From an uncultured Rubrobacteraceae bacterium (lineage in GTDB: Bacteria; Actinomycetota; Rubrobacteria; Rubrobacterales; Rubrobacteraceae), in contig CADCVH010000010.1 in assembly GCA_902806085.1 (NCBI GenBank), positions 1 to 64,000 on the forward strand: a DNA stretch of 64,000 nt. The letters are read 5' to 3'. The number at the start of each line of letters is the position of its first letter. Position 1 is the first letter of the stretch. The notes beneath the pieces are model-generated. The model saw only the letters and a program-made list of their open reading frames with translations. It ran no database searches and was not told the origin of the DNA. This document shows positions 1 through 64,000 of the stretch, in pieces. Both the position numbers and the translations under genes were made by a program.

Positions 1-376
1 GGAGCGCCAAAGTCTCGATCCCGAAGTGCTCGGTGACAAGCTTGTGCTGGGTCTCGACCTGGTCGTAGAAGGTGACGTTCGGGAAGTTCGCTTGGTCGTG
101 CGGCGACGGAGTGTTGCTCGGCGAGCTAGAGAGCCCATTGCCGAGCATGTTCGGGACGATGATGAAGTACTTCGCAGGGTCAAGGGACATGTCTTCACCG
201 ATGAGCCACTCGTTGTCCCAGTGGAAGCCCGAGTACCAGGTGGGGTAGACGATGGCGTTCGTCTTGGCCTCGTTGAGCGTCCCGTACGTCTTGTAGGCGA
301 GCTTCGCGTCGCGCAGCGTGGCGCCCTCCCGCAACGTTACGTCGCCAAGCTCGAAAACCTCGTAATCCCTCTCCAA
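1..376 (-). CDS. MetX-like alpha/beta hydrolase (homoserine O-acetyltransferase family), 5' part only
   Basis: The first 125 codons of a minus-strand gene that runs off the left edge. Start is TTG at 376, preceded by a strong Shine-Dalgarno (AAGGAGG, 6 nt spacing). The N-terminus (LAYKTYGTLNEAKTNAIVYP, then GNGLSSSPSNTPSPHD) is typical of the homoserine O-acetyltransferase-like branch of alpha/beta hydrolases, which acylate or hydrolyse small substrates. The nucleophile serine elbow and the Asp/His of the triad would lie outside the window, so a true MetX cannot be told from the many related hydrolases of unknown substrate. It points away from fmdB and is probably not in its operon. Confidence 0.75.
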   Translation of the reverse strand, partial: MERDYEVFELGDVTLREGATLRDAKLAYKTYGTLNEAKTNAIVYPTWYSGFHWDNEWLIGEDMSLDPAKYFIIVPNMLGNGLSSSPSNTPSPHDQANFPNVTFYDQVETQHKLVTEHFGIETLAL

Positions 377-463
377 CCGGGGCCTCCTTCCCGAATCACG
401 CCTCCGCTACCGTCTTGCCACCCGCTATCGGCCCCGAACCGTGGTCCGAGGGGCCTTTCGGCT

Positions 464-748
464 TCAGTGTCCCAGCGCCCAGGGCCTCCCGTGCCTGCGG
501 CGGTGCTCATGGCCGGACGACCCGCTTTGAGCGGGCCGCCGCACCACCTCCGGCTCGTGGGCGCTCTTCTCGGCCCGGTCCATGGCCCCCGAGAGGCCCG
601 CGTCCGTCCTCTTCCCGCCCGGCACGGAGTACACCCGCCTCGCCTCGGCCCGGCACCGGGGGCACGCGGCCGCCTCCCTGGGCTCATCGAGGGAGCGCCG
701 CTCCTCGAACGGGCCGCACTCCTGGCACAGAAACTCGTAAAAAGGCAC
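464..748 (-). CDS. fmdB: FmdB-family zinc-ribbon protein
   Basis: A 94-aa protein starting at GTG 748 behind an AGAGGGGG ribosome site. Residues 1-45 are the FmdB zinc ribbon: PFYEFLCQECG, then CPRC, giving the two CxxC pairs that bind zinc; the C-terminal half is basic and low-complexity. FmdB-type proteins were first described next to formamidase and proposed as regulators, but their biochemical role is not settled. Here it is divergent from the formamidase gene, 178 nt away, which fits a regulatory or accessory link. The large inverted repeat at 882-908 lies between the two. Confidence 0.75.
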   Translation of the reverse strand: MPFYEFLCQECGPFEERRSLDEPREAAACPRCRAEARRVYSVPGGKRTDAGLSGAMDRAEKSAHEPEVVRRPAQSGSSGHEHRRRHGRPWALGH

Positions 749-881
749 CGCACCCCCTCTTGACCGTGGTCCCCCGCACGCGTAATTTTAGGCACATCCG
801 GCGCCCCGGGGAAAGGACAGCCGGGGAAGGAGGAGAGCCTGCGGAGCTAGGCGAGCGGTACGCGACCCGTTGGGCGAGAGC

Positions 882-908
882 GGGCATGCTCTGAGGCAGA
901 GCATGCCC
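882..908. promoter_or_regulatory. Perfect 12-bp inverted repeat just upstream of fmdA
   Basis: Arms GGGCATGCTCTG (882-893) and CAGAGCATGCCC (897-908) match perfectly around a 3-nt spacer AGG. The repeat ends 18 nt before the fmdA ATG and abuts its ribosome site. As DNA it looks like an operator for a dimeric repressor; as RNA it would form a very stable hairpin in the leader. It lies in the fmdB-fmdA divergent gap, so either gene could be controlled. Confidence 0.6.
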
Positions 909-926
909 CGAGGTCAGGAGGGGCCA

Positions 927-2216
927 ATGGCCAACACCCTGTTCAAGATCGACGTGAACAAGCCCATGCAAGAGCAGGAGGTGCCGGGGCACAACCGCTG
1001 GCACCCGGACATCCCGGCGGCGGCCTCCACCGACCCGGGGACGGACTTCCGCATGGAGTGCCTGGACTGGACCAACAGGCAGGTCAGGAACGACGACTCG
1101 GCGGACGACATCCGCGACGTCGACCTGACGCCCTGCCACGTCCTGAGCGGTCCGATCCACGTGAACGGCGCGGAGCCCGGAGACCTCTTGGTCGTGGACA
1201 TCCTCGACATAGGGCCCCCGACGGGTCCGGGGGAGCAGTGGGGCTACACGGGCATCTTCTCCCGGCAGAACGGCGGCGGCTTCCTCACGGACTACTACCC
1301 GGACGCCCACAAGGCCATCTGGGACCTCAGGGGCTTGTACGCGAGTTCCCGCCACATCCCCGACGTGCAGTTCGTGGGGATCAAGCACCCCGGCTTGATC
1401 GGGTGCGCCCCCTCCCACGACCTGCTCGCCGAGTGGAACCGAAGGGAGCAAGCCCTCATAGACACAAACCCCGACAGGGTGCCGCCGCTGGCGCTCCCGC
1501 CGCTGGCGGATAACGCCCTGCTGGGGACGCTGACGGGCCAGGAGTTCGACCGGGCCGCGGGCGAGGCGGCCCGTACCATCCCGCCGCGCGAGCACGGCGG
1601 CAACTGCGACATAAAGAACCTCACGGTCGGTTCGCGCGTGTACTTCCCGGTGTACGTCGAGGGGGCGAAGCTCTCCTTAGGGGACCTGCACTTCTCGCAG
1701 GGGGACGGCGAGATCACTTTCTGCGGCGCGATCGAGATGGCCGGCTACATAGACCTCGGGGTGGAGCTGATAAAGGGCGGCATGGCGAAGTACGGCATGG
1801 ACCGCCCCCAGCACATGCCGATCTTCGAGCTCTCGAACCTCGAGCCCCGCTACTCCAGCAACCTCGTCTTCGAGGGCATCGGGGTCGCCGAAGACGGCAC
1901 CCAGCGCTACCTGGACCTCACGCAAGCCTACCGGCAGGCCTGCCTGAACTGCATCTCCTACCTCAAGCAGCACGGCTACACCGACGAGCAGGCCTACCTC
2001 ATCCTCGGGGCCGCCCCCGTGGAGGGCCGGGTCAGCGGCGTCGTGGACATACCAAACGCGTGCGTCTCTATCTACCTGCCCACCGACATCTTCAAGCGGC
2101 CCATCCACCCGCAAGGCGTCCCCGCCCGCACCCGGAGCGAGGCCCGAACCCCCCATGCCCCGGGCGAACCGCAGATCCAGGAGACGCAAGTGCACTGGGG
2201 GGGCACCCAGGCCTAG
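927..2216 (+). CDS. fmdA: Formamidase / acetamidase
   Basis: A 429-aa cytosolic amidohydrolase of the FmdA_AmdA family, expected to hydrolyse formamide (or acetamide) to formate (or acetate) and ammonia. I chose ATG 927 because AGGAGGGG sits 3-8 nt upstream and the family N-terminus (LFKIDVNKPM) follows at once; an upstream in-frame ATG at 870 would add 19 atypical residues. Family landmarks include HNRWHPDIP near the N-terminus, GCAPSHDLL, PREHGGNCDIKNL, a SQGDGEI segment, and PVEGRVSGVVDIPNACVS near the C-terminus. Length matches the family (about 400 aa). Neighbours fmdB and the amiS remnant make a classical amide-utilisation locus. Confidence 0.92.
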   Translation: MANTLFKIDVNKPMQEQEVPGHNRWHPDIPAAASTDPGTDFRMECLDWTNRQVRNDDSADDIRDVDLTPCHVLSGPIHVNGAEPGDLLVVDILDIGPPTGPGEQWGYTGIFSRQNGGGFLTDYYPDAHKAIWDLRGLYASSRHIPDVQFVGIKHPGLIGCAPSHDLLAEWNRREQALIDTNPDRVPPLALPPLADNALLGTLTGQEFDRAAGEAARTIPPREHGGNCDIKNLTVGSRVYFPVYVEGAKLSLGDLHFSQGDGEITFCGAIEMAGYIDLGVELIKGGMAKYGMDRPQHMPIFELSNLEPRYSSNLVFEGIGVAEDGTQRYLDLTQAYRQACLNCISYLKQHGYTDEQAYLILGAAPVEGRVSGVVDIPNACVSIYLPTDIFKRPIHPQGVPARTRSEARTPHAPGEPQIQETQVHWGGTQA

Positions 2217-2269
2217 GGAGGAGGCCAAGACGGCGCTCGGGCACGCGTCGCGGACAACCAACGCTGCCG

Positions 2270-2295
2270 GGCGGGGCTCACGCGTGAGCCCCGCC
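2270..2295. repeat. 26-bp perfect palindrome between fmdA and amiS
   Basis: The half GGCGGGGCTCACG (2270-2282) is followed directly by its exact reverse complement (2283-2295). In RNA it folds into a long GC-rich hairpin 53 nt after the fmdA stop and 45 nt before the amiS start. There is no T-tract, so it may be an mRNA-stabilising or attenuating hairpin, or a DNA-binding site, rather than a simple terminator. Confidence 0.55.
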
Positions 2296-2340
2296 GCGCG
2301 TCGAGGGACCACAAACCGTAAGGAGACAAACACGGCCGCC

Positions 2341-2848
2341 ATGGGGTTGCTCTACGTTGGTGGGGTTCTGTTCGTGAACGCCGTGATGCTGCTGGGCAAG
2401 GCCGAGCCGCGAAGCGTGGGCATCTCCAACCTCTTCGTGGCGTCTTGCAGATCGCGGCGCCCTTCTACATCATCGCCACCACCGACGGGGAGACGGCCAC
2501 GATCCTGAACGCCTCACAGCGGCTTGCAGGAAGGATGATCCCGTAGGGAGGCGTAGGGCTGCGGGCGTCGGGCATCGGTAACGGCCTCAAAACCTGCGGC
2601 CTCGAAGCCTTGCGCCATCGAGCGCCTGGACCCCGCCCATCGCCGTACCGTCCGAGCCGCTCAAAACCTACGAAAGCCGCTGTCAGGCATCTTCCTCTTC
2701 GGCTTCACCTGCCTCTACGTCGGCGTCACAAACCTGGGCGGGTTCGACACCGGTGGTTTGGCCTGGTACTGCCTGTGGGTGGCGACCATCGCGGTCGTGT
2801 ACTCCTTTTTGAACTTTTTCTACTTCGGGGACCCGTTCTTCGGCGTGA
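2341..2848 (+). pseudogene. amiS: Disrupted AmiS/UreI-type amide-urea channel
   Basis: Reading across frames gives a clear AmiS/UreI membrane protein: MGLLYVGGVLFVNAVMLLGK, then LQIAAPFYIIATTDGE, then FLFGFTCLYVGVTNLGGF and YSFLNFFYFGDPFFG. Intact members are six-helix channels for short amides or urea, matching the adjacent formamidase. Three lesions are visible: a one-base loss in the GG run at 2439-2440, a roughly 169-bp insertion at 2517-2685, and loss of the C-terminal helices at about 2848, where the frame joins an unrelated segment. Removing the insertion and restoring one G gives a continuous frame. Start ATG 2341 has only a distant AGGAG. Confidence 0.85.
2517..2682. mobile_element. 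166-bp MITE-like element inserted in amiS
   Basis: The ends are perfect 9-bp inverted repeats, CAGCGGCTT (2517-2525) and AAGCCGCTG (2674-2682), flanked by a direct TCA at 2514-2516 and 2683-2685. Excising the element plus one TCA joins AAC GCC TCA to GGC ATC TTC in the amiS frame and restores the expected protein (ILNAS-GIFLFGF). It carries no credible gene, so it fits a non-autonomous miniature inverted-repeat element with a 3-bp target duplication. A 17-nt block at its right end (2667-2683) recurs at 42335-42351. Confidence 0.7.
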
Positions 2849-3234
2849 GTGATCTCCGCGTTCCTGCTGCTCGCCGGAAGATGGCCCGTGTCGAGGAGTC
2901 GCTGCCCATCTCCGTGATCGGCACGGGCCCGGACCTGAACTCGGCGACCGACAACGGCCTCGCTCGCGCGGCCGCGCTGCTGGACATGACCGTGCCCGAG
3001 GTCGCCAACAGGGCCACCGTCTCCGGCGCGATCGAGATCGGCCGGCACCCCGGCATCGTACGCGTGACGTTCCGCGCCCCGGTGGACCGCCTCGACGCGT
3101 GCGGCCTCCTGGGCGAGCCGGGGCTAGGGGCCGGGGTGGACGTGGACGCCGACGGCAACGTGCTCGGCCCGGAGTTCCTGAGCTTCGAGGAGTTAGCGGA
3201 CGCCGTGGCCTCTGTTCCGACCGACCCGCATTAA
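2849..3234 (+). pseudogene. C-terminal fragment of an unrecognised enzyme, fused in frame to amiS
   Basis: The open frame that carries the last amiS helices (from TTG 2758) continues into about 128 residues of soluble sequence, including SVIGTGPDLNSATDNG, TVPEVANRATVSGAIEIGRH and VRVTFRAPVDRLDACGLL, and stops at 3234. Codon use and GC3 look normal, so it was once coding. I do not recognise the family. The abrupt change from membrane channel to soluble sequence suggests a deletion joined two genes. An internal ATG at 2881 could allow expression of the fragment, but there is no clear ribosome site. Confidence 0.45.
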
Positions 3235-3289
3235 CCATCCGGTGGAGGGGTCCGCCGCGTCCGCCGCTACATGCACGTGTTGTCGCAGG

Positions 3290-3531
3290 ACACCGCAGGA
3301 GACGACGCGAGGAGGACAGTCGACCACTTACCGGGGAGCGGCCTTGCGGGCCGCCCTGATCGTGGGGGCACCCGTGGTCTTCTCGACGATGCTCGATACC
3401 TCTGGCGGGATCTGTCATGGGGAACGGTGCTCTTGCGGGTGCCGATCTGGGCCGCCGTCTCCGCGCTTGTGGCCCTGGCGTTCTCCGGCGGCGTCGAGCC
3501 GCGCCGGGGAGGCGAAGGCCGGAGGCGCTAG
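3290..3531 (+). pseudogene. Possible decayed two-helix membrane protein
   Basis: Two hydrophobic stretches occur in different frames: ALRAALIVGAPVVFSTML (around 3340-3395) and LLRVPIWAAVSALVALAF (around 3430-3485). A single frameshift near 3395 would join them into a small two-helix protein ending at the TAG at 3529-3531. No family is recognisable, and the end overlaps the convergent ABC ATPase gene by 4 nt. It could equally be noncoding sequence in a decayed region. Confidence 0.25.
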
Positions 3532-4571
3532 CCCTTTGGGAACACGACCGCGCGGCCCGCTACGGCCACTGCGACGCGCTCGCCCGGCCTGAAACCGGGG
3601 CCCCCGCCCAGCCGCGAGCAGAGGACGGGGCCCGAGTCGAGGCGCAGCTTTATGAGCTGGTCGTGGCCGTAGAACTCGCGCGCGAGCACGGTCGCTTCCG
3701 CCTCTTGGCCGGCTAGATCGCCGTTGGACAGCGGCCTCAGCCGCAGGGACTCAGGGCGGAGCATGGCCTCGACGCTGCCGGTGCACTCGCCGCAGGCCGG
3801 GACCTCCCCGAGAACGCAGCTCAGGCGGCCGTTCTCGTGGGTGCCGGGGATAAAGTTTGCCTCGCCGACGAACTCGGCGACCCCGCGGCTGGCGGGCTCG
3901 TGGTAGAGGATTTCCGGGGCGGCCTTCTGGGCGATGGTGCCGTCGAGCATAACGGCTACCTCGTCGGCGAGGCTCAGGGCCTCTTCCTGGTCGTGGGTAA
4001 CGAAGATCGCCGTGGCGCCGGCGTCGGCGAGGATGTCCCGCATCTCCGCCCGCACGCGGACGCGCAGCGCGGCGTCGAGGTTCGAGAAGGGCTCGTCCAG
4101 CAAGACGACCTCCGGGCCTGGCGCGAGCGCCCGGGCCAGGGCCACCCGCTGCTGCTGCCCGCCCGAGAGCTCGTGGGGCATCCTGCCGCCGAGGCCGTCG
4201 AGGTGGGCGAGCGAGAGCACTTCTTCGACGCGCCCGTTGCGCTTCTTGCCGCCGGGGAGGCCGTAGGCGACGTTCTGGGCGACGGTGAGGTGAGGGAAGA
4301 GGGCGTAGTCCTGGAAGACCATGCCGACCTGCCGCTTCTCCGGCGGGACGCGGAGGTTCGGGCCGGCGACCGTACGGCCGCCGACCTCGATCGTGCCGGT
4401 CTCCGGGGTCTCGAAGCCCGCGATCAGGCGCAGCGTGGTCGTCTTGCCGCAGCCTGAGGGGCCCAGCAGCGCCAGCACCTCGCCCCGCTCCACTTCGAGG
4501 TCAACGCCGCGAACGGCGGCGACCGGCCCGTAGGAGCGGCCCACGCCCGTGAGGCGGACGGCGGCGCTCAC
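3528..4571 (-). CDS. fbpC: Ferric-iron type ABC transporter ATP-binding protein
   Basis: A 347-aa ATPase that powers the FbpABC importer from the cytosolic face. Walker A GPSGCGKT at residues 37-44, Q-loop VFQDY near 85-89, signature LSGGQQQR at 135-142, Walker B VVLLDEP at 155-161, and H-loop FVTHDQEEAL. The C-terminal 110 residues form the TOBE-type domain of the FbpC/PotA group. Start is GTG 4571, overlapping the permease stop by 4 nt (GTGA), so it is translationally coupled and last in the operon. Sulfate, spermidine or thiamine importers look similar; the binding protein and iron box favour Fe(III). Confidence 0.85.
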   Translation of the reverse strand: MSAAVRLTGVGRSYGPVAAVRGVDLEVERGEVLALLGPSGCGKTTTLRLIAGFETPETGTIEVGGRTVAGPNLRVPPEKRQVGMVFQDYALFPHLTVAQNVAYGLPGGKKRNGRVEEVLSLAHLDGLGGRMPHELSGGQQQRVALARALAPGPEVVLLDEPFSNLDAALRVRVRAEMRDILADAGATAIFVTHDQEEALSLADEVAVMLDGTIAQKAAPEILYHEPASRGVAEFVGEANFIPGTHENGRLSCVLGEVPACGECTGSVEAMLRPESLRLRPLSNGDLAGQEAEATVLAREFYGHDQLIKLRLDSGPVLCSRLGGGPGFRPGERVAVAVAGRAVVFPKG

Positions 4572-6187
4572 TTCGCGCGCTCCCTGATGACCAGAAGGTA
4601 GAGCGGGACCGCCGAGATCCCGATCAGGAGCAGCGCCGGCGCCGCCGCCCTGGCAAAGAACGCGTCGCCCGTGGCGCCCCAGATCCTGGTCGCCAGGGTC
4701 TCGAACCCGGTCGGGCCGAGCAGCAGGGTTGCGGGCAACTCCTTCATCGTCGTCAAGAATACCAGGGCCGCGCCCGCGACGACGCCGGAGCCGGCGAGCG
4801 GCGCCGTGATGGTGGCCGCGACCCGCACCGGACCTCGCCCGAGGCCGCGCGCCGCCTCCTCCACGCTCGGCCTTACCTGCAACAGCGCCGAGCGGCTGGC
4901 ACCCACGGCCTGCGGCAGGAAGTGGACGGTGTAGGCGAAGACGAGCAGGCCCAGCGTCTGGTAGGCCCACGGCGCGTAGTTGGCCCCGAAAAAGACCAGG
5001 GAGAGGGCGAGCACGATGCCGGGGAGCGCGTACCCGAGGTACGTCGTCTTCTCCACGAAACCGGAGATCCTGCCCCCGAACCTGACTGACAGGATCGCCA
5101 CCGGCAGGGCCGCGAGAGCCGTGACCGCCGCGGCGAGCCCCGAGGCGTAGACGGAGCTCCACGCCGCGTTCCACAGCGGACGCAGCGGCTCGCCCTCGGC
5201 GAGGCCCCGGACGAGCCAGAAGGCCAGAACGCCCACGGGGGCCGCAAGCGCGAGCAGGACGACCGCGGCGCAGAACAAGAGCGCGGGCCACCGCCAGCGC
5301 CCGAGCGGGACCCTCGGGGCCGGCCTGGAGGCGGCGTTGCCGTGGTAGCGGGCCCGGCCGCGGGTGCGGCCCTCGACGAGCAATACCGCGACCGTGAGCG
5401 CGACCAGCATCAGCGCCAGGATCGCGGCTGGCGTCCGGTCGAAAGCGGAGCGGTACTGGATGTAGATCTCGTTGGAAAAGCTCTCGTACTGCAAAATCGA
5501 CACGACCCCGAAATCGCTGAGGGCGTACAGCGCCACCAGCAGCGCCCCGGCCACGATGCCGGGCCTGAGCTGCGGCAGCGTCACGCGCAAAAAGGTCTCC
5601 CACGCCCCGCTGCCGAGGCTCCTCGCCGCCTCCTCCATCGCCGGGTCCATCCCCCGCAGCGCGCCCCTGACGGTCAGGAAGACGTAGGGGTAGGAGAAGA
5701 GCGTGAGGGCGAGGGCCGCGCCGGGGAAGCCGTAGATCTCGGGCAGCCGCTCCACGCCGAGCGGCTCCAACCAGCCCTGCAGCATCCCGCGGGGGCCGAG
5801 CACGCTAACGAGCACGAAGCCCCCGACGTAGGACGGTATAACGAGCGGCAGCGCCGCGAGCACGGCCCACGCCCGCCGGCCGGGGAGATCCGTGCGCGAC
5901 GTCAGCCAGGCAAGCGGGACGGAGACGGCCACGGAGGCGGCCGTGACCACACCGGCGAGCAGCGCGCTGCGGCCGAGAACGGCCAGGGTGTCCCCGTCGA
6001 GGACGACCTCCGCGACGGGCTCCCACCCTCCCTCCAGGGAGCGGACGACCAGGTAGATCAGGGGCAGGGCCATCGCCGCCACGACGAGCCCCGCGAGCGC
6101 CCCGAGCAGGATCGGTGGACGGCGCCGCGGCTTCGCCCCGCGCCGCCCCGCCCCGACCGCCGCCGGCGTCGTCACCCTAGAGGACAC
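4568..6187 (-). CDS. fbpB: Ferric-iron ABC transporter permease (fused duplicated permease)
   Basis: A 539-aa inner-membrane protein with about 12 helices and two copies of the binding-protein-dependent permease fold, the usual FbpB architecture. Each half carries an EAA-type loop for the ATPase: EEAARSLGSGAWETF (around 172) and EEAARGLGRGPVRVA (around 443). Start is GTG 6187, with AGGAG 4 nt upstream, overlapping the binding-protein gene by 11 nt; an internal GTG three codons later is an alternative. Its overlaps with genes on both sides show a single transcript fbpA-fbpB-fbpC. Confidence 0.85.
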   Translation of the reverse strand: MSSRVTTPAAVGAGRRGAKPRRRPPILLGALAGLVVAAMALPLIYLVVRSLEGGWEPVAEVVLDGDTLAVLGRSALLAGVVTAASVAVSVPLAWLTSRTDLPGRRAWAVLAALPLVIPSYVGGFVLVSVLGPRGMLQGWLEPLGVERLPEIYGFPGAALALTLFSYPYVFLTVRGALRGMDPAMEEAARSLGSGAWETFLRVTLPQLRPGIVAGALLVALYALSDFGVVSILQYESFSNEIYIQYRSAFDRTPAAILALMLVALTVAVLLVEGRTRGRARYHGNAASRPAPRVPLGRWRWPALLFCAAVVLLALAAPVGVLAFWLVRGLAEGEPLRPLWNAAWSSVYASGLAAAVTALAALPVAILSVRFGGRISGFVEKTTYLGYALPGIVLALSLVFFGANYAPWAYQTLGLLVFAYTVHFLPQAVGASRSALLQVRPSVEEAARGLGRGPVRVAATITAPLAGSGVVAGAALVFLTTMKELPATLLLGPTGFETLATRIWGATGDAFFARAAAPALLLIGISAVPLYLLVIRERAK

Positions 6188-7301
6188 CCGTCTCCTGCAA
6201 GAGCTCCAGCGTGCCGCCGAGGTCGTCGAGGTTGCTCAGGTCCACCTCGGGGCCCTGGGTCCCGGAGAGCGGCGGGAGCTCGTCGTTGATCTCGACCCCC
6301 TCCACGAGCGGGTACTCGTAGGTCTCGTCCGCGAAGTACTGCTGGGCCTCCTCGGAGAGCGCGAACTCCAGGAACTCCTGCCCGGCTTCCGGGTTCTCGG
6401 CCGTATCGAGGACGCCGGCCCCGGCGGCGAGCACGAGGGCGCCAGGGTCCCCGCCCTCAAGGTAGTAGTTGGCGGCGGGCAGGTCGTCCCCGCGCTCCTC
6501 TTTTACCTGGAAGAGGTAGTAATGGTTGACGAAGGCCACCTGAACCTCGCCGGAGGCCACGCCCTCGACGGCGCTCAGGTTGTCCGGGTAGACGAAGGGG
6601 TCGTTCGCCTGGATACCTTCGAGCCACTGCTGCGCCCGGTCCTCGCCTTCGAGGACCCGCAAAGCGGTCACGAAGGCCTGGAACGAGCCGTTGGTGGGGG
6701 CCCAGCCGATCCTGCCCTTCCACTTGGGATCGGTGAAGTCGAAGATGGAGTCGGGCAGGTCGCCCTCCTCAAGCTCCTCGGTGTTGTACGCGACGACCCT
6801 CGCCCGCCCGGAGGTGCCGACCCAGTCCCCGTCGTCGGCCTTGAACCTGGATGGGACCTTGCCCAGGATGTCGTCCGGCAGCTTCGTCAGGCGGCCCTCG
6901 TCGTCGAGCGCGCCAAGGGCGCCCGGGTCCTGGGCGAAGAAGAGGTCGGCCGGGCTATTCTCGCCCTCCTCGAGGATGGTCGCCGCGAGCTCGGCCGTGT
7001 CCCCGTAGCGGACCTGCACGTCCACGCCGCTGCGCTCCTCGAACTGCTCGAAGATGGGGCCGACGAGCTCCTCGCTGCGCCCGGAGTACACCACCAGCGA
7101 CCCCTCGCCCGGCTTGAGCGCCTCCTGCGCCGTCGTCTCGCCGGTCGTCTCGGAGCCGTTGCCCCCCCCGGAGTCGCCCCCCCCAGAGTCGCCCCCGCCG
7201 CCGTCGCCCCCCTGCGGGGGCGGCTCGCCGCAGCCCGCCGCGATCAGGATAGTGAGCGCCAGCATACCCAGCACGAGAGCAGAGCTTGCCCGTGAGATCA
7301 A
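6177..7301 (-). CDS. fbpA: Iron(III)-binding lipoprotein of an ABC importer
   Basis: A 374-aa exported solute-binding lipoprotein. Start TTG 7301 is supported by GAGAGGA 7 nt upstream and by the signal sequence that follows: charged N-terminus, hydrophobic LVLGMLALTILIAAGC, lipobox Cys at about residue 24, then a Gly/Ser linker. The mature domain begins with LVVYSGRSEELVGPIFEQFE and has the adjacent tyrosines of FVNHYYLF, the usual ferric-iron ligands of FbpA-type proteins. An upstream in-frame ATG at 7370 would run through the Fur-like box and is unlikely. First gene of the operon. Confidence 0.87.
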   Translation of the reverse strand: MISRASSALVLGMLALTILIAAGCGEPPPQGGDGGGGDSGGGDSGGGNGSETTGETTAQEALKPGEGSLVVYSGRSEELVGPIFEQFEERSGVDVQVRYGDTAELAATILEEGENSPADLFFAQDPGALGALDDEGRLTKLPDDILGKVPSRFKADDGDWVGTSGRARVVAYNTEELEEGDLPDSIFDFTDPKWKGRIGWAPTNGSFQAFVTALRVLEGEDRAQQWLEGIQANDPFVYPDNLSAVEGVASGEVQVAFVNHYYLFQVKEERGDDLPAANYYLEGGDPGALVLAAGAGVLDTAENPEAGQEFLEFALSEEAQQYFADETYEYPLVEGVEINDELPPLSGTQGPEVDLSNLDDLGGTLELLQETGVL

Positions 7302-7351
7302 AGTCCCGTCCTCTCCAACGCCGGGCCACAACGACCCGGCGGAGATAGTCC

Positions 7352-7372
7352 TAATGACAATCGTTTGCAATA
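7352..7372 (-). promoter_or_regulatory. Fur-like iron box upstream of fbpA
   Basis: The core TGACAATCGTTTGCA (7355-7369 region) is a 7-1-7 imperfect palindrome of Fur type. The same 21-nt sequence with one difference lies before efeO (12783-12803), in the same orientation. It begins 51 nt upstream of the fbpA TTG. Upstream of it on the minus strand is a conserved TTGACG block followed 13 nt later by TAGATT, a likely promoter. Binding by either Fur-family protein of the window (46.6 or 52.8 kb) is inferred. Confidence 0.65.
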
Positions 7373-7454
7373 ACCTCAGGTGGAGGGTAATCTACGGCGC
7401 TGTGGCGCGTCAAGTATTGGACGGGTTGTTTGTGAGCTGGGTCAAGGGGGGCGC

Positions 7455-8405
7455 GTGGGCCGGGTTCTGGTAACGGGCGCGGCGGGCTTTATCGGGTCGC
7501 ACCTGGTGGACCGGCTGCTGGCCGATGGCCGGGAGGTCGTCGGCGTCGATGCCTTTACCGGGTACTACTCCCGGCGCACCAAGGAACGCAACCTGGAGTC
7601 GGCTCTTAGGAGCGACGGGTTCCGGCTGGTGGAGGGGGATCTACTGGACCTCGACCTCGACGGCGTTCTCGACGGCGTCGGCCACGTCGCGCACCTGGCC
7701 GCGGAGCCCGGGGTGCGACGGAGCTGGGGCCGGAACTTCCCGCGGTATCTCTCCCGCAACGTGGCCGCAACCGAGCGCCTGCTGGAGGCGGCCGGCAAGG
7801 CCGGGGGGACGAAGGTCGTCTACGCCTCTTCCTCCTCCGTCTACGGGTCGGACCCGGGTCACCCGGTGGACGAGGGGCACGCGCGTTGCCCGGCTTCGCC
7901 GTACGCGCTCTCCAAGCTCGCCGCGGAGGAGCTGGTGGGTTTGTACGGGAGGGAGCGGGGGGTGCCGGGGACCGTGCTCAGGTACTTCACCGTCTACGGC
8001 CCGCGCCAGCGGCCCGAGATGGCGCTCTCGCGCTTCCTGTTCTCCGCGCTGCGCGGAAGGCCCGTGGACGTGTTCGGCGACGGGGGGCAGCGGCGGGACA
8101 TGACCTTCGTCGCCGACGCCGTCGAGGCGACCGTGGCGGCGCTGGAGGCGCCGGCCGGGGTGTACAACGTCGGGGGCGGGACGCGGGCGACGGTGGACGA
8201 GATGATCCAGGCCGTCCGGAAGGTGACAGGGGCCACCTTCGAGGTCCGCTATGGCCCCGAGGCCGAGGGCGACGTCCGGTCCACCTGGGCCGACTCCGGG
8301 CTCGCCGGGCGCGCCCTCGGCTACACGCCCCGCGTCGGCCTCGAAGAAGGCGTGGCCGCGCAGGCGGAGTGGGCCTCCCGCGCGCTCGTCGCCGCCCCGG
8401 CCTGA
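7455..8405 (+). CDS. NAD-dependent sugar-nucleotide epimerase/dehydratase
   Basis: A 316-aa extended short-chain dehydrogenase. Start GTG 7455 follows AAGGGGG and places the Rossmann motif TGAAGFIGSH at residues 7-16, as usual. Other landmarks: the SSSSVYGS segment with the catalytic serine/threonine region, YALSK (Tyr-x3-Lys active site) near residue 154, and FTVYGPRQRPEMALSRF typical of UDP-glucose 4-epimerase and UDP-glucuronate epimerase-like enzymes. Substrate is not determinable. It is followed 8 nt later by a GT39-like membrane glycosyltransferase, so both probably act in making or attaching an envelope sugar. Confidence 0.82.
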   Translation: MGRVLVTGAAGFIGSHLVDRLLADGREVVGVDAFTGYYSRRTKERNLESALRSDGFRLVEGDLLDLDLDGVLDGVGHVAHLAAEPGVRRSWGRNFPRYLSRNVAATERLLEAAGKAGGTKVVYASSSSVYGSDPGHPVDEGHARCPASPYALSKLAAEELVGLYGRERGVPGTVLRYFTVYGPRQRPEMALSRFLFSALRGRPVDVFGDGGQRRDMTFVADAVEATVAALEAPAGVYNVGGGTRATVDEMIQAVRKVTGATFEVRYGPEAEGDVRSTWADSGLAGRALGYTPRVGLEEGVAAQAEWASRALVAAPA

Positions 8406-8413
8406 GAAGCGCC

Positions 8414-10435
8414 GTGCTGCAAGGGCTCCTGATCCTGGCGGCCCTCTACCTGCCGGGCCACTTCCTCGGCCCCCGGCTCGCCCGCAAGGACGACGGCCTC
8501 GCCGAGCTCTCCCTGCTCCGCCTCTTCGCCTCCCTAGCCCTCGCCGCGCCCCTGCTGACCCTCCTCGCCCTGGCCGGATGGTTCACCGCCCCCGTCATAG
8601 TCGGCAGCCTCGCGGTCCTGGCCGTTGGGGCTTTCGTCTTCCGGCGCGGGGGCGGCTTGGGCGGCCGGGGCACCTACTGGGACCTCGGGGCGCTCGTGGT
8701 CGTTGCGGGAAGCTTCGGGCTCTACTGCCGGCCGGCGGAGTACGTCCTCAACAGCCGCGACCCGGGGGTGTACTTCCTTTTCGCGGACAAGCTGGCCAGA
8801 ACCGGGGCTTTGTTGCACCGGGACCCGCTCGTCGGGGCCGTGGCCTCGTTCCATCCTTTTCTAGAAGGGAAGAAGTACCCGGGGTTCTACGTGTACGGGC
8901 AGGACCTGATCGTGCCGCAATTCTTCCCCGGCCCGTTCGCTTTTCTGGGCCTTGGGGATCTGATCTGGGGCACCTGGGGCACCCTCCTGGTCGTGCCCGT
9001 CATGGGCGCCCTCTCCGTCGGCGCCGCCTACGCGCTCGGAAGCGAGCTCTTCGGCCGGTGGGCGGGGCTCTTGGGTGCTGCGCTTCTCGCGGCGGGGTAC
9101 GCCCAGGTCTGGTGGGCCCGACACCCGTCGAGCGAGGTGATGACCGCGCTTCTGGTCCTCGCCGGGCTGTGGTTCGCGGTGCGCTTCGTGCGCGGCGCCG
9201 GGCCGTTGACGGGCGTCTTCGCAGGCCTCCTGCTCGGGGGCGTCATGCTCATCCGGGTTGACGCCTTTCTAGCCGCGGCCGCGATCCCCGTTCTCTTCGG
9301 CCTCGACCTTCTCGCCCGCCGCCCCCTCGGGCGGTGGCTCTACCCGGGCGTGCCGCTCGTCACCTTCGCCGGCCTCACGCTCCTGTACCTCAACACCCTC
9401 GGGTCGCGCTACCTGTACGTGATCTACACCGAGCACGGCCTGAGGGAGGCCATAGCCCTGGCCCCGTACGCAGCGCCGTTCCTACTGGCCCTGGTCGCCG
9501 CCGTGCTGTACGTGAGGCGCCGGTGGGGCACGGCCATCGGATCGTACCTCGAGGCGTGGGGCGCGCGGATCTCCCTCGTCGGGGCAGTCGGCGCGGCCCT
9601 CGTGGCCCTCTGGGCCTACTTCGTGCTGCCGGTCCCTTGGGAGACGCTGCCGGACGGGTCCAGGGACTTCGACGCCTACCGGGCCCAGATCCTCGTCCGC
9701 CTGGTCTGGTTCGTGACGCCGCCCGTCGCCGCCCTCGGGCTCGTCGGTTTCGTCCTGGCGGCCCGCCGGATGGACGCCGGGCGGGCGCTGCTCTTCGGGG
9801 CGTTTCTCGCCTTCGGGGCGCTGTACGCGGCGATCCCGAACGTGGCGCCGGACCTGCCCTGGGCGACCCGGCGTTTCGTGCCCGCCGCGTTCCCGATCCT
9901 GGCCCTCCTCGCCGCCCACGCCACCGTCGAGATCGGGGGCACTATCTCCCGCCTCTCGAACGGGCGAACCGGCGCCGTCGCCTCCGGGGCCCTGGCGGCC
10001 CTGGCCCTATCCTGGACGGCCTACACCACGCTCCCCATCCTGGCCTTCCAGGAGCTCGACGGGGCCGTGGCCGCCTTCGACCGGATCGAGAAGAAGATAC
10101 CAACCGCCGAAACCGTCTACATGGAGATGCCCGAGGGCTACGACGTCACCGCCTCGACCTTCGAGTACCTCTACGGCCGTCCCGTCCTTCCCTACGACCG
10201 GGACCGCTTCGTGCGGGAGGTGGACGAGCTTCAGGAGGCCGGCCTGCTCGACGACGCCGTCTACGTCACCACCGACGGCGGCCCGGCGCCCCTGCTCGCG
10301 GACTGGAATTTCCGGGAGGTGGCGAAGGCCGGTTTGGACCTTCCGAGGCTCGCCGCCGTGGAGAAAGAGCTGCCCACGGTAAAGGAGGCGCTCCGCCTGG
10401 ACTACCGCGTCTTCCGCGTGGAGGAGGAACGGTGA
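8414..10435 (+). CDS. Polytopic GT39/ArnT-like glycosyltransferase
   Basis: A 673-aa protein with roughly 12 membrane helices and a C-terminal soluble part of about 130 residues. Start GTG 8414 is the first plausible codon after the epimerase stop. The first extracytoplasmic loop contains NSRDPGVYFLFADKL, where the acidic residue resembles the catalytic Asp of lipid-linked-sugar transferases (PMT, ArnT, arabinosyltransferase type). These enzymes use polyprenyl-phosphate sugars outside the membrane. No closer family is evident and the acceptor is unknown. It ends 37 nt from the convergent efeB gene. Confidence 0.65.
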   Translation: MLQGLLILAALYLPGHFLGPRLARKDDGLAELSLLRLFASLALAAPLLTLLALAGWFTAPVIVGSLAVLAVGAFVFRRGGGLGGRGTYWDLGALVVVAGSFGLYCRPAEYVLNSRDPGVYFLFADKLARTGALLHRDPLVGAVASFHPFLEGKKYPGFYVYGQDLIVPQFFPGPFAFLGLGDLIWGTWGTLLVVPVMGALSVGAAYALGSELFGRWAGLLGAALLAAGYAQVWWARHPSSEVMTALLVLAGLWFAVRFVRGAGPLTGVFAGLLLGGVMLIRVDAFLAAAAIPVLFGLDLLARRPLGRWLYPGVPLVTFAGLTLLYLNTLGSRYLYVIYTEHGLREAIALAPYAAPFLLALVAAVLYVRRRWGTAIGSYLEAWGARISLVGAVGAALVALWAYFVLPVPWETLPDGSRDFDAYRAQILVRLVWFVTPPVAALGLVGFVLAARRMDAGRALLFGAFLAFGALYAAIPNVAPDLPWATRRFVPAAFPILALLAAHATVEIGGTISRLSNGRTGAVASGALAALALSWTAYTTLPILAFQELDGAVAAFDRIEKKIPTAETVYMEMPEGYDVTASTFEYLYGRPVLPYDRDRFVREVDELQEAGLLDDAVYVTTDGGPAPLLADWNFREVAKAGLDLPRLAAVEKELPTVKEALRLDYRVFRVEEER

Positions 10436-10472
10436 GGTTCCAGGCACCGGCGATCGGGTTTGGTTCGCGTTA

Positions 10473-11753
10473 TCAGGCCCGGCCGAAAAGTCCCTCGCCG
10501 ACGTAGCCGCCCTCTGCCGCGCCGGGCGGGCAGGCGAAGAGGGCGCTCGCGGTGTGGCGGATGTACTCGTTGAGCCGGTCGTTGGCGGCGAGGCGCTGCT
10601 GGAGAGGGACGAACTGCTTGCGCGGGTCGCGCTGGAAGCAGATAAAGAAGAGGCCCGCGTCCAATTGGCCGCGCTCGGCGTCGAAGCCGTCGGTGAAGGA
10701 GTAGCCGCGGCGCAGTATCTTCTCCTCGTCGCTCTGCCGCGCGAGGCGGACGTGGGCGTCCTCGGCTATCAGGGGCTCCCCGTTTTCGTCCTTTGCCTCC
10801 AGGTCCATGGGGTCGAACTCGTCCCTCTTGCCGATGGGGGCGCCGCTGTACTTGTGACGGCCGATGCTGGCCTCCTGCTCGCCCAAAGAGACGCGGTCCC
10901 AGACCTCGATGAGCATCCGGATCCTGCGCGCCACGAGGTACGTTCCTCCCGCCATCCACGCCGGCCCCTCGCCCTCGGGCACCCAGACGTGCCGGTCCAT
11001 CAGGTCCTCGTCCTCGGCCTTTATGTTGCTGGTGCCGTCCTTGACGCCCATCAGGTTTCGCGGTGTGGCCTGCGTCTTGCTGGTGCTCGCGGTGCGCCCG
11101 AACCCGAGTTGGCTCCAGCGCACCACGGCGGCCCCGCGCGAGATCCTGACGAGGTTCCGCACGGCGTGGAACGCCACCTGCGGGTCGTCGGCGCACGCCT
11201 GCACGCACAAATCCCCGCCCGACCGGCCCTCGTCGAGCACGTCGCCCGTCAACGGTGGCAGGGGTGCTAACGCCCCCGGCATCGCCCCCGCGAGCCCGAA
11301 ACGGTCCTCGCCGTCCTTCTCGAAGAGCGTCGGCCCGAAGCCGAACGTGAGCGTGAGCCTGGCGGGGGAGAGGCCGAACGCCTCCCCGGTGTCCTCCGGG
11401 GGCATGAACTCGCTCTTGTTCTCCTCGCCCGCCGGTCGACCCGCCGTCATGCGCGCCGCGGCCTCCGTCCAGGCCCGCAAGACCTCCCGCACCTCCGAGG
11501 GGTCTTGCGTTACGAGATCCAGGGCGGCGAAATGCAGGTGCTCTTGCTGCGCCGTCGCTATGCCAGCCTGGTGGTCGCCGCGGAACGCGACCGTCTGCAA
11601 ACCGGGCAGCGCGGTTGGCCCGTCACCGGCGTCGCGGGCCTCCGCGGCCCCCCGGAGCGCGGCGTGGCCGCCCGCGCCGAGGGCCAGCCCCGCCCCGGCG
11701 GCACCCGTGACCCGGAAAAGGTCCCTGCGGCTGATCTTCTTGCTACCGCTCAA
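10473..11753 (-). CDS. efeB: TAT-exported Dyp-type haem peroxidase EfeB
   Basis: A 426-aa protein with a twin-arginine signal (SRRDLFRVTG, residues 8-17) and hydrophobic AGAGLALGAGG, so exported folded. The Dyp hallmark GVKDG (GxxDG, distal Asp) lies near residue 245, followed by YLVARRIRMLIEVWDR with the conserved arginine. In EfeUOB systems EfeB acts with EfeO in ferrous iron acquisition or haem use. It starts 13 nt after the efeO stop, so it is second gene of the operon. No EfeU permease is visible here, which is unusual for the pathway. Confidence 0.88.
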   Translation of the reverse strand: MSGSKKISRRDLFRVTGAAGAGLALGAGGHAALRGAAEARDAGDGPTALPGLQTVAFRGDHQAGIATAQQEHLHFAALDLVTQDPSEVREVLRAWTEAAARMTAGRPAGEENKSEFMPPEDTGEAFGLSPARLTLTFGFGPTLFEKDGEDRFGLAGAMPGALAPLPPLTGDVLDEGRSGGDLCVQACADDPQVAFHAVRNLVRISRGAAVVRWSQLGFGRTASTSKTQATPRNLMGVKDGTSNIKAEDEDLMDRHVWVPEGEGPAWMAGGTYLVARRIRMLIEVWDRVSLGEQEASIGRHKYSGAPIGKRDEFDPMDLEAKDENGEPLIAEDAHVRLARQSDEEKILRRGYSFTDGFDAERGQLDAGLFFICFQRDPRKQFVPLQQRLAANDRLNEYIRHTASALFACPPGAAEGGYVGEGLFGRA

Positions 11754-11766
11754 GACGCCGGCCTCC

Positions 11767-12765
11767 TCAACCTTCCAGCACCTGCCCGACCCGCGAGAGC
11801 GGTTCGGCCAGGGCGTCCACCTTCTGGCTCAGGGCGCGGCGGTCGGCCTCGTCTAGCTTCTCATAAGAGACCCAACCGTCGCCCCGCTGGTACTGCTCGA
11901 GCTCCTCGTAGACCCCGTCGAAGCCCTCCGTGACCTCGTTCGCCAGGGTGATGTCCTCCCCGGCGACCTCCGGCTTGAGCTCCTCGAAGGCGACCTCGGA
12001 GCCCTCGATGTTCGCTTTTATGTCGTATAGGTCGGTGTGCGAGTAGCGGTCCTCCTCGCCCGTGATCTTGCCCGCCGACACCTCGTTGAGCAACTCCACC
12101 GAGCCCGTGACGAGGTCCGCGGGCTCGAGCTCGACGGTCTCGACCTCCTCGCGCAGGTTGGTCACGTCCTGCATGAGCTGCCGCGCGTACTCCTCCTGCC
12201 CCTCGGTGGTGCCGCGCACCCAGAGGGCCTTCTCTATCCTGTGAAACCCGCGCCACTCATCAGCGGGCACGTCGCCCTCCCTGGCGTCGATGTTCGGGTC
12301 GTAGTCCCCGAGCGAGGCCGCTATCGGCTCGATCCGCTCCCACGGCTCCCGCGTCGGCCCAAAGAGCCTCTTCGCCTCCTCCACGTCGCCGGCCAGCACC
12401 GCATCCGTGAACGCCCCCGTCCGCCTCTCCAGAAGCGCCGTTTGCTCCACCACGTACTCCTCGTACTCGTCCGCCGCCGCGCCCAACTCCGGGCCACCCC
12501 CGACGTCCACGGCCGTCGTCCCCTCCGAAGTCGTCTCCCCGGAGGTCGTCTCCCCGGAGGTCGTCTCCCCGGAGGTCGTCTCCTCGGAGGCGGCCTCCCC
12601 GGCCGTCTCCTTCTTGGCCCCCTGGCCGTCCCCGCCGGAACCGCCGTTCTCGGGGGGGGCCTGCCCGCAACCCGCCACCGCCACTACGGCCAACGCCGCG
12701 AACGACGAGGCGCCCAACCACCGGCGCCAGGACATGATGAAGTTGCCAACGATCTTTGCCGGCAT
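11767..12765 (-). CDS. efeO: EfeO-type imelysin (M75) lipoprotein
   Basis: A 332-aa exported protein. ATG 12765 is preferred because AGGAGG lies 6 nt upstream; an ATG at 12801 would sit inside the iron box. The signal ends in a lipobox (VVAVAGC, Cys at about residue 34) followed by a low-complexity linker with four ET-rich repeats (ETTSG). The M75/EfeO signature HRIEKALW (HxxE) is present near residue 175, and the four-helix-bundle domain fills the rest. EfeO binds iron outside the membrane and works with EfeB. The cupredoxin domain of longer EfeO proteins is absent, as in short Gram-positive forms. Confidence 0.85.
   Translation of the reverse strand: MPAKIVGNFIMSWRRWLGASSFAALAVVAVAGCGQAPPENGGSGGDGQGAKKETAGEAASEETTSGETTSGETTSGETTSEGTTAVDVGGGPELGAAADEYEEYVVEQTALLERRTGAFTDAVLAGDVEEAKRLFGPTREPWERIEPIAASLGDYDPNIDAREGDVPADEWRGFHRIEKALWVRGTTEGQEEYARQLMQDVTNLREEVETVELEPADLVTGSVELLNEVSAGKITGEEDRYSHTDLYDIKANIEGSEVAFEELKPEVAGEDITLANEVTEGFDGVYEELEQYQRGDGWVSYEKLDEADRRALSQKVDALAEPLSRVGQVLEG
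12526..12600 (-). repeat. 15-bp tandem repeat in the EfeO linker
   Basis: Five consecutive 15-nt units related to GGAGGTCGTCTCCCC; three central copies differ by at most one base and the outer two are diverged. On the minus strand they encode the repeated ETTSG linker between the lipid anchor and the folded domain. The period is a multiple of three, so copy-number change would alter linker length without breaking the frame. Confidence 0.8.
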
Positions 12766-12782
12766 GACCCGCCTCCTGATAT

Positions 12783-12803
12783 TAATGACAATCATTTGCA
12801 ATA
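12783..12803 (-). promoter_or_regulatory. Fur-like iron box upstream of efeO
   Basis: Core TGACAATCATTTGCA, identical to the fbpA box except for one central base, beginning 18 nt upstream of the efeO ATG and directly next to its ribosome site. The flanking minus-strand TTGACC, 13 nt, TACATTACC arrangement is also shared with the fbpA promoter. This strongly suggests one regulator for both iron operons. Confidence 0.68.
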
Positions 12804-12924
12804 GTTTCGGGACAAAGGTAATGTACGGCGAGGTTGTTGGTCAAGAGTCGGGCGGGGATATTGTGAGGCAGATCAAATACGGGGAGGGCCCGGCACGATC
12901 GCCGCGGCGGGGTGGCGGCCTTCG

Positions 12925-14376
12925 GTGGACTGCGTGAAGGCGGCGTCGGGGTTCGAGATCCTGGCCGCCCGCTTGTGGAACGTGCTCAACGAGGGCAAGT
13001 CGTTCCATCCGGTCTTCGTCCTCGGGGTCTTCTTGCTGCTCCACGTGGGGGAGGTTTTCGGGGCGGGCTTCTGGGGCCGGGCGTTGCCGGCGCTCTTGAT
13101 CTTGGTCCCGCTCGTGGTCGTCTTTGTGCGTTACGATTTTCCCCTCAAGCTGCGTTGGGCGCTGTGGGTGTTTCTGGCGGCGTTCGTGCTCGTCTTCCGG
13201 TTCGTGGACGTGGGGGCGCTGGCGCTCGCGCTCGGGCTCTACGTGTTCTTTACAGTCTTTTTCTGGGGCACCTTCTACTACCACCTGCGCACGGGGGCGC
13301 CGAGGACCAACTTCGTCCGGTTCTGGAGGCTCGTGCTGGAGAACCCCGACTCGACGAGCGGGAACTTTCTGGAGCAGGTGCCGAAGGCGCTGCTCGTTCT
13401 GTTCGCGCTGGAGTACCTGGTCTCGGCGCCGCTCTCGGCTGGACGGGCCGGGGCGATTTTGGCTTTCACGGTTGCGGTTGGGGTCGGCGGGTGGTGGGTG
13501 CACCGGCGGTTCTTCGACTGGAAGCCGGTGTATCCGGCCGAGCCTACGAAGGTGGTCAACCGCGGCGGGGCGTTGGCGAAGCGCGTGATCGTGGTGGTCA
13601 TAGACGGGTGCCGGCTGGACAGGTTCAACGAGGCCGAGAAGCCGTACCTGGAGAGGATGATGGCGGACGGGACGGTCTACGAGTCGGTGGAGACCGTCTA
13701 CCCCGCGAGGACGGTGGTGTGCTTCTCGTCCATGCTCACGGGGGCGGCGCCTGAGAAGCACGGGATAACTTCGAACCTGGTCCTGAAGCTCGGCCTGAAG
13801 GTCGAGAGCGTCTTCGACGTGCTGCGCCGGTCGGGCAAGAAGGGGCGTCTCGTAGGTATCGCGCACCTAATAGACGCCTTTGGGGATGACGTGGCGAGCG
13901 TGACAAGCGTGGCCCACAACGACAAGATCGACGGCAACCTCATCGCCGCCGGGCGGCGCGAGCTCGAGGAGCACGATCCCGAGCTCCTGGTCCTGCAGCT
14001 ATTGGCCGTGGACCAGAACGGGCACGTGCGCGGCACCCGGTACCCGGAGTACGTGGAGCGCATCGAGATCACGGACAACCTCATAGAGGGCTTCATGTCC
14101 TGGTGCGAGGAGAAGGGTTTCCTCGAAGATACCGCCGTCGTGCTGATGGCCGACCACGGCCAGGGCATCGGCATCGGCGCCCACGGCCACCTCTCCGAGG
14201 GGGAACGCTTCGTCCCGTTTGCCATGTGGGGCAGCGGCGTAAAGCCCGGGCAGACGGTAACGGCGCCCGCCTCCGTCATGGACCTCGGGCCGACCATCTG
14301 CTACCTCCTCGGCGTCGAGCCGCCGGCGGGCTCCACGGGCCGGGTACTGGAGGACGCGCTGGAGGGTGCCGGGTGA
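12925..14376 (+). CDS. Membrane-anchored type I phosphodiesterase / nucleotide pyrophosphatase
   Basis: A 483-aa protein. Residues about 25-200 hold four to five helices; from about 215 comes an alkaline-phosphatase-superfamily domain. Visible motifs are VVVIDGCRLDRF (metal Asp), PARTVVCFSSMLTG with the probable nucleophile Thr, LAVDQNGHVRG and MADHGQGIGIGAHG with metal Asp/His. Such domains cleave phosphodiesters or phosphonates, for example in nucleotide or lipid-linked substrates. The GTG start at 12925 lacks a clear ribosome site; GTG 12934 is an alternative. The stop overlaps the next glycosyltransferase start (GTGA), implying a shared task in envelope polymer or lipid processing. Confidence 0.75.
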   Translation: MDCVKAASGFEILAARLWNVLNEGKSFHPVFVLGVFLLLHVGEVFGAGFWGRALPALLILVPLVVVFVRYDFPLKLRWALWVFLAAFVLVFRFVDVGALALALGLYVFFTVFFWGTFYYHLRTGAPRTNFVRFWRLVLENPDSTSGNFLEQVPKALLVLFALEYLVSAPLSAGRAGAILAFTVAVGVGGWWVHRRFFDWKPVYPAEPTKVVNRGGALAKRVIVVVIDGCRLDRFNEAEKPYLERMMADGTVYESVETVYPARTVVCFSSMLTGAAPEKHGITSNLVLKLGLKVESVFDVLRRSGKKGRLVGIAHLIDAFGDDVASVTSVAHNDKIDGNLIAAGRRELEEHDPELLVLQLLAVDQNGHVRGTRYPEYVERIEITDNLIEGFMSWCEEKGFLEDTAVVLMADHGQGIGIGAHGHLSEGERFVPFAMWGSGVKPGQTVTAPASVMDLGPTICYLLGVEPPAGSTGRVLEDALEGAG

Positions 14377-15056
14377 GGACGGTCGCCGTCGTGATCCCGG
14401 CCAAGGACGAGGAGGCCACCATCGGGGAGCTCCTGGACGGCATCGCGCGCGTTTCGGTGCCGGGTCACGACCTCCGACCCATAGTCGTGGACGACGGCTC
14501 GGTGGACCGCACGGCCGAGATAGCCCGCCTGCGGGGCGCCTTGCTGGTAACCCACCCCGAGAACAGGGGCCTCGGCGCCGCGGTGCGGACGGGCCTGCGG
14601 GTCGCGGTGGAGGCGGGCGCCCGCGCCGTCGCCTACCTCGACGCGGACCTGGAGTACTCGCCCGAGGACATCCCGCGCCTGCTCGAGCCCATCTTCGCCG
14701 GCCGGGCGGACTACGTGCTCGGCAGCCGTTTCCTCGGCGGGGTGAGGGGGATGCGCCTGTACCGGCGGGTCGGCAACCACGCCTTCACCGCGCTGCTCTC
14801 GGCGCTCACGGGACGGAAGATTACCGACGGGCAGACGGGGATGCGCGCCTTCTCCCGGGAGGCGGCCGAGAGCGCCGAGATCGTGCACGACTACAACTAC
14901 GCCCAGGTGCTGACGCTCGACCTCCTGCGCAAAAATTTCAGGCTGGAAGAAGTGCCGATCCGGTACAAGGTCCGCCAGCACGGCGAGTCTTTTATCCGGT
15001 GGAGCTACCCCGCGAAGGTCCTGCCCGCCATCTGGCGCGAGCTGCGCAGCCCCTGA
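14373..15056 (+). CDS. Family 2 glycosyltransferase (dolichyl-phosphate sugar synthase-like)
   Basis: A 227-aa cytosolic or membrane-associated GT-A enzyme. Start GTG 14373 overlaps the upstream stop by 4 nt. Motifs: VVIPAKDEEATIGELL at the N-terminus, VVDDGSVDRT for nucleotide-sugar binding, YLDADLEYSPEDIP with the metal-binding DxD, LGSRFLGG, and DGQTGMRAFSREAA. This pattern is typical of enzymes that move a sugar from a nucleotide sugar to polyprenyl phosphate. It could supply the lipid-linked donor for the GT39-like protein at 8.4-10.4 kb, though that is inference. Confidence 0.83.
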   Translation: MRTVAVVIPAKDEEATIGELLDGIARVSVPGHDLRPIVVDDGSVDRTAEIARLRGALLVTHPENRGLGAAVRTGLRVAVEAGARAVAYLDADLEYSPEDIPRLLEPIFAGRADYVLGSRFLGGVRGMRLYRRVGNHAFTALLSALTGRKITDGQTGMRAFSREAAESAEIVHDYNYAQVLTLDLLRKNFRLEEVPIRYKVRQHGESFIRWSYPAKVLPAIWRELRSP

Positions 15057-15069
15057 GAACGAGCACGCG

Positions 15070-15092
15070 AGGGCGCTTCGCGAGCGCGCCCT
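15070..15092. terminator. Hairpin between convergent genes
   Basis: AGGGCGC (15070-15076) pairs with GCGCCCT (15086-15092) across a 9-nt loop in the 47-nt gap between the convergent glycosyltransferase and dehydrogenase genes. It may end transcription from both sides. There is no T-run on either side. Confidence 0.4.
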
Positions 15093-15103
15093 GGGCGTCG
15101 CGG

Positions 15104-16147
15104 TTACTCCTTCAGGTTCTCGACGACGGCGTCCGTCATCCCTTCGGTGTTCGCCTCGCCGCCGAGGTCGCGGGTCCTGGTGCCGGAGGCCAGGGTGTCT
15201 TCGAGGGCGGCGAGGATCTTCTTTCCCGTCTCCGGGTGGCCGGCGTGCTCCAGCATGAGGGCGGCGGCCCAGATGGCGCCCGCGGGGTTGGCGACGCCCA
15301 GACCTGCGATGTCCGGGGCGGAGCCGTGGATGGGCTCGAAGAGGGAGGGGAACGTCCCTTCCGGGTTGAGGTTCGCCGACGGGGCGATGCCGATGGCGCC
15401 CGAGACGGCGGCCGTGATCTCCGAGAGAAGGTCCCCGAAGAGGTTGGAGCCCACGATGACGTCGAACCGCGCCGGGTCGAGCACGAGCCGGGCGGCGAGG
15501 GCGTCCGCGTGCATCAGGGAGGCCTCCACGTTCGGGTACTCTTGCGCTATCTCGTTGAAGATCTCGTCGAAAAACGGCATCGTGATGCTGATGCCGTTTG
15601 ACTTCGTGGCGCCCACGAGAAGGCCGCGCCTCCCCTTCGCCTCCTCGAAGCCGTAGCGGATTATTCGCTCGACGCCGCGACGGGTAAAGATGCTCTCCTG
15701 GACCGCGATCTCGTGCGGCGTATCTTTGTAGATGCGTCCCCCCGAGTCCGAGTACTCGCCTTCGGTGTTCTCCCGCACCACGGTGATGTCGAGGTCTTGC
15801 GGGTGGGAGAGCGGGCTCTCTACGCCGCGCAGCAGGCGGGCGGGGCGCAGGTTCACGTACTGGTCGAAGCGGCGCCTGATGGGGAGGAGGAGGCCCCACA
15901 GGGAGACGTGGTCGGGCACGGTCGGCCAGCCGACGGCGCCGAGGTAGATCTCGTCGAACCCCCGCAGCGTCTCTATCCCGTCCTCGGGCATCATGCGCCC
16001 GTGCTCCAGGTAGTACTCGCAACCCCACTCGAACTCGGTGAAACGCAGGTCCAGCGACGAATCCGCCGCCGCCTCCATGACCCGCATCCCGGCCCGAACC
16101 ACCTCGGGGCCTATCCCGTCCCCGCCTATGACCGCCACGTTTACCAT
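15104..16147 (-). CDS. Tartrate/D-malate dehydrogenase (isocitrate/isopropylmalate dehydrogenase family)
   Basis: A 347-aa cytosolic NAD-dependent, metal-dependent beta-decarboxylating dehydrogenase. N-terminal VIGGDGIGPEVV is the family signature. The segment CEYYLEHGRMMPEDG followed by AVGWPTVPDHVSLWGLLLPI and FDQYVNLRP separates tartrate dehydrogenase/D-malate dehydrogenase (TtuC/DmlA) from LeuB. ENTEGEYSDSGGR and GDLLSEITAAVSGAIGIAPSAN are substrate/metal and NAD regions. Start ATG 16147. The gene stands alone, divergent from the DUF427 gene; whether tartrate, D-malate or another 2-hydroxyacid is used cannot be read here. Confidence 0.85.
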   Translation of the reverse strand: MVNVAVIGGDGIGPEVVRAGMRVMEAAADSSLDLRFTEFEWGCEYYLEHGRMMPEDGIETLRGFDEIYLGAVGWPTVPDHVSLWGLLLPIRRRFDQYVNLRPARLLRGVESPLSHPQDLDITVVRENTEGEYSDSGGRIYKDTPHEIAVQESIFTRRGVERIIRYGFEEAKGRRGLLVGATKSNGISITMPFFDEIFNEIAQEYPNVEASLMHADALAARLVLDPARFDVIVGSNLFGDLLSEITAAVSGAIGIAPSANLNPEGTFPSLFEPIHGSAPDIAGLGVANPAGAIWAAALMLEHAGHPETGKKILAALEDTLASGTRTRDLGGEANTEGMTDAVVENLKE

Positions 16148-16195
16148 CCGCCCATGCTAGCAACCGGCCGCGCTCCGGTCCAACCGGGGCACGAT

Positions 16196-16201
16196 ATAAT
16201 C
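16196..16201 (+). promoter_or_regulatory. -10 promoter element (TATAAT) for the DUF427 gene
   Basis: A consensus TATAAT lies 33 nt before the GTG start at 16235 in otherwise GC-rich DNA. No convincing -35 hexamer is visible. The transcript would carry a short leader with the AGAGGAGAGGA ribosome site. Confidence 0.5.
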
Positions 16202-16234
16202 CTTTGCGGGCTGGAACGAGAAGAGGAGAGGACC

Positions 16235-16522
16235 GTGCCTAGAGCCACGCTGAACGGCGTTACCCTGGCGGAGAGCGACCGGACCGAGGTCGTCGAAGGT
16301 AACCACTACTTCCCGCCCGACTCGGTCAGGATGGAACTTTTCCGCGAGAGCGACACGACTACCCACTGCCCGTGGAAGGGCGACGCGAGCTACCTGAGCG
16401 TCGAGGCGGACGGTGCCGTCGACGAGGACGTTGCCTGGTACTACCCCCAGCCGATGGACGCCGCGAAGAACATCAAGGACCACGTCGCCTTCTACGGAAA
16501 CAAGGTCGAGGTGGCGGGTTAG
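16235..16522 (+). CDS. DUF427 family protein
   Basis: A 95-aa single-domain protein. Start GTG 16235 follows AGAGGAGAGG. The DUF427 features are clear: LAESDRTEVVEGNHYFPPDSV, TTHCPWKGDASYLSV, AWYYPQPMDAAKNIKDHVAFYGNKVEV. Members are small beta-tent-fold proteins common in actinobacteria and fungi; no biochemical function is established. Length is typical of the single-domain type. It is followed after 72 nt by a small helical protein, perhaps in the same transcript. Confidence 0.85.
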   Translation: MPRATLNGVTLAESDRTEVVEGNHYFPPDSVRMELFRESDTTTHCPWKGDASYLSVEADGAVDEDVAWYYPQPMDAAKNIKDHVAFYGNKVEVAG

Positions 16523-16594
16523 GTCGGCTCCCGGAGAGCTGGCCGCCCCCAACCACTTTCCGTTGCCGCGGGCGGCGGGGAGAGGAGGTTAGTC

Positions 16595-16936
16595 GTGAAC
16601 GGAAAGAGGACGCGCGAACGCAGGGAGGCGGCCGAGAGGTTCGACGCGGCGACGCGGGAATCCTACATGGCCGCCGTGGACCAGGCCTTCGAGGTGCGGA
16701 AGAGCGGGGCGAAGCTCTCGCGGGCCTTTTTCGAGAACTGGGTGCAGACGCTGGAGGAGGGGGTGGAGATCAACCGCCGCGCGCTTGAGGGCCTCCAACA
16801 GATCGCCGCCGAGCAGCGGGAGGTTTTCTACGGTCTCTCCCGGGAGTCTCTGGGCGCCTACGAGGAGTTCGTGGGTTCGCTCGGCGTCTACGAGGCGGAG
16901 ATCTCCGGGAGGACGGGGCCGGACGGCGACCCCTGA
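16595..16936 (+). CDS. Small helical/coiled-coil protein, function unknown
   Basis: A 113-aa protein that is almost all amphipathic helix, with segments such as RRAALEGLQQ-like heptads (EGVEINRRALEGLQQIAAEQ). Start GTG 16595 has a strong GAGGAGG 6 nt upstream. No enzyme motif, signal peptide or membrane helix is seen. The helix-rich, charged composition resembles phasin-like or structural oligomerising proteins, but I do not recognise a family. Confidence 0.6.
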   Translation: MNGKRTRERREAAERFDAATRESYMAAVDQAFEVRKSGAKLSRAFFENWVQTLEEGVEINRRALEGLQQIAAEQREVFYGLSRESLGAYEEFVGSLGVYEAEISGRTGPDGDP

Positions 16937-17003
16937 GCCCGCGCGGCCTTGCAGGTTGGCCCTCGACCCTATAGATTAAAGGGAGCAAGCGAAGCGACGG
17001 GAG

Positions 17004-18413
17004 TTGCGCCAGCGGTTCATGCAAGAAGAAGAGGTCCCAAAGACCGTCTCTAAAGCGACCCCGTACCCCAGCTACCGCGACGTGAACCCTTTAGCGGCCG
17101 GCGTGTTGCGTCGTAACGGCGTCAAGTCCTGGACAAAGCCGGCGCCTTCCCTCTATCCCCACCAGTGGAGCTGGGACTCCGCGTTTATCGCGCTAGGCCT
17201 CGCCCACGTGGACAACCGCCGGGCGACGGGCGAGCTCGAGGCGCTCTTCTCCGCGCAGTGGAAGACCGGCAAGGTGCCCCACATCGTCTTCAACCCCGAG
17301 GCGCCCCCGAAGAGCTACTTCCCGGACGCCGAGCGCTGGAACTCCCAGGGGCTCTCCGAGAACGCGCCGGCGGGGCCGCGCACCAGCGGCCTGTGCCAGC
17401 CGCCGGTCCACGCGCTGGCGGTGCGCAGGATCTGGGAGACCGCCCAGGACAAGGACGAGCGCGGCATCGAGGCCGCGAAGAAGTTCCTCACGGGCAACTA
17501 CCCTCGCCTCTTCTCCTGGCACCGCTACCTGGCGACCGCCCGCGACCCGGAGGGCTCGGGGCTCGTCACCATCTACCACCCCTGGGAGAGCGGGACGGAC
17601 AACTCCCCGCGCTGGGACGCGCCGCTCTCGCGCATCGCCATCGGGGAGGTCCCGACCTACACCCGCTACGACGTCCAGCACGTCGCCGACGCCTCGCACC
17701 GCCCGACGGACGAGGAGTACGACCGCTTCCTGTGGCTGCTGGAGCTGCTCAAGCGGGCGCGCTACGAGGAGATCGACATCTACGGCTCGCACCCGTTTCT
17801 GGTCAAGGACGTGCTCTTCAGCGCGATCCTGGTGGCGGCGAACGAGGCGCTGCTTGAGATAGCGGGCGTCGTCGGGGCGCCGGCTGGGGAGCGGGCGCAG
17901 GTCGAGGCCTGGATAGAACGCGGCAAGGAGGGCCTCGAGGGGCAGTGGGACCCGGCGCTGGGGCTCTGCGTGGACCGCGACGTGCTCACCGGCGAGTCGC
18001 TGCGGGTGCGCACGGTGGCCGGCTTCGCGCCCCTGATCTCCGGCGGCCTGGGGGAGAAGCGCCTGGGGGACATGCTCAGATCCCTGGACTCCCCGGACTT
18101 CGCCGGGAGCCCCTCCCTCCACAGGCCCCTCCCGCCGAGCACGAGCCCCGGGGAGCCCGGCTTCCACCCGCGCAGCTACTGGCGTGGTCCCGTCTGGCCG
18201 GTGGCAAACTGGCTGCTGTGGTGGTCCCTGCTGCGGGCCGGGGAGCCCGAGCGCGCCGCCTCCCTGCGCCACCACACCCTCGAAGAGCTGGCCGAAAGCG
18301 GCTTCGCCGAGTACTTCGAGCCCTTCACCGGCGAGGCGCTCGGCTCGGGCGAGCAGTCCTGGACCGCCGCCATCGCCCTCGACATGCTCGCCACCGAGAA
18401 CGGCGTCGTCTGA
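17004..18413 (+). CDS. mgh: Mannosylglycerate hydrolase-like glycosidase (GH63)
   Basis: A 469-aa (alpha/alpha)6-barrel glycosidase. Features: YPHQWSWDSAFIALGLAHVD near residue 50, AQWKTGKVPHIVFNP, TSGLCQPPVHALAV, YHPWESGTDNSPRWD, and FHPRSYWRGPVWPVANWLLWW near the C-terminus. GH63 enzymes of this length from Thermus and Rubrobacter hydrolyse mannosylglycerate or glucosylglycerate, compatible solutes used against heat and salt stress. TTG 17004 and ATG 17019 are both possible starts; ribosome-site spacing is poor for each. Specificity could instead be another short glucoside. Confidence 0.78.
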   Translation: MRQRFMQEEEVPKTVSKATPYPSYRDVNPLAAGVLRRNGVKSWTKPAPSLYPHQWSWDSAFIALGLAHVDNRRATGELEALFSAQWKTGKVPHIVFNPEAPPKSYFPDAERWNSQGLSENAPAGPRTSGLCQPPVHALAVRRIWETAQDKDERGIEAAKKFLTGNYPRLFSWHRYLATARDPEGSGLVTIYHPWESGTDNSPRWDAPLSRIAIGEVPTYTRYDVQHVADASHRPTDEEYDRFLWLLELLKRARYEEIDIYGSHPFLVKDVLFSAILVAANEALLEIAGVVGAPAGERAQVEAWIERGKEGLEGQWDPALGLCVDRDVLTGESLRVRTVAGFAPLISGGLGEKRLGDMLRSLDSPDFAGSPSLHRPLPPSTSPGEPGFHPRSYWRGPVWPVANWLLWWSLLRAGEPERAASLRHHTLEELAESGFAEYFEPFTGEALGSGEQSWTAAIALDMLATENGVV

Positions 18414-18503
18414 CCCTCCACGGACCCCGCCCCAGGCCGGCAGGCAAAAAAGCAGAGAGCTTGGGGCGATGATCCGGTTTCGCCGGTTGGCTCGTATGGG
18501 TAA

Positions 18504-20396
18504 ATGAGATCTTTCATGCGGCGAATTACCACCATCAACGGGCGCTACGCAACCTCCGAGCTTCTGGGCGGCGGAGGCATGGCGCAGGTGTTCCTGGCCC
18601 GCGACGAGGTTCTCGAGCGGGACGTTGCCGTAAAGGTGCTCCGCGAGCAGTACGCGGAGGATGAGGAGTTCGTCGAGCGTTTCAGGCGCGAGGCCCTGGG
18701 CGTCGCGTCGCTCTCCCACCCGAGCATCGTCCAGGTCTACGACCGGGGTGTCTCAGAAGACGGGCGCTACTACATAGCCATGGAGTACGTGCCCGGCGGG
18801 ACGCTCAAGGATCGCATCGTCAGGGATGGGCCGCTGCGCCCGGAGGCCGCCTCGGCCGTGGCCGTCCAGATCGCGGACGCCCTGGGCGCCGCGCACGAGC
18901 GGGGCCTGATCCACCGCGACGTGAAACCGCAGAACGTCCTCGTGACCGCCTCGGGGAACGTGAAGGTGGCCGACTTCGGCATAGCGCGGGCCGCGGCGGC
19001 GGAGGCGATCTCCGGGACGAGCGCGGTCCTTGGCACGGCGAGGTACATGTCGCCCGAGCAGGCGATGGGCCGGGAGGTTGGCCCCCCGGGCGACCTCTAC
19101 TCGCTCGGCGTGGTCCTCTACGAGATGCTCACCGGCGCCGTGCCCTTCGAGGCCGACACGCCGGTCGCCGTCTCCATGAAGCACGTCAACGAGGCGCCCC
19201 GCCCCCCGGGAGAGCTAAGGGATGACGTTCCCGGAGAGCTCGAAGCCGTGGTCCTCAGGCTTCTTGCCAAGGACCCCGGGGACCGGTACGCGAGCGCCGC
19301 CGCGCTCGTTGCCGATCTGGATCGCGCCGCCAACGGGCTCGTCCCGGCGGGCGAGACGGGGCGAGAGGCGCAGACCGAGCGCCTGGGAGCCGCGCCGCAA
19401 GGTCCGGCCTCTGACGGGCGCCGACCACGCCGGAGGTCGGCGAGGCTCCTGGTCCCGCTGGCTCTCCTGGCCTTGCTGGGAGCCGCCGGCTGGGGCCTCC
19501 TCGCGGGCCCGAACCCGGGAGAGATCGTGGGCGCCCTCGAAGGCGTAACGGATCGGGCACGCGCCGAGGCCGAGGAGGTCCACCGCGCCGTCTCCCCCTC
19601 GGAAGTGAAGGTCCCCGACGTAGAGGAACTCGACGAGGCGGCGGCGCGAAAACGCCTCGACGAGGCTGGGCTGGGGATGGTCCCCCGGGACCGGAGGAGC
19701 GAACAAGAAGAGGCCGGGCAGGTGATCGAGCAGTCGGTCCCCGGCGGGGAGAAAGTCGAAGAGGGCTCCAGGATACTGCTCGCGATCAGCTCCGGACCGG
19801 GCCCCGGCGGCCAGCAAGGATCTGCCCCGAACCCCGCTTTGGACCCCGCCCCCAACGACCAACCAGAGAGCCCCGAAGAACCCGCCGGATCCGGTGGGAC
19901 CAGCGACCCGCCAAACCCGGCGGACGTCGGAGGTACGGGCTCCGGCGCGGGCTCCGCCTCGCCCTCTCCCGAGCCCACCCCAGGCACCGCCCCCGACCCC
20001 GGACAAGAGGCAGACGAGGCCCCTCCCGCCTCGGCCGAGTCGCCGTCACCCGAGCCGGCGCCGCGAGAGGCTCCTGCACCGGCGCCGTCCTCGCCGGCAC
20101 CATCTTCACCGGAGCCCGCGTCGCCGTCCCCCGCGTCTCCGGAACCGTCCTCGCCCGAGCCGTCGCCTGAGCCGTCGCCTGAGCCGTCGCCCGAGCCGTC
20201 GCCTGAGCCGTCGCCTGAGCCGTCGCCTGAGCCCGCGCCCCCGGAGCCAGCTTCGCCCGCCCCGTCCTCGCCCGAGCCCGAGTCGCCCGAGCCCGAGTCG
20301 CCCGAGCCCCGGGATTCCTCGGCGCCGCCGGCCTCCACCGGGCCTTCATCCGTCGAGGCCGAACCGGCGGAGTCTCCTGCGCCGGAGGACGAATAG
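18504..20396 (+). CDS. PknB-type Ser/Thr protein kinase with one PASTA domain and a Pro-rich tail
   Basis: A 630-aa single-pass membrane kinase. The cytosolic kinase domain (about 12-275) has Gly loop LGGGGMAQV (21-29), VAVK Lys44, HRDVKPQN (137-144) and DFG (157-159). A helix follows at about 312-333 (LLVPLALLALLGAAGWGLL), then one extracellular PASTA domain (366-432; VPDVEELDEAAARKRLDEAG). Residues 435-630 are a Ser/Pro/Glu repeat tail, likely cell-wall spanning. Relatives sense muropeptides or cell-wall state and usually have three or four PASTA units. The weakly supported ATG 18504 could be replaced by ATG 18516. The gene appears monocistronic. Confidence 0.9.
   Translation: MRSFMRRITTINGRYATSELLGGGGMAQVFLARDEVLERDVAVKVLREQYAEDEEFVERFRREALGVASLSHPSIVQVYDRGVSEDGRYYIAMEYVPGGTLKDRIVRDGPLRPEAASAVAVQIADALGAAHERGLIHRDVKPQNVLVTASGNVKVADFGIARAAAAEAISGTSAVLGTARYMSPEQAMGREVGPPGDLYSLGVVLYEMLTGAVPFEADTPVAVSMKHVNEAPRPPGELRDDVPGELEAVVLRLLAKDPGDRYASAAALVADLDRAANGLVPAGETGREAQTERLGAAPQGPASDGRRPRRRSARLLVPLALLALLGAAGWGLLAGPNPGEIVGALEGVTDRARAEAEEVHRAVSPSEVKVPDVEELDEAAARKRLDEAGLGMVPRDRRSEQEEAGQVIEQSVPGGEKVEEGSRILLAISSGPGPGGQQGSAPNPALDPAPNDQPESPEEPAGSGGTSDPPNPADVGGTGSGAGSASPSPEPTPGTAPDPGQEADEAPPASAESPSPEPAPREAPAPAPSSPAPSSPEPASPSPASPEPSSPEPSPEPSPEPSPEPSPEPSPEPSPEPAPPEPASPAPSSPEPESPEPESPEPRDSSAPPASTGPSSVEAEPAESPAPEDE
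20157..20228 (+). repeat. 12-bp tandem repeat in the kinase tail
   Basis: Six contiguous 12-nt units of GAGCCGTCGCCT, with one base change, encode the repeated Pro-Ser-Pro-Glu motif in the extracellular tail. The period keeps the reading frame, so tail length could vary between strains. Confidence 0.85.
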
Positions 20397-20502
20397 CCTG
20401 ATGTCGGACGGGACGTAACGGTTGCGCGTAGCCGATCGGCCGCGCGCGTCGCGGGACGCCGACCTAAGGAACCGACGGCTACGGTGGGGGATGGGGGAGA
20501 GG

Positions 20503-20527
20503 CCGGGGTGACCCCGGTTCTGTTTCG
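20503..20527 (+). terminator. Probable intrinsic terminator after the kinase gene
   Basis: CCGGGG, loop TGA, CCCCGG (20503-20517), followed by a T-rich TTCTGTTTCG. It lies about 105 nt after the kinase stop on the same strand. Confidence 0.5.
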
Positions 20528-20570
20528 TCCAATACGATTGTTTTTTGGCTGATAGGAAGGGTGGCGCCTG

Positions 20571-20672
20571 GTGAACGTGCCCGGTTGGTTGCGCGAGCTT
20601 GTGGAGTGTTCTGATCGGGACTCTGCTTCGTACCGCTCCGGCGCGTACAAAGAGGCCCACATGAAGCTCTAG
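20571..20672 (+). pseudogene. N-terminal remnant of a restriction-modification type enzyme
   Basis: A 33-codon frame from GTG 20571 to TAG 20672, with AGGAAGG upstream, reads VNVPGWLRELVECSDRDS then ASYRSGAYKEAHMKL. The YRSGAYKEA segment resembles the N-terminus of type I/IIG restriction-methylase polypeptides, where it is normally followed by VRREFIDPLFEALGW-like sequence. Here it ends after a few codons and nothing recognisable follows up to 20900. It looks like a truncated relic. The 230 nt after it hold no further gene that I can support. Confidence 0.4.
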
Positions 20673-20901
20673 TGGTCGACGGAGCTGGCGTGCACCTGGT
20701 AAACCCGGCCACGGTCACCGGGCTCTCTCGAAAAAGCGCGATAGAACCCGCAGTTATCAACGAGGTTCAAGTTGGCTGAAGTTGTAGGCGTGACGATAGA
20801 CGCAGGCGGACGATATTAGGGCAATAGATCGACCGTCTGGTTGCGGCCCCGCCATCGATCTGGTCGGCATCGCCGATGGGGGTATGACCCGTTAGGGTTA
20901 C

Positions 20902-21513
20902 CTACGCCGGGGCCTCTCCCCGGCCGAGCCACTCGTCCCTGCGCTCCTTGAGCCAGGTGGTGCGTAGGCGGTTCGCGGCGATCCTGGCCGGCATGTCCTC
21001 CGGCTGGAGGTCCTCCAGGGGTTTGTAGACGGTGTTGCCGCCGCTCATCAGCGCCACGAGGCCCCGCTCGGCCTGGGTCTGGTCGTGGGCGGCCAGGCGC
21101 TGCAACATGACCGGGAGCTCCCCAGGCAGCGGCGCACCAAGATGCTTGGCGAGCTGGCCGTCCCGGCGCAGCTTGATCTCGCGCCGCTCCGTCTCCATGA
21201 ACTCCCGCCAGAGCGTTTCCTGATCCTCGGCCTTCTGCCTCTTTGACTCTATGCGCTTGCGTACGAGCTGCTGCTGGCGCTCGACGTCCTCCCAGGCTTC
21301 CTCGAGCCCGAGCCGCCCGTCCTCCGGGACCTGGCCCACCGCCTCCGGCTCAGGACGCCTCTCTTCCGCTAGACCGCGATCTCCGTTTGGCACCGGCGAA
21401 ACCCTTCTTTCGTCCACGGGCCCGGTCTCCACCGTGGAGCACGTCCGAACCCGCATATATAAGTAGACCGTAAGGGCCGCCTCGGCTCCGTCGCGAGGCA
21501 GCCAACCGCTCAA
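20902..21513 (-). CDS. Charged helical protein, function unknown
   Basis: A 203-aa protein, low-complexity and charged at the N-terminus, then a helical segment about 75-125 rich in Arg/Glu/Gln (WEDVERQQQLVRKRIESKRQ), then LPVMLQRLAAHDQ and NRLRTTWLKERRDEW. No signal, membrane helix or family motif is recognised. TTG 21513 lies 9 nt after a minus-strand TACAAT (21523-21528), consistent with a leaderless start; ATG 21456 is the alternative. The gene adjoins the restriction-enzyme relic, so it may belong to a variable island. Confidence 0.5.
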   Translation of the reverse strand: MSGWLPRDGAEAALTVYLYMRVRTCSTVETGPVDERRVSPVPNGDRGLAEERRPEPEAVGQVPEDGRLGLEEAWEDVERQQQLVRKRIESKRQKAEDQETLWREFMETERREIKLRRDGQLAKHLGAPLPGELPVMLQRLAAHDQTQAERGLVALMSGGNTVYKPLEDLQPEDMPARIAANRLRTTWLKERRDEWLGRGEAPA

Positions 21514-21566
21514 TTAATAAGCATTGTATCATGGAAGGGGCTGTTTGCCGCCCGGCGGTTGCGCCG

Positions 21567-22052
21567 CTAACCTCCGCGTATCTCTACCTCGGCCTCTATC
21601 TCGACCGGGATTCCAAGGGGCAGCTCCGCCAGGCCGACCGCGGAGCGGGCGTGGTCCCCGGTTTCGGGGCCGTAGAGGTCCAGGATCAGGTCGGAGAACC
21701 CGTTGATGACGTTGGGCTGCCGGTCGAAGCCCGGCGCGGAGTTGACCATCCCGAAGACCCTGAGCCACGCGCCTACCCGGTCGAGATCGCCGAGTTCCCG
21801 CTTGAGGCTGCCCAGGATGGACAGCGCCGTCATCCGCGCCGCCTCGTAGGCCTGCTCCTCTGAGACCTCCGCGCCGACCTTGCCGAGCGGCCCCGCGACG
21901 GAGCCGTCGGGGTTCAGGGCGCCGTGGCCGGAAACGTACGCCCGGCCGCCGCGCGCCCGTACCCACGCGAAGGGCAGCACGAGCCCCGGCGGGGTCTTCA
22001 TCGGCCCCGGCAACACGAGCCCGCGCTCTTCGAGCTTCTCTTCGATCTGCAC
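21567..22052 (-). CDS. RidA/YjgF-family protein
   Basis: A 161-aa member of the YjgF/YER057c/UK114 fold, longer than RidA itself (about 128 aa), as in the YjgH-like subgroup. Visible: RARGGRAYVSGHGALNPDGS, EAARMTALSILGSLKRELGD, DRVGAWLRVFGMVNS, and PLGIPVEIEAEVEIRG. Canonical RidA deaminates reactive enamines/imines using an Arg in a conserved R-x-C/T block; here the C-terminal ELPLGIPVEIEAE replaces the usual RLPRDALVEIE, so the active-site Arg is not evident and deaminase activity is uncertain. Start ATG 22052. Confidence 0.78.
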   Translation of the reverse strand: MQIEEKLEERGLVLPGPMKTPPGLVLPFAWVRARGGRAYVSGHGALNPDGSVAGPLGKVGAEVSEEQAYEAARMTALSILGSLKRELGDLDRVGAWLRVFGMVNSAPGFDRQPNVINGFSDLILDLYGPETGDHARSAVGLAELPLGIPVEIEAEVEIRGG

Positions 22053-22134
22053 GATCCGTTCCTCCTTGTATCCGGTGTTTTGTCGGTCCTTCCGCCTGTA
22101 AAAGGTTAACCGCTCCGCCTTCTGCGGCGCGACC

Positions 22135-22587
22135 TCACACCGGCGAGAAGGCCGCCGGGAGCATCGACAGCGTCAGGAGGGCGAAGCCGGTGATGGAGAG
22201 GGTGCGCGGCCAGTTGTAGCGGACGAGCTCCCGGATCACCTTCTCCTGCTTGCCGCCGCCCTCCAGCCTGGCGTGGCGCGGTATCTCCAGCGCCACCGTG
22301 ACGATCAAACCCACGAGCCCGCACGCGAAGTTCGCCAGCACCATCCACAACGGCACCGAGTCGGGCCTGAGAAAGACCAGCGCTGCCGGAACCAGGAAGC
22401 TGGCGAAGCCCGGCAGGATGACGGGCAGCGGTATGCGCGAGCTGTAGAACCTGTGGTAGCGGACGTACCCGTCGGCCCCGACCTTTTGGAACAGGGGGTA
22501 GACGACGATCTGGACGAACCAGATCTGGCCGGTGACGTAGAAGATGAGCGGCGTCCAGAACAACAGCAACCAGTGGGCGGCATCCAT
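22135..22587 (-). CDS. Four-helix integral membrane protein
   Basis: A 150-aa protein with four predicted helices: LLLFWTPLIFYVTGQIWFV, LPVILPGFASFLVPAALVFL, WMVLANFACGLVGLIVTVAL and TLSITGFALLTLSMLPAAF. Conserved-looking polar spots are the YHRFYSSRIPLPV loop and YNWPRTLSI before the last helix, as in DUF1772-like small membrane proteins. Function is unknown. It lies 11 nt after the cupin gene start-to-stop tract, on the same strand, and may be cotranscribed with it. Confidence 0.65.
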   Translation of the reverse strand: MDAAHWLLLFWTPLIFYVTGQIWFVQIVVYPLFQKVGADGYVRYHRFYSSRIPLPVILPGFASFLVPAALVFLRPDSVPLWMVLANFACGLVGLIVTVALEIPRHARLEGGGKQEKVIRELVRYNWPRTLSITGFALLTLSMLPAAFSPV

Positions 22588-22598
22588 CGCTTCCTCCT

Positions 22599-23083
22599 TT
22601 ACGCGTCCCGCATCCGTCCGTCGGGGCCGATAGGCAAGCCGGCCGCCTCCCGCAGGGTGACGACGACCTCCTCCGGGGCGTTGCGGGTCACTATGTACTC
22701 CAGCGGCTCGCCGCCCGCTGGGAAGCCCACCAGGTGCGCGAGGTCCGCCGGTATGTAGACGAAGTCGCCCGGGCCCGCCTCCAGGTGCTCGTCCATGTCC
22801 TCTCCCGCGTAGGCGTAGCCGCGACCGCGCAGGACGTAGTCGGCGGTCTCGCAGTTTGTGTGCGCGTGCAGGTCGGAGTGGGCCCCGGCGGCACGGTGTA
22901 CCTCGCCATGAAGATGTCCCCCGATCCGACGGTCTGCCGCGAGGCCGCGGCCAGGCCGAGAACGCCCTGCGGCGCCGCCTGGCCTTCGGGGCGCGTCCGG
23001 ACGCGCTTTATCCCTTTCCCCTCGACGAGGGGCGACGCCAGGCCGCCTCCCGATCCCCGGTTGCCGTCCATCTCCGCGCTCAT
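22599..23083 (-). pseudogene. Cupin-domain protein with a single-base frameshift
   Basis: Starts at ATG 23083 (GGAGAG upstream) and reads to MARYTVPPG, where the frame breaks. One extra G in the C/G run at 22883-22886 would restore AHSDLHAHTNCETADYVL, RGRGYAYAGEDMDEHLEAG, PGDFVYIPADLAHLVGF and the C-terminus ending at 22599. Restored, it is about 161 aa with the cupin metal-binding pattern (HSDLHAH...E, then ADLAH). Either a true null allele or a one-base sequence error in a homopolymer; sequence alone cannot decide. Confidence 0.75.
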
Positions 23084-23142
23084 CTTCTCTCCTCTCTGTT
23101 TTGGCGTGGTCTCCGGCCTCGCAGAACCCGTACGTTCCGGTG

Positions 23143-23742
23143 CTACGCGAGGCCCGGAAGGGCTCCCCCGCTTCCCCAAGGACGTGGTTTGATCTCGAAG
23201 TAGGCGACCCCGGGAGGGGCGGGCACGATCTTGCCGATCGGCTTCGCCCCGAGCCTCTCGACGACCCGTGTCGAGGCGGTGTTCGCCTCGTCGGTCGCGA
23301 CGAGCACCCGCCGGAAGCCCGCCTCTTCCAGGGCGTGGCGCGCCACCGCGCTGGCGGCCTCGGAGGCGAACCCGTGGCCCCACCAGGGGGGAAGGAGCCC
23401 GTAAGTCAGCTCCGGCTCCCCGACGCCCTCGACGACGAAGAAGCCGCAGAACCCGATCAGGCCGTCCGCGTTGTGCCGGCAGATGCCGAACAAACCGACG
23501 CTTCCGCCGGCGAAAGCCCGCCCGCTGCGCCCGACCAACGCCCGGGCGGTCTCCATCGAGACCGGCTCGCCGTCGAACAGGTAGCGTGCGACCTCGCGGT
23601 CGTTGCAGAGGCCGTGGAAGTCGGCCGCGTCGCCGGCTGCGAGCGGTCGCAGGACGAGGCGCGCCGTCTCGAGCACGGGCGGGGTTTTCGAGGAAGATCC
23701 CGGCGCGACCATCGGCGGCCTCTTCGGCGTCCTATGCGCCAT
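23143..23742 (-). CDS. GNAT-family N-acetyltransferase (RimJ/RimL-like)
   Basis: A 199-aa acetyl-CoA-dependent transferase. The fold begins at TARLVLRPLAAGDAADFHGL; FCGFFVVEGVGEPELTYGLL and WWGHGFASEAASAVARHAL carry the acetyl-CoA-binding Q/RxxGxG/A-like loop, and ANTASTRVVERLGAKPIG is the usual C-terminal motif. Relatives acetylate ribosomal protein N-termini, but most are uncharacterised small-molecule or protein acetylases. It overlaps the next upstream gene by 11 nt, so the two are cotranscribed. Confidence 0.82.
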   Translation of the reverse strand: MAHRTPKRPPMVAPGSSSKTPPVLETARLVLRPLAAGDAADFHGLCNDREVARYLFDGEPVSMETARALVGRSGRAFAGGSVGLFGICRHNADGLIGFCGFFVVEGVGEPELTYGLLPPWWGHGFASEAASAVARHALEEAGFRRVLVATDEANTASTRVVERLGAKPIGKIVPAPPGVAYFEIKPRPWGSGGALPGLA

Positions 23743-24187
23743 CGCGGGGTGGGCCGGGGGCGGGAACCGCGTCGGCGATGACGCCGAGTTGGCGCATCGC
23801 GCCGAGGTCGTCGCGGACCACCCGGTGCTCGACGGCCTTGCCGTCCCGCAGGCGGTAGACGTGGATCTCGTTTACCTCGATCCTCCGACCCGTGGGCGGG
23901 ATGCCCATGAACTTGCCCCCGCGCGTGCCGGTAAGCTTGACCCGCGCCATGACCCGATCGTCCTCGGCGAAGACGTCCTGCACCTCGTGGCGGCTGTCCG
24001 GGAAGGCCGCCGTGACCATCCGGACGGTGCCCTTCATCTCCTCGGGGCCGAACGGGTGGGCGGTGAGGCCGGTATCGTAGTTGAGGCCGCCCTCGGCGAT
24101 GAGCTCGTCCGCGACCCGGAGGTCCCTCCCGTCCCACAGCTCCTCGTAGATGCGCCGCACGATGGCCTTGTTCTCTACCGTAGACAT
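23732..24187 (-). CDS. SnoaL-like ester cyclase/NTF2-fold protein
   Basis: A 151-aa single-domain protein: NKAIVRRIYEELWDGRDL, GPEEMKGTVRMVTAAFPDSR, HEVQDVFAEDDRVMARVKLTG, GKFMGIPPTGRRIEVNEIHVYRL. This is the SnoaL/polyketide-cyclase pattern, cone-shaped NTF2 folds that act on small hydrophobic substrates; most non-biosynthetic members are of unknown function. ATG 24187 has a weak AGGAAGG upstream. First gene of a short minus-strand run, divergent from the LuxR-type regulator. Confidence 0.82.
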   Translation of the reverse strand: MSTVENKAIVRRIYEELWDGRDLRVADELIAEGGLNYDTGLTAHPFGPEEMKGTVRMVTAAFPDSRHEVQDVFAEDDRVMARVKLTGTRGGKFMGIPPTGRRIEVNEIHVYRLRDGKAVEHRVVRDDLGAMRQLGVIADAVPAPGPPRDGA

Positions 24188-24263
24188 CGGGTTGACTCCT
24201 TCCTTGGTTCGGTCTTGCCTAGTTGCCGTTCTACGCTAACCCGGGCCCGCCGCGGCGCATATT

Positions 24264-24275
24264 GCAGAAATCTGC
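24264..24275. promoter_or_regulatory. Small palindrome in the SnoaL/LuxR divergent gap
   Basis: GCAGA-AA-TCTGC is a perfect 5-2-5 inverted repeat in an AT-rich patch of the 209-bp gap between the divergent genes. It could be an operator for the adjacent LuxR-type protein. A TACGAT at about 24351 could be the -10 of that gene. Confidence 0.35.
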
Positions 24276-24396
24276 CATTCTTCCGCCCCCGGGTCCACGA
24301 ACGGCCGAAAAGTGGTCCATTTAGGCGATGCGCGGCCCCTGTGTCGCGCTACGATGACCCCCGCAACGAGAGCGTTAAGAGCGGGAGAAGGGGACC

Positions 24397-25521
24397 ATGA
24401 CGGGCGGCGTGGCGGTCGAGCACGAGCGGGCTTTAGCGGAGGTCCGGCGGATCACTTCGGCGGGGCTGGAGGGTCCGGAGCTGTTGCGGCGGGTGGCGGA
24501 GGGGCTGCGGCGCGCGGTGCCGTTCGACGCCTACTGCGCCTCCACCGTGGACCCCGCCAGCAACCTCATGACGCACGGCATCGCCGAGGGCATGGACGGG
24601 GGGAGCGGCGACGAGGGCGAGACCTTCCTGGACCGCGTCTACTTCGAGGAGGACCTGCACCAGACCCGCGCTATGCTCCGCGAGGGCCGCCCGGTGCAGC
24701 TCCTCTCCCGGTCCACCGGGGGCAGGCTCGACCGCAGCCTGCGCTACCGCGAGCTCCTGAGGCCCCTGGGGTTCGCCCACGAGCTCGGCGGCATCTTCGC
24801 CGACGGGAGCGCCTGGGGCGGGATGGACCTCATCCGCGGCGCGGACGTGCCGGACTTTACCGACCGCGAGGTCGCGCTCGTGCGCCGGGTCGCCCCGCAC
24901 GTGGGCGCGGGGCTCAAGGCCGCCGCGCTCCGCTCCGGGGCGGACGCCGGGCGGGACGACCCCGAGACGGTCCCCGGCGTGATCAACCTCGGCCCAGACG
25001 GAACGGTGATCTCCCACACCCCCGCCGCCGAGCGCTGGCTACGGGACCTCGAAGACCTGCACCCCGCCTGGCGCGGGGGCCCGACCCCGATCCCGGTGAG
25101 GATGGTCGCCGGCGCGCTCGGGCGCTCCCTCGACCCCGCATCCGATGGGGATACGGGCCTCGTCCCGCGGGTGCGGGTCCGCGGGCGGTCGGGGCGTTGG
25201 ATCTCGCTCTACGCCTCCCGCGCAGAGCCTTCCGCCGGCCGTCCCGGCGAGACGGTCGTCGTCATCGAGCAGGCGAGACCCGAAGAAGTCGCCTGGCTCA
25301 ACGTGGCGGCCTACGGCCTGAGCCCCCGCGAAGAAGAGGTAGTCAGGCTCGTGGCGCGCGGCTGCTCGACCCGCGAGATCTCGACCGAGCTCTTCGTCTC
25401 CGGGCATACCGTCCAGCGGCACATCCAGAACGCGTTCGAGAAGGCCGGGGTCAGAAGTCGCGGGGAACTCGTCAAACGCCTCTTCTTCGAGAACCTGCTT
25501 CCCGGCGTATTCGGCGACTAG
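24397..25521 (+). CDS. LuxR-family transcription regulator with N-terminal GAF-like domain
   Basis: A 374-aa cytosolic regulator. Residues 1-180 look like a GAF-type sensory domain (VPFDAYCASTVDPASNLMTH); the C-terminal 65 residues are a LuxR helix-turn-helix: LSPREEEVVRLVARGCSTRE, STELFVSGHTVQRHIQNAFEKAGVRSR in sequence. No receiver domain is present, so it probably responds to a ligand rather than phosphorylation. Start ATG 24397 with GGGAGAAGGGG upstream. Its stop lies within the first bases of the IS5-like end at 25521. Confidence 0.82.
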   Translation: MTGGVAVEHERALAEVRRITSAGLEGPELLRRVAEGLRRAVPFDAYCASTVDPASNLMTHGIAEGMDGGSGDEGETFLDRVYFEEDLHQTRAMLREGRPVQLLSRSTGGRLDRSLRYRELLRPLGFAHELGGIFADGSAWGGMDLIRGADVPDFTDREVALVRRVAPHVGAGLKAAALRSGADAGRDDPETVPGVINLGPDGTVISHTPAAERWLRDLEDLHPAWRGGPTPIPVRMVAGALGRSLDPASDGDTGLVPRVRVRGRSGRWISLYASRAEPSAGRPGETVVVIEQARPEEVAWLNVAAYGLSPREEEVVRLVARGCSTREISTELFVSGHTVQRHIQNAFEKAGVRSRGELVKRLFFENLLPGVFGD

Positions 25522-25536
25522 GGCCTGTCTGGTGAA
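25521..25536 (+). repeat. IS5-like terminal inverted repeat, left copy
   Basis: GGGCCTGTCTGGTGAA matches, with one mismatch, the reverse complement of TTCACCAGACGGGCCC at 28050-28065. Such ends are typical of IS5-family elements. It begins on the last base of the LuxR gene stop codon. No transposase is found just inside it, so it is a solitary end or the boundary of a decayed composite element. Confidence 0.55.
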
Positions 25537-25853
25537 GGATCCTGGCTCCGTGCGCACGAAGTGCCAGACAGAGCCGGACCGGGGACTCGGAGTCCTTATC
25601 ACGGGGGGGGGAGGTGCGGCTAGCCCGCGCGGCCCGCTCAGCTGTGCTCCGAACCGTTTCCTTGCGACCCGTAGGGAAACCGCCACGGTAGAACGTGACG
25701 TAGACGTAAATGGTGATTGCCACCCGATCGGCACCGACGTTTGCCTTGGCCTTGCGCGAGCCGGCGGAGATCGGACGCGGCCACCCACGCAGACTTGCCC
25801 GGAGTGGGGGGCGAGAAGGCGCCGGCCGCCCGCGGAGTTCCGTCTAGTAGCCG
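25537..25853. other. Gene-poor stretch next to the IS-like end
   Basis: No convincing gene on either strand. The first 35 nt contain a second copy of the end core, CCAGACAG (25564-25571), that can pair with CTGTCTGG at 25525-25532. The remainder is lower in GC than the genes around it and contains short open frames without family features. Confidence 0.4.
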
Positions 25854-26717
25854 CTAGGCGGTACCCAGCGCTGCGGAACTGCCGGAGAAGCTCCGCGCAG
25901 AGCCGGCCACGGGCAACCGCGCAAGACGATCGTCGTCCTCGGAACCGGGCCTCGCGGTGAACACCAGGAGCTTCTCGGTGGGGTTCTCTGCGGTCAAGAC
26001 CTGACATTCGAGGGTAAGAGTTCCAACGAGCGGGTGTACAAAACGCTTCAGGTTACCGGCGCGGCCCGCCACCTCGTGGCGCTCCCACAGCGCGGCGAAC
26101 TCGTCGCTTTCGCGCAGCAGACGGTCGACCAGCTCGCGGGCTTCGGGGTCGTCGCCGGCATGGCCATGTGCGGCCCGCAGCAACGAGACGAGGCAGCGCG
26201 AGTGCAGCGGGTGATCTTCCTCCGGATGGACGCGGCTCTCGGCGGGGTCCGTGAACCACCGGTAGACGGCGCTGCTCCGCGGGCCGGTGTGGCGCGTCTG
26301 CACGCCGACAAGCGCCTCGGCCAGCGGGTTCTGGCTCAGTATCACGCCGAGGTCGGAGACGATCTGCGCCGGGGCGTCTAGACCTTCGAGAACGCGCTGT
26401 AGCCCCGGGCTCGCGTGGTCGGTTCGCAGGGTTCTGGGCGGCGCGGTGTGCCCGGCAAGCGCGTACAGATGGTCGCGCTCGTCCCGGGTGAGCCGCAGCG
26501 CGCGGGAGAGCGCCGCGGAAGTCTGCTCCGATGGGCGAGAGCCGCGCCGCTGCTCGAGGCGGGCGTAGAAGTCGGTCGAGATGTGCGCCAGCCCGGCGAC
26601 TTCTTCCCGGCGCAGACCGCGCGTGCGCCGCCGCGCCCCGGCGCTCAGGCCGACGTCTCCCGGCCGCAGCGCCGCGCGCCGGCGCCTGAGGAAATCCGCC
26701 AACTCGTCTCGGTTCAT
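25854..26717 (-). CDS. XRE-type helix-turn-helix regulator with MmyB-like ligand domain
   Basis: A 287-aa protein. N-terminal HTH: FLRRRRAALRPGDVGL, RRTRGLRREEVAGLAHIST, DFYARLEQRRGSRPSEQT, ALSRALRLTRDERDHLYAL. The rest matches the MmyB-like ligand-binding domain (AQIVSDLGVILSQNPLAEAL, RWFTDPAESRVHPEED, RFVHPLVGTLTLECQVL). In actinobacteria such regulators sit divergent to an oxidoreductase and repress it. Here the target would be the aldo/keto reductase, with a perfect 10-7-10 inverted repeat between them. Start ATG 26717. Confidence 0.87.
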   Translation of the reverse strand: MNRDELADFLRRRRAALRPGDVGLSAGARRRTRGLRREEVAGLAHISTDFYARLEQRRGSRPSEQTSAALSRALRLTRDERDHLYALAGHTAPPRTLRTDHASPGLQRVLEGLDAPAQIVSDLGVILSQNPLAEALVGVQTRHTGPRSSAVYRWFTDPAESRVHPEEDHPLHSRCLVSLLRAAHGHAGDDPEARELVDRLLRESDEFAALWERHEVAGRAGNLKRFVHPLVGTLTLECQVLTAENPTEKLLVFTARPGSEDDDRLARLPVAGSARSFSGSSAALGTA

Positions 26718-26745
26718 GCGGCGATTGTATAACCGCGCGGCCCCT

Positions 26746-26772
26746 TATCCAGGGATAGCCTGTCCCTGGATA
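26746..26772. promoter_or_regulatory. Operator-like inverted repeat between regulator and aldo/keto reductase
   Basis: TATCCAGGGA (26746-26755), 7-nt spacer, TCCCTGGATA (26763-26772): a perfect 10-bp inverted repeat in the 136-bp divergent gap, 29 nt from the regulator ATG and 81 nt from the reductase ATG. It is well placed to repress both promoters. Confidence 0.65.
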
Positions 26773-26853
26773 CACTGGCCCCTGATCGCATCCGTCCGCC
26801 GGGGACATAATGGTCGACAGACCGAGCCAAAACGTGACAGGAGAATAATTCTC

Positions 26854-27729
26854 ATGGCAGCAAACACACTTCCGGGCGGGACGTTCACCATGGCCGGGGA
26901 CCTTACGGTCACCCGCGTGGGCTACGGCGCGATGCAACTGGGCGGCCTGCCGGCGTACGGCCCGCCGCCCGTCGACCGCGACGCCGCCATCGCCGTGCTG
27001 CGCGAGGCGGTGGAGCTGGGCATCACCCACATCGACACCGCCGACGCATACGGCCCGCACGTCACCAACGAGTTCATCCGGGAGGCGCTCGCGCCGTACC
27101 CGGACGATCTGCGCATAGCGACCAAGGTCGGGCCGCTGCGGGATGCCGGGGGCAACTACCCCCCCGAGGCACAGGTCCCCGGGCAGCTGCGCGAGCAGGT
27201 CCACTCCAACCTGGAGAACCTGGGACTGGAGGCGCTCGACGTGGTCAACCTGCGGGTCGGCGGTCCCGTGGGGCCCGAGGCGGGGTCGATCGCCGGGCCG
27301 TTCGAGGCACTGGCCGAGATGCAGCGGGAGGGGCTGATAGAGCGCCTCGGCGTAAGCAACGTCGATGCCGAACAGGTCGCCGAGGCGGGGTCGATCGCGC
27401 CCATCGTCTGCGTGCAGAACTTCTACAACATCGCAAACCGGGCCGACGACGGATTGATCGACTCGCTGGCCGCCCAGGGCATCGCCTACGTGCCCTACTT
27501 CCCCCTCGGCGGCTATTCTCCGGTGCAGTCCGACACGCTGCGATCGGTCGCGGAGCGTCTGGAGGCCACGCCGATGGCCGTCGCCCTCGCCTGGCTTTTG
27601 CGGCGCTCGGAGAACGTCCTGCTCATCCCCGGCACCTCGTCCGTCGCGCACCTGCGCGAGAACGTCGCCGGCGCGGCACTGACCCTTCCCGAGGACGAGT
27701 TGGCCGAGCTTGACGGGATCGCCGCGTAA
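26854..27729 (+). CDS. Aldo/keto reductase
   Basis: A 291-aa NADPH-type (beta/alpha)8 oxidoreductase. Start ATG 26854 with AGGAGA about 10 nt upstream; a longer frame from 26581 crosses the operator and the regulator start and is rejected. Catalytic Asp and Tyr are in HIDTADAYG (about 49-57), Lys in RIATKVG; the usual histidine position falls in VVNLRVGG, where Asn replaces it, as in the group of actinobacterial reductases with a VVNLR motif. C-terminal LIPGTSSVAHLREN binds cofactor. Likely induced when the neighbouring regulator senses its ligand. Confidence 0.87.
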   Translation: MAANTLPGGTFTMAGDLTVTRVGYGAMQLGGLPAYGPPPVDRDAAIAVLREAVELGITHIDTADAYGPHVTNEFIREALAPYPDDLRIATKVGPLRDAGGNYPPEAQVPGQLREQVHSNLENLGLEALDVVNLRVGGPVGPEAGSIAGPFEALAEMQREGLIERLGVSNVDAEQVAEAGSIAPIVCVQNFYNIANRADDGLIDSLAAQGIAYVPYFPLGGYSPVQSDTLRSVAERLEATPMAVALAWLLRRSENVLLIPGTSSVAHLRENVAGAALTLPEDELAELDGIAA

Positions 27730-27740
27730 GCGCAACTGCC

Positions 27741-27931
27741 GACCAACCAGCGGTCGGGCTCATCGGCCCGGGCGATCGGGGACTGCCCCTGGCGACCGCC
27801 GTCGCCGAGGCGGGCTACCCCCTGCACGCTTCCTGTCCGCCGCGGGTGAAGCCGTCTGCCTGCGCGTCGGCATCGATGAAGACGTCACGCAGTTTGTTGC
27901 CAGCGGGCTGCTCCGAGGTCTGCGCGGAAGC
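27741..27931 (+). pseudogene. Remnant of an NAD-binding 3-hydroxyisobutyrate/6-phosphogluconate-type dehydrogenase
   Basis: Two pieces in different frames: VGLIGPGDRGLPLATAVAEA (27753-27812, Rossmann GxGxxG region of the family) and, one frame over, AAGEAVCLRVGIDEDVTQFV with SGLLRGLRGS (27830-27931). Together they match the N-terminal half of the beta-hydroxyacid dehydrogenase family. A frameshift lies at about 27830, and the gene is cut off by transposase sequence soon after. No function is expected. Confidence 0.55.
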
Positions 27932-27947
27932 CAGCGTAGGCGTCCTC

Positions 27948-28065
27948 GACGCTCAATGGAGGGGCGTTGCCACCCGCTACGAGAAGAGGGCGTGCAACTA
28001 TCGGGCTGGAGTCATCGTCGCGTCCCTGGTGATCTGGCTTGCCTCGTGATTCACCAGACGGGCCC
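27948..28065 (+). mobile_element. Right end of an IS5-family insertion sequence
   Basis: The last 33 codons of an IS5-type transposase (AQWRGVATRYEKRACNYRAG then VIVASLVIWLAS, stop 28047-28049) are followed at once by the terminal repeat TTCACCAGACGGGCCC (28050-28065). The catalytic DDE part and left end are missing. The TRYEKRAxNY-to-IxWL pattern is the usual IS5/IS427 C-terminus. The element probably broke the dehydrogenase gene just upstream. Confidence 0.65.
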
Positions 28066-28134
28066 TAGGCAAGGACCGGCTCCGGACCACGAGGTTTACG
28101 GGGCCGGACACCGGGCGGTTTGCCGCGGCGCGGA

Positions 28135-28140
28135 TAGAAT
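28135..28140 (+). promoter_or_regulatory. -10 element (TAGAAT) of the PPOX gene
   Basis: TAGAAT lies 27 nt before the start codon; the leader contains ACAGGAGG. It sits just outside the IS5 right end. No good -35 hexamer is seen. Confidence 0.4.
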
Positions 28141-28167
28141 CCGGTCCAAAACGACAGGAGGCGGCGC

Positions 28168-28596
28168 GTGGCACGCGAGATGAACACCGAAGAGTACCGG
28201 GATTTCTTGCTCGGAAGCATAAGGACGGCGACCCTGGCGACGGTGCGGGCAGACGGGCGGCCGCACGCCGCCCCGATCTGGTACGGCCTCGACGGTGAGA
28301 CGTTCGTCTTTATGACGGGCGAGGACACGGTGAAGGCCAGGAACATGCGTGGGGAGCCCCGAGTTAGCCTATGCATCGACGACGAGAGGCCGCCCTTCCA
28401 CTTCGTCATCGTGGAGGGCACGGCGGAGCTCGCCGCCGACGACCCGGAGATGCTCCGCTGGTCGACCAGCATCGGCGGGCGCTACATGGGCGAGGAGCAG
28501 GCCGAGGCCTTCGGCCGCCGCAACGCCGTGCCGGGCGAGCTGCTCGTGCGCGTCACGCCCAAGAAGGTGCTCGCGTACCTGAACATCGCCGACTAG
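28168..28596 (+). CDS. PPOX-class flavin/F420-dependent oxidoreductase
   Basis: A 142-aa split-barrel protein of the pyridoxamine-phosphate-oxidase superfamily. Start GTG 28168, with ACAGGAGG 8 nt upstream. Motifs: RTATLATVRADGRPHAAPIWYGLDG at residues 19-43, TVKARNMRGEPRVSLCIDD for cofactor phosphate binding, and VRVTPKKVLAYLN at the end. Actinobacterial members commonly use F420 to reduce small substrates. It could alternatively bind FMN or haem; the sequence does not decide. No operon partner is obvious; the NUDIX gene 49 nt downstream has its own promoter. Confidence 0.82.
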   Translation: MAREMNTEEYRDFLLGSIRTATLATVRADGRPHAAPIWYGLDGETFVFMTGEDTVKARNMRGEPRVSLCIDDERPPFHFVIVEGTAELAADDPEMLRWSTSIGGRYMGEEQAEAFGRRNAVPGELLVRVTPKKVLAYLNIAD

Positions 28597-28630
28597 GCGT
28601 CCAACCGGCGAGCTTTCCCGGCCGGTGCGT

Positions 28631-28636
28631 TATTAT
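28631..28636 (+). promoter_or_regulatory. -10 element (TATTAT) of the NUDIX gene, leaderless
   Basis: TATTAT ends 9 nt before ATG 28646, so the expected transcription start falls at or next to the start codon, and no ribosome site is present. Confidence 0.45.
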
Positions 28637-28645
28637 CCCGGGATC

Positions 28646-29329
28646 ATGGACGGGGCCGGGGAGATCGGGGACAGGGGCGCGGGCGCCGGGGAGTTGCTGC
28701 GATCCGCGCTGGCCAAGCCGCTCGATGGGTGGCGCGAGGTCTACGAGAGCTTCTCGCCGGTGGATCTGGAGACGGGGGAGAGGCGCGGGAGGGTGCCGCC
28801 GCCGGGCACGGACTCCCGGAGGGCCGCCGTGCTCGTGCCGGTGCTCCTGGAGCCCGAGGGGCCGCGGCTCGTCTACACGGTGAGGAGGGGCGATCTCCAG
28901 GACCACGCCGGCCAAATCTCCTTCCCCGGCGGCGGCATGGACCCTTCCGACGCCTCGCTTATGGAGACCGCCCTGCGCGAGGCGGAGGAGGAGATAGACC
29001 TGAGGAGGAACCTCGTCGAGATCGTCGGCGAGCTGGAGGAGATGTACATACCCCCATCCAACTTCAGGGTCAGCCCGTTCGTTGGTCTCCTGCCCGCCGA
29101 GGCCGAGATGGTCCTCGCCCCCGACGAGGTCGAGGAGATCTTTACGGTCTCCATCGAGGAGCTTCTCGCCCCCAAAACCTTCCGGAGGGTCCTCTGGCGC
29201 CGCGACGGCCGCGACTACGAGGTACCCGTCTTCGCCGTCGAGGGGTCGCGGCGCGAGATCTGGGGCGCCACGGCCGCCATGACCGCCGCCCTCCTGGTCC
29301 GCCTGGGCTGGGACGGATACCGCGCCTGA
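28646..29329 (+). CDS. NUDIX hydrolase, CoA-pyrophosphatase type
   Basis: A 227-aa cytosolic hydrolase. ATG 28646 is favoured over GTG 28625, which lies before the -10 hexamer. The region QISFPGGGMDPSD then LMETALREAEEEIDL fits the CoA-diphosphatase NUDIX group (LREAEEEIG-L), with Asp in place of the Gly that usually ends the box. Upstream AAVLVPVLL and downstream YIPPSNFRVSPFVGLL also match that group. Predicted to cleave CoA or related nucleotides to phosphopantetheine-type products using Mg2+ or Mn2+. The unusual box ending deserves an activity check. Confidence 0.85.
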   Translation: MDGAGEIGDRGAGAGELLRSALAKPLDGWREVYESFSPVDLETGERRGRVPPPGTDSRRAAVLVPVLLEPEGPRLVYTVRRGDLQDHAGQISFPGGGMDPSDASLMETALREAEEEIDLRRNLVEIVGELEEMYIPPSNFRVSPFVGLLPAEAEMVLAPDEVEEIFTVSIEELLAPKTFRRVLWRRDGRDYEVPVFAVEGSRREIWGATAAMTAALLVRLGWDGYRA

Positions 29330-29392
29330 CGCCGATTTCGGCAACACGCGCGGAGTGTGCGCGAGGTCCCGCTCCGCACCGCCGCGGCCTGC

Positions 29393-29398
29393 TAGATT
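29393..29398 (+). promoter_or_regulatory. -10 element (TAGATT) of the MFS gene, leaderless
   Basis: TAGATT ends 8 nt before GTG 29407, with no ribosome site between, fitting a leaderless transcript. Confidence 0.4.
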
Positions 29399-29406
29399 CC
29401 CTTTTC

Positions 29407-30588
29407 GTGTCTTCCGCGGAGGGAACAGGGCCGGAACGCAAGGTCTACAAGGACCACAACCTGCACGTGCTCTGGGGCGTCACGCTTATGGCGGTGCTCG
29501 GGGTTTCGAGCGTGACGCCCGCTTTTCCGGCCATCTCGCGGGAGTTCGGCATCTCGGGCGGGCAGGTGGGGTTGCTCATCACGGTCTTTACCCTTCCCGG
29601 CATCGTGCTGACGCCGGTGCTCGGGGTGCTCTCGGACCGCTTCGGGCGGAAGAAGATCCTGGTCCCCGCCCTCCTCCTCTTCGGCGTGGCCGGGGGGGCT
29701 TGCGTCTTTGCCCGCGACTTCCAGCTCTTGCTGTTATTGCGGGCCTTTCAGGGGATGGGGGCCGCGGCGTTGGGTACCTTGAACGTCACCGTGATCGGGG
29801 ACATCTACGGCGGACGCGAACGCTCGGCGGCCTTCGGCTACAACTCGAGCGTCCTCTCCGTCGGCACCGCGAGTTATCCGGCCGTCGGCGGCGTGCTCGC
29901 GACGTTCGGGTGGTTCTACCCGTTCGCCCTGCCGGTGGTCGCCATCCCCATCGGCGTGCTCGTCCTCTTCTCGCTGCACAACCCGGAACCGCTGAACGAG
30001 CAGGGACTGAAAGAGTACTTCGGGAGCGTGTGGGGGCACCTGCGCGACAGGGAGGTGCTCGGCCTGATCGGGGCCTCCCTCATGACGTTCATCATCCTCT
30101 TCGGCCCGCAGCTCTCCTACCTCCCCATCTTGATGAACGACCGCTTCGACGCCCCTTCCTACGTGATCGGGGCCGTCCTCTCCGGCGCCTCCCTGACCAC
30201 CGCCCTCGTCTCCACCCAACTCGGCCGCCTGACCGGCCGCTTTGACGAAAAGACCCTCCTCAAAACCTCGTTCTCCCTCTACGCCGCCGCCCTCGCCCTC
30301 GTTGCCGTCGCGCCCACCCTTCCCCTCCTCCTCGTCCCGGCCGTCCTCTTCGGCGTCGCCCAGGGTATCAACCTCCCCAACGTCTTCTCCCTCCTAAACT
30401 CCCACGCCCCGAACGAGAACCGCGGCGCCTTCATGGCGACCAACGGCATGTCCCTGCGCACCGGCCAGACCATAGGCCCCCTCCTGATGGCCACCCTCGC
30501 CGGAACCCTCGGCCTTACGAACGCCTACCTCGCCTCCGCCGCAATAGCACTCGCCGCCTTCCTTCTCGTCCTCGCCTTCGTCCGCTAG
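29407..30588 (+). CDS. MFS transporter (drug:H+ antiporter 1-like)
   Basis: A 393-aa protein with about 12 helices. Start GTG 29407 follows a leaderless-type -10. Motif A of the superfamily is visible after helix 2, GVLSDRFGRKKILVPAL; helix 4-5 has LLRAFQGMGAAALGTLNVTV, and motif C-like GYNSSVLSVGTASYPAVGG follows. The arrangement matches bicyclomycin/tetracycline-type proton-driven exporters, but substrate cannot be predicted. GC3 rises strongly in the second half, where codons ending in C dominate, without a break in the frame. Confidence 0.82.
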   Translation: MSSAEGTGPERKVYKDHNLHVLWGVTLMAVLGVSSVTPAFPAISREFGISGGQVGLLITVFTLPGIVLTPVLGVLSDRFGRKKILVPALLLFGVAGGACVFARDFQLLLLLRAFQGMGAAALGTLNVTVIGDIYGGRERSAAFGYNSSVLSVGTASYPAVGGVLATFGWFYPFALPVVAIPIGVLVLFSLHNPEPLNEQGLKEYFGSVWGHLRDREVLGLIGASLMTFIILFGPQLSYLPILMNDRFDAPSYVIGAVLSGASLTTALVSTQLGRLTGRFDEKTLLKTSFSLYAAALALVAVAPTLPLLLVPAVLFGVAQGINLPNVFSLLNSHAPNENRGAFMATNGMSLRTGQTIGPLLMATLAGTLGLTNAYLASAAIALAAFLLVLAFVR

Positions 30589-30636
30589 GACACGACCCGC
30601 CCCCGACCCTTGCTCCCGCCGCCCGCGTCTGTTACC

Positions 30637-30660
30637 TTACGATGTAAATTTACGTTGTAA
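30637..30660. promoter_or_regulatory. TetR-style operator upstream of the PLP/GlpD-like pair
   Basis: Half sites TTACGATGTAAA and TTTACGTTGTAA are inverted around the perfect centre GTAAATTTAC; the halves match at 10 of 12 positions. It stands out as an AT-rich 24-bp island 58 nt before the GTG of the PLP enzyme. The pattern is typical of TetR/AcrR operators, but no TetR gene is in the window. Confidence 0.6.
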
Positions 30661-30717
30661 GTAGAGCGTGGTTCTTGGGAGGTGGCCCGTATGGGGTGGT
30701 TAGAAGGAGGAGGCGCG

Positions 30718-31950
30718 GTGTACGTCCGCCATCGGATGGACGTGTCGTTGGGCGACATCTTGTTCGGGGCGGTGGCTTGCGCGGGGGCGTGGGGGCGGGA
30801 TCTGCTGGCGGCGCGAACGCTGGGGCTGTGCGGGGCTGGGGGAGGCGGGATCGTCTGCCTCTCCGTGCGGACTGGGTGGGATCTGTGGCTCGGGGCTGCG
30901 GGGTTACGGGAGGGTGACGACGTCCTGATGTCTGCGGTAACGCACCCGGAAATGGCTCGCATCGCCCGGTTGCGCGGTCTGCGGGTCGTTCCGGTTGACC
31001 TGGACCGGGAGACGCTCGCGCCGAGGCCGAAAGACCTGGAGGCCGCGTTGACGCCGCGTACTCGCGCGGTGCTCGTCGCCCGCCTTTTCGGGGGACGGGT
31101 GGACCTCGCCCCGATCTCCCGATTCTGTAGAGCGCACGGGCTGCCGCTGGTCGAAGACTGCGCCCAGGCCTTCGCCGGCCCCGACGAGGTGGGCCATCCG
31201 GATGCCGACGTGTCCATGTACAGCTTCGGGACGCTCAAGACCGCCACAGCCTTCGGGGCCGCGGTGCTGCGGGTGCGGGACGCCTCGGTGCTCGGACGGA
31301 TGCGGGCGACGGAGGCCGGTTATCCGGTGCAGGCCCGGTTCGAGTACGCCGGAAAGCTGTTCAAGGGACTTCTCCTCATTGTCGCCTCCAGGCCCAGGGT
31401 GTACGGGGTTCTGGTCCGGGCTTGCTCGCGCTTCGGGTTGGACCTCGACGGGCTGGTGGACCTGGCGACGAAGTCTCACCCTGCGGGCGTGTCGGGCGGG
31501 GAATTGCTGCGGCGGCTCAGGCGCAGGCCTTGCGCGCCACTGCTCTCCCTCCTGCGCCGGCGCCTGGAGCGCTTCGACCCGGACAGGCTCGCCGCCCGAA
31601 TCGTGGCGGGAGAACGGCTCTCGGACGCGCTCGGGCCCTGCGTGGTGCGGCCGGGGGCCGGTCAGATAGGGGGGACGTACTGGATCTTTCCGGTTGTGGT
31701 CCGCGAACCGGATGGACTGGTAGAGGTTCTCCGCCGGAGAGGCTTCGACGCCAGCCGGGCGACGAGCAGCATCGTCGCGCTGCGTCCGCCGGACGGGGTC
31801 CCGGAGGCCCGCGAGGCGGTCGCCATGATGTCCGGGACCGTCTTTCTCCCGGCGCCGAAGGGGCTTCCCGAAAAAGAGATCCGCCGCCTCGCATCGGCGG
31901 TGGGCGAGCGTGCCGGACGGCAGCCCACCACCGGAAGGTTGACGGCATGA
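30718..31950 (+). CDS. PLP-dependent DegT/DnrJ-like aminotransferase
   Basis: A 410-aa fold-type I PLP protein. GTG 30718 is chosen because AAGGAGG lies 7 nt upstream; GTG 30682 or ATG 30691 would add up to 12 residues. Landmarks: LVEDCAQAFAGPDEVG with the Asp that binds the pyridine nitrogen, SMYSFGTLKTATAFGAAVL containing the putative Schiff-base Lys, and GGTYWIFPVVV near the end. DegT enzymes usually transaminate nucleotide keto-sugars, but no sugar-biosynthesis genes adjoin; instead it overlaps a GlpD-like gene by 4 nt (ATGA). Substrate unknown. Confidence 0.72.
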   Translation: MYVRHRMDVSLGDILFGAVACAGAWGRDLLAARTLGLCGAGGGGIVCLSVRTGWDLWLGAAGLREGDDVLMSAVTHPEMARIARLRGLRVVPVDLDRETLAPRPKDLEAALTPRTRAVLVARLFGGRVDLAPISRFCRAHGLPLVEDCAQAFAGPDEVGHPDADVSMYSFGTLKTATAFGAAVLRVRDASVLGRMRATEAGYPVQARFEYAGKLFKGLLLIVASRPRVYGVLVRACSRFGLDLDGLVDLATKSHPAGVSGGELLRRLRRRPCAPLLSLLRRRLERFDPDRLAARIVAGERLSDALGPCVVRPGAGQIGGTYWIFPVVVREPDGLVEVLRRRGFDASRATSSIVALRPPDGVPEAREAVAMMSGTVFLPAPKGLPEKEIRRLASAVGERAGRQPTTGRLTA

Positions 31951-33497
31951 TCGGCGGCGGCGTGGCCGCGGATGGCGGGTCGCGGGACGAAGCCCTGGAG
32001 CGGCTCGGCACCGGGGTGTTCGACGTGCTCGTGGTCGGGGGCGGCATCGTCGGTTGCCGGACGGCCTACGAGGCGGCGCGCGCGGGCCTGCGGGTGGCGC
32101 TCGTTGACGCCGGGGACTTCGCCGGCGCCACATCCGGCTCCTCGGCCCGCCTCGTACACGGCGGGCTACGCTACCTGAGAAGGGGAGACCTCCGCCTGGT
32201 GCGCGCCGCCTCCCTGGAGAGGAACATCCTCTGCTCGCGCGTCGCGCCGCACCTCGTGCGCCGGATACCGTTCGTGGCAGCCAGTAGCGGAGGTCTCCTG
32301 CGTGCGGCGGAGCTCTTGGCCGGACTCTCGCTCTACTCCGCTGCCGGTGGACGGGGCTGGCCGCGCCCCGGGCCCGTCACCCGCCGCAGAGCGGGCAGGC
32401 TCGTACCCCAGATCCAAGACAGCCCAGTCGTCCCGCGCGCGGTCTTCTACGAGGCCAGGACCGACGACGGACGCCTCACCCTCGCCACCGCGAAAGCGGC
32501 GGAAGCGGCGGGCGCCGTGGTGTCGAACCACTTGCGGGTTCTGGATCTTGCCCTCGTCCCGGGAGGCGTCTCGGAAGCGTCGATCTCCGGGCCCGAGGGC
32601 GGGCTCCGGGTCCGGTTCCGGGCCGTGGTCAACGCGACGGGCCCTTGGATGGACGCGGTGCGCCGGATCGAGGACGCCCGAGCCGGGCCCGTGACCCGGT
32701 TGAGCAAGGGCGTCCACGTCGCGCTCCGTTCGCGAGAACCGTGGAATGCCGCGGTCGCCGCCTCCATGCGTGACGGGGGCCACCTGTACGCGGTGCCGTA
32801 CGACGATCTGGTCCTGGTCGGCACCACCGACGACGAGTACGACGGGGAACCCGGTGGCGCGAGGGCCGAGGCTGATGACGTCGCCCGCCTACTCGACCGG
32901 GCCTCCGCTATTCTGCCCGACGACGTGCTCGTCTCGGATGCGCTTGTCTCGTCCTATGCCGGCCTTCGCGTCCTTCCGCGCGGCCCGGGGGGGACCGTCT
33001 CGGCGGGCCGGGATCACCTCCTAAGCGTAGGTCCGAAAGGAATGGTCTCCGTGGCCGGCGGAAAGCTGACCACCCACCGTCGCATCGCCATCGACGCGCT
33101 CCGCCTCCTCCCCCCGCACGTCCGCCCCCGCAAAACGCGCGCCTGCGCCGCGCCCCTCCCGGGTTCCTTCCCCACAGGCTTTGGGCCGCGCCTCGACCCG
33201 GACGACCCCGTCCGACGCCACCTGTTCCGGGTTTACGGATTCGAGGCCGGAGACGTTCTCTCCCGCGCCGCGCATCTCCCCGACGGGCTCGACCGCGTGG
33301 CCCCGGAAGGACCGGACGTCTGGGCGCAGGTCCACTACGCCGTCGCTCAAGAATGGGCCCTCACGGCCGAAGACGTCGTCCGCAGGCGGACCACATTGGC
33401 CCTGCGCGGGCAGGACACGCCCGACGTTCGGGCCAGGATCTCCGCGGTGATCCGCGCCCCCGACCGTGGCCCGCTACCTTCCGGCCTCACGGCTTGA
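31947..33497 (+). CDS. FAD-dependent GlpD-like glycerol-3-phosphate dehydrogenase/oxidase
   Basis: A 516-aa flavoprotein of the DAO superfamily. Start ATG 31947 overlaps the aminotransferase stop. FAD-binding VLVVGGGIVGCRTAYEAARA lies near residues 28-47; GATSGSSARLVHGGLRYL is the GlpD hallmark with substrate-site residues; YAVPYDDLVLVGTTD and MVSVAGGKLTTHRRIA follow; the C-terminal domain (WAQVHYAVAQEWALTAEDVV, RRRTTLALRG) is complete. GlpD oxidises glycerol 3-phosphate to DHAP and feeds electrons to quinone. Pairing with a PLP enzyme rather than glpK/glpF is odd and suggests a special substrate. Confidence 0.82.
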   Translation: MIGGGVAADGGSRDEALERLGTGVFDVLVVGGGIVGCRTAYEAARAGLRVALVDAGDFAGATSGSSARLVHGGLRYLRRGDLRLVRAASLERNILCSRVAPHLVRRIPFVAASSGGLLRAAELLAGLSLYSAAGGRGWPRPGPVTRRRAGRLVPQIQDSPVVPRAVFYEARTDDGRLTLATAKAAEAAGAVVSNHLRVLDLALVPGGVSEASISGPEGGLRVRFRAVVNATGPWMDAVRRIEDARAGPVTRLSKGVHVALRSREPWNAAVAASMRDGGHLYAVPYDDLVLVGTTDDEYDGEPGGARAEADDVARLLDRASAILPDDVLVSDALVSSYAGLRVLPRGPGGTVSAGRDHLLSVGPKGMVSVAGGKLTTHRRIAIDALRLLPPHVRPRKTRACAAPLPGSFPTGFGPRLDPDDPVRRHLFRVYGFEAGDVLSRAAHLPDGLDRVAPEGPDVWAQVHYAVAQEWALTAEDVVRRRTTLALRGQDTPDVRARISAVIRAPDRGPLPSGLTA

Positions 33498-33608
33498 CCT
33501 GCGCGTTACCCAAAACTGCCGGCCCGGCCGCATCGTGCCCGGCGCCAGAAGGGGGGATCGTCAGCGGAGCGTTACCAGATAAGGCGGTTTTGGTGCAGTT
33601 GGGGCGGG

Positions 33609-33653
33609 TTATCCACAACATGTTGTGGATAAAAGGGGCCGAACGGTGGATAA
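33609..33653. promoter_or_regulatory. Cluster of DnaA boxes, including a perfect inverted pair
   Basis: TTATCCACA (33609-33617) and its reverse complement TGTGGATAA (33624-33632) are both perfect consensus DnaA boxes, and together with the central ACATGT form a 24-bp perfect palindrome. A third box, GGTGGATAA (33645-33653), has one mismatch. They lie in a 300-bp gene-free gap between the GlpD-like and SufT-like genes. Nothing else of an origin (dnaA, dnaN, AT-rich unwinding region) is present, so a titration, reactivation or transcription-control site is more likely. The rest of the gap holds nothing I can name. Confidence 0.7.
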
Positions 33654-33797
33654 CTGCATCACGTGTAACAAGCCGTTAATGAAACCTGTGGGAGGATGGG
33701 GGAGGCGAGGGGGTTGGGTGGTGCGGCGCGCAGGGTGGAAATGCCCCTGTTCGGCTTTACAATTGGGGGGCCGAGAGATCCGACAAGAGGTGAGAGA

Positions 33798-34100
33798 GTG
33801 ATAACCGAAGAGCGCGTGCGGGACCAGCTCAGGAACGTCATAGACCCCGAGATCGGGATGGATCTGGTCGAGCTCGGCCTGATCTACGACGTGGGCGTCC
33901 ACGAAGAGGGCCGCCACGTCGACGTCACCTTCAGCCTCACGAGCCCGATGTGCCCGGTGGGGGACATGATCCAGGAGCAGGTCGAGACGGAGGCCCTCGC
34001 CATCGAGGGCGTCGAGACGGTGAACTCGCAGCTAACCTTCGACCCGATGTGGAACCCGGAGATGATGAGCCCCGCCGCCAAGCTCTTCTTCGGCCGCTAA
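33798..34100 (+). CDS. MIP18/DUF59 iron-sulfur assembly protein (SufT/PaaD-like)
   Basis: A 100-aa protein of the MIP18 family. Start GTG 33798 with AGAGGTGA upstream; a longer frame to 33696 has no support. Motifs: RNVIDPEIGMDLVELGLIYDV, TFSLTSPMCPVGDMI with the conserved Cys, and a terminal TFDPMWNPEMMSPAAK. These proteins help mature Fe-S clusters (SufT) or support phenylacetate epoxidase assembly (PaaD). No suf or paa gene adjoins, so a general Fe-S maturation role is more probable. Confidence 0.85.
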   Translation: MITEERVRDQLRNVIDPEIGMDLVELGLIYDVGVHEEGRHVDVTFSLTSPMCPVGDMIQEQVETEALAIEGVETVNSQLTFDPMWNPEMMSPAAKLFFGR

Positions 34101-34161
34101 CCCCATCGATCCGGCGCAAGATCCCGGAAGGCTGCACCTGCTCGGGAGCGGCGACCCGATC

Positions 34162-34755
34162 ATGGAGAACCTCGTGCGCAGCGTCGGGCCCCTGGGCTTC
34201 GAGCAGCGCCGCCGCGGTCGCCCGGATGACGCCTACGGGACGCTCGTGCGCACCATCGTCGGGCAGCAGCTCTCCGTAAAGGCCGCCCGCAGCATCTACG
34301 ATCGGCTCACCGCGCTCTTCGGCGGCCGGGCGCCGACGCCGCAAGAGTTGATCTCCACGGACGAAGAACCCCTGCGCGCCGCGGGCCTCTCCCGGCCCAA
34401 GGTCCGTTACCTCCGCGACCTCGCGGACCGCGTCCTCTCCGGCGAGTTGGACCTGGGCGCGCTACAAGATCTTCCGGACGAGGAGGCCGCGGCCCGAATA
34501 GTGGCCGTCAAGGGCCTCGGCCAGTGGAGCGCGGACATGTTCCTCATGTTCCACCTCGGCAGGGAAGACGTCCTCCCCGTGGGCGACCTCGGCATCCGGC
34601 GGGCGGTGCAGAAGGCGTACGCACTCGCCGATGCCCCGGGCCCAGACGCCCTGCGCGGGCTCGCCGCGCCCTGGCAACCGCACCGGACCCTGGCGAGCCT
34701 GTACCTCTGGGAGTCGCTCGACAACAAGCCGGTCCTGAAAGAGGATTCCGCCTAG
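34162..34755 (+). CDS. DNA-3-methyladenine glycosylase (AlkA-like, HhH-GPD)
   Basis: A 197-aa HhH-GPD base-excision glycosylase. Key features: YGTLVRTIVGQQLSVKAARSIYDRL, the hairpin VKGLGQWSADMFL and catalytic Asp in LPVGDLGIRRAVQKAY. It removes alkylated purines from DNA. The ATG at 34162 is the only standard start, but family similarity appears to begin a few codons earlier (HLLGSGDPI), in a frame with CTG codons only, so a nonstandard start or slight N-terminal truncation is possible. It follows the SufT-like gene by 61 nt. Confidence 0.84.
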   Translation: MENLVRSVGPLGFEQRRRGRPDDAYGTLVRTIVGQQLSVKAARSIYDRLTALFGGRAPTPQELISTDEEPLRAAGLSRPKVRYLRDLADRVLSGELDLGALQDLPDEEAAARIVAVKGLGQWSADMFLMFHLGREDVLPVGDLGIRRAVQKAYALADAPGPDALRGLAAPWQPHRTLASLYLWESLDNKPVLKEDSA

Positions 34756-34778
34756 GGCCCCTAAGGCTGCGGGCGCAC

Positions 34779-34784
34779 TATCAT
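34779..34784 (+). promoter_or_regulatory. -10 element (TATCAT) of the HAD gene, leaderless
   Basis: TATCAT ends 6 nt before ATG 34791, with no ribosome site between; consistent with leaderless translation. Confidence 0.4.
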
Positions 34785-34790
34785 GCGGTA

Positions 34791-35540
34791 ATGCGCGTGA
34801 AGGGTTTGATGCTGGATCTGGACGGGACGCTCTACGTCGGAGGTGAGCCCCTGCCGGGCGCCCTCGAAGCCGTCGCCAGGCTGAAGTCGGCCGGCCTCAC
34901 TCTCCGCTACGTCACCAACACCACCCGAAGGCCCCGCCGGGCCGTCGCGGAAGGCATGAGGGACCTCGGTTTCGGGGCGGAGGAGGCCGAGGTGCTCACG
35001 CCCGCCGGCGCCGCGGCCAACCTCATAGGCACCGGGAGCTGCCTCCCGCTCGTGCACGAGTCTTTGCTGGATGACCTACCGGCCGCGACGCGCACCGCTT
35101 GCCGGCCCGACTACGTCCTCGTCGGCGACCTGGGGGAAGGTTTCACCTACGCCCGGCTCGACGAGGCCTTCCGTTGCTTGATGGGCGGTGCGGAGCTGCT
35201 CGCGCTGCAGAAAAATCGTTACTGGCGAACGGAGACCGGTCTCTCCCTCGACGCGGGGCCGTTCGTGGCGGCCCTGGAGTACGCGAGCGGAAAGCGGGCC
35301 ACCGTCCTCGGCAAGCCCCGGGCGGAGTTCTTTCGGGCCGCGCTCGAAGATATGGGGCTCGCCGCGGCCGAGGTGGCGATGGTCGGCGACGACCCCGAGT
35401 CCGACGTAGACGGGGCGAGGCGGGCCGGGCTCAAAGGCGTGCAGGTCAGGACGGGGAAATGGAGCCCGGGCACGGAGGCGGGAGAGGCGGACCTCGTCCT
35501 GGACGGCGTCGCAGGGCTACCGGGAGCCCTCGGATTGTGA
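34791..35540 (+). CDS. HAD-superfamily phosphatase, subfamily IIA (NagD/LHPP-like)
   Basis: A 249-aa cytosolic phosphatase. Motif I LMLDLDGTLYVGG (nucleophile Asp8, second Asp10), motif II in YVTNTTRRP, Lys of motif III in VLGKPRAEFF and motif IV MVGDDPESDVDGARRAG. The large cap domain between motifs II and III is of IIA type, as in NagD, phosphoglycolate phosphatase and LHPP. Substrate may be a sugar phosphate, nucleotide or pyrophosphate. ATG 34791 fits the promoter and the family N-terminus. Confidence 0.84.
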   Translation: MRVKGLMLDLDGTLYVGGEPLPGALEAVARLKSAGLTLRYVTNTTRRPRRAVAEGMRDLGFGAEEAEVLTPAGAAANLIGTGSCLPLVHESLLDDLPAATRTACRPDYVLVGDLGEGFTYARLDEAFRCLMGGAELLALQKNRYWRTETGLSLDAGPFVAALEYASGKRATVLGKPRAEFFRAALEDMGLAAAEVAMVGDDPESDVDGARRAGLKGVQVRTGKWSPGTEAGEADLVLDGVAGLPGALGL

Positions 35541-35659
35541 AAGACTGTTTTCGACCCTATGAAGGACGGGCCTTTGCGCCGGAGATGAGACCGGACACCG
35601 CGGACGGCCGGAAGCTCGTCTTCTCGGCGCCCGAGTAGCCCGCAAACGAGGAGATACCC

Positions 35660-36058
35660 GTGAAGATACAGGACGTGCCCGTAAGCACCGAAGAGCGCTA
35701 CCAGCTCGTCTCGATAACGGAGGAGATCAAGGCCGCCGTGCGCGAGGCCGGCGTCGAGGAGGGCATCTGCGTGATCTCCTCGACCCACACCACCGCCGCC
35801 GTCACGGTGAACGAGGACTACGACCGGGACGTCCCGAGGGATCTGGCCGCCGCCTGCCGGGCCTTTTTGCAGGCGCTCGACGTGGGCTTCGAGCACGCAG
35901 AGGGCAACAGCGACTCCCACTTTCTCACAAGCCTCTTCGGCCAATCCCAGACCCTGCTCGTCCGGGACGGCCAGCCGGACCTCGGCCGCTGGCAGGGCAT
36001 CTTCCTCGCCGAGTTCGACGGCCCCCGCCGGAGGACCGTGCGCGTCGCGGTGTCGTAG
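35660..36058 (+). CDS. YjbQ/UPF0047 family protein
   Basis: A 132-aa protein with the UPF0047 signature CVISSTHTTAAVTVNEDYD and a C-terminal WQGIFLAEFDGPRRRTVRV. GTG 35660 follows GAGGAGA. Members form trimeric beta-sandwiches with a metal site of histidines (HTTAAV, HAEGNSDSHF); a weak thiamine-phosphate synthase activity has been reported for some. The physiological role is uncertain. Two hairpins follow the stop, the first with a T-run. Confidence 0.84.
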   Translation: MKIQDVPVSTEERYQLVSITEEIKAAVREAGVEEGICVISSTHTTAAVTVNEDYDRDVPRDLAAACRAFLQALDVGFEHAEGNSDSHFLTSLFGQSQTLLVRDGQPDLGRWQGIFLAEFDGPRRRTVRVAVS

Positions 36059-36119
36059 CCGCCGGCCCCTTCCGCCGGTTCCCGGCGGTTTCCTGCGTGG
36101 GCCGCGAGATCTCGCGAAG

Positions 36120-36154
36120 AGGCGTGTAGACGCGGGGGGCACCACGCCTTTTTT
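36120..36154 (+). terminator. Intrinsic terminator after the YjbQ gene
   Basis: AGGCGTG (36120-36126) pairs with CACGCCT (36143-36149), followed by TTTTTT to 36154: a canonical hairpin plus T-run 62 nt after the stop. A second GC-rich foldback followed by TTTTCTCGTTGTTTTG lies at about 36155-36202 and may act as a backup. Confidence 0.7.
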
Positions 36155-36293
36155 GGGCCCGGGGCCGAAAGCCGGCGGCCCGGGGTTTTCTCGTTGTTTT
36201 GTTAATGGGCGGGGTTCGGTAAGATAGGGAAAAGACCGCGGGTGCTTGTGGCCCGGGTCCCGGGCGGCGGATGGCAAACTTTTGGAGGCTCGC

Positions 36294-37685
36294 GTGAACG
36301 GATTGGCGAAGGGCGGTCTGGCTCTGGGCGGGCTGGTGCTAGGGCTCGGGGCGCTCAAGAGGGCTCTCAACCCCACGCCGCGGTACGCGGCGTGGGAGAA
36401 GCCGCCCTACGGGGATTTCGAGAACAAGGTGCTCGTGGTGGGCGGCGGCTTCGGCGGCTACACGGCGGCGCAGGACCTGTGCAAGCTCGTCGAGGACCGC
36501 GACGACGTAGGCGTGCTCGTCATAGCTCGGGACAACTTCTTCACGTTCTGGCCCATGGTGCCCGGTATCGTCAGCAGCGACATCGACGCGCGCAACGTGG
36601 CCCAGCCCTTGCGGCGGGCGCTCATTACCTCCGGGGCCAGCTTTCGGCGGGCCGAGCTGCGGACCGTGGACTACGAGCGCAAGATGATAGTCGCCGACGG
36701 GGGCCTCGAGTTCCCGTTCGACCAGCTCGTGATCTCGCTCGGCGGGCAGCCGAACTTCTTCGGCATCCCCGGCGTGGAGGAGCACAGCCTCCTCATGCGC
36801 GGTGTCGAGGACGCCGAGCGCATCCGCAACCGCGTGATCGAGCGTTTCGAGGAGGTCTCCCTCATCCGGGGGGAGGTGCCCGAGTCCAAGCTGACGTTCG
36901 TGGTGATCGGCGGCGGGGCGACCGGGGTGGAGACGGCCTCTGAGATCCACAGCCTCGTCCACGAGAGCCTCGCCCCCGACTACCCGAACATCGACCCGTA
37001 CCGGGTCAGGATCTTCTTGCTCGAAGGGCTGCCGAACATCCTGCAGGAGTTGGACCCCGCGCTCCGCAAGGCGGCCCGCACCAGGCTCGTCAACGAGCGC
37101 ATCGACGTGAGGACCAACGCGATGGCCGAGGAGATAACCGAGAACTGCGTCAGGCTCAAGGGAGGGGAGACGATCTCCTCGGAGAACGTGATCTGGACGG
37201 CCGGCAACCGCCCGAACCAGACGATCACGGACCTTGGCCTGCCCCATGACGAGCGTACCGGGATAAAGGTCGACGGCCACCTGCGGGTGGAGGGCCACGA
37301 GAACGTCTGGGCCATCGGCGACTGCGCCGCGGTGGTGGACAAGCGGCAGGAGAACGGCAAGATCGTGCCCCCGACCGCCCAGGCCGCGATCCAGCAAGGC
37401 CACGTCGTCGCCCGCAACGTCCTGAAGACCATGGACGGGGACCCGAACCTCGAAGAGTTCGAGTACAAGCCGCTCGGCCAGCTCGTCGAGCTCGGCAGCG
37501 ACTTCGCCGTCAACGAGGTGATGGGTGTGCGGTTTACGGGCCTGATCGCGGCTCTTTTCTGGCGGATGGCTTACCTGGTGCGCCTCAACAGCCCGCAGAG
37601 CAAGGCCCGCATAGCGGCCGACTGGGTGCTCGGCGCCGTGCTGCGGCCCGCCGTGACCCAGACCCGGGGCACCTCGAAGGAGTAG
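36294..37685 (+). CDS. ndh: Type II NADH dehydrogenase-like FAD oxidoreductase
   Basis: A 463-aa membrane-associated flavoprotein. GTG 36294 is supported by GGAGG 5 nt upstream. The first 25 residues are hydrophobic (GGLALGGLVLGLGAL). FAD site KVLVVGGGFGGYTAAQDL near 44-61; NAD site FVVIGGGATGVETASEI near 200; ENVWAIGDCAAV is the second FAD motif; the C-terminal GLIAALFWRMAYLVRL is the membrane-docking helix of NDH-2. It oxidises NADH and reduces quinone without proton pumping. NDH-2-like sulfide:quinone or demethylmenaquinone enzymes share the fold, but motif spacing fits NDH-2. Confidence 0.84.
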   Translation: MNGLAKGGLALGGLVLGLGALKRALNPTPRYAAWEKPPYGDFENKVLVVGGGFGGYTAAQDLCKLVEDRDDVGVLVIARDNFFTFWPMVPGIVSSDIDARNVAQPLRRALITSGASFRRAELRTVDYERKMIVADGGLEFPFDQLVISLGGQPNFFGIPGVEEHSLLMRGVEDAERIRNRVIERFEEVSLIRGEVPESKLTFVVIGGGATGVETASEIHSLVHESLAPDYPNIDPYRVRIFLLEGLPNILQELDPALRKAARTRLVNERIDVRTNAMAEEITENCVRLKGGETISSENVIWTAGNRPNQTITDLGLPHDERTGIKVDGHLRVEGHENVWAIGDCAAVVDKRQENGKIVPPTAQAAIQQGHVVARNVLKTMDGDPNLEEFEYKPLGQLVELGSDFAVNEVMGVRFTGLIAALFWRMAYLVRLNSPQSKARIAADWVLGAVLRPAVTQTRGTSKE

Positions 37686-37802
37686 AAGCGGCCTTGAGGC
37701 CCCGGCGCGGAAGTGCTAGGTTGGGCCACTGGAGGAAGAGTTGCCCACCGCCGCCGACAGAGGCCGGACTTTGACGAGAAGCGTCGGAAAAAGCGAGAAG
37801 GC

Positions 37803-38372
37803 GTGACCCTCGCCAACCAGCTCACCCTGGTCAGGCTCGTGGCGGTCGTGCCCGTGATGGCGATGCTCTACCTGCCCTTCGACTGGGCGCGGTGGGCGGC
37901 GGTCGGGATCTACGTGGCCGCCATCCTCACGGACTACTTCGACGGCAAGCTCGCCCGGCGCTCCAACGAGGTGACGGGCTTCGGCAAGCTGATGGACTCG
38001 ATAGCCGACAAGGCCCTCATAGTCTCCCTCTTCTTCGCCCTGGTGGGCGAGGGCTCCATGGCCTCCTGGATGGCCGCGGTGATGGTCATCCGGGAGTTCG
38101 CCGTCACCGGCCTGCGCATGGTCGCCCTGGAGGGCGGGGAGGTGATCGCCGCCAACAGCTGGGGCAAGGCGAAGATGAACGCCCAGAGCTTGGCGGTCTT
38201 TATCCTGCTCGTCGGCGTTCCCGGGGCGGACGGCTGGCGGGGCGGCGTCTCGGTCCTTGGCTGGTGGGTGATGCTCGTCGCCGTGGTGCTGACGGTGCTC
38301 TCCGGCTGGTCCTACCTCAGGGACACGCCGCGCATCCTCGCCATTACCTCCAAACGGGATCAGCGCCTCTAA
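37803..38372 (+). CDS. pgsA: CDP-diacylglycerol-glycerol-3-phosphate 3-phosphatidyltransferase
   Basis: A 189-aa integral membrane enzyme that makes phosphatidylglycerol phosphate from CDP-diacylglycerol and glycerol 3-phosphate. The CDP-alcohol phosphotransferase motif is complete: DYFDGKLARRSNEVTGFGKL then MDSIADK, with all four Asp. N-terminal NQLTLVRLVAVVPVMAML is typical of PgsA. GTG 37803 with GAGAAGG just upstream; an upstream extension has a basic non-family sequence. Six helices predicted. It follows ndh by 117 nt. Confidence 0.88.
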   Translation: MTLANQLTLVRLVAVVPVMAMLYLPFDWARWAAVGIYVAAILTDYFDGKLARRSNEVTGFGKLMDSIADKALIVSLFFALVGEGSMASWMAAVMVIREFAVTGLRMVALEGGEVIAANSWGKAKMNAQSLAVFILLVGVPGADGWRGGVSVLGWWVMLVAVVLTVLSGWSYLRDTPRILAITSKRDQRL

Positions 38373-38378
38373 AAGCTG

Positions 38379-38384
38379 TAGAAT
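38379..38384 (+). promoter_or_regulatory. -10 element (TAGAAT) of the following membrane-protein gene
   Basis: TAGAAT ends 10 nt before ATG 38395, which argues for that start over GTG 38386 (only 1 nt downstream of the hexamer) and for a leaderless message. Confidence 0.4.
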
Positions 38385-38394
38385 CGTGCCCCGT

Positions 38395-39228
38395 ATGCCG
38401 GAGCACCCCGAAAAGCGACTCAAGCCGGCCGAGGTCGAGATGATCCTGCGCCGCGCCGCCGAGCTGAACGCCCGCCGCTGGGAGGGCGCATCCCAGGAGG
38501 CAACCTCGGTCTCCCCGGAGGTCCTGGTGCAGGTGGCCGCCGCCGCCGGCATCCCCGAGCAGGACGTGCGCCGCGCCATGTGGGACCTATCGTCGGAGAA
38601 GACCGCCGAGCCCCACTCGTTTGCCTGGAAGTTCTACGGCCCCGCCCGCCTGCGCGTCGTACGCGAGGTCGAACGCCCCGCGGACCGCACCCGCGAGCAC
38701 GTCGAGGGCCTCCTGCGCCTGGAGCAGGGCCTGAAGCTGCGGCGCAAGACGGAGATAGGCTCCCTCTGGGACCCCGGCGACGAGCTCGGCATGGTGCGCC
38801 GGACGCTTGACTTCTCCGGCGACCGCACCCTCCTCAAGACCCGGTCGGTGGAGGTGCGGGTCGAGGCCGTGGAGGAGGAGCGCTGCGCCGCCAACCTCAC
38901 GGCGGACGTCGCGAACCAGCGCTCGGAGTACCTCTCCCTTGGGGGCATCCTGGGCGTTACGCTCGCGGTCCTCTTCGTCCTCGCCGGGATGCAGAACGGG
39001 CTCTTCCTCCTAGGCGTCCTGCCAGCCCTCGCAGCGCCCGCCTTCGGGTTCATGCTGGCCTACCGCCGGGCGACCGTCGAGATCCGGCGCTCCCTCGACG
39101 ACCTGCTGGACGCGGTCGAACAGGACCCCGCCAGGGAGGGGCCCCCCGGCTACGACCACCGCCTCCCCGACAACATCCGGGGCCTGAAGCCGATACCCCG
39201 CTTCACCTCCCCGCCCCGCGACGAGTAA
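38395..39228 (+). CDS. Two-helix membrane protein with basic N-terminal domain, function unknown
   Basis: A 277-aa protein. Residues 1-65 contain KPAEVEMILRRAAELNARRW and SVSPEVLVQVAAAAGIPEQD, a pattern seen at the start of some actinobacterial and deltaproteobacterial proteins that carry a short helical domain; the middle is soluble (about 70-180), and a hairpin of two helices follows (GGILGVTLAVLFVLAGM, LFLLGVLPALAAPAFGFML). The C-terminus is cytosolic. No catalytic motif is recognised. It may be cotranscribed with pgsA, but the leaderless promoter suggests independent expression. Confidence 0.6.
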   Translation: MPEHPEKRLKPAEVEMILRRAAELNARRWEGASQEATSVSPEVLVQVAAAAGIPEQDVRRAMWDLSSEKTAEPHSFAWKFYGPARLRVVREVERPADRTREHVEGLLRLEQGLKLRRKTEIGSLWDPGDELGMVRRTLDFSGDRTLLKTRSVEVRVEAVEEERCAANLTADVANQRSEYLSLGGILGVTLAVLFVLAGMQNGLFLLGVLPALAAPAFGFMLAYRRATVEIRRSLDDLLDAVEQDPAREGPPGYDHRLPDNIRGLKPIPRFTSPPRDE

Positions 39229-39429
39229 CCCGTCGGTGCGCCCTCATTGGGGATGTTCAGCAGGCACCCTTCGGGTACCCTCAGCACGCCGGGTTCGGTA
39301 GGAGGTCTTGGGCGCTATAGGGGCCCGACCCTTTCGCCGATTACCGGGCAGAGAGGGGTGGCACCGTGGGAGGCGGGGCGGGACTCGTGGCAGACGCCGA
39401 GCGGCTGAAATGACGGAATGCTGACGAGC

Positions 39430-39435
39430 TACAAT
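39430..39435 (+). promoter_or_regulatory. -10 element (TACAAT) of recQ, leaderless
   Basis: TACAAT ends 6 nt before GTG 39442. If it is the true promoter, the upstream in-frame ATG at 39418 cannot be the start. Confidence 0.45.
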
Positions 39436-39441
39436 AGCCCC

Positions 39442-41592
39442 GTGCCGGCGAACGTACTAAAAGAGATCTTCGGCTTCGATTCCTTCCGCCCGGGTCAGGA
39501 GGCGGTGATTCGGGCGGTTCTTGAGGGGCGGGACACGCTGGCGGTGATGCCGACGGGTGGCGGGAAGAGTTTGTGCTACCAGATCCCGGCGCTCATGCAG
39601 GAGAGCCTGACGGTGATAGTCTCGCCCCTGATCTCCCTGATGAAGGACCAGGTCGATTCGCTTTTGCAGAGCTCCGTCGCGGACGCGGCGGCCCTGCACT
39701 CCGGGCTCTCGCCGGAGGAGCGGTGGGAGGTCGAGCGGAGGGTGCGGACGGGGGAGATCCGGATGCTCTACGTCGCCCCCGAACGCCTGCGCTCCCTCGA
39801 GTTCGTCCTCTCCCTGCGCCGGGCCGGGGTGGGCCTCTTCGTCGTGGACGAGGCGCACTGCATAAGCGAGTGGGGCCACGACTTTCGCCCGGACTACCTG
39901 TTCCTGCCGCGCGCCGTGAGGGATCTCGGCAGCCCGCCGGTCCTCGCGCTCACGGCGACGGCCACGCCGCGCGTGAGGCAGGACATCCGGCGCTCTCTGA
40001 GGATGCGCGACCCGCACGTGGAGGTGACGAGCTTCAACCGGCCGAACCTGACCTACAGGGTCGTTCCGGCGGAGAAGAAGGACAAGCTCGCCCGCATCCT
40101 CGACGTCATCCGGACCTCCCCGCCGCCCGGTATCGTGTACGCCACGACCCGCAAAGAGTGCGACGAGCTGGCCGCCGAGCTGCGCTCCGCCGGGGTGGAC
40201 GCCGCCGCCTACCACGCGGGCATGGGCGCGTCGAAGCGCAACGAGGTGCAGGAACGGTTCATGACCGACGAGGTCGGGGTGGTCGTCGCGACCATCGCCT
40301 TCGGGATGGGCGTGGACAAGCCGAACGTGCGTTTCGTGATCCACGCCGCGATCCCCGGCAGCCTGCCCGCCTACATCCAGGAGTCGGGGAGGGCCGGCAG
40401 GGACGGCGATGCCTCCGAATGCGTGGTGCTGTTCCGCGGGGCCGACGTCGGGCGGCGCAAGCGGCTGGTCACCCTGAACAGCTCGGGGGAGGACGAGGTC
40501 TCCTCGTTCTTCCGGGGGCTCGCGGGGGTGGAGCGGGACGGCCGGGTGAACGTGCCCGCGAACTCGCTCGCCGCACTCGGCGGCGTGGAGCAGGAGGCGG
40601 CCGGGATCGTGCTCGGGAGCCTGGAGAACGCCGGCCTCGTCTCGCGCGGCTACGACGTGTGGGCTGAGGTCGAGGTGCACCGCCTGGACGAGGAGCCGGG
40701 CGACCTGCGCGAGGAGGTGGCCGCCGTGCACGCCGCCTTGCCGGGCGCGGGATCTATCGGCCTGCCGGAGCTCGCCCGCAAGGCCGGGCTCCGCCCCGCC
40801 GTGGTACAAGGGGCCGTCTACAGGATGATGGTGGACGGTGTTGCGGAGGTGGTGCCGCGCGGCTCCCTGGTGGACGTGAGGCTCAAGGTCTCATCCCTGG
40901 ATTCCGAGAGCCGTCGGGACATCGCCGCCAGGCTAAAGGGCCGCGCCTCGACGGCGTACGCCCAGATCCGTGACGTCGAGTCCTACGCGAACCTGAACTC
41001 CTGCCGCCGCGAGCACCTCCTCCGCCACTTCGGCGACACAGAAGAGGTCGCGCCCTGCACCGGCTGCGACTTCTGCCTCGGCGAGGTTAGCCAGGCCCCC
41101 GCTCTTGCCGCCGCGGCGTTCGCCGCGACCCCGACCAACGGGTCGAACCCCGACGTGGACGCCGGCCTCTTCGAGAGGCTCAGGAGCTGGAGGGGGGAGA
41201 AGGCCAGGGAGCAGAAGGTGCCGGCCTACGTGGTGCTGCACAACTCGCACCTGGAGGAGATCTCCGCCCGCAAGCCCCGCACGATCCAGGAGCTCGGCGC
41301 GGTAAAGGGCGTCGGCCTCCGCCGCGCCGCCCGCTACGGAGAAGAGCTGCTGGCGCTGGTCAACGGCGAAAACCTATCGGCTGCGTCTCATGCTCCACCG
41401 GCCGAACCCCCCGAACCGCCAGCCGAGACCGCGGCGACCCCAAACGGCTACCGCCCGCACCTGGAGGCCGCCGCCGGCCTGCTCAGGTCCGGCAAAGGCG
41501 CCGACGCCGTCCCGGAACTCGCCCGCGCCCTGCAACTGGGAGGCGATAGAGCCCGCGAGGCGGTAGACGACCTGCTCCGACAACAGGGCTGA
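39442..41592 (+). CDS. recQ: RecQ-family ATP-dependent DNA helicase
   Basis: A 716-aa 3'-5' helicase of replication repair and recombination. Walker A MPTGGGKSLCYQ near residue 35, DEAH box VVDEAHCISEWGHDFRPDY near 135 with the RecQ aromatic-rich loop, motif VI ESGRAGRDG near 315, the Zn-binding Cys set (CRREHLLRHF then CTGCDFC, about 520-545), and an HRDC domain (LRSWRGEKAREQKVPAYVVL, about 575-645). A Pro/Ala-rich linker and a short helical tail end the protein. The start follows the promoter argument above; ATG 39418 is the alternative. Confidence 0.92.
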   Translation: MPANVLKEIFGFDSFRPGQEAVIRAVLEGRDTLAVMPTGGGKSLCYQIPALMQESLTVIVSPLISLMKDQVDSLLQSSVADAAALHSGLSPEERWEVERRVRTGEIRMLYVAPERLRSLEFVLSLRRAGVGLFVVDEAHCISEWGHDFRPDYLFLPRAVRDLGSPPVLALTATATPRVRQDIRRSLRMRDPHVEVTSFNRPNLTYRVVPAEKKDKLARILDVIRTSPPPGIVYATTRKECDELAAELRSAGVDAAAYHAGMGASKRNEVQERFMTDEVGVVVATIAFGMGVDKPNVRFVIHAAIPGSLPAYIQESGRAGRDGDASECVVLFRGADVGRRKRLVTLNSSGEDEVSSFFRGLAGVERDGRVNVPANSLAALGGVEQEAAGIVLGSLENAGLVSRGYDVWAEVEVHRLDEEPGDLREEVAAVHAALPGAGSIGLPELARKAGLRPAVVQGAVYRMMVDGVAEVVPRGSLVDVRLKVSSLDSESRRDIAARLKGRASTAYAQIRDVESYANLNSCRREHLLRHFGDTEEVAPCTGCDFCLGEVSQAPALAAAAFAATPTNGSNPDVDAGLFERLRSWRGEKAREQKVPAYVVLHNSHLEEISARKPRTIQELGAVKGVGLRRAARYGEELLALVNGENLSAASHAPPAEPPEPPAETAATPNGYRPHLEAAAGLLRSGKGADAVPELARALQLGGDRAREAVDDLLRQQG

Positions 41593-41648
41593 AACGCCCG
41601 TAGCCGCCGGAAGCGGCTTGCCAACCGGCTACGAAAAGGGAGAGAACC

Positions 41649-42170
41649 GTGAGACTAGAAGGCAAGAAGGTGGCCGTCCTGCTGGCCGGCGGGTTCGAGG
41701 ACCTGGAGTATTGGGTCACGGTGATGCGGCTGCAAGAAGAAGGGGCCGAGGTGGTCACGGTAGGCCCGGACAAGGAGCCGGTATCCGGCAAGAACGCGCT
41801 CGAGGCCCGCGCCGACGCGACCGCCGACGAGGTGGACGCGGGGACGCTGGACGGGGTCGTCATACCGGGTGGGTGGGCGCCTGACAAGCTCAGGCGGTAT
41901 TCGGAGATCACGGGCCTCGTCAGGACCGTCCACGAGGGGGGCAAGACCGTCGGCATCATCTGCCACGGGGGGCTCGTCGCGATCTCGGCCGGCATCGTAG
42001 ACGGCGCCCGGGCGACGGGCTCGCTCGGCATAAAGGACGACCTCGTGAACGCCGGCGCGACCTGGGTGGACGAGGCGGCTTTCAGGGACGGGAACCTCGT
42101 GTGGGGCCGCGTCGTGGCCGACATCCCGGACTTCAACCGCGAGCTCGTCGCCGCGCTGGCCGAAGGCTGA
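41649..42170 (+). CDS. DJ-1/PfpI-family protein
   Basis: A 173-aa DJ-1/PfpI-superfamily protein. GTG 41649 has GGGAGAG upstream. VAVLLAGGFEDLEYWVTVMRL carries the conserved Glu; GVVIPGGWAPDKLR and IICHGGLVAISAG place the nucleophile Cys in the ICHG elbow. Relatives (PfpI, YhbO, YajL) act in stress response as glyoxalase/deglycase or peptidase-like enzymes; the exact reaction is debated. It follows recQ by 56 nt and may be cotranscribed. Confidence 0.85.
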   Translation: MRLEGKKVAVLLAGGFEDLEYWVTVMRLQEEGAEVVTVGPDKEPVSGKNALEARADATADEVDAGTLDGVVIPGGWAPDKLRRYSEITGLVRTVHEGGKTVGIICHGGLVAISAGIVDGARATGSLGIKDDLVNAGATWVDEAAFRDGNLVWGRVVADIPDFNRELVAALAEG

Positions 42171-42334
42171 CCTCACAACCACGGCCGCGAACACCGATCA
42201 TCACGGCGGGATCGCGAACGTGCACATACGTCAGGCATCAGCAATAAACCCCAAACCAGGGATCCTCAAAGCCTTATGCCTACGAGCCCCCCGACCTCGC
42301 TGGTTTGTCCTCCGTTTGAGCAAGCGGCCTGAAG

Positions 42335-42351
42335 CCTACGAAAGCCGCTGT
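42335..42351. repeat. Second copy of the MITE-like right-end sequence
   Basis: CCTACGAAAGCCGCTGT is identical to 2667-2683 in the amiS insertion. Upstream, GCGGCCTGAAG also resembles GCGGCCTCGAAG inside that element. No matching left terminal repeat is found, so this looks like a solitary or decayed end. The surrounding 42171-42462 gap, between the PfpI and sulfatase genes, holds no gene I can support. Confidence 0.5.
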
Positions 42352-42462
42352 AGGGGCACCCTGCCAGGACGCCTCTGCCACCGTCGGTTGCCGCAGCTAG
42401 CCGGTTGCGGCGTTACGGGCGGGTCGAGAGAGTTGGAGGCTCCCCCCCCGAGGCCGACCGTC

Positions 42463-43992
42463 CTATACGGTGGATTCGGGCAGGGGGTCGTAGACGGGCA
42501 GGGGGCCGCCCGCGTCCCTCAAGACGTAGCCCTCGAACATCCGCTTGACGACGTCGGGCTGCTGGGCAGCGAGGTCGTTGTTCATCCCGGGGTCGGCTTC
42601 CCTGTCGTAGAGTTTGGCGTCGACGCCGTCGTGGCGGCAGAACATCACGTAGCGCTCGTCGGTGGTCCAGACGTGGTCGTGGTAGCCGGCCGTAAAGTGG
42701 GAGCGGTCGTCCTCGGGCTCGCCATCGTCGAGGATGACGGAGAGGTCCTGGCCGGTCATCTGCCCGGGCGGCTCTATGCCGAGGTAGCCGAGCACCGTGG
42801 AGGCGACGTCGTAAGTGGAGGCTATGTAGTCGCTCGTCTGGCCCGCGGCCTTACCGTCCGGGTGGCGGATGAAGAAGGGGACGTCCGTGATCTCGGGCCA
42901 CAACACGAACGCGGGCTTGCCCGTGTAGCCGTGCTCGCCGAGGGCAACGCCGTGGTCGGAGACGAGCAGGAGCAAGGTGTTATCGAAGAGGTCCAGCTCC
43001 TCCATCTTGTCCAGGAAGCGTCCGAGCCAGCGGTCGGTCATGGTGACCTCGGCGGAGTAGCGGGCCCGCATGCGTTCGAGCTCCCTCTCGGCGAGGTAGT
43101 CGCTCGGCCCGTAGATGACGGAGAAGGGCTCCTTGAGGTCGTAGGGCCCGTCGTCGTACATCCTCACGTACTCCTCGGGCGGGTCCCAGGGCTCGTGGGG
43201 GTCGTAGGAGTCCACGGTCAGGAAGAACGGGGAGCCCGTCCCGCTCACCGCCTCGAGCGTCTCCGCGGCGCGGGTAAAGACCTGAGGGGCGAACCAGTCT
43301 TCCTCCGTCTGCCTGGCCGCGACGTTCGAGAAGTACTGCTTCATCTGCGCGGTCATCGCCGGGACGTTGCCCTTCATGAGGGCCTTCTCGACCTTTTCGG
43401 GGGGATAGGTCCAGTTGGGCTGGTAGTTGTCCGTGGTCTGTCCCCGGATAAAGTCGAAGGTGTCGAAGCCGCGGTGCATGTCGTAGGAGGCCTTAAACTG
43501 GTGCATGTTGTCCGTGACGAAGAAGGTACCGTAGCCGTTGGCCCGCATCACCTCCGCCAGGGTCGTCTGTTCGCGCGGGATCGGCTGCCAGCCCTGGAGG
43601 ATGATGTCCTCGCCCTGAGGCGGGTCCCAGTCCGTGAAGGGCCACGTCCGGGTGCCGCTGTGTATCGCCCTGCGGGCGTTGATGGTGGGCATGGACTCGG
43701 GGATGGCCCGCGTGAAGACGAGGCTTTCCCGCGCCAGGGAGTCCAGGTTCGGCGTCCGGGCGGCGCGGTCGGCGCCGTAGGTGCCGATGTGGTCCTTTCT
43801 CAGGGAGTCGATGATGACCAGCACCACGTTGGTGCCTCTCCCGTTGCGCGGCGGCGTGGTGCCGGGGAGGCCGGGGACGCGCTCGGCCACGTCGCAGCCC
43901 GCGGCGCCGAGCAGGGTGGCGCCGGCCATTCCGGCCCCGGTCAGCTTCAAAAAATCCCTGCGGCTAAGGGTGCGTGCGGCGCGCTCTCTCAC
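42463..43992 (-). CDS. TAT-exported sulfatase-like lipoprotein without the formylglycine cysteine
   Basis: A 509-aa protein of the alkaline-phosphatase/sulfatase superfamily. SRRDFLKLTG (residues 10-19) is a TAT signal and LLGAAGC gives a lipid anchor. Metal-binding IIDSLRKDHIGTYG and LLVSDHGVALGEHGYTGK are clear. Where sulfatases have C/S-x-P-x-R, this protein has ESMPTINARRAIHSG, with no Cys; the nucleophile would be Ser or Thr, as in phosphoglycerol-transferase and phosphonate-hydrolase relatives. It is therefore probably an extracellular phospho- or phosphonoester hydrolase. Monocistronic. Confidence 0.8.
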   Translation of the reverse strand: MRERAARTLSRRDFLKLTGAGMAGATLLGAAGCDVAERVPGLPGTTPPRNGRGTNVVLVIIDSLRKDHIGTYGADRAARTPNLDSLARESLVFTRAIPESMPTINARRAIHSGTRTWPFTDWDPPQGEDIILQGWQPIPREQTTLAEVMRANGYGTFFVTDNMHQFKASYDMHRGFDTFDFIRGQTTDNYQPNWTYPPEKVEKALMKGNVPAMTAQMKQYFSNVAARQTEEDWFAPQVFTRAAETLEAVSGTGSPFFLTVDSYDPHEPWDPPEEYVRMYDDGPYDLKEPFSVIYGPSDYLAERELERMRARYSAEVTMTDRWLGRFLDKMEELDLFDNTLLLLVSDHGVALGEHGYTGKPAFVLWPEITDVPFFIRHPDGKAAGQTSDYIASTYDVASTVLGYLGIEPPGQMTGQDLSVILDDGEPEDDRSHFTAGYHDHVWTTDERYVMFCRHDGVDAKLYDREADPGMNNDLAAQQPDVVKRMFEGYVLRDAGGPLPVYDPLPESTV

Positions 43993-44083
43993 GGTCCAAG
44001 AGGGTACTATGCGGAAAGTCCGCCTACAAGCCGCCGGACGCGCCCGGGGTGAACCCGGCTACGGGGGCGACAGGCGGGGCTGC

Positions 44084-44089
44084 TAGAAT
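44084..44089 (+). promoter_or_regulatory. -10 element (TAGAAT), leaderless
   Basis: TAGAAT ends 7 nt before ATG 44097; no ribosome site is present between them. Confidence 0.45.
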
Positions 44090-44096
44090 CCCTCCC

Positions 44097-44564
44097 ATGA
44101 GAAGCGTTACCTCTATCGCGGCCGGGATGCTGGTTGCCTTCGCGTTCATCTTGCTGATCCTGTTCGGCATCCTGGCTCCGGTTCTCTCGTGGCTTTTCCA
44201 GGTACAGCCCTCGGCCTCGATGGTAAGGACCTTTGCGCCGTTGGCGCTGGTGGTCTGCGGCCTCGGCTTCTATTTCGGGGGGATGGCCGCGGCGTACAAG
44301 GCGCCGGGCCGTCACCTGTTGCACGGCACCCTCGTCGCCCCCGTGGCGTCCCTGATCTCCCCGGTCATCAACCTGCTTTTCGGCAAGGCCCCGTTCCCCG
44401 GCCTGAACAGCGTGGGCGCGGTGCTGCTGGCCGCGGCCTTTCTCGCCGTCTCGGTGGTCGCCGCCAACGTCGGCGCCAGGCGCGGCCGGACCCTCCGGGC
44501 CCACAACGATCGCGTCATGCGCCTCATCCGCCGCTCCAAAATGCGCGACGCCTCCCGGCAATAA
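44097..44564 (+). CDS. Four-helix membrane protein, function unknown
   Basis: A 155-aa protein with four hydrophobic segments: SIAAGMLVAFAFILLILFGI, FAPLALVVCGLGFYFGGMAA, GTLVAPVASLISPVINLLFG and NSVGAVLLAAAFLAVSVVAA, then a basic cytosolic tail. A longer frame from 43974 would overlap the sulfatase signal region on the other strand, and the -10 hexamer supports ATG 44097. The layout resembles small YrzE-type membrane proteins of Firmicutes and actinobacteria, with no known function. Confidence 0.65.
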   Translation: MRSVTSIAAGMLVAFAFILLILFGILAPVLSWLFQVQPSASMVRTFAPLALVVCGLGFYFGGMAAAYKAPGRHLLHGTLVAPVASLISPVINLLFGKAPFPGLNSVGAVLLAAAFLAVSVVAANVGARRGRTLRAHNDRVMRLIRRSKMRDASRQ

Positions 44565-44712
44565 CCGCCAACCCGGCCCCGCCCCATGGCGTGCTTTCGT
44601 GGACCCGTTTTCGCGGAATGCCGGTTCGGCGGGCGGTGTTGCGGCCAGCGGGCAGCCGTCGTCCGGTTCGGACCGGGGCCGGTAGCGCCCCCTAAGAGGT
44701 TCTCGAACCGAC

Positions 44713-46515
44713 CTAGCGTGCCTGGACGCCGAGTGTCAGGCGTCCCTGGGCGTCCATGCGGGCGTTGGGTTGGCGTTCTGGCTGCGGGACTTCGTCGGGG
44801 TCCTCGCCGGCGCCCGCCAGGTAGACCCTGGGTTCGGGGACGCCTTCGGTCGGGTCGGAGACGTAACGGCGCCAGGCCACGTCTTCCCAGAGAAGGGTAA
44901 GCATCGGCTTTGCGGGGGTTTCGTCGTCCAGGCCGGCGTGTACCCGGGGCAGGCCGAAGGAGCGGGAGATAGAGGCCACCACCCGCGCGTGCTCGCTCCC
45001 GTTGAAGAGCGCGAGGCCTTCCCGAAGCCTGAGCCCGGGCTCCGAGAGGCGCCTGAGGTCCTCGGCGGCCCGGTCCCGCTCTTCGGCGTTCAGCCGGGCC
45101 TCTTCGCTGGCCTCGGCGAGCCGGGCCTCCAGCTCCCGGATCCTCTCCTCCGCGAGGACCTTCTGCGCTTCGGCCTCCTCCGCCCCGATCGTCGGCGTGC
45201 CGGCGGGGTCTTCGGGGTCGCCCCCCGCGGGGTATGCGGGCGCCTGTTCCGGGCCGTGAGGCTGCGGGGAAACTCCGGACGGTTCCTGAGGGAGGGTGGC
45301 GGGTTCTTCCTGCGGTTCTTCGAGCTCGGCGATGCGGTCCTCTCTCGCGGAGATCTCCGCCAGCAGGCGCTCGACCGCGAGCTCGTGGTCCTTCTCCAGG
45401 GCGACCTTCTCCGCGAGGCGGGCGGCCTCCAGTTCCTTCATGCGGGCGCCGTAGGCGCGCCTCTCCGTCTCCAGGCGGATGCCGGCCTCGCGGAGCCGCT
45501 CCTCGAGGGCCCAGGTCTCGGACTTCCTGCGGTCGTCCTCCGCGGCGAGCCGCTCCTCGTACCCCCGACGCAGGCCGGAGATCTCCTCGGCGTGGCGGGC
45601 CCGGAGCGCCCGGTTGTCCGCCTCGCGCTGCGCCTGGAGCGCCTCGATGCGGCGCTCGGAGTCCTCCCGGGCTTCGGCAAGCCTCGTCGCCTGCGCGCGG
45701 CGGAGCTCCCTCTCGCGGCCCTCGGCGAGGGCCTTTACCTCCTTGCGCTCCTCCTTGCGCGCCTCCTCCACCTGCAGCCTGCGCGAGTCCAGTTCCGTTC
45801 GGAGCGACTCTATCTCCATTTCCTGGGTCTCGACGACCGCCTGGTAGTCCTTCTGGAGCTCGAGCTCCCGCCCGGCCGCCGCGTTCTTGAGCGCCCGGAG
45901 CGCCGCCTCGTGCCGCTCTTCGTGGGCGGACCGCTCCTCGGAGACGCGGCGTTCGATCTCCTGGTCCCGGGAGCGCTCGAGCTCCTCCGCCCGCTCGCGG
46001 CCCTCGCGACGGGTAGCCTCCAGGGCGGCTTCGTGGCGCGCTTCTTGCTCCCGGTACTTTGCCCGGAGCTCCTCTTCCCAGATCTCCGAGTCGGTCCGGA
46101 GCGCCTCGATCTCCACAGGGCGGAGATCGAGGCGCTCCGCCCGATCCCGCCCGAGCTCCGCTTTGAGGGCCTCGACGCGCGTCTCGGAGGACGCGGCCTC
46201 GACGTCGGCGCGGCGCTGCTCCTCAAGCGCGCGTCGCACGCTCGCGACCTCGTTTATGTGCTCGTTGCTGATACGGAGTTGCTCGTCCGAGTGGCGGCGT
46301 TTGAGGGCGGAGATCTCGGCCCGGAGCTCCTCGGCCTCGCGCCCCGCGTCGACCCGTCCGGCGACCTCCTCCCCGGCCGCCCTGAGCGCGGCGGTCGCCG
46401 CGTCGAGGTCCCGCCGCAGACCGGCGACCTCCTCCTCCAGGCTCTCTATAAGGGCGCCGGCCGCCTCAAGGCTCGACGCCAGCCCGGCCGCCGCGTCCTC
46501 TGACCCTTCTCTCAC
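44713..46515 (-). CDS. Large coiled-coil protein with a C-terminal globular domain of unknown function
   Basis: A 600-aa protein. Residues about 15-400 are an almost unbroken Glu/Arg/Ala heptad coiled coil, then a Pro-rich hinge (residues 405-455), a second coil, and a 120-residue globular end (LREGLALFNGSEHARVVASI, SFGLPRVHAGLDDETPAKPM, LLWEDVAWRRYV). No ATPase, signal or membrane segment. GTG 46515 has a GGGGGAGGGGGGG tract 3 nt upstream; GTG 46542 is an alternative. Layout recalls cytoskeletal or chromosome-organising coils, but I recognise no family. The Fur gene lies upstream on the same strand (109 nt). Confidence 0.7.
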   Translation of the reverse strand: MREGSEDAAAGLASSLEAAGALIESLEEEVAGLRRDLDAATAALRAAGEEVAGRVDAGREAEELRAEISALKRRHSDEQLRISNEHINEVASVRRALEEQRRADVEAASSETRVEALKAELGRDRAERLDLRPVEIEALRTDSEIWEEELRAKYREQEARHEAALEATRREGRERAEELERSRDQEIERRVSEERSAHEERHEAALRALKNAAAGRELELQKDYQAVVETQEMEIESLRTELDSRRLQVEEARKEERKEVKALAEGRERELRRAQATRLAEAREDSERRIEALQAQREADNRALRARHAEEISGLRRGYEERLAAEDDRRKSETWALEERLREAGIRLETERRAYGARMKELEAARLAEKVALEKDHELAVERLLAEISAREDRIAELEEPQEEPATLPQEPSGVSPQPHGPEQAPAYPAGGDPEDPAGTPTIGAEEAEAQKVLAEERIRELEARLAEASEEARLNAEERDRAAEDLRRLSEPGLRLREGLALFNGSEHARVVASISRSFGLPRVHAGLDDETPAKPMLTLLWEDVAWRRYVSDPTEGVPEPRVYLAGAGEDPDEVPQPERQPNARMDAQGRLTLGVQAR

Positions 46516-46623
46516 GCGCCCCCCCTCCCCCGCGGACAGCACCCCGTCATCGCCCCATCCTCTCGATGGCCCTAAAGGTTAAAGAAAGGCGGGGGCGAGG
46601 TAAAGGGTACGCCCTGGAACGCT

Positions 46624-47055
46624 CTAGCCGGCGGCGCGGCAGGCGGGGCAGAGGCCCTCGACGACCACGGCGGCGCGCGTCACCTCGTAGGGGGTCGCGC
46701 CCCGCAGGCGGTCCTCCAAGTCCCCGAGGTCCACGCCCGGTATTTCGGAAACCTCGCCGCAACCCAGGCAGCGGATGTCCAGGTGCGGGTCCACGTTCAG
46801 GTCGTAACGCGTGGGCGACTCCGACCAGTGCTTGGCGCCTATCACCCCGATCTCCTCGAGAACGGAGAGCGCCTGGTAGACCGTGCCAAGCGCCACGCGC
46901 GGGTTCTTCTTCTTGACCAGGAGGTAGACGTCCTCCGCGGAGGGATGCCCCCGGCTCTCGCCCAGCGCCTCCAGAACCGCCTTGCGCTGCGAGGTCAGGG
47001 TGTAGCCGGACCTGCGAAACCGCTCGCGTATGTCCCTCTCCTGCGTGCCGCCCAT
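46624..47055 (-). CDS. Fur-family transcription regulator (Fur/PerR-type) 1
   Basis: A 143-aa metal-sensing repressor. Winged-helix part: SGYTLTSQRKAVLEALGES, GHPSAEDVYLLVKKKNPRVA, GTVYQALSVLEEIGVIGAKH; dimer part: VDPHLDIRCLGCGEVSEIPG and CPACRAAG, giving two CxxC pairs for structural zinc. ATG 47055 with AGGAAG upstream. The HLDIRC segment resembles PerR/Fur regulatory-metal ligands, but Fur, PerR and Zur cannot be separated safely. It is divergent from sppA. It could act on the two iron boxes in this window. Confidence 0.82.
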   Translation of the reverse strand: MGGTQERDIRERFRRSGYTLTSQRKAVLEALGESRGHPSAEDVYLLVKKKNPRVALGTVYQALSVLEEIGVIGAKHWSESPTRYDLNVDPHLDIRCLGCGEVSEIPGVDLGDLEDRLRGATPYEVTRAAVVVEGLCPACRAAG

Positions 47056-47133
47056 CGCCGTGTCTCTTCCTTCGGTGACCAGTAATCGTTCCTATTCGCG
47101 AGTCTACCATAAGGCCCATCGCCGACCGCGTTG

Positions 47134-47139
47134 TACCAT
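47134..47139 (+). promoter_or_regulatory. -10 element (TACCAT) of sppA, leaderless
   Basis: TACCAT ends 8 nt before GTG 47148 without a ribosome site. Confidence 0.35.
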
Positions 47140-47147
47140 ATCGGTCA

Positions 47148-48833
47148 GTGTCTGCCTTTCTCGACGTTCTCGTCAACATCTGGCGCTTCGTGCGCAACGT
47201 CCTCGTGCGCCTGCTCCGGCGCCCGCCCGATTTCGTCTGGGTGGAGTTGGGCGGGGCGCTGCCCGAGTTCGAGTCGCCGGTGGGGTTCGTCAGGAGGCGG
47301 CTTGCGCGCGGGCCCTCTCCCGTAACCCTTCAGGCGTTGCGCGAGAGGCTCGGCCGGATCTCCGCCGACGGCGGCCCACGGGGCGTGGTGCTGCGCCTCG
47401 GCGGCCTCGACGCCGGGTGGGCCTCCCTCGAAGAGGCAAGGGGCGAGTTGCTCGCGTTCAGGGAGGGGGGAGGCCGCGTCGTGGCCTACCTGTCCGACCC
47501 GGTGGATACGAGATCCTACTACCTGGCGAGCGCGGCCGACCAGATCCTCGCCGCGCCGCTCGTCACCGTGGGCGTTACGGGCGTGCGGACCAGGGTGAGC
47601 TTTTTCAAGGACGCCCTGGACCGGCTCGGGATCGGGGCGGAGGTCGTGGCCGTCTCGCCGTTCAAGTCCGCCGGCGAGCCCTTCACCCGGAACGATTTCT
47701 CCGAGGAGGCGCGCGAGCAGGCCCAGCGCCTCCTCGACGGCCGCTACGAGGAGTTTGTCCGCGCCGTCTCCGGGGCGAGGAACCTTGGCCCCGCGGAGAC
47801 GCGCGAAGCGATAGACCGCGCCCCGTATGGTGTCGAGGGGGCCGTGGACGCCCGCCTCGTGGACGGCGTCTGCTACGAGGACGAGTTGCCCCGAAGGCTC
47901 GCGGGCGGCGAGAAGAAGGCGCGGGTCGCGGAATGGGCGGCGGCCAGGAGGTCGTTACGGGTGCCGTACCGGAGGCGGTCGCGGCGGCGGGTCGGCCTCG
48001 TGGAGGTGTCCGGGGCGATCGCGCGCGGCAGGAGCCGCCGGTTGCCGATACCGCTGCCCTTTTTGGGCAGTGAGCGGGCCGGGAGTGAGTCCGTGGTCGC
48101 GGCGCTCAGGGGTGCTGAGGGGAACGGGCGGGTCGCGTCCGTGCTGCTCCACGTCGCGTCGCCGGGCGGGGATGCCCTGGCTTCGGATCTTATCTGGCGC
48201 GAGGTTCGGAGGATCTCGGCCAAAAAGCCCGTGGTCGTCCTCATGGGCAACGTCGCGGCCTCCGGCGGCTACTACGTCGCGGCCCCCGCCGCCCACGTCG
48301 TCGCCCGCCGCACGACCGTCACGGGCTCCATCGGGGTCATCACCATCCGGCCCGTCGCAGACCGCCTCTACGGGAAGCTGGGGATCAACCCGGTCGGCCT
48401 CGAAAGGGGCCGGCGGGCCGGCCTGATGGACCCGAGCCGCCGGCCGACGGAGGACGAGCTGCGGGTGCTGGGGGGCCAGATCGGGCTCGTCTACGACGAG
48501 TTCAAGGCCCGCGTCGAGCGCGGCCGGAACCTCACGGACCTCGAAGGCATCGCAGGGGGCAGGGTATGGAGTGGCGCCGAGGCGCTAGAGCGCGGCCTCG
48601 TGGACGGGCTCGGCGGTTTCCGGGAGGCGTTCGGGAAGGCCTGCGAGCTCGGCGGCGTCGAAGGGGGGGAGGCGGACGCGCTCGTGAGGATACCGGCCCC
48701 GCGGGCGGGCCGGCCCGCGCCTGGGCATCCGGCGGAGGCCTTCGAGGAGGTCGTGGAGGCCATGCGGCGGGAGGTGGCCGGGCTCTCGGGCGGGGTGTTG
48801 GCGATGGGGCCGTACAGGATCTCCGATGACTGA
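47148..48833 (+). CDS. sppA: Signal peptide peptidase SppA, long form (S49)
   Basis: A 561-aa peptidase of the 67-kDa SppA type with duplicated S49 domains. The general-base Lys is in AVSPFKSAGEPFTR (near residue 175) and the nucleophile Ser in NVAASGGYYVAAPA (near 371), in the two halves as in E. coli SppA. VTGSIGVITIRP is the conserved strand after it. It digests cleaved signal peptides in the membrane. The N-terminal FLDVLVNIWRFVRNVLVRLL is amphipathic rather than a clear transmembrane helix, so membrane attachment may be peripheral. Confidence 0.88.
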   Translation: MSAFLDVLVNIWRFVRNVLVRLLRRPPDFVWVELGGALPEFESPVGFVRRRLARGPSPVTLQALRERLGRISADGGPRGVVLRLGGLDAGWASLEEARGELLAFREGGGRVVAYLSDPVDTRSYYLASAADQILAAPLVTVGVTGVRTRVSFFKDALDRLGIGAEVVAVSPFKSAGEPFTRNDFSEEAREQAQRLLDGRYEEFVRAVSGARNLGPAETREAIDRAPYGVEGAVDARLVDGVCYEDELPRRLAGGEKKARVAEWAAARRSLRVPYRRRSRRRVGLVEVSGAIARGRSRRLPIPLPFLGSERAGSESVVAALRGAEGNGRVASVLLHVASPGGDALASDLIWREVRRISAKKPVVVLMGNVAASGGYYVAAPAAHVVARRTTVTGSIGVITIRPVADRLYGKLGINPVGLERGRRAGLMDPSRRPTEDELRVLGGQIGLVYDEFKARVERGRNLTDLEGIAGGRVWSGAEALERGLVDGLGGFREAFGKACELGGVEGGEADALVRIPAPRAGRPAPGHPAEAFEEVVEAMRREVAGLSGGVLAMGPYRISDD

Positions 48834-48869
48834 TAGCATGTTCCGGTCGGAGATCTCCAGGAGACGAGC

Positions 48870-50054
48870 TTGAGCGCGGCCTCGAAAAAAGGCGTCGACC
48901 GGCGGGCTATGGGCGTGTTGTCGGCGGGGCACCTGTTCACGGACCTCAACCAGGGCGCCGTCGCGGCGCTGCTGCCGTTCCTGATCTCCGAGCGCGGCCT
49001 CTCCCTGGCGGCGGCCGGCGCGCTCGTCTTCGCCGCCACCGTGAGCTCCTCCCTCGTCCAGCCCCTCTTCGGCATCTTCTCCGACAGGAGCCCCATCCCG
49101 GCCCTCATGCCGCTCGGCGTGCTCCTCGCGGGCGTCGGCATGGCGCTCGTCGGGGTGGCGCCGAGCTACCCCCTGATCTTCGCCTCCGTCGTCCTGAGCG
49201 GCATCGGGGTCGCGGCCTTCCATCCGGAGGCCGCCCGCTTCGCCAACTACGTCTCCGGCGCCCGGCGGGCGCGCGGGATGAGCTTCTTCTCCGTCGGGGG
49301 CAACGCCGGCTTCGCGCTCGGCCCCATCGTCGCCACCCCGCTCGTCCTCGTCTTCGGCCTGCCGGGCGCGCTGTTTCTGGCCCTCCCGGCCGCGCTCATG
49401 GCGGGCGTGATGCTCGTCGAGACGCCGCGGATGTTGCGCCTGGCGCCGGACGCGGCCGAGAGCAGGGCCAGGAGGGCGGAAGACGCGCCGGAGAGGTGGG
49501 GGCCGTTCGCCGTCATGGTCGCGGTCGTGGCCGTCCGATCCTTCGTCTACTTCGGGCTCGTCGCGTTCGTGGCCTCGTACTACGAGCGCGTGCTGGGGGC
49601 GTCCGCGGCCCTCGGGAACGTGGCCCTCACGGTGATGCTCGCCTCCGGGGCCGTCGGGACGCTATTGATGGGCCCGCTCGCGGACAGGTTCGGACGAAAG
49701 GCCGTGCTCGCCTGGTCCATGCTCGCGCTGCCTCCCCTCGTGCTCGCTTTCGCCTCTGTCGGCCCTTACGCGGGCATGGCGTTGCTGGCGCTCGTCGGGG
49801 CGGCGACGGTGGGGACCTTCGGGGTTACGGTGGTGATGGGGCAGGAGTACCTGCCGGGACGCATCGGCCTCGCGGCCGGGATCACGATGGGCCTCTCCAT
49901 CGGCCTCGGGGGGATCGGGGCTCCCCTGCTCGGCCTCCTGGCGGACGTGGGCGGCCTGAGAACCACCATGCTCGCCATCGCAGCCCTGCCGGTCCTCGGG
50001 TTCGTCCTCGCCCTCACCCTACCGGCGAAGACCGCTCCACCCGCCGGGGCTTGA
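48870..50054 (+). CDS. MFS exporter, fosmidomycin-resistance (Fsr) type
   Basis: A 394-aa, 12-helix transporter. TTG 48870 is supported by CAGGAGA 6 nt upstream. N-terminal VLSAGHLFTDLNQGAVAALLPFL is the Fsr signature; SSSLVQPLFGIFSDRSPIPA is motif A-like and GIGVAAFHPEAARFA is also characteristic. Fsr proteins export fosmidomycin and similar compounds by proton antiport. Natural substrate unknown. It lies 36 nt after sppA and may be cotranscribed. Confidence 0.84.
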   Translation: MSAASKKGVDRRAMGVLSAGHLFTDLNQGAVAALLPFLISERGLSLAAAGALVFAATVSSSLVQPLFGIFSDRSPIPALMPLGVLLAGVGMALVGVAPSYPLIFASVVLSGIGVAAFHPEAARFANYVSGARRARGMSFFSVGGNAGFALGPIVATPLVLVFGLPGALFLALPAALMAGVMLVETPRMLRLAPDAAESRARRAEDAPERWGPFAVMVAVVAVRSFVYFGLVAFVASYYERVLGASAALGNVALTVMLASGAVGTLLMGPLADRFGRKAVLAWSMLALPPLVLAFASVGPYAGMALLALVGAATVGTFGVTVVMGQEYLPGRIGLAAGITMGLSIGLGGIGAPLLGLLADVGGLRTTMLAIAALPVLGFVLALTLPAKTAPPAGA

Positions 50055-50162
50055 GGGCCGGTTTCGGCCTCGCCTTGGTGTAACAGAACACCGTCAACGG
50101 GTGCCCCCTTCGGGTAACATATCGCGGATGCTTGTTTCCCCCGCAACCGGTCGCCGCAAAGG

Positions 50163-52721
50163 ATGAGAGGCTTCTACCAGATCGGCGCGTTCGCCCACCG
50201 TTTCAGGTGGGCCGTGCTGGCGGTGTGGGCCGCCGTCCTGATCTTCAGCGCCTTCTTCGCCCCGGACCTCTCCGGGCGCCTGAAGGGGGGCGGCTTCGAG
50301 GGCTCCAACTCCGAGGCCGAGCGGGTCCAGAACGTCATGTCCGACGAGTTCGGGGTCTCCCCGGCCGCCCTGACGGTCGTCTTCACGGGGGACGGCCTGG
50401 ACGCCAGGGGCCAGCAGTTCCAGAACGCCCAGGAGCAGGCGCTAGAGGAAGTCCGCCGGATGGACGAGGTCAGGTACGTGGCCTCCTACGCCGGCTCCAA
50501 AGACGGGCGTTTCATCTCGAAGGACGGGGAGAAGTCGTACGCCATCGTCGCCTTCGGCGTCTCCATAGACCAGGCCCGCAACGTCGTGGCGGACGTCAGG
50601 AGCAAGGTCCGCTCCGGGGAGTTGAACACCTACGTCACGGGCGCCCCGGCCGTCTACCAGGACCTCGAGGCGGCGAGCAACGAGGACGTGCAGCGGGCCG
50701 AGAAGTACGCCTTCCCCTTCGCGGTGCTCATCTTGATCTTCGCCTTCGGGACGCTGGTCGCGGCCGGGGTGCCGGTCGTTATCGGCGGGGCGAGCGTGCT
50801 GACGTCGCTGGCGATCATATACTTCGTCGCCGGCGCGTACGACATGTCCGTCTTCGTGCTCACGCTCTCCACGATGCTGGGGTTGGGCCTCGGCATAGAC
50901 TACGCGTTGTTCTTCGTCAGCCGGTTCAGGGAAGAATTGGAGGATTACGAGACGGCGGAGGCCGTGCCCCGGACGGTGGCGACGGCCGGTAGGTCCATCT
51001 TCTTCTCGGGGACCGCCGTCCTGGTCGGGCTCTCCGGACTACTCTTCTTCCCGTTCATGTTCATGCGCTCCATCGGGTTCGCGGGCGTGATCGTGGTCTT
51101 CGTCTCGGTCGTGGCCGCCCTGACGTTCCTCCCCGCGCTCCTCGCCGTCATCGGGCCGCGGGTAAACCGGCTGCGCATCCGGCGCCGGACCGGCGGGCCG
51201 GGCGCGGGCTTCTGGAGCCGGAGCGCCGAGCTTGTGATGCGCCGCCCGCTCGTCGTCATCTTGCTCGTCGCCTGCATCCTCGCCGCCCTTCTCTACCCGG
51301 TGGCACACATGAAGGTCGGCATCCCGGAGGCGACGGTCCTGCCCGAGAAGTACGAGTCCCGGGCCGGCGACGACCTCTTGAAGGAGAACTTCGAGTACGC
51401 GGCCCTCAACCCGATGGAGGTGGTCGCCAACCTCGGACGGGACCCGTTGAGCGCCGAGGGCCTCGCCGACGTGCGCGGCCTCGGCGAGGGCATACGGGAC
51501 GCCGAGGGCGTCTCCCGGGTCGAGAGCGTCTACACGGTGGGGGCGGAAGCGGCCCGCGACTACGCGGCGCGGGTCGGCGACGCCAGGGCCGAGGCCGAAC
51601 GGGAGGCGAGTGGGCGGGTCGACGGTTTGGTGCAGGAGCAGATCCGGGAGCAGATCCAGAAGAACACCGACCAGACGGTCCGGCGGCAGCTCTCCGAGGC
51701 GGAGGCGACCTACGGGACGGTGCCGCCGGGGACCGAGGAGCAGATCCGGGCCGAGGTGGAGCCGCGGGTGGCCGAGGAGGTCCGGGGGGCGGAGGGCAGG
51801 ATCCGGGCCGAGGTCGAGAGGCGCGCCTCGGCGGAGGTGGACCGCCGCGTCCCGGAGCTGCCCGAGGGCGTCTCCGCCGACGGGAAGGTCACGCCGCAAG
51901 GGGTGGCGAACTTCCTGGAGCTTCCCGCCGCCCGCGAGTCGGAAGAGCTAGAGGGCGCGGTCGACTCCTACGTCGCCGGCGACCGCTCTCTGCTCAGGGC
52001 GGTTACCGAGGAGAACCCTTACACGCAGAGGGCCTACGGTGCCGTGGACGCGGTGCGGGCAACGGAGGCGCCGGAGGGGACGAGCTTTATCGTCGGCGGG
52101 CTCTCGGCCGGGCAGAAGGACTTTATCTCCAGCCTGTACCAGAAGGCCCCGCTGGCGGCGGCTTTCGTGATCGGGGTGACGTACCTGATCCTGCTCGTCA
52201 CCTTCCGCTCCGTCCTTCTCCCGCTGAAGGCCGTGATCGTGAACATCCTGAGCCTCTCGGCGAGCTACGGGGCGGTCGTCTTCGTCTTCCAGGACGGCAA
52301 CCTCTCGGGCCTCCTCAACTTCACCCCTTTAGGCTTCGTGGACGCGACGCTGCCCATCCTGATGTTCTGCACGATCTTCGGGGTCTCCATGGACTACGAG
52401 GTCTTTTTGCTCTCCCGCATCCGGGAGGCCTACGAGAACGGCGACTCGAACACGGCGAGCGTCTCGAAGGGCCTCGTCGCAACCGCCGGGATCATCACCT
52501 CGGCCGCCGCGATCATCATAGTCGTCACCGGGGCCTTCGCCTTTACCGGCATAATACTCACGAAGGCCGTCGGCCTGGGCCTGGCCGTGGCCGTGTTCGT
52601 GGACGCCACCATCATCCGGGTCCTGCTCGTCCCGGCCACCATGCGCATCCTCGGCGACTGGAACTGGTGGCCCGGCGGACGTAAGGCCACCTTCCGGGCC
52701 GACGGCAAGAAGCGCGGCTGA
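50163..52721 (+). CDS. MMPL-type RND transporter
   Basis: An 852-aa membrane protein with 11-12 helices in two halves, each with a large extracytoplasmic loop, as in MmpL/YdfJ transporters that move lipids or drugs. FVSRFREELEDYETAEAVPRT and GVSMDYEVFLLSRIREAYEN carry the family loops; GLGLGIDYALFF and FGVSMDYEVF hold the charged proton-relay Asp-Tyr pairs. Residues about 460-570 are a Glu/Arg-rich coiled coil inserted in the second loop, longer than usual. ATG 50163 with GCAAAGG upstream. Confidence 0.85.
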   Translation: MRGFYQIGAFAHRFRWAVLAVWAAVLIFSAFFAPDLSGRLKGGGFEGSNSEAERVQNVMSDEFGVSPAALTVVFTGDGLDARGQQFQNAQEQALEEVRRMDEVRYVASYAGSKDGRFISKDGEKSYAIVAFGVSIDQARNVVADVRSKVRSGELNTYVTGAPAVYQDLEAASNEDVQRAEKYAFPFAVLILIFAFGTLVAAGVPVVIGGASVLTSLAIIYFVAGAYDMSVFVLTLSTMLGLGLGIDYALFFVSRFREELEDYETAEAVPRTVATAGRSIFFSGTAVLVGLSGLLFFPFMFMRSIGFAGVIVVFVSVVAALTFLPALLAVIGPRVNRLRIRRRTGGPGAGFWSRSAELVMRRPLVVILLVACILAALLYPVAHMKVGIPEATVLPEKYESRAGDDLLKENFEYAALNPMEVVANLGRDPLSAEGLADVRGLGEGIRDAEGVSRVESVYTVGAEAARDYAARVGDARAEAEREASGRVDGLVQEQIREQIQKNTDQTVRRQLSEAEATYGTVPPGTEEQIRAEVEPRVAEEVRGAEGRIRAEVERRASAEVDRRVPELPEGVSADGKVTPQGVANFLELPAARESEELEGAVDSYVAGDRSLLRAVTEENPYTQRAYGAVDAVRATEAPEGTSFIVGGLSAGQKDFISSLYQKAPLAAAFVIGVTYLILLVTFRSVLLPLKAVIVNILSLSASYGAVVFVFQDGNLSGLLNFTPLGFVDATLPILMFCTIFGVSMDYEVFLLSRIREAYENGDSNTASVSKGLVATAGIITSAAAIIIVVTGAFAFTGIILTKAVGLGLAVAVFVDATIIRVLLVPATMRILGDWNWWPGGRKATFRADGKKRG

Positions 52722-52748
52722 CGGAGGCTTCCTGCGGACGGGAGGATA

Positions 52749-52765
52749 AGATCAATTCTTGATCT
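52749..52765. promoter_or_regulatory. Inverted repeat before the second Fur-family gene
   Basis: AGATCAA (52749-52755), spacer TTC, TTGATCT (52759-52765): a perfect 7-3-7 repeat in an AT-rich patch that ends 16 nt before the -10 hexamer (52782). Its position over the -35 region suggests autoregulation. Confidence 0.55.
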
Positions 52766-52781
52766 CGTAATGGCGCGGGGC

Positions 52782-52787
52782 TAGACT
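52782..52787 (+). promoter_or_regulatory. -10 element (TAGACT) of the second Fur gene, leaderless
   Basis: TAGACT ends 6 nt before ATG 52794 and abuts GTG 52788, which makes the ATG the likely start of a leaderless message. Confidence 0.4.
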
Positions 52788-52793
52788 GTGAGC

Positions 52794-53204
52794 ATGCTGG
52801 ATCTCGAACGCATACTCAGGGACAGGGGCTACCGGCTCACGAACCAGCGGCGGGTGATCGTGCGCGAGCTCGAAGGGGAGCGGCACCTCTCGGCCGAAGA
52901 ACTCTACGATCGGGTGAAGGGGGAGCATCCCGAGCTCGGTCTCTCCACGGTCTACCGGACGCTGGACCTGTTGACGGAGCTCGGGGTCGTGCGCAAGGAG
53001 GATTTTGGGGAGGGGTACTCGCGGTACGAGCTCTCCACGGAGCGCGTGCATCATCACGCCCGTTGCGACGAGTGCGGGGCCGTCATAGAGTTCAACGAAG
53101 AGCTCATGGAGTACCTGGCGTTGCAGGTCGAGCGCGAGACCGGCTTCGTCACCGACTGGCACGAGATCACACTCCACGGCCGCTGCGCCGCCTGCTCAGA
53201 ATAA
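52794..53204 (+). CDS. Fur-family transcription regulator 2
   Basis: A 136-aa metalloregulator. RDRGYRLTNQRRVIVRELEG, HLSAEELYDRVKGEHPELGL and STVYRTLDLLTELGVVRK form the winged helix; ERVHHHARCDECGAVIEF has the HHH-x-RC metal site typical of Fur; CAAC near the end completes the second CxxC. ATG 52794 is preferred for the promoter reason above; GTG 52788 would add two residues. Likely senses Fe2+ (or Zn2+) and may bind the inverted repeat before its own gene. Confidence 0.86.
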   Translation: MLDLERILRDRGYRLTNQRRVIVRELEGERHLSAEELYDRVKGEHPELGLSTVYRTLDLLTELGVVRKEDFGEGYSRYELSTERVHHHARCDECGAVIEFNEELMEYLALQVERETGFVTDWHEITLHGRCAACSE

Positions 53205-53325
53205 CGGAAAAAGAGTTCCGGTTTCCCCGTTTTGCCCTCGCGCCTGCGCGACGGCGTGCCTAGAGTGTAGGGGTCGCTGGGGACGCGCGGGGCGTTGGGC
53301 GTCCTGGTTCTACCGGGGGGACGGA

Positions 53326-54315
53326 TTGAAACGAGTAGCGTCGATAGCCGCGGCCCTGGCGCTCGCCTGCACGGCGGTAGCAATGTTTGCCGGCTCCTTG
53401 CTGGCGCAGGCGGACGGGGCGGTCTACGATGCCTGCTCGCGGGACAAGCAGGAGATCCGGGCGGTCGCGCTGCCCGAGTTTCTAAATGAAGAGAGATGCC
53501 CGGTGGCCGGGCGCGTGATCGTGGACGGCGGCATCGGCGCCGTGGTGCCAGAGCCTGGTATGGCCGTGATCGCCGAGGCCGAGACTTCGAACGGGCATCA
53601 ATACCTGTCCGTGGGCAACCCCCGCGGAGGCAGGCTCGTCCTCGACGGCGTCGGCCGGGAACCCGGCTCCGAAGCGGCCTCCGGTTTCGGGACGAGGGCC
53701 TCGGGGGCGAGCCAGTGCGGGGACCCTTTCTACTCGTCCAGGGATGCCAAGGTCTACAAGTACAATCGATGGTACGTGAACGGTCGCAGCATCCCGTCGT
53801 ACCTCTCGAAGTTCCGCGCCGTGTCCGCGATGAGGCAGGGTGCGGCGAACATCACCAGCGTGCGAGACGCTTGCGGTCTCGGAGACGGCGTCAGGGGGCG
53901 CATGATCTACGAGGGCGCTGCCAGGGACTCTGTGGAGATAACGAACAAACCAAGTTGCACCTCCAACGACTTCAAGAGCGAGGTCGGTTTCGGGGACCTG
54001 CCCTCGAACTACACGGCCTTTCACTGCGCCTGGGTCTGGCCCAAGAGCGGTGCCCCGAACAGGGTCGCCCAAACCGACATTCGCCTGAACAAGTTCGATC
54101 ACGGCTGGACCGCCAGCGTCGCGGGCTCCTGCAGGGGACGCTACGACATCGAGTCGACGATGACCCACGAGCGCGGTCACACCTTCGGCCTCGGCGAGGC
54201 GTCCGAGAGCTACCACGGCAACCTCACCATGAGCAACTTCACGAACGGGACGTGCCAGACCTCGGAGCGCTCCTTGGGCAAGGGCGACGCCCTCGGACTT
54301 AACAGGAAGTACTGA
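53326..54315 (+). CDS. Secreted metzincin-like protease with HExxHxxGxxE motif
   Basis: A 329-aa exported protein. TTG 53326, with a GGGGGGACGG tract upstream, begins a Sec signal (ALALACTAVAMFAGSLLA, cleavage near residue 27-31). The C-terminal half carries DIESTMTHERGHTFGLGEAS, i.e. HExxHxxGxxE, followed after 8 residues by NLTMSN, a plausible Met-turn. Several Cys could form disulfides (CGDPF, DACGLG, KPSCTSN, AFHCAW, SCRGRYD, GTCQTS). Most metzincins use His or Asp as third ligand; Glu is rarer. Extracellular zinc protease predicted, substrate unknown. Monocistronic. Confidence 0.72.
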   Translation: MKRVASIAAALALACTAVAMFAGSLLAQADGAVYDACSRDKQEIRAVALPEFLNEERCPVAGRVIVDGGIGAVVPEPGMAVIAEAETSNGHQYLSVGNPRGGRLVLDGVGREPGSEAASGFGTRASGASQCGDPFYSSRDAKVYKYNRWYVNGRSIPSYLSKFRAVSAMRQGAANITSVRDACGLGDGVRGRMIYEGAARDSVEITNKPSCTSNDFKSEVGFGDLPSNYTAFHCAWVWPKSGAPNRVAQTDIRLNKFDHGWTASVAGSCRGRYDIESTMTHERGHTFGLGEASESYHGNLTMSNFTNGTCQTSERSLGKGDALGLNRKY

Positions 54316-54348
54316 GCCCAGGAGCTAGCCGGGGCTGCCGTAGAAGCG

Positions 54349-55107
54349 TCACACGCGAAGCCGCAGGCCGTCCTCCGCTACGACGACCTCGCCGTCGTAC
54401 CATTCCCGCACCTTCGAGGGTAGGGAGCCGTCGTCCACGGCCGGGTGGAGGTGGGTGAGGACGACGCGCCCCACGCCTGCCTCGCGCGCGATCCGGGCGG
54501 CCCCCGACGGCGTCAGGTGGCGCGGGAGCGGGTCGTCGTCGGAACCCGTGCATTCGGTCAAAAGCGTGTGCGCCCCGCGGGCCAGCTCCGCCACCGCCTC
54601 GCTGTACTCCGTATCGCCCGTGTAGACGAACGCCCCGTCCGGGCCGTCGAGCCTGTAGGCGATGCTCTCCGGGCTGTGCTCCGTCGGGGCCCAGGAGAGA
54701 CTGCAGCCGGGCAGGTCGAGCGGGGCGGAGGTCTCCCGCGATAGCTCCGAGACGTGCGTCGGGTAGTCTCCGGACATCGTGTCCCCCCAGACCGCCAGCA
54801 CCGATTCCCAGAAGCGACGGAAAGGCTCGGGGCCGGCCACGTGCAGGGGGCGGGTGCGCTTCCCCTCCGCGCCGTACTTGATGGTGAACAGCAGGTTCAC
54901 GGCGTCCAGCGTGTGGTCGGGGTGGAAGTGGGTGAAGAAGATCCTGTCGGCCGCAAACGGGTCGAGGCCCGCCCGCATCATGCCCCGCACCGCCCCCGAG
55001 CCGAGGTCGAAAACAAGCGTCTCCCCGCCCGCCTCCACCACGACGCAGCTCTGCCGGCGCCCCAGGCGGGGCACCACCGTCCCCGAGCCTACTACCGTGA
55101 TCTCCAA
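54349..55107 (-). CDS. Metallo-beta-lactamase-fold hydrolase (RNase Z-like)
   Basis: A 252-aa two-metal hydrolase. TTG 55107 is supported by GGGGAGG upstream. LEITVVGSGTVVPRLGRRQS and the metal motif FFTHFHPDHTLDAVN (HxHxDH) are at the N-terminus; VYTGDTEYSEAVAEL and VVLTHLHPAVDDGSLP give the later Asp and His ligands. The layout matches RNase Z/arylsulfatase-type proteins that lack the exosite arm. Could process tRNA 3' ends or a small phosphodiester; context does not decide. It overlaps the PAP2 gene by 16 nt and is cotranscribed with it. Confidence 0.8.
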   Translation of the reverse strand: MEITVVGSGTVVPRLGRRQSCVVVEAGGETLVFDLGSGAVRGMMRAGLDPFAADRIFFTHFHPDHTLDAVNLLFTIKYGAEGKRTRPLHVAGPEPFRRFWESVLAVWGDTMSGDYPTHVSELSRETSAPLDLPGCSLSWAPTEHSPESIAYRLDGPDGAFVYTGDTEYSEAVAELARGAHTLLTECTGSDDDPLPRHLTPSGAARIAREAGVGRVVLTHLHPAVDDGSLPSKVREWYDGEVVVAEDGLRLRV

Positions 55108-55742
55108 GAGTTCCTCCCCGCACCCGCGTTGCCGGTCTTGTGGTGATCCGTACCCCCAAACGCCCAAGCCAGGCCGGCGGCCCCGAGGAGCGCGCCCCCG
55201 AGGACGTCCGAGGGCCAATGGGTGCCGAGGTAGACGCGGGCCAGGGCGGCGCCGGCGAGGATCAGGACGAGGCCGAACCGCGCCAGCGTATTGGGCAAGA
55301 GCAGGTAGACGGCCCCGAGAAGGAGTACGGCCCGCAGCATGTGGCCGCTCGGGTAGGGATAGGGGGTGGCGAAGTCTACGAGCGAGGGGTCGGGCACGCG
55401 CCCGACCTCCTGCGGCACAGGCGGCTGCGGCAGGACGAACTTCAGCAGGACCTCCACGACCGCGGTCGCGAGAAATGCGACCAGGAGCCTCCACCCCAAC
55501 CCGCCGCGGCCCCAAAGGTACAGCCCCGCCGCGAGCGCGGCCAGCGCCGCCACGGAGACCTCCGCCCTCCCCGGCACCGAAAGGAGGCTCCCGGCGGCAT
55601 CCAGGAAAGCGGAAGAACGCGACTGGACGAGCCGCAAAAGCCAGACGTCCGGGCCTTCCAACAGCCCGGCGCCGGCCGCAGTCGAAAGCGCCGCGAAAGC
55701 CGCGGCCCACACCAAGAAGATCCTGCGTCCCCTACCGATCAC
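55092..55742 (-). CDS. PAP2-family lipid phosphatase
   Basis: A 216-aa, five- to six-helix membrane phosphatase. The three PAP2 motifs are present in order: KFVLPQPPVP (position of KxxxxxxRP, with Gln for Arg in this segment), PYPYPSGHMLRA (PSGH) and ARVYLGTHWPSDVLGGALLG (R-x5-H-x3-D). The catalytic His residues are intact; the altered first motif may weaken phosphate binding. Predicted to dephosphorylate undecaprenyl pyrophosphate or phosphatidate outside the membrane. Start is ATG 55742. The gene lies just after the sigma factor and its hairpin. Confidence 0.8.
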   Translation of the reverse strand: MIGRGRRIFLVWAAAFAALSTAAGAGLLEGPDVWLLRLVQSRSSAFLDAAGSLLSVPGRAEVSVAALAALAAGLYLWGRGGLGWRLLVAFLATAVVEVLLKFVLPQPPVPQEVGRVPDPSLVDFATPYPYPSGHMLRAVLLLGAVYLLLPNTLARFGLVLILAGAALARVYLGTHWPSDVLGGALLGAAGLAWAFGGTDHHKTGNAGAGRNSWRSR

Positions 55743-55834
55743 GGGTCAAAGGCTAACAGAGCCCCGTATCCGAACACAAAAGGAAAAGCGGGGCAAAGAT
55801 CTCGTTACGGGCCACGACGAGCCCACCGCCGAAG

Positions 55835-55879
55835 GAGGGACGGGCGGGGATCCGGGGATTTGGCCCCCGCCCGTCCCTC
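55835..55879 (-). terminator. Strong hairpin after the sigma-factor gene
   Basis: GAGGGACGGGCGGGG (55835-55849) is exactly complementary to 55865-55879, giving a 15-bp stem with a 15-nt loop, 4 nt past the sigma stop codon. No T-run follows on the minus strand, so it is either a T-less terminator or a 3' stabilising hairpin. Confidence 0.55.
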
Positions 55880-55883
55880 TCCT

Positions 55884-56768
<885 letters not shown>

Positions 56769-56893
56769 AATGCCCTCCTCACGAAACGCGCGGCCCACCC
56801 GAAATCAATTTCAAAAACTAATCCTAATCTACCGGGCTTCGCCTGTTTCTAAACCCTTCTCTCTCGGAACCGCCGGGCGCTCTCTCCGCCCGA

Positions 56894-56927
56894 CAACCTT
56901 TATACGGTTGCCGGGGGAAAAAGGTTG
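56894..56927. promoter_or_regulatory. Inverted repeat over the putative sigma-gene promoter
   Basis: CAACCTTT (56894-56901) and AAAGGTTG (56920-56927) are perfect inverted arms; with a 2-nt bulge the pairing extends outward through CCGA/TCGG. The left arm overlaps a minus-strand TATAAA that could be the sigma-gene -10. It is an operator candidate in the sigma/GGDEF divergent gap. Confidence 0.45.
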
Positions 56928-56971
56928 CGTCGGCGGCATATCCGGTGACCGCGGGGGGGATACGGCACGGT

Positions 56972-56977
56972 TATACT
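56972..56977 (+). promoter_or_regulatory. -10 element (TATACT) of the GGDEF gene, leaderless
   Basis: TATACT ends 7 nt before ATG 56985, with no ribosome site. Confidence 0.45.
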
Positions 56978-56984
56978 GGTCGGC

Positions 56985-57911
56985 ATGGAGACACCACCGC
57001 AGATAGTCGACCGCATCCGTCAGGACCTGCCCAATATTTTGACGAGTTGGAAGGAGGAGCGCACAGGATCGGCCAAAGACGAGCCCTCCGCCCGCATGGT
57101 TGCCGGGATAGAGGAGTTGATCATGGTCTTCGCCGGCTTCCTGGAGAGCCCCGAGGGCGTGGAGGGCTTCAGCCGGGGGGGTGAGATCCGCACGCTCGTC
57201 GCCAGGATCGCCGACGAGCAGCACACGCTCGGGCGCGACGCCGTCGGCGTCATAGAGGACTTCTCCGTGCTCCGGCGGTGCGTCTGGCGCTCCGTCGAGG
57301 GGGGCGTGGACCTCTCGGAGGTGGGGGGAAGCGGGGTGGCGAGGTTTTTCGTCAAGCTCCTGCAGGCCTCGGACTGGGTTACCGAGCAGGGCCTGAAGGC
57401 CTTCGAGGCGACGGCCATGCGGGAGATGGAGCGGGCGCTCGTGCGCGCGGAGGCGACGGACCTCGTCACAGGCCTGCCGGACAGGGAGCAGTTCAACCGC
57501 CTGCTGCTGCCCGCCGCCGTGAGGGAGCACGAGAAGTTCGCGTTGCTCGCCTTCGACGTGGTCCATTTCACCGAGACGGTGGCCGAGGGAAACCTTAGCC
57601 GGGCCCGCGGCATCCTGCGCCGCCTCGCGGAGACGGTGGCGGAGGTCGCGCCCGAGACGGCCGTGTGCGCCCGCTTCGGTGATGACGAGGTGTGCGCCAT
57701 CCTGCCGGGCAGCAGCAGCGAGGAAGCCTACAGGATAGCGGAGCGCGTCTCCGAGCGGCTGGCAGAAGTCCCGGACGGTTTCGAGGTGGACGCGGGCGTG
57801 GCCGAGTACCCGGCGCACGGCTCCGACGCGGCGGCGTTGATGACGGAGACGCTCAAGGCGCTCGGAACGGCCAAGCGCGTCGGCGGCGGCGGCATCGTCG
57901 TCGCGCGGTAG
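56985..57911 (+). CDS. Degenerate GGDEF-domain protein with RsbRD-like N-terminus
   Basis: A 308-aa cytosolic protein. Residues 1-150 resemble an RsbRD-type helical sensory domain (PNILTSWKEERTG, FSVLRRCVWRSVEGGVDLSE). Residues 155-305 form a GGDEF fold (TDLVTGLPDREQFNRLL, ARGILRRLAETVAEVAPE), but the catalytic turn is GDDEV in CARFGDDEVCAILPG instead of GGDEF, and FDVVHFTETVAEG replaces the usual DxDxFKxxND. Diguanylate cyclase activity is doubtful; it may bind GTP or c-di-GMP or only signal. The ABM gene starts 14 nt downstream. Confidence 0.8.
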   Translation: METPPQIVDRIRQDLPNILTSWKEERTGSAKDEPSARMVAGIEELIMVFAGFLESPEGVEGFSRGGEIRTLVARIADEQHTLGRDAVGVIEDFSVLRRCVWRSVEGGVDLSEVGGSGVARFFVKLLQASDWVTEQGLKAFEATAMREMERALVRAEATDLVTGLPDREQFNRLLLPAAVREHEKFALLAFDVVHFTETVAEGNLSRARGILRRLAETVAEVAPETAVCARFGDDEVCAILPGSSSEEAYRIAERVSERLAEVPDGFEVDAGVAEYPAHGSDAAALMTETLKALGTAKRVGGGGIVVAR

Positions 57912-57925
57912 ATCGGGGGATACAC

Positions 57926-58234
57926 GTGATAGCCATCATGAACAGCCTGCCGGTGGCCGAGGGCGCCGCCGACGCCGTCGTCGAACGGTTCGCCGGCAGC
58001 AGGGGCCACGTGCAGGACTTCCCCGGCTTCGTCTCGATGGAGGTCCTCAAGTCGGCCGAAGAGGACGAGGTCCTCGTGGTGACGCGCTGGCGCGACCGCG
58101 AGGCCTTCGACGCCTGGGTCGCGAGCGAGGAGTTCTCCAAGGCGCACGCGAGGGGCGGCACGCAGGGGCTGTTGCGCGGGCACCCGAAGATGTCGTCCTA
58201 CGAGGTGGCGGTGAGGAGGGAAGCCGGGGCTTAG
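57926..58234 (+). CDS. Antibiotic-biosynthesis-monooxygenase domain protein, IsdG-like
   Basis: A 102-aa ABM-fold protein. GTG 57926 with GGGGGA 5 nt upstream. IsdG-type haem-degrading residues appear conserved: Asn in IAIMNSLPV, Trp in FDAWVASEEF and His in SKAHARG, the last two 10 residues apart as in IsdG. If so it opens haem to release iron, fitting the iron systems of the window. Other ABM proteins are quinol or aromatic monooxygenases or scavengers, so assignment is tentative. Likely cotranscribed with the GGDEF gene. Confidence 0.72.
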   Translation: MIAIMNSLPVAEGAADAVVERFAGSRGHVQDFPGFVSMEVLKSAEEDEVLVVTRWRDREAFDAWVASEEFSKAHARGGTQGLLRGHPKMSSYEVAVRREAGA

Positions 58235-58235
58235 G

Positions 58236-58382
58236 TCAGGCCCTAAGCGAGAGGGCGGGCGGGGGAGACGAGTCCCGCTGGGCGCCCGGTTCGTACTCGC
58301 CCTTGCCGAGAACCGCGAACGTGAAGGCGAAGAGGAAGATCAGAAGCAAAATCAAGATTCCGAACGTTAGCCGCTCGCGCAC
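58236..58382 (-). CDS. 48-aa single-helix membrane protein
   Basis: A small gene from GTG 58382 to TGA 58236. GAGAGGAGACGGG directly before the start is a strong ribosome site. The product is VRERLTFG followed by the hydrophobic helix ILILLLIFLFAFTFAVLG, then KGEYEPGAQRDSSPPPA, i.e. a short basic inside, one helix and a polar outside tail. No family is recognised. It ends 1 nt from the convergent ABM gene. Confidence 0.6.
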   Translation of the reverse strand: MRERLTFGILILLLIFLFAFTFAVLGKGEYEPGAQRDSSPPPALSLRA

Positions 58383-58682
58383 CCCGTCTCCTCTCTCGGT
58401 TACCCGTCCGGGGCATTCTAACCGAATCGCGCCGTCCCGTCCTGTGGGACTCAGGTTAATGTGTCAGTACAGAGGATGAGGTCCCTCTCGAATTGTGCCA
58501 CCGCCCCGATGTTGCGAACGGCGATACCCCGCGCCGGTTAGCGCGTAGCAGCCCTGGCCAGGGCCGTAGCTACATATATTACATATATCCGTCGCGCGGG
58601 TAAACCGTACGGATCGCGGCCTGGCGCGCCGATGTGGCCCATCGCTGGTGCGGGTGTGGGCTTCGTGCGGTTTCGCGGATAC
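58383..58682. other. Gene-free stretch with a short AT-rich tandem repeat
   Basis: No gene is supported. The notable item is ACATATATT-ACATATATC (58572-58589), two 9-nt AT-rich units in a GC-rich setting, about 95 nt past the end of the reductase gene. GCCCTGGCCAGGGC-type dyad (CCCTGGCCAGGG, 58552-58563) lies just before it. Confidence 0.4.
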
Positions 58683-59558
58683 CTACGGCAGCAGCTCGCC
58701 GCGGTGGGCTTCGAACACCTCCCGCAGCGACCGCGGCGGGCGACCGGTGAGGCTCTCGACCGCGCCGGAAGCCTCACCGAGGTAGCCCTCCCGGATAGCC
58801 CTCCCGTACGTGGCAATCGCGCGGGCCGCCGGTTCGGGCAGGCCGGCCGCGGTGAGGCCTTCGACGAACGCCTCGTCGTCGACGGCCACGGCCTCGACCG
58901 TCCGGCCGGATACCTCGCCCAGCAACGCCGCCACGTCGTCCTGGCCGAGCGGTTCCGGACCGGTGATGTCGTAGGCTTTGCCCTCGTCGCTGTCGGCTTC
59001 GCCGGTCAGCACCGCGGCGGCCGCGGCGGCGCAGTCCTCGCGCGAGACGTAGGCGATCCTACCGTCCCCGTTGTTGTGGACGAGCCGGCCCGTGGCGACC
59101 GCCTGCGCGCCCGCGGGAACCTGATACTCGGCGTAGAAGGCGTTGCGCAGCGCGATCCACGCGAGGCCGCTCTCGCGCAGCGCCTCCTCGGTCTCGCGGT
59201 GGTCGGGGGTGACGACCGCCGGGTTCTCCGCCACGGGGTTGAGGTAAGAGGTGTAGGCCACGTGGCCGACGCCCGCGTCCCTGGCCGCCTCGATGGCGGC
59301 GCGGTGCTGGGGCACGCGGCTGCCGACGGCGTCGGTGCTGATTAGCAACAGCCTCTCCCCGCCCGCGAACGCCCCGGCGAGCGTGTCCGGCCGGTCGAAG
59401 TCGGCCCGCCGGACCTCTGCCCCGCGCCCGGCGAAGTCGGAGAGCTCCTCGGGGTGGCGCGTCGTGAGGACGACCTCGGAGGCCGGCACGCGATCGAGGA
59501 CCATCTCGGCGGTCGACCGACCCAGATGCCCGGATGCCCCGGTGATGATTATGCTCAT
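58683..59558 (-). CDS. NmrA-like NAD(P)-binding protein (SDR superfamily)
   Basis: A 291-aa atypical SDR. ATG 59558 places the nucleotide-binding motif ITGASGHLGRSTAEMV at residues 4-19; longer frames run into the divergent regulator region. LTTRHPEELSDFAGRGAEVR, LLLISTDAVGSRVPQHRAAI, HVAYTSYLNP and LRNAFYAEYQ follow the QOR2/NmrA pattern, which in HxlR-linked pairs reduces quinones or similar redox-active compounds. The active-site Tyr-Lys pair is not obvious. Divergent from hxlR by 144 nt. Confidence 0.82.
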   Translation of the reverse strand: MSIIITGASGHLGRSTAEMVLDRVPASEVVLTTRHPEELSDFAGRGAEVRRADFDRPDTLAGAFAGGERLLLISTDAVGSRVPQHRAAIEAARDAGVGHVAYTSYLNPVAENPAVVTPDHRETEEALRESGLAWIALRNAFYAEYQVPAGAQAVATGRLVHNNGDGRIAYVSREDCAAAAAAVLTGEADSDEGKAYDITGPEPLGQDDVAALLGEVSGRTVEAVAVDDEAFVEGLTAAGLPEPAARAIATYGRAIREGYLGEASGAVESLTGRPPRSLREVFEAHRGELLP

Positions 59559-59702
59559 AGAGCCTGCCTTTCTCGACGTTCCCCGGCCCGTCACCGTCTG
59601 TTCGGATTCGCCCCTTTTGCGGCCTGGACGGCACAGTCTAGGACTGCTAGTATATTTCGTCAACCAGGCACCCAGAGGTAACTAACTCTCCGGAGGCAAT
59701 AC

Positions 59703-60077
59703 GTGACGCACCCGCCGCTCGACCCCTTCGACCCGGATTGCCCGACGCGCCAGGTCCTCGACCGCATCGCCGGCAAGTGGGCGGTCCTGATCGTGGTGGC
59801 GCTGGAGCCGCGCGCGAAGCGCTTCGGCGAGCTCCGCCGCGAGGTCGGGGGCATCTCGCAGAAGATGCTCACCCAGACGCTTCGCGGCCTCGAGCGCGAC
59901 GGGCTGGCGCTCAGGCGGGTGAAGCCGAGCTCGCCGGTGACCGTCGAGTACGAGCTGACGCGGCTGGGGCGCGGCCTGGTGCCGGTGCTCGCCGGGCTGA
60001 CCGACTGGGCGGTCGCGGCGATGCCCGAGATCGAGGAGGCACGCTCCCGTTTTGTAAGCCCCGGCTCCGAGGGCTGA
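59703..60077 (+). CDS. HxlR-family transcription regulator
   Basis: A 124-aa winged-helix regulator. GTG 59703 with TCCGGAGG upstream. DCPTRQVLDRIAGKWAVLIV is the HxlR start, with Cys13 (the redox/electrophile-sensing position in HypR/QorR-type members), then RFGELRREVGGISQKMLTQT LRGL and VEYELTRLGRGLVPVL. Such regulators control the divergent oxidoreductase in response to quinones, aldehydes or disulfide stress. Here the target is the NmrA-like gene. Confidence 0.88.
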   Translation: MTHPPLDPFDPDCPTRQVLDRIAGKWAVLIVVALEPRAKRFGELRREVGGISQKMLTQTLRGLERDGLALRRVKPSSPVTVEYELTRLGRGLVPVLAGLTDWAVAAMPEIEEARSRFVSPGSEG

Positions 60078-60120
60078 ACCCACAACGGGTGCCGGCCCCG
60101 CATCAACGGTCTACCCCGGG

Positions 60121-60420
60121 TCACGACCCGGTGGGCGTTAGCCGCGGCGGCCAGCAGGCCGCGGCGCCGGGACCGAGCGGGTGGGGGCCGTCCTCCTCGA
60201 TCACGGCCGCCTCGCCCGAGATGACGTAGAGGAACTCGCCCTCCTCCTCGTGCCAGTGTCTATTGGAAGAGCGCGACCCCGGCTGCAGCGTCCCGACGTG
60301 GGCACCGAACTGGGTCAGCCCGCCCGCGTCGGAGGGGCGCAGCCGCTCTGAGGCGCCGTAGTGCTCCGCCGGTTCCTCGGCTTCAGGATCCGCCGGCGCC
60401 CGACCCTTGCGAACGATCAT
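60121..60420 (-). CDS. Cupin protein, C-terminally truncated
   Basis: A 99-aa cupin. ATG 60420 follows GGGAGGG by 5 nt. HWHEEEGEFLYVISGEAAVI carries the first metal-binding cupin motif (HxH...E). After GPGAAACWPP the frame departs from the usual GDxxCWPAGxxxGH continuation and stops within seven codons, so the second motif with its His is missing; sequence in another frame (AANAHRVVTRG) hints at a frameshift near 60145. Probably nonfunctional or altered. Confidence 0.6.
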   Translation of the reverse strand: MIVRKGRAPADPEAEEPAEHYGASERLRPSDAGGLTQFGAHVGTLQPGSRSSNRHWHEEEGEFLYVISGEAAVIEEDGPHPLGPGAAACWPPRLTPTGS

Positions 60421-60639
60421 CCGGGCCCTCCCGAGGCGTGCCGTGACCATGGTTGCGACCGGCCTTGACCCCTCGAAGTTGCATCAGGCCCAGGTTGAGT
60501 GGTCGAGACCTCGTGTACAACGGCAGGCAGTATGAACCTTACGAAACGGGTCCAAGTTCTGCCGTCCCGGTTCCCCTTGTGGGTCGCGCGGTTTGTGGCA
60601 AGGCTTGACGCCCCAATCTGAGGTTTGGGTAACAACCGA

Positions 60640-60867
60640 ACAGGATCTTCCGGGCCTGGGCCAACGCCATAGCCCGCTTGCGTTCGACCGATCGCTTGCC
60701 TTTGGCCTTCGTCTGCCGGACAGGGTCTCCCGGAAGACGGCGCCCACCTCGCGGCCGGCCCTCTCGGCGTAATCCCCGAGGTCGCGCTCCTGGCGGTCGT
60801 TGTCCCGGTCGGAGTTGGAGACGCGGCGGTAGATCGCCACCCTCCTCCGCCCGTTCTGCCGTACCAA
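60640..60867 (-). pseudogene. Remnant of a serine recombinase (resolvase/invertase)
   Basis: RRRVAIYRRVSNSDRDNDRQ then ERDLGDYAERAGREVGAVFR with ETLSGRR is the N-terminal catalytic domain of a serine recombinase; Ser in YRRVS is the nucleophile position. The frame then breaks; one frame over, SVERKRAMALAQARKI continues the family sequence, after which all similarity ends. At least one frameshift and loss of the DNA-binding domain make it inactive. It suggests a former integrated element between 60.4 and 61.0 kb. Confidence 0.65.
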
Positions 60868-61070
60868 CTAAGCCCCCCGAGCTCGGCACTTTGCATGATG
60901 CGCACGACGGTAACCGATATATTGAGTACCGGATACGGAAAGCGCGACGCGACGGCGCGCCGACGGCTCGCCGATGGCTTTCGGCAGGAGGCCCAGGATC
61001 GGCGGTCTCGGGCGGTTTCGCGGGCGCTTCGGGGGCCGGGATTTCGAGAGAGCCGAGGAAGCGAGGACCG

Positions 61071-62264
61071 ATGTCCCTACGGGACGGGGCGTATGAGGTG
61101 AACGAAAAAGCGTTGGTCGATTTCGCGCTGAGGTTGGTGGGTGCGGCGAGCCCCTCGGGCCGGGAGGGGGCGGTCGCGGACCTGGTGACCGGGGAGATGG
61201 GGCGGCTGGGCTTCGAGGTCGGGCGCGACGAGCTGGGCAACGTTACGGGCACGCTGGACGCGGGCCCTGGGCCGTGCGTGCTCGTCGACTCGCACATGGA
61301 CACCGTGGGGGTCACCGACCCCGGTGCCTGGTCCCGCAGTCCCGAAGGGGAACTGGCCGAGGACCGCGTCTACGGGCGGGGTGCCATGGACATGAAGGGG
61401 CCGCTGGCCTCCTCCGTCCACGGCATCGCGGCGCTGCGGGGCAGGCTGCGACGGGGCAAGGCGGTCGTCTCGGCGACGGTGGCGGAGGAGCTCGTCGAGG
61501 GGCCCGCCACCGAGCGGGTCGCCGGGCGGGTGCGGCCCGACTTCGCGGTGGTCTGCGAGGCAACGTCGCTCGGGGTCGCGCGGGGGCAGCGCGGCCGGGC
61601 AGAGTTGAAGGTGGAGGTCTTCGGGATGGCCACGCATTCGTCCCGGCCGGACCTCGGCGTCAACGCGGCCGAGGCGATGGTCGACGCGGCGCGCGCGTTG
61701 CGTGGGGTGCCCGCCCCGCGCCACGGGGTCCTGGGCGAGGGCATCCTCGTGCTCACCGACGTCGTCTCGCGGCCCTACCCGGGGCTCTCGGTCGTGCCGG
61801 ATTATTGTGTGGCCACGTTCGACCGGCGCACCCTGCCCGGCGAGACGCAGGAGGACGTGCTCTCGCCGGTTCGGGAGGCCGTCGGACGCGCGCTCCGGGG
61901 CACGGGGGCCACGGGCGAGGTCTCCGTAGCCGTGGACGACTTCGAGACCTACACGGGGGCCCGCGTCACGGCCCCAAACTTCGCCCCCGCCTGGTACTTC
62001 GACGAGGCGGCCGAGGTGGTGCGGAGAACCCGGGAGGGCCTCTGCCGGGTCGGGTTGCCCGGGGAAACCACCCACTACGCCTTCTGCACCAACGGCAGCG
62101 GCACGGCCGGCAGGCTCGGTATCCCCACGGTCGGCTTCGGGCCGGGCGACGCGGAGCTGGCCCACCGCGCCGACGAGCATGTGGAGGTAGGCCAACTCGT
62201 AGCGGGGGCGAGGGGCTACGCCGCCATCGCCGAGCGGCTGACCGCCGGGGAGACCGGGGCGTGA
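61071..62264 (+). CDS. M20-family metallohydrolase (YgeY-like)
   Basis: A 397-aa dinuclear zinc hydrolase. ATG 61071 with GAGGACCG upstream. CVLVDSHMDTVGV gives the first metal His-x-Asp, YGRGAMDMKGPLAS the bridging Asp, SATVAEELVEGPAT the catalytic Glu pair; ELAHRADEHVEV the last metal His. Motif wording is closest to YgeY, ArgE and DapE-like deacylases. Its stop overlaps the next gene, a YgeX-like diaminopropionate ammonia-lyase, an arrangement also seen in enterobacterial ygeY/ygeX loci. Probably a deacylase for an amide of a diamino acid. Confidence 0.85.
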   Translation: MSLRDGAYEVNEKALVDFALRLVGAASPSGREGAVADLVTGEMGRLGFEVGRDELGNVTGTLDAGPGPCVLVDSHMDTVGVTDPGAWSRSPEGELAEDRVYGRGAMDMKGPLASSVHGIAALRGRLRRGKAVVSATVAEELVEGPATERVAGRVRPDFAVVCEATSLGVARGQRGRAELKVEVFGMATHSSRPDLGVNAAEAMVDAARALRGVPAPRHGVLGEGILVLTDVVSRPYPGLSVVPDYCVATFDRRTLPGETQEDVLSPVREAVGRALRGTGATGEVSVAVDDFETYTGARVTAPNFAPAWYFDEAAEVVRRTREGLCRVGLPGETTHYAFCTNGSGTAGRLGIPTVGFGPGDAELAHRADEHVEVGQLVAGARGYAAIAERLTAGETGA

Positions 62265-63427
62265 GCATCAGGACGCTCGTCAACCCGAACGCCCGGGAGA
62301 TCCTCGACGCCCCGGTCCCGGACAGGGCTCCCCTGCGGTTCCACCGCCGGCTGCCCGGCTACGGGGAGACGCCGCTCGTGGACGCGCCGGGGATCGCCGA
62401 GTCTTTGGGCGTGGGCAAGGTCCTCGTGAAGGACGAGTCGAATAGGTTGGGGCTGCCCGCCTTCAAGGTGCTCGGCGCGTCGTGGGCGGTCTACCGGGCG
62501 CTGGAGGAGCGCCTCCCGGGGGGCGAAGGCTTCGGGGGTTGGGGGGCCGTCGAGGAGCTCCGGGAGAGGATCGCGCCGCTGCGGCCCCTCGACCTCGTGG
62601 CGGCCACGGACGGCAACCACGGCCGCGCGCTGGCGCGCGTGGCCGGGCTCCTGGGGCTCGGGGCAAAGATCTTCGTGCCCGAGGACATGGCCGCCGCGCG
62701 CCGGGAGGCCATAGCCGGCGAGGGTGCCGAGGTCATCGTGGTCCGGGGCACCTACGACGAGGCCGTCGAGCGCTCGGCCGAAGAGGCGGGGGAACACGGG
62801 CTCGTCGTGTCCGACATGTCCTGGCCCGGCTACGAGCGGATACCTGGGTGGGTGATCGAGGGCTACTCGACCATGCTCTGGGAGATCGACGACCAGCTCG
62901 AAAGGCGGGGAGAGGCGGGGCCGGATCTCGCGGTGGTGCAGGTCGGCGTCGGCGCCTTCGCCGCCGCCGTGACCCGCCACTTCCGCAGTCCGGTGAGGTC
63001 GCAGCACCCGAAGCTGCTGGGCGTGGAGCCGGCGGGCGCGGATTGCTTGCTCGAGTCGGTGGCGGCGGGGCGGATCGTGCCCGTGCCGGGGCCGCACGAC
63101 TCCATCATGGCGGGCCTCAACTGCGGGCGGCCCTCGCTGGTTGCCTGGCCGGCCGTGTCGGGGGGCGTAGATGTCCTCGTCGCCGTGGACGACGGGCCCG
63201 CTCGCGAGGCGATGCGCCTGACGGCCGCCTCCGGAATCGTGTCGGGCGAGACCGGGGCGGCGGGCCTCGGCGGGCTGCTCGAGCTCCTTCGCGGCGGGGG
63301 GAGCCGCGGGCGCGAGGAGGCGCGCCGGGCGCTGGGCGTGGGCGGGGAGAGCCGCGTCCTGCTCTTCAACTGCGAGGGCGCCACCGACCCCGACGGTTAC
63401 CGGCGGGTGATGGCCGGGGCGGGGTAG
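62261..63427 (+). CDS. Diaminopropionate ammonia-lyase-like PLP enzyme (YgeX)
   Basis: A 388-aa fold-type II PLP lyase. GTG 62261 overlaps the previous stop (GTGA). VKDESNRLGLPAFKVLGASW contains the PLP Lys; ATDGNHGRALARVAGLLG is the Asn-Gly-Asn loop region; VVQVGVGAFAAAVTRHF and SGETGAAGLGGLLELL complete it. The enzyme converts 2,3-diaminopropionate to pyruvate and two ammonia. Threonine dehydratase-like enzymes are alternatives, but the DESNRLGLPAFKVLGASWA run matches diaminopropionate ammonia-lyases best. Confidence 0.86.
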   Translation: MSIRTLVNPNAREILDAPVPDRAPLRFHRRLPGYGETPLVDAPGIAESLGVGKVLVKDESNRLGLPAFKVLGASWAVYRALEERLPGGEGFGGWGAVEELRERIAPLRPLDLVAATDGNHGRALARVAGLLGLGAKIFVPEDMAAARREAIAGEGAEVIVVRGTYDEAVERSAEEAGEHGLVVSDMSWPGYERIPGWVIEGYSTMLWEIDDQLERRGEAGPDLAVVQVGVGAFAAAVTRHFRSPVRSQHPKLLGVEPAGADCLLESVAAGRIVPVPGPHDSIMAGLNCGRPSLVAWPAVSGGVDVLVAVDDGPAREAMRLTAASGIVSGETGAAGLGGLLELLRGGGSRGREEARRALGVGGESRVLLFNCEGATDPDGYRRVMAGAG

Positions 63428-63459
63428 CCGGGCTGTGACGCCCCTCCGCTCCGGGGTTA

Positions 63460-63519
63460 CTGACAAAAGGCCGTAGAGCTTGCTGACACGTCGCTGACAA
63501 GAAGACGCGGCTACAGACA
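63460..63519 (+). repeat. Spaced direct repeats CTGACA upstream of the Crp/Fnr gene
   Basis: CTGACA occurs at 63460, 63483 and 63494, and CAGACA at 63514: spacings 23, 11 and 20 nt, close to multiples of the helix turn. Further on, TGTAGCA is repeated at 63579 and 63589 around a TACACT hexamer (63574-63579) that may be the -10. Possible iterated binding sites for the 223-bp promoter region of the regulator. Confidence 0.35.
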
Positions 63520-63650
63520 ACGTCGTGTGGTTCCTACAACCCGCCCCGGGTCCGCCGGTCCACGCAAGTAAGGTACACTGTAGCAATGTGTAGCAGGTAC
63601 GACACCGGGGGAACGGGGACGCAGTGACGGACGTTAGCGGGGGGCTTTAG

Positions 63651-64000
63651 ATGGACGTGGATCCTTCCCTGTCGGAGTACACCGAGCTCCAGGAGCAGGA
63701 GAGCCGCTCGCTCCTGCGGCTGATAGAGGAGATGGGTATCGCCACCGCCGACCGGACCTACAGGCCTGGGGACGCCGTCTACCGCCAGGGCGAGTACGGC
63801 GACGCGCTCTACGTGCTGGTCTCCGGCGTCCTGAAGCTCTTCCGCCCCTACTCGGGCAGCAAGGAGGCGACGCTTCGGCTGCTCACCTCGTGGGACATCT
63901 TCGGGCACCTGGCCTTCGCCGGCGAGGCGCGCCAGCGCGCCTACGCCGAGGCCGTCACCGAATGCCGGGTCACCAAGATCCCCAAGGTCTTCGTCGAGCG
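63651..64000 (+). CDS. Crp/Fnr-family transcription regulator, N-terminal part
   Basis: The first 116 codons of a gene cut by the right edge. ATG 63651; the cyclic-nucleotide-binding fold is visible: YRPGDAVYRQGEYGDALYVL, VSGVLKLFRPYSGSKEATLR, LTSWDIFGHLAFAGEARQRA, YAEAVTECRVTKIPK. No N-terminal Cys cluster, so not an FNR-type oxygen sensor. The DNA-binding domain would lie outside the window. May respond to cAMP or another small ligand. Confidence 0.82.
   Translation, partial: MDVDPSLSEYTELQEQESRSLLRLIEEMGIATADRTYRPGDAVYRQGEYGDALYVLVSGVLKLFRPYSGSKEATLRLLTSWDIFGHLAFAGEARQRAYAEAVTECRVTKIPKVFVE

Follow-up and report, generated by a model that had tools for sequence, protein, structure and literature searches.

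The amiS locus

The window analysed here, a stretch of 64,000 nucleotides from an uncultured Rubrobacteraceae bacterium, contains an amide channel gene, amiS, which is interrupted by 166 bp with inverted ends. The locus raises the question of whether this segment is a mobile element, what would have moved it, and what part it had in the loss of amiS. The features concerned are the following.

927..2216, + strand: fmdA, intact formamidase, 429 aa (588 bits with PF03069; 653 bits with NF045496, for which the cut-off is 500)
2341..2516, + strand: 5' part of the amiS pseudogene (amide channel; PF02293, AmiS_UreI family, with 29.6 bits over profile positions 3-38; compared with amiS of G053)
2514..2516, no strand: target-site duplication, left copy TCA (target C-TCA-G, from the CTNAG target rule)
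2517..2682, - strand: miniature inverted-repeat element (MITE), 166 bp, without a transposase gene; orientation reverse to that of the subfamily A copies (G000:C108, C34; G006)
2517..2541, + strand: terminal inverted repeat 1, CAGCGGCTTGCAGGAAGGATGATCC, fitting the 25-bp end profile common to the MITEs and IS630-type elements
2658..2682, - strand: terminal inverted repeat 2, CAGCGGCTTTCGTAGGTTTTGAGCG (- strand reading), fitting the same 25-bp profile
2683..2685, no strand: target-site duplication, right copy TCA (from the sequence and the CTNAG target rule)
2683..2887, + strand: amiS pseudogene, 3' part (49.4 bits, profile positions 61-117)

The formamidase adjoining amiS is full length, as the initial annotation held, and exceeds its family cut-off. 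AmiS itself is a pseudogene. It carries three lesions, namely a frameshift of one base, the insert, and a deletion of about 125 bp. The 5' part is one base short near 2443, so that the frame starting from the ATG at 2341 (reading NLFV, then a stop) ends at about 2506-2508, upstream of the insert. The 3' part has lost about 40 codons near 2848-2849, and its last piece, VISAFLLLAGRWP, lies in another frame. When the flanks of the insert are joined with one TCA, the reading ILNAS/GIFLFGF is obtained, as in the intact amiS of two relatives. The statement that removal of the insert restores the frame exactly is thus correct locally; over the whole gene it fails because of the two further lesions. 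The claim that the insert inactivates the amide channel lacks support, since it is one of three lesions, the other two being independent of it, and it cannot be named as the cause.

The two relatives, G053 and G022, have an intact amiS of the same type, which reads ILNASGIFLFGF across the site. A comparison with relatives had been proposed in the initial annotation, and it yielded an empty site in G053; in G022 the protein reads identically over this position. The 166 bp as coding sequence within an intact amiS, named there as evidence against an insertion, are not what the relatives carry; their intact genes lack exactly this segment. In G053 amiS lies directly 3' of the formamidase gene, as in the window. 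A second amiS was not found in the genome to which the window belongs (the own genome, G000). In G006 a formamidase gene is followed by an intact AmiS of a type clearly different from that of the window (L074, G006:C1:862382-862873). An ORF at 2881-3231 continues from the broken 3' end of amiS (MARVEESLPISVIGTGPDLNSATDNGL...), has no Pfam match at a threshold as loose as E = 1, and is possibly a further gene remnant.

Ends and dispersed copies of the element

The 9-bp ends CAGCGGCTT (2517-2525) and AAGCCGCTG (2674-2682) are exact inverse complements, and TCA stands on both sides, in agreement with what had been read from the sequence at the outset. Such a configuration alone is at chance level in the window: perfect 9-bp inverted pairs of similar spacing occur 279 times in its 64 kb, and nine of the 279 have equal 3-bp flanks. 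Independent evidence of insertion was therefore required. It is provided by other copies, by an end of 25 bp shared among them, and by the empty amiS site.

The own genome comprises 4.41 Mb in 133 contigs. A search of it with the 166-bp query detected one relative of full length, at C108, together with partial ones, and one further copy was found in G006. Additional copies were collected with the G006 copy as the query, and then with end patterns and the end profile. At least 12 elements in the own genome have both ends located, a count that is a lower bound: the window copy, two at C108, and one each at C34, C102, C115, C98, C100, C130, C95, C55 and C44. The search for copies that the initial annotation suggested was therefore productive. 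A perfect 3-bp duplication flanks 5 of these complete elements. Seven of them form a subfamily of about 190 bp, in which most identities are 80-93%. A different, more diverged subfamily includes the window copy, which is 63-72% identical to the members of that subfamily; over its full length it is 69-72% identical to other copies in the own genome and a relative. A second copy of the window subfamily, with one end only, is present in the window itself.

42231..42350, - strand: one-ended MITE copy, 75% identical to the G006 copy; end-profile score of 16 bits for the end at 42350

This end is preceded by CCCCTA. A contig scan with the exact end pattern gave 44 matches, about the chance expectation, and the Rubrobacter match among them (L054) is real.

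In the own genome a degenerate motif rich in G and T (GGCTTTGAGGTTCTAGGTTTTGAGG and variants; L013, L019-L024, L144) is repeated within these MITEs, lying near 2583-2605 in the window copy. It is also found in intergenic regions without MITE ends, where it often forms two blocks in inverted orientation, separated by 60-120 bp. Some miniature elements are nested one within another (L151, L249 590-910, and L162 in G006); some of these have GAGCGG/AAGCGG ends and TA flanks, and others have AGGGGTGG...CCACCCCT ends.

The IS630-type partner elements

An end search across the relatives that tolerated mismatches also recovered longer elements with the same ends. These are 992-1013 bp long, belong to the IS630 family, and have about 25 bp of end in common with the MITE. 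Each contains two reading frames that overlap, and an A-rich run lies where they do.

G008, G001, G005, G020, G017 (two), G049: complete elements of IS630 type that have the MITE ends and an equal TNA triplet on each side (from end sequences and flanks)
L115, L121, L127, L167, L168, L171, L194: insertion sequences with MITE ends, in relatives

The first frame, orfA, encodes an IS630-type helix-turn-helix. The second, orfB, scores 128 bits with NF033545, the model for IS630 transposases, which has a cut-off of 100, and 117 bits with DDE_3 (PF13358), and the PDB match of the transposase is Sleeping Beauty (E = 5e-4). In L112, L115, L121 and L127 the two frames are split around the A-rich run, which is CTCAAAAAAAGTC in three of the four and suggests programmed frameshifting.

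The interior of the MITE showed no similarity to the interiors of the insertion sequences beyond the ends, so that an origin by internal deletion has no sequence support. Two IS630-type loci of the own genome match the TNA-branch transposase. One, an intact-looking element at C53, belongs to the sister branch described below (TA in CTAG); the other, a decayed transposase at C102:158657-158950, groups with the TNA branch. An intact autonomous partner of this branch was not found in the 133 contigs, nor was a transposase locus matching it found in G006, which bears several MITEs. The initial suggestion to look for a full-length element with the same ends was thus borne out in the relatives; in the own genome a decayed transposase of this branch is all that was found. 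Multi-copy insertion sequences often break contigs in assemblies. With this in mind, the MITE family is probably stranded, or nearly so, in the own genome and in G006. Among 396 sampled genomes of the same phylum, neither IS630 branch was found outside the Rubrobacteraceae at E <= 1e-40.

A target duplication of three base pairs

Among the complete elements with CAGCGG-type ends, MITEs and insertion sequences taken together, 22 of 35 have identical flanking triplets, whereas 7.4 are expected when the right flanks are permuted among elements (p < 1e-5). The repeated triplet is nearly always TNA. The clean duplication claimed for the window copy is supported and is a trait of the element family. 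Where both flanks are TNA, the middle base agrees in 21 of 23 pairs, against 9.4 expected (p < 1e-5). The bases outside the duplication extend the target to CTNAG. Both the autonomous elements and their MITEs have the 3-bp TNA duplication. The remaining 13 of the 35 have no perfect 3-bp duplication; some of them have TA (C108, C44), some are one base off, and some appear rearranged.

The duplication length is usually regarded as fixed in Tc1/mariner-type transposases. IS630, ISY100 and Tc1/mariner duplicate TA (PMC2170065). This 2-bp TA duplication of the IS630 family is present in a sister branch from the same genomes, which serves as an internal control: its ends mostly begin with GAGC/AAGC, and it has TA on both sides at CTAG-like sites; the partner branch has 3-bp TNA instead. 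In a tree of 32 transposases the duplication length could be scored on 23 rows, and a single change is enough to account for them. The 12 TNA-type transposases, mixed ones included, fall on one side of a branch with support of 92/85, which is below the starred level. L176 and L178 have unequal TNA-like flanks, yet lie on the TA side of the tree. Three copies of about 1 kb (L165, L166, L112) have CTA or TAG on one side and CTNA or TNAG on the other, a pattern that would result if one side had lost the middle base of the duplication or if recombination had exchanged the flanks.

These data make it probable that one IS630 branch of Rubrobacter-type bacteria passed in a single step from a 2-nt stagger (TA in CTAG) to a 3-nt one (TNA in CTNAG), or in reverse, and that within the same genomes the other length persisted in the sister branch, whose ends are recognisably related. 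The literature search yielded no paper that deals with MITEs of Rubrobacter or with CTNAG as a target of IS630.

Proposed mechanism and alternatives

The insert is very probably a MITE with IS630-type ends, a member of a dispersed family, that landed at CTCAG in amiS, with a TNA-duplicating IS630 transposase as the mover. It is short, contains no transposase gene, and has inverted terminal repeats (perfect over 9 bp, supported by the profile over 25 bp); its dispersed relatives have target-site duplications, and its ends are common to an autonomous element of related genomes. At the level of sequence, the ends, the copies, the duplications and the empty site are established. By analogy with the IS630 family, the ends of about 25 bp would be the recognition sites of the transposase of the IS630-family elements of about 1.0 kb in related Rubrobacter-type genomes, the orfA helix-turn-helix and the orfB DDE_3 part being probably joined by frameshifting at the A-rich run. 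This transposase would bind the ends and excise the element in trans by cut-and-paste, and the element would then be joined at CTNAG, where a stagger of 3 nt would give rise to the TNA duplication. In the own genome the landing site would have been the CTCAG inside amiS, a gene lost through at least three lesions. The initial description of the segment as a mobile non-autonomous element thus gains support from the dispersed copies, from the IS630-type autonomous elements with the same ends, and from the empty site.

The recurrence in the window of nine inverted pairs with equal triplets might suggest a chance inverted repeat within a diverged or elongated amiS, without any insertion; the element recurs elsewhere at full length with the same ends, and relatives have an intact amiS from which exactly this segment is missing, so that the probability of this is practically negligible. 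Descent of the MITE from an element of the IS5 family (IS1031 or IS427 group) was the first lead taken from TNA, 3-bp TNA duplications being usual in these groups and typical of IS1031. It was abandoned once the partner had turned out to belong to IS630, without an IS5-type transposase. Every complete element of about 1 kb found between CAGCGGCTTKCATAA ends encodes an IS630 transposase, as does the sister branch, which has related ends and duplicates TA; an IS5 parentage is consequently most improbable.

A structured intergenic repeat, REP- or RUP-like, could have been spread by other means or kept for an RNA or regulatory role. Several copies are indeed intergenic, and the interior has a degenerate AGGTTTTGAGG-type motif that is present outside the elements too, but the transposon-type duplication is systematic and the folding is no better than that of shuffled sequence (z = -1.0), which leaves this explanation very unlikely. 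An Rfam search of the element returned no match, and with both results negative an RNA role was rejected. A different matter is whether amiS was already dead when the element arrived in an unselected pseudogene. The two other disabling lesions, the one-base frameshift and the deletion of about 125 bp, speak for this order, and it is known, from pneumococcus among others, that repeats beside pseudogenes reflect tolerance (PMC3049150). The codons flanking the insert, however, still match those of relatives well, and the three lesions carry no dating, so that the chances for and against a prior loss are about even.

Relation to known systems

Taken singly, the insertion in the window is an unremarkable MITE within a gene that is decaying. 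The MITE family is new as far as searches show, while its kind is well known. A comparable system is that of RUP and IS630-Spn1, in which elements of about 100-200 bp are likewise gene-free, have ends matching an IS630-family element, and have been proposed to be mobilised in trans (PMC2229807, PMC3049150). The likeness is one of description, and RUP targets TA, whereas the window family duplicates TNA in CTNAG. ISY100 and IS630 resemble the partner elements in having a DDE transposase of the same family, inverted repeats of about 24-25 bp and a length of about 1 kb, but they insert into and duplicate TA (PMC2170065), and the partner elements 3-bp TNA.

MITE and insertion sequence finders that require a TA duplication miss TNA elements. 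Two close IS630 branches with related ends, the same host range and unlike duplication lengths form a natural pair for the study of the residues that set the stagger. Outside bacteria, the Fot branch of eukaryotic pogo, a relative within IS630-Tc1-mariner, has its duplication lengthened to 3 bp (PMC7386202); it is a fixed TAA, in contrast to the TNA of the window family. The sole bacterial precedent found for TNA in IS630 is the pair ISDrpg7/8 of Deinococcus radiopugnans, assigned to IS630 and reportedly flanked by three-nucleotide direct repeats TGA/TAA/TCA (PMC10017437). These differ in their ends, TACGGACTCCGATTAA, a sequence not shared with the window family, and in their transposase of 181-187 aa.

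Follow-up and report, generated by a model that had tools for sequence, protein, structure and literature searches.

Within the window, the stretch of 64,000 nucleotides of uncultured Rubrobacteraceae DNA analysed here, the two segments at 7352-7448 and 12783-12879 are very probably two instances of one compound promoter, in which a CRP-type operator is combined with a Fur-like box. Strong selection on a complex promoter, one of two explanations that an earlier note on this DNA had offered for the likeness of these segments, is well supported by the comparison of relatives, since the same elements at the same spacing are found before fbpA, efeO and other iron genes family-wide. The genes flanking the two segments are as follows.

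6177..7301, minus strand: fbpA-like ferric-iron binding lipoprotein gene, with a TTG start at 7301 assigned from the ribosome site and the lipobox
7455..8405, plus strand: NAD-dependent epimerase gene, divergent, starting 9 nt past the CRP-type operator
10473..11753, minus strand: efeB (DyP-type peroxidase), which comes after efeO
11767..12765, minus strand: efeO, with an ATG at 12765 assigned from the AGGAGG before it
12925..14376, plus strand: type I phosphodiesterase gene, divergent

The ferric-iron binding protein encoded to the left of the first segment has 7w3w as its best solved relative (E = 1.7e-82). To the right of the first segment the epimerase gene is followed by the gene of a PMT-like membrane glycosyltransferase, and to the right of the second segment the phosphodiesterase gene is followed by that of a GT2 glycosyltransferase. 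Both segments precede iron-acquisition genes (ferric-binding protein; EfeO and EfeB), as is likewise the case in relatives, and the genes downstream of the two are unrelated to each other, as had been stated previously. EfeU/FTR1-like genes come after the cassette in several relatives, and in this genome efeO follows it directly.

A formal ungapped alignment of the two segments gives 66 identical positions of 97 (68%), in agreement with the gapless likeness of roughly 70 percent over about 97 nt that the earlier note had reported, and the shared blocks named there (GGTAAT-TACGGCG, GTCAAG, TGTGAG and others) are all found in both segments. With the initial 22 nt, where the Fur-like box lies, set aside, the identity is 46/75. 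The local score of the pair was equalled by none of 2000 dinucleotide shuffles with the box and by one of 2000 without it, and chance similarity is ruled out by this shuffling test, which had been proposed as a possible refutation. Beyond the limits of the segments the identity drops to 1-5 per 10 nt, with the exception of a 7/10 block at 7312. The suggested scan of the genome for further copies (4.41 Mb, 133 contigs) gave a divided answer: BLASTN with the fbpA-side segment returned two copies only, and a profile search added a third, shortened copy (G000:C1:14937-15018, 21.4 bits; G000 is the genome itself), which sits between a fecB-like gene and a divergent fecCD-like gene, both named from the appearance of their sequences.

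What the segments share past the box is mostly the CRP-type operator and core promoter elements, which the earlier reading had missed. Toward the iron genes the order is CRP-type operator, TTGAC, 18 nt, TANNNT and the Fur-like box, the last just beyond the predicted start, and the elements in the window are the following.

7352..7372, minus strand: Fur-like box of the fbpA cassette, a 21-mer with a 15-nt core at 7355-7369, at about +5 to +25 of the predicted leftward start
7384..7389, minus strand: leftward -10 TACCCT of the fbpA cassette, predicted start near 7377
7408..7413, minus strand: leftward -35 TTGACG of the fbpA cassette, spacer 18 nt
7431..7446, minus strand: CRP-type operator CTTGACCCAGCTCACA of the fbpA cassette, centre near -61.5
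12783..12803, minus strand: Fur-like box of the efeO cassette, 15-nt core at 12786-12800
12815..12820, minus strand: leftward -10 TACCTT of the efeO cassette, predicted start near 12808
12839..12844, minus strand: leftward -35 TTGACC of the efeO cassette, spacer 18 nt
12862..12877, minus strand: CRP-type operator TTTGATCTGCCTCACA of the efeO cassette, centre near -61.5

In an alignment of 26 promoters (from 28 upstream regions, of which one without a box and one with a weak box were dropped), the invariant columns coincide with TGA.C....TCAC, TTGA, TA...T and the box. Of the 50 cassettes parsed, 37 have the CRP-type site 16-17 nt before the -35, a count that leans toward this geometry because promoters that have it served to train both the parse and the model; the 50 come from 52 model matches, G001 fbpA and G004:C449 being left out. 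With the start assumed to be 7 nt downstream of the -10, this spacing places the centre of the site at -60.5/-61.5. In the G012 fbpA cassette the site is 10 nt farther from the -35 (centre near -70.5), and in five fecB promoters it is 11 nt nearer (centre -49.5), so that an operator near -61.5 or one turn away, as class I activation demands, is present in these 37, one and five cassettes. No good CRP-type site was found in six of the 50, and in a seventh the site is weak and lies at 31 nt. Shifts by a helical turn fit class I activation as it is known for E. coli CRP, and the shifts seen here are such as helical phasing would allow; the -49.5 of the fecB class would be an unusual class I distance. 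The fecB cassette of this genome keeps all elements, and its 11-nt shortening is also found in four relatives. A strict sigma-70 promoter scan detected no promoter in the region of either segment, and the promoter assignment was kept because of the conservation, not because of that scan. An alternative reading of the core promoter, TACATT/TAGATT after a spacer of 13 nt, was rejected, as the invariant TA...T is found four letters beyond it.

The whole segment is conserved upstream of efeO and fbpA in relatives. A sequence-only model made from the aligned promoters has matches in 30 of 36 family genomes, a coverage that rests on partly incomplete genomes, and in none of 24 from the phylum's other families. 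When 78 sources were searched with the model, comprising the window, the fecB locus and 76 fbpA loci drawn from many phyla, 15 places matched, namely the window, the genome's own fecB locus and records of Rubrobacter or Rubrobacteraceae, with the exception of L135 (Actinomycetota) and L140 (Actinobacteria). The genes that come after the cassette at 25 loci encode proteins that take up or spare iron, namely EfeU/FTR1-like permeases, a second FTR1 type, fecB-like binding proteins and flavodoxins, a few being unclear; at one of the 25 an EfeO-like gene stands beside a DtxR-like regulator, and in G016 a single cassette heads the row efeO, efeB, fbpA, fbpB. Among the listed Rubrobacter literature on Fur/iron or Crp regulons, no title or beginning of an abstract concerned such a promoter.

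The box is a Fur-like 7-1-7 palindrome that is present in both segments and conserved in relatives, and what we take to be the Fur consensus, TGATAATNATTATCA, agrees with its core at 11 of 14 letters. With up to three mismatches allowed, a 20-nt form of the box occurs twice in the window, with 0.00 expected, and the 15-nt core has two exact occurrences and one with two mismatches. At up to three mismatches the core gives 31 matches versus 24 in the reversed control, which indicates that its weaker matches are mostly noise. One gene of the window encodes a candidate repressor.

52788..53204, plus strand: Fur-family gene, candidate repressor of the box, nearest to iron-type Fur models at 126 bits, below the cut-off of 220

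The window also contains a second Fur-family gene, at 46624-47055, which scores 98 bits with PerR models and 87 bits with Fur models, all below the cut-off.

The genome itself has six strong PF13545 matches, and two of these, at contig ends (G000:C132 and G000:C44), look like parts or copies of one split group A gene. In a set of 65 regulators, comprising 60 of the matches listed and five from the genome itself, three CRP groups, A, B and C, are present in 14, 15 and 16 genomes, respectively; a group B gene (helix STRESVTK), universal and of the CRP family, straddles the right edge of the window (63650-64000 and beyond). Group C is a universal CRP/FNR-family regulator with the helix SREALSR, which we take to join the CRP-like Arg-Glu-x-x-x-Arg pattern with an FNR-like Ser, and two cysteines are invariant among its 16 sequences. 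Its closest solved relatives are GlxR of Corynebacterium and M. tuberculosis CRP (3r6s, 4byy, 4cyd and 3d0s). In the alignment with GlxR, positions that we take to contact cAMP differ in group C, with Glu replaced by Leu, Arg by Gln and Thr-Asn by Leu-Glu. That an asparagine of GlxR contacts cAMP is described in PMC4254451. Control of group C by cAMP was rejected, as the contact residues are absent; for the same reason group C was filed as CRP/FNR-family and not as cAMP-CRP, and it probably answers another signal.

An operator matrix from 25 distinct cassette sites was scored over the loci of CRP-family genes. All 16 group C loci carry a cassette-type operator beside the gene, at 18-28 bits, whereas no operator above 14.0 bits was found at the 42 loci of groups A (16), B (15 of 16, G011_L309 having been omitted) and D (11). 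Groups A, B and D were rejected as the activator in view of the lack of a comparable operator near their genes, and the comparison makes group C the most likely activator at the CRP-type site, an assignment that is probably correct. It is unlikely that the site is bound instead by group A or B, perhaps in response to cAMP, with the site beside group C coincidental to that regulon: these two groups are near-universal too, and their Arg-Glu-x-x-x-Lys helices presumably resemble that of M. tuberculosis CRP, but none of their 31 scanned loci has an operator of the kind that stands beside every group C gene. At the group C locus the site comes after the regulator gene, facing a ferredoxin gene that is seen in frame in 13 of the 16 stretches; no ferredoxin frame was found in the remaining three. 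In this genome the promoter between the group C regulator and the ferredoxin gene (L112:1860-1980; G000:C102:11861 onward) shows a CRP-type site, two further inverted repeats at steps of about 22 nt and a TATAAA-like -10, a layout that is conserved in most of the 16 relatives.

The consensus of the site, TTTGATCTAGCTCACA, agrees at 14 of 16 letters with what we take to be the E. coli CRP consensus. It also fits the TGTGANNTANNTCACA given for GlxR in PMC4254451, at all but one specified letter. Across 39 family genomes a strict pattern, TTTGAYCYNNNTCACA, is matched 72 times, versus two matches for the reversed control; by their coordinates, about 23 of the 72 are in iron cassettes and about 22 directly follow a gene of the CRP family. 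Among 30 matches that were read, the targets besides cassettes and ferredoxin genes include an M55-peptidase-like operon, an SDR gene and genes for membrane exporters and for EF-hand-like proteins. These targets were identified from open reading frames with no family search, so that names such as M55 peptidase reflect sequence appearance. Since the operator also precedes genes without an iron role, the activator would not be specific to iron. At L392 (G000:C94:67341-67356), and likewise in several relatives, the CRP-type site lies directly before the start of the M55-peptidase-like gene, a position that would be apt for repression. In a genome without model matches, an EfeO-like gene (L376; G011:C4:131873) has a tandem pair of CRP-type sites upstream.

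The segments may also be read in the opposite direction, and a rightward promoter for the glycan genes, with its -35 inside the Fur-like box, appears somewhat probable. Its elements would be the following.

7365..7370, plus strand: probable rightward -35 TTGCAA of the fbpA cassette, within the Fur-like box
7388..7393, plus strand: probable rightward -10 TAATCT of the fbpA cassette, with its TA common to the leftward -10, predicted start near 7400
12796..12801, plus strand: probable rightward -35 TTGCAA of the efeO cassette, within the Fur-like box
12819..12824, plus strand: probable rightward -10 TAATGT of the efeO cassette, predicted start near 12831

In this direction TTGCAA is followed after 17 nt by TAATCT or TAATGT, the TA of which overlaps the leftward -10; the hexamers are weak. 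Among 37 cassettes of the main geometry, the rightward TANNNT is present in all 18 with a close divergent gene and in four of the 19 without one (p = 5e-7), or in 7/7 versus 3/12 with one vote per genus and gene class (p = 0.003), in a test that was not blind, as the idea of a rightward promoter arose after the conserved letters had been seen. The 37 leave aside seven fecB cassettes, the G012 fbpA and efeU cassettes, an unassigned G012 locus, the G018 efeO-like cassette and the remnant loci of G015 and G031. A 204-aa divergent frame at three FTR1-type cassettes (G009, G021 and G029) was considered spurious and left out of the gene tally; if it is taken as a gene, the figures become 18/21 versus 4/16 (p = 0.0005).

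The promoter might instead be one-way, the apparent rightward -10 belonging to the leftward promoter of the fbpA and efe classes and the glycan genes being served by another promoter. The four cassettes that have TANNNT without a close divergent gene would fit this, as would the confinement of the rightward -10 otherwise to the fbpA and efe classes, by which gene class and divergent gene are partly confounded. We nevertheless consider a one-way promoter rather doubtful, in that nine of the 12 genus-by-class groups without a divergent gene lack the rightward -10 and all seven with one possess it. Moreover, the coding similarity of the epimerase begins 9-18 nt from the CRP-type site at eight loci, and at a ninth (G062) 11 nt from the cassette, so that a separate glycan promoter would have little space. 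Two loci that lack the iron operon retain the rightward -10 together with the Fur-like box. G015 has no fbpA operon, and the closest gene that reads away from the box is an unrelated one more than 1 kb distant; the box beside the epimerase gene is intact and the rightward -10 is kept, the CRP-type site is much altered and TTGACG has become TCGACG. In G031 the glycosyltransferase and phosphodiesterase genes have no efeO and efeB between them; the box (with one change) and TAATGT are retained, and the CRP-type site and the -35 are altered. These remnants, both from one genus, are suggestive but not proof of a rightward promoter. The control of the divergent glycan genes, which the earlier note had raised as a possibility, gains support both from these loci and from the way in which the rightward -10 tracks a close divergent gene.

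The other explanation that had been put forward, duplication of the regulatory cassette, did not hold up in the same way, as the copies share little outside the functional elements. The spacers of the two copies agree at 24 of 42 positions versus 12.2 expected (p = 0.0002), an excess that other gene classes do not show, but it is almost wholly due to the 9 nt of the rightward -10, and without those the agreement gives p = 0.03, 0.01, 0.32 and 0.37 in four genomes. A recent duplication, initially indicated by the all-spacer value, was rejected once the spacer had been split in this way. In a tree of 38 cassettes, weak in view of implausible placements such as a flavodoxin cassette among those of fbpA, the efe and fbp copies of this genus stand apart, grouped by gene and not by genome, and the identical architecture before unrelated genes across the family is without spacer likeness. 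On the other side, in G000, G003 and G006 the efeO-efeB block with its cassette seemingly lies between two glycan genes that are only about 30 nt apart in G007, a gene order that fits an old event. A fairly recent duplication of one segment, with the letters shared outside the motifs as unselected remnants, is thus quite unlikely, and an old duplication of the cassette is possible.

Built on the observed elements, their spacing and conservation, the gene order and the operator beside the group C gene, the two-way promoter explanation as a whole seems reasonably likely, with binding, activation, repression, start points and the signal of the regulator as its predictions. In the iron direction, RNA polymerase would use TTGAC-N18-TANNNT, and a CRP/FNR-family activator at TTTGAYCYNNCTCACA near -61.5 would help the polymerase in a class I manner; this activator would most likely be group C, probably responding to a signal other than cAMP. 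Fur with iron would bind the box just past the start and block transcription, and the iron-uptake genes would be switched on under iron shortage. In the glycan direction, the polymerase would use TTGCAA within the Fur-like box, a 17-nt spacer and TAATNT, and since this -35 is within the box, Fur would silence the glycan direction too.

A CRP-family activator and Fur likewise both act on iron genes in E. coli, where Crp and Fur control iron promoters (Zhang et al. 2005, J. Bacteriol. 187:980, as cited in PMC8846999). Unlike in that case, the host here is an actinobacterium, the activator is uncharacterised and without the cAMP contacts, and the sites stand at fixed spacing in one cassette that is repeated before many operons. 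The E. coli fepB-entC region, as presented in PMC5020551, is likewise one intergenic region with two directions under Fur; its two Fur boxes do not overlap and iron genes flank it on either side, whereas here there is one box and glycan genes are on the second side. Overlapping divergent promoters are also found among the bidirectional pseudo-symmetrical promoters of E. coli (PMC12825309); here the -10 elements share TA and, unlike in those promoters, the Fur-like box overlaps one -35 and the arrangement is deduced from sequence.

A tentative and rather speculative extension would be a Rubrobacteraceae module in which a site for a non-cAMP CRP-family regulator and a Fur-like operator common to overlapping promoters couple iron uptake with surface-glycan remodelling, the activator reporting Fe-S or redox status; the Fe-S/redox reading is taken from the ferredoxin gene, with the same operator, that adjoins the group C gene. 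Better-known actinobacteria control iron uptake by DtxR/IdeR. If the mechanism is true, iron uptake in a deep actinobacterial lineage would be run by Fur together with a CRP-family activator placed at a constant class I distance. A universal regulator of the CRP family, so far uncharacterised, would gain a defined operator and a target list, by which its signal becomes directly testable, and the loci that lack an iron operon yet have the box would serve as natural experiments in promoter evolution. The cell-surface glycan genes of these bacteria would then be tied to iron via one common operator.
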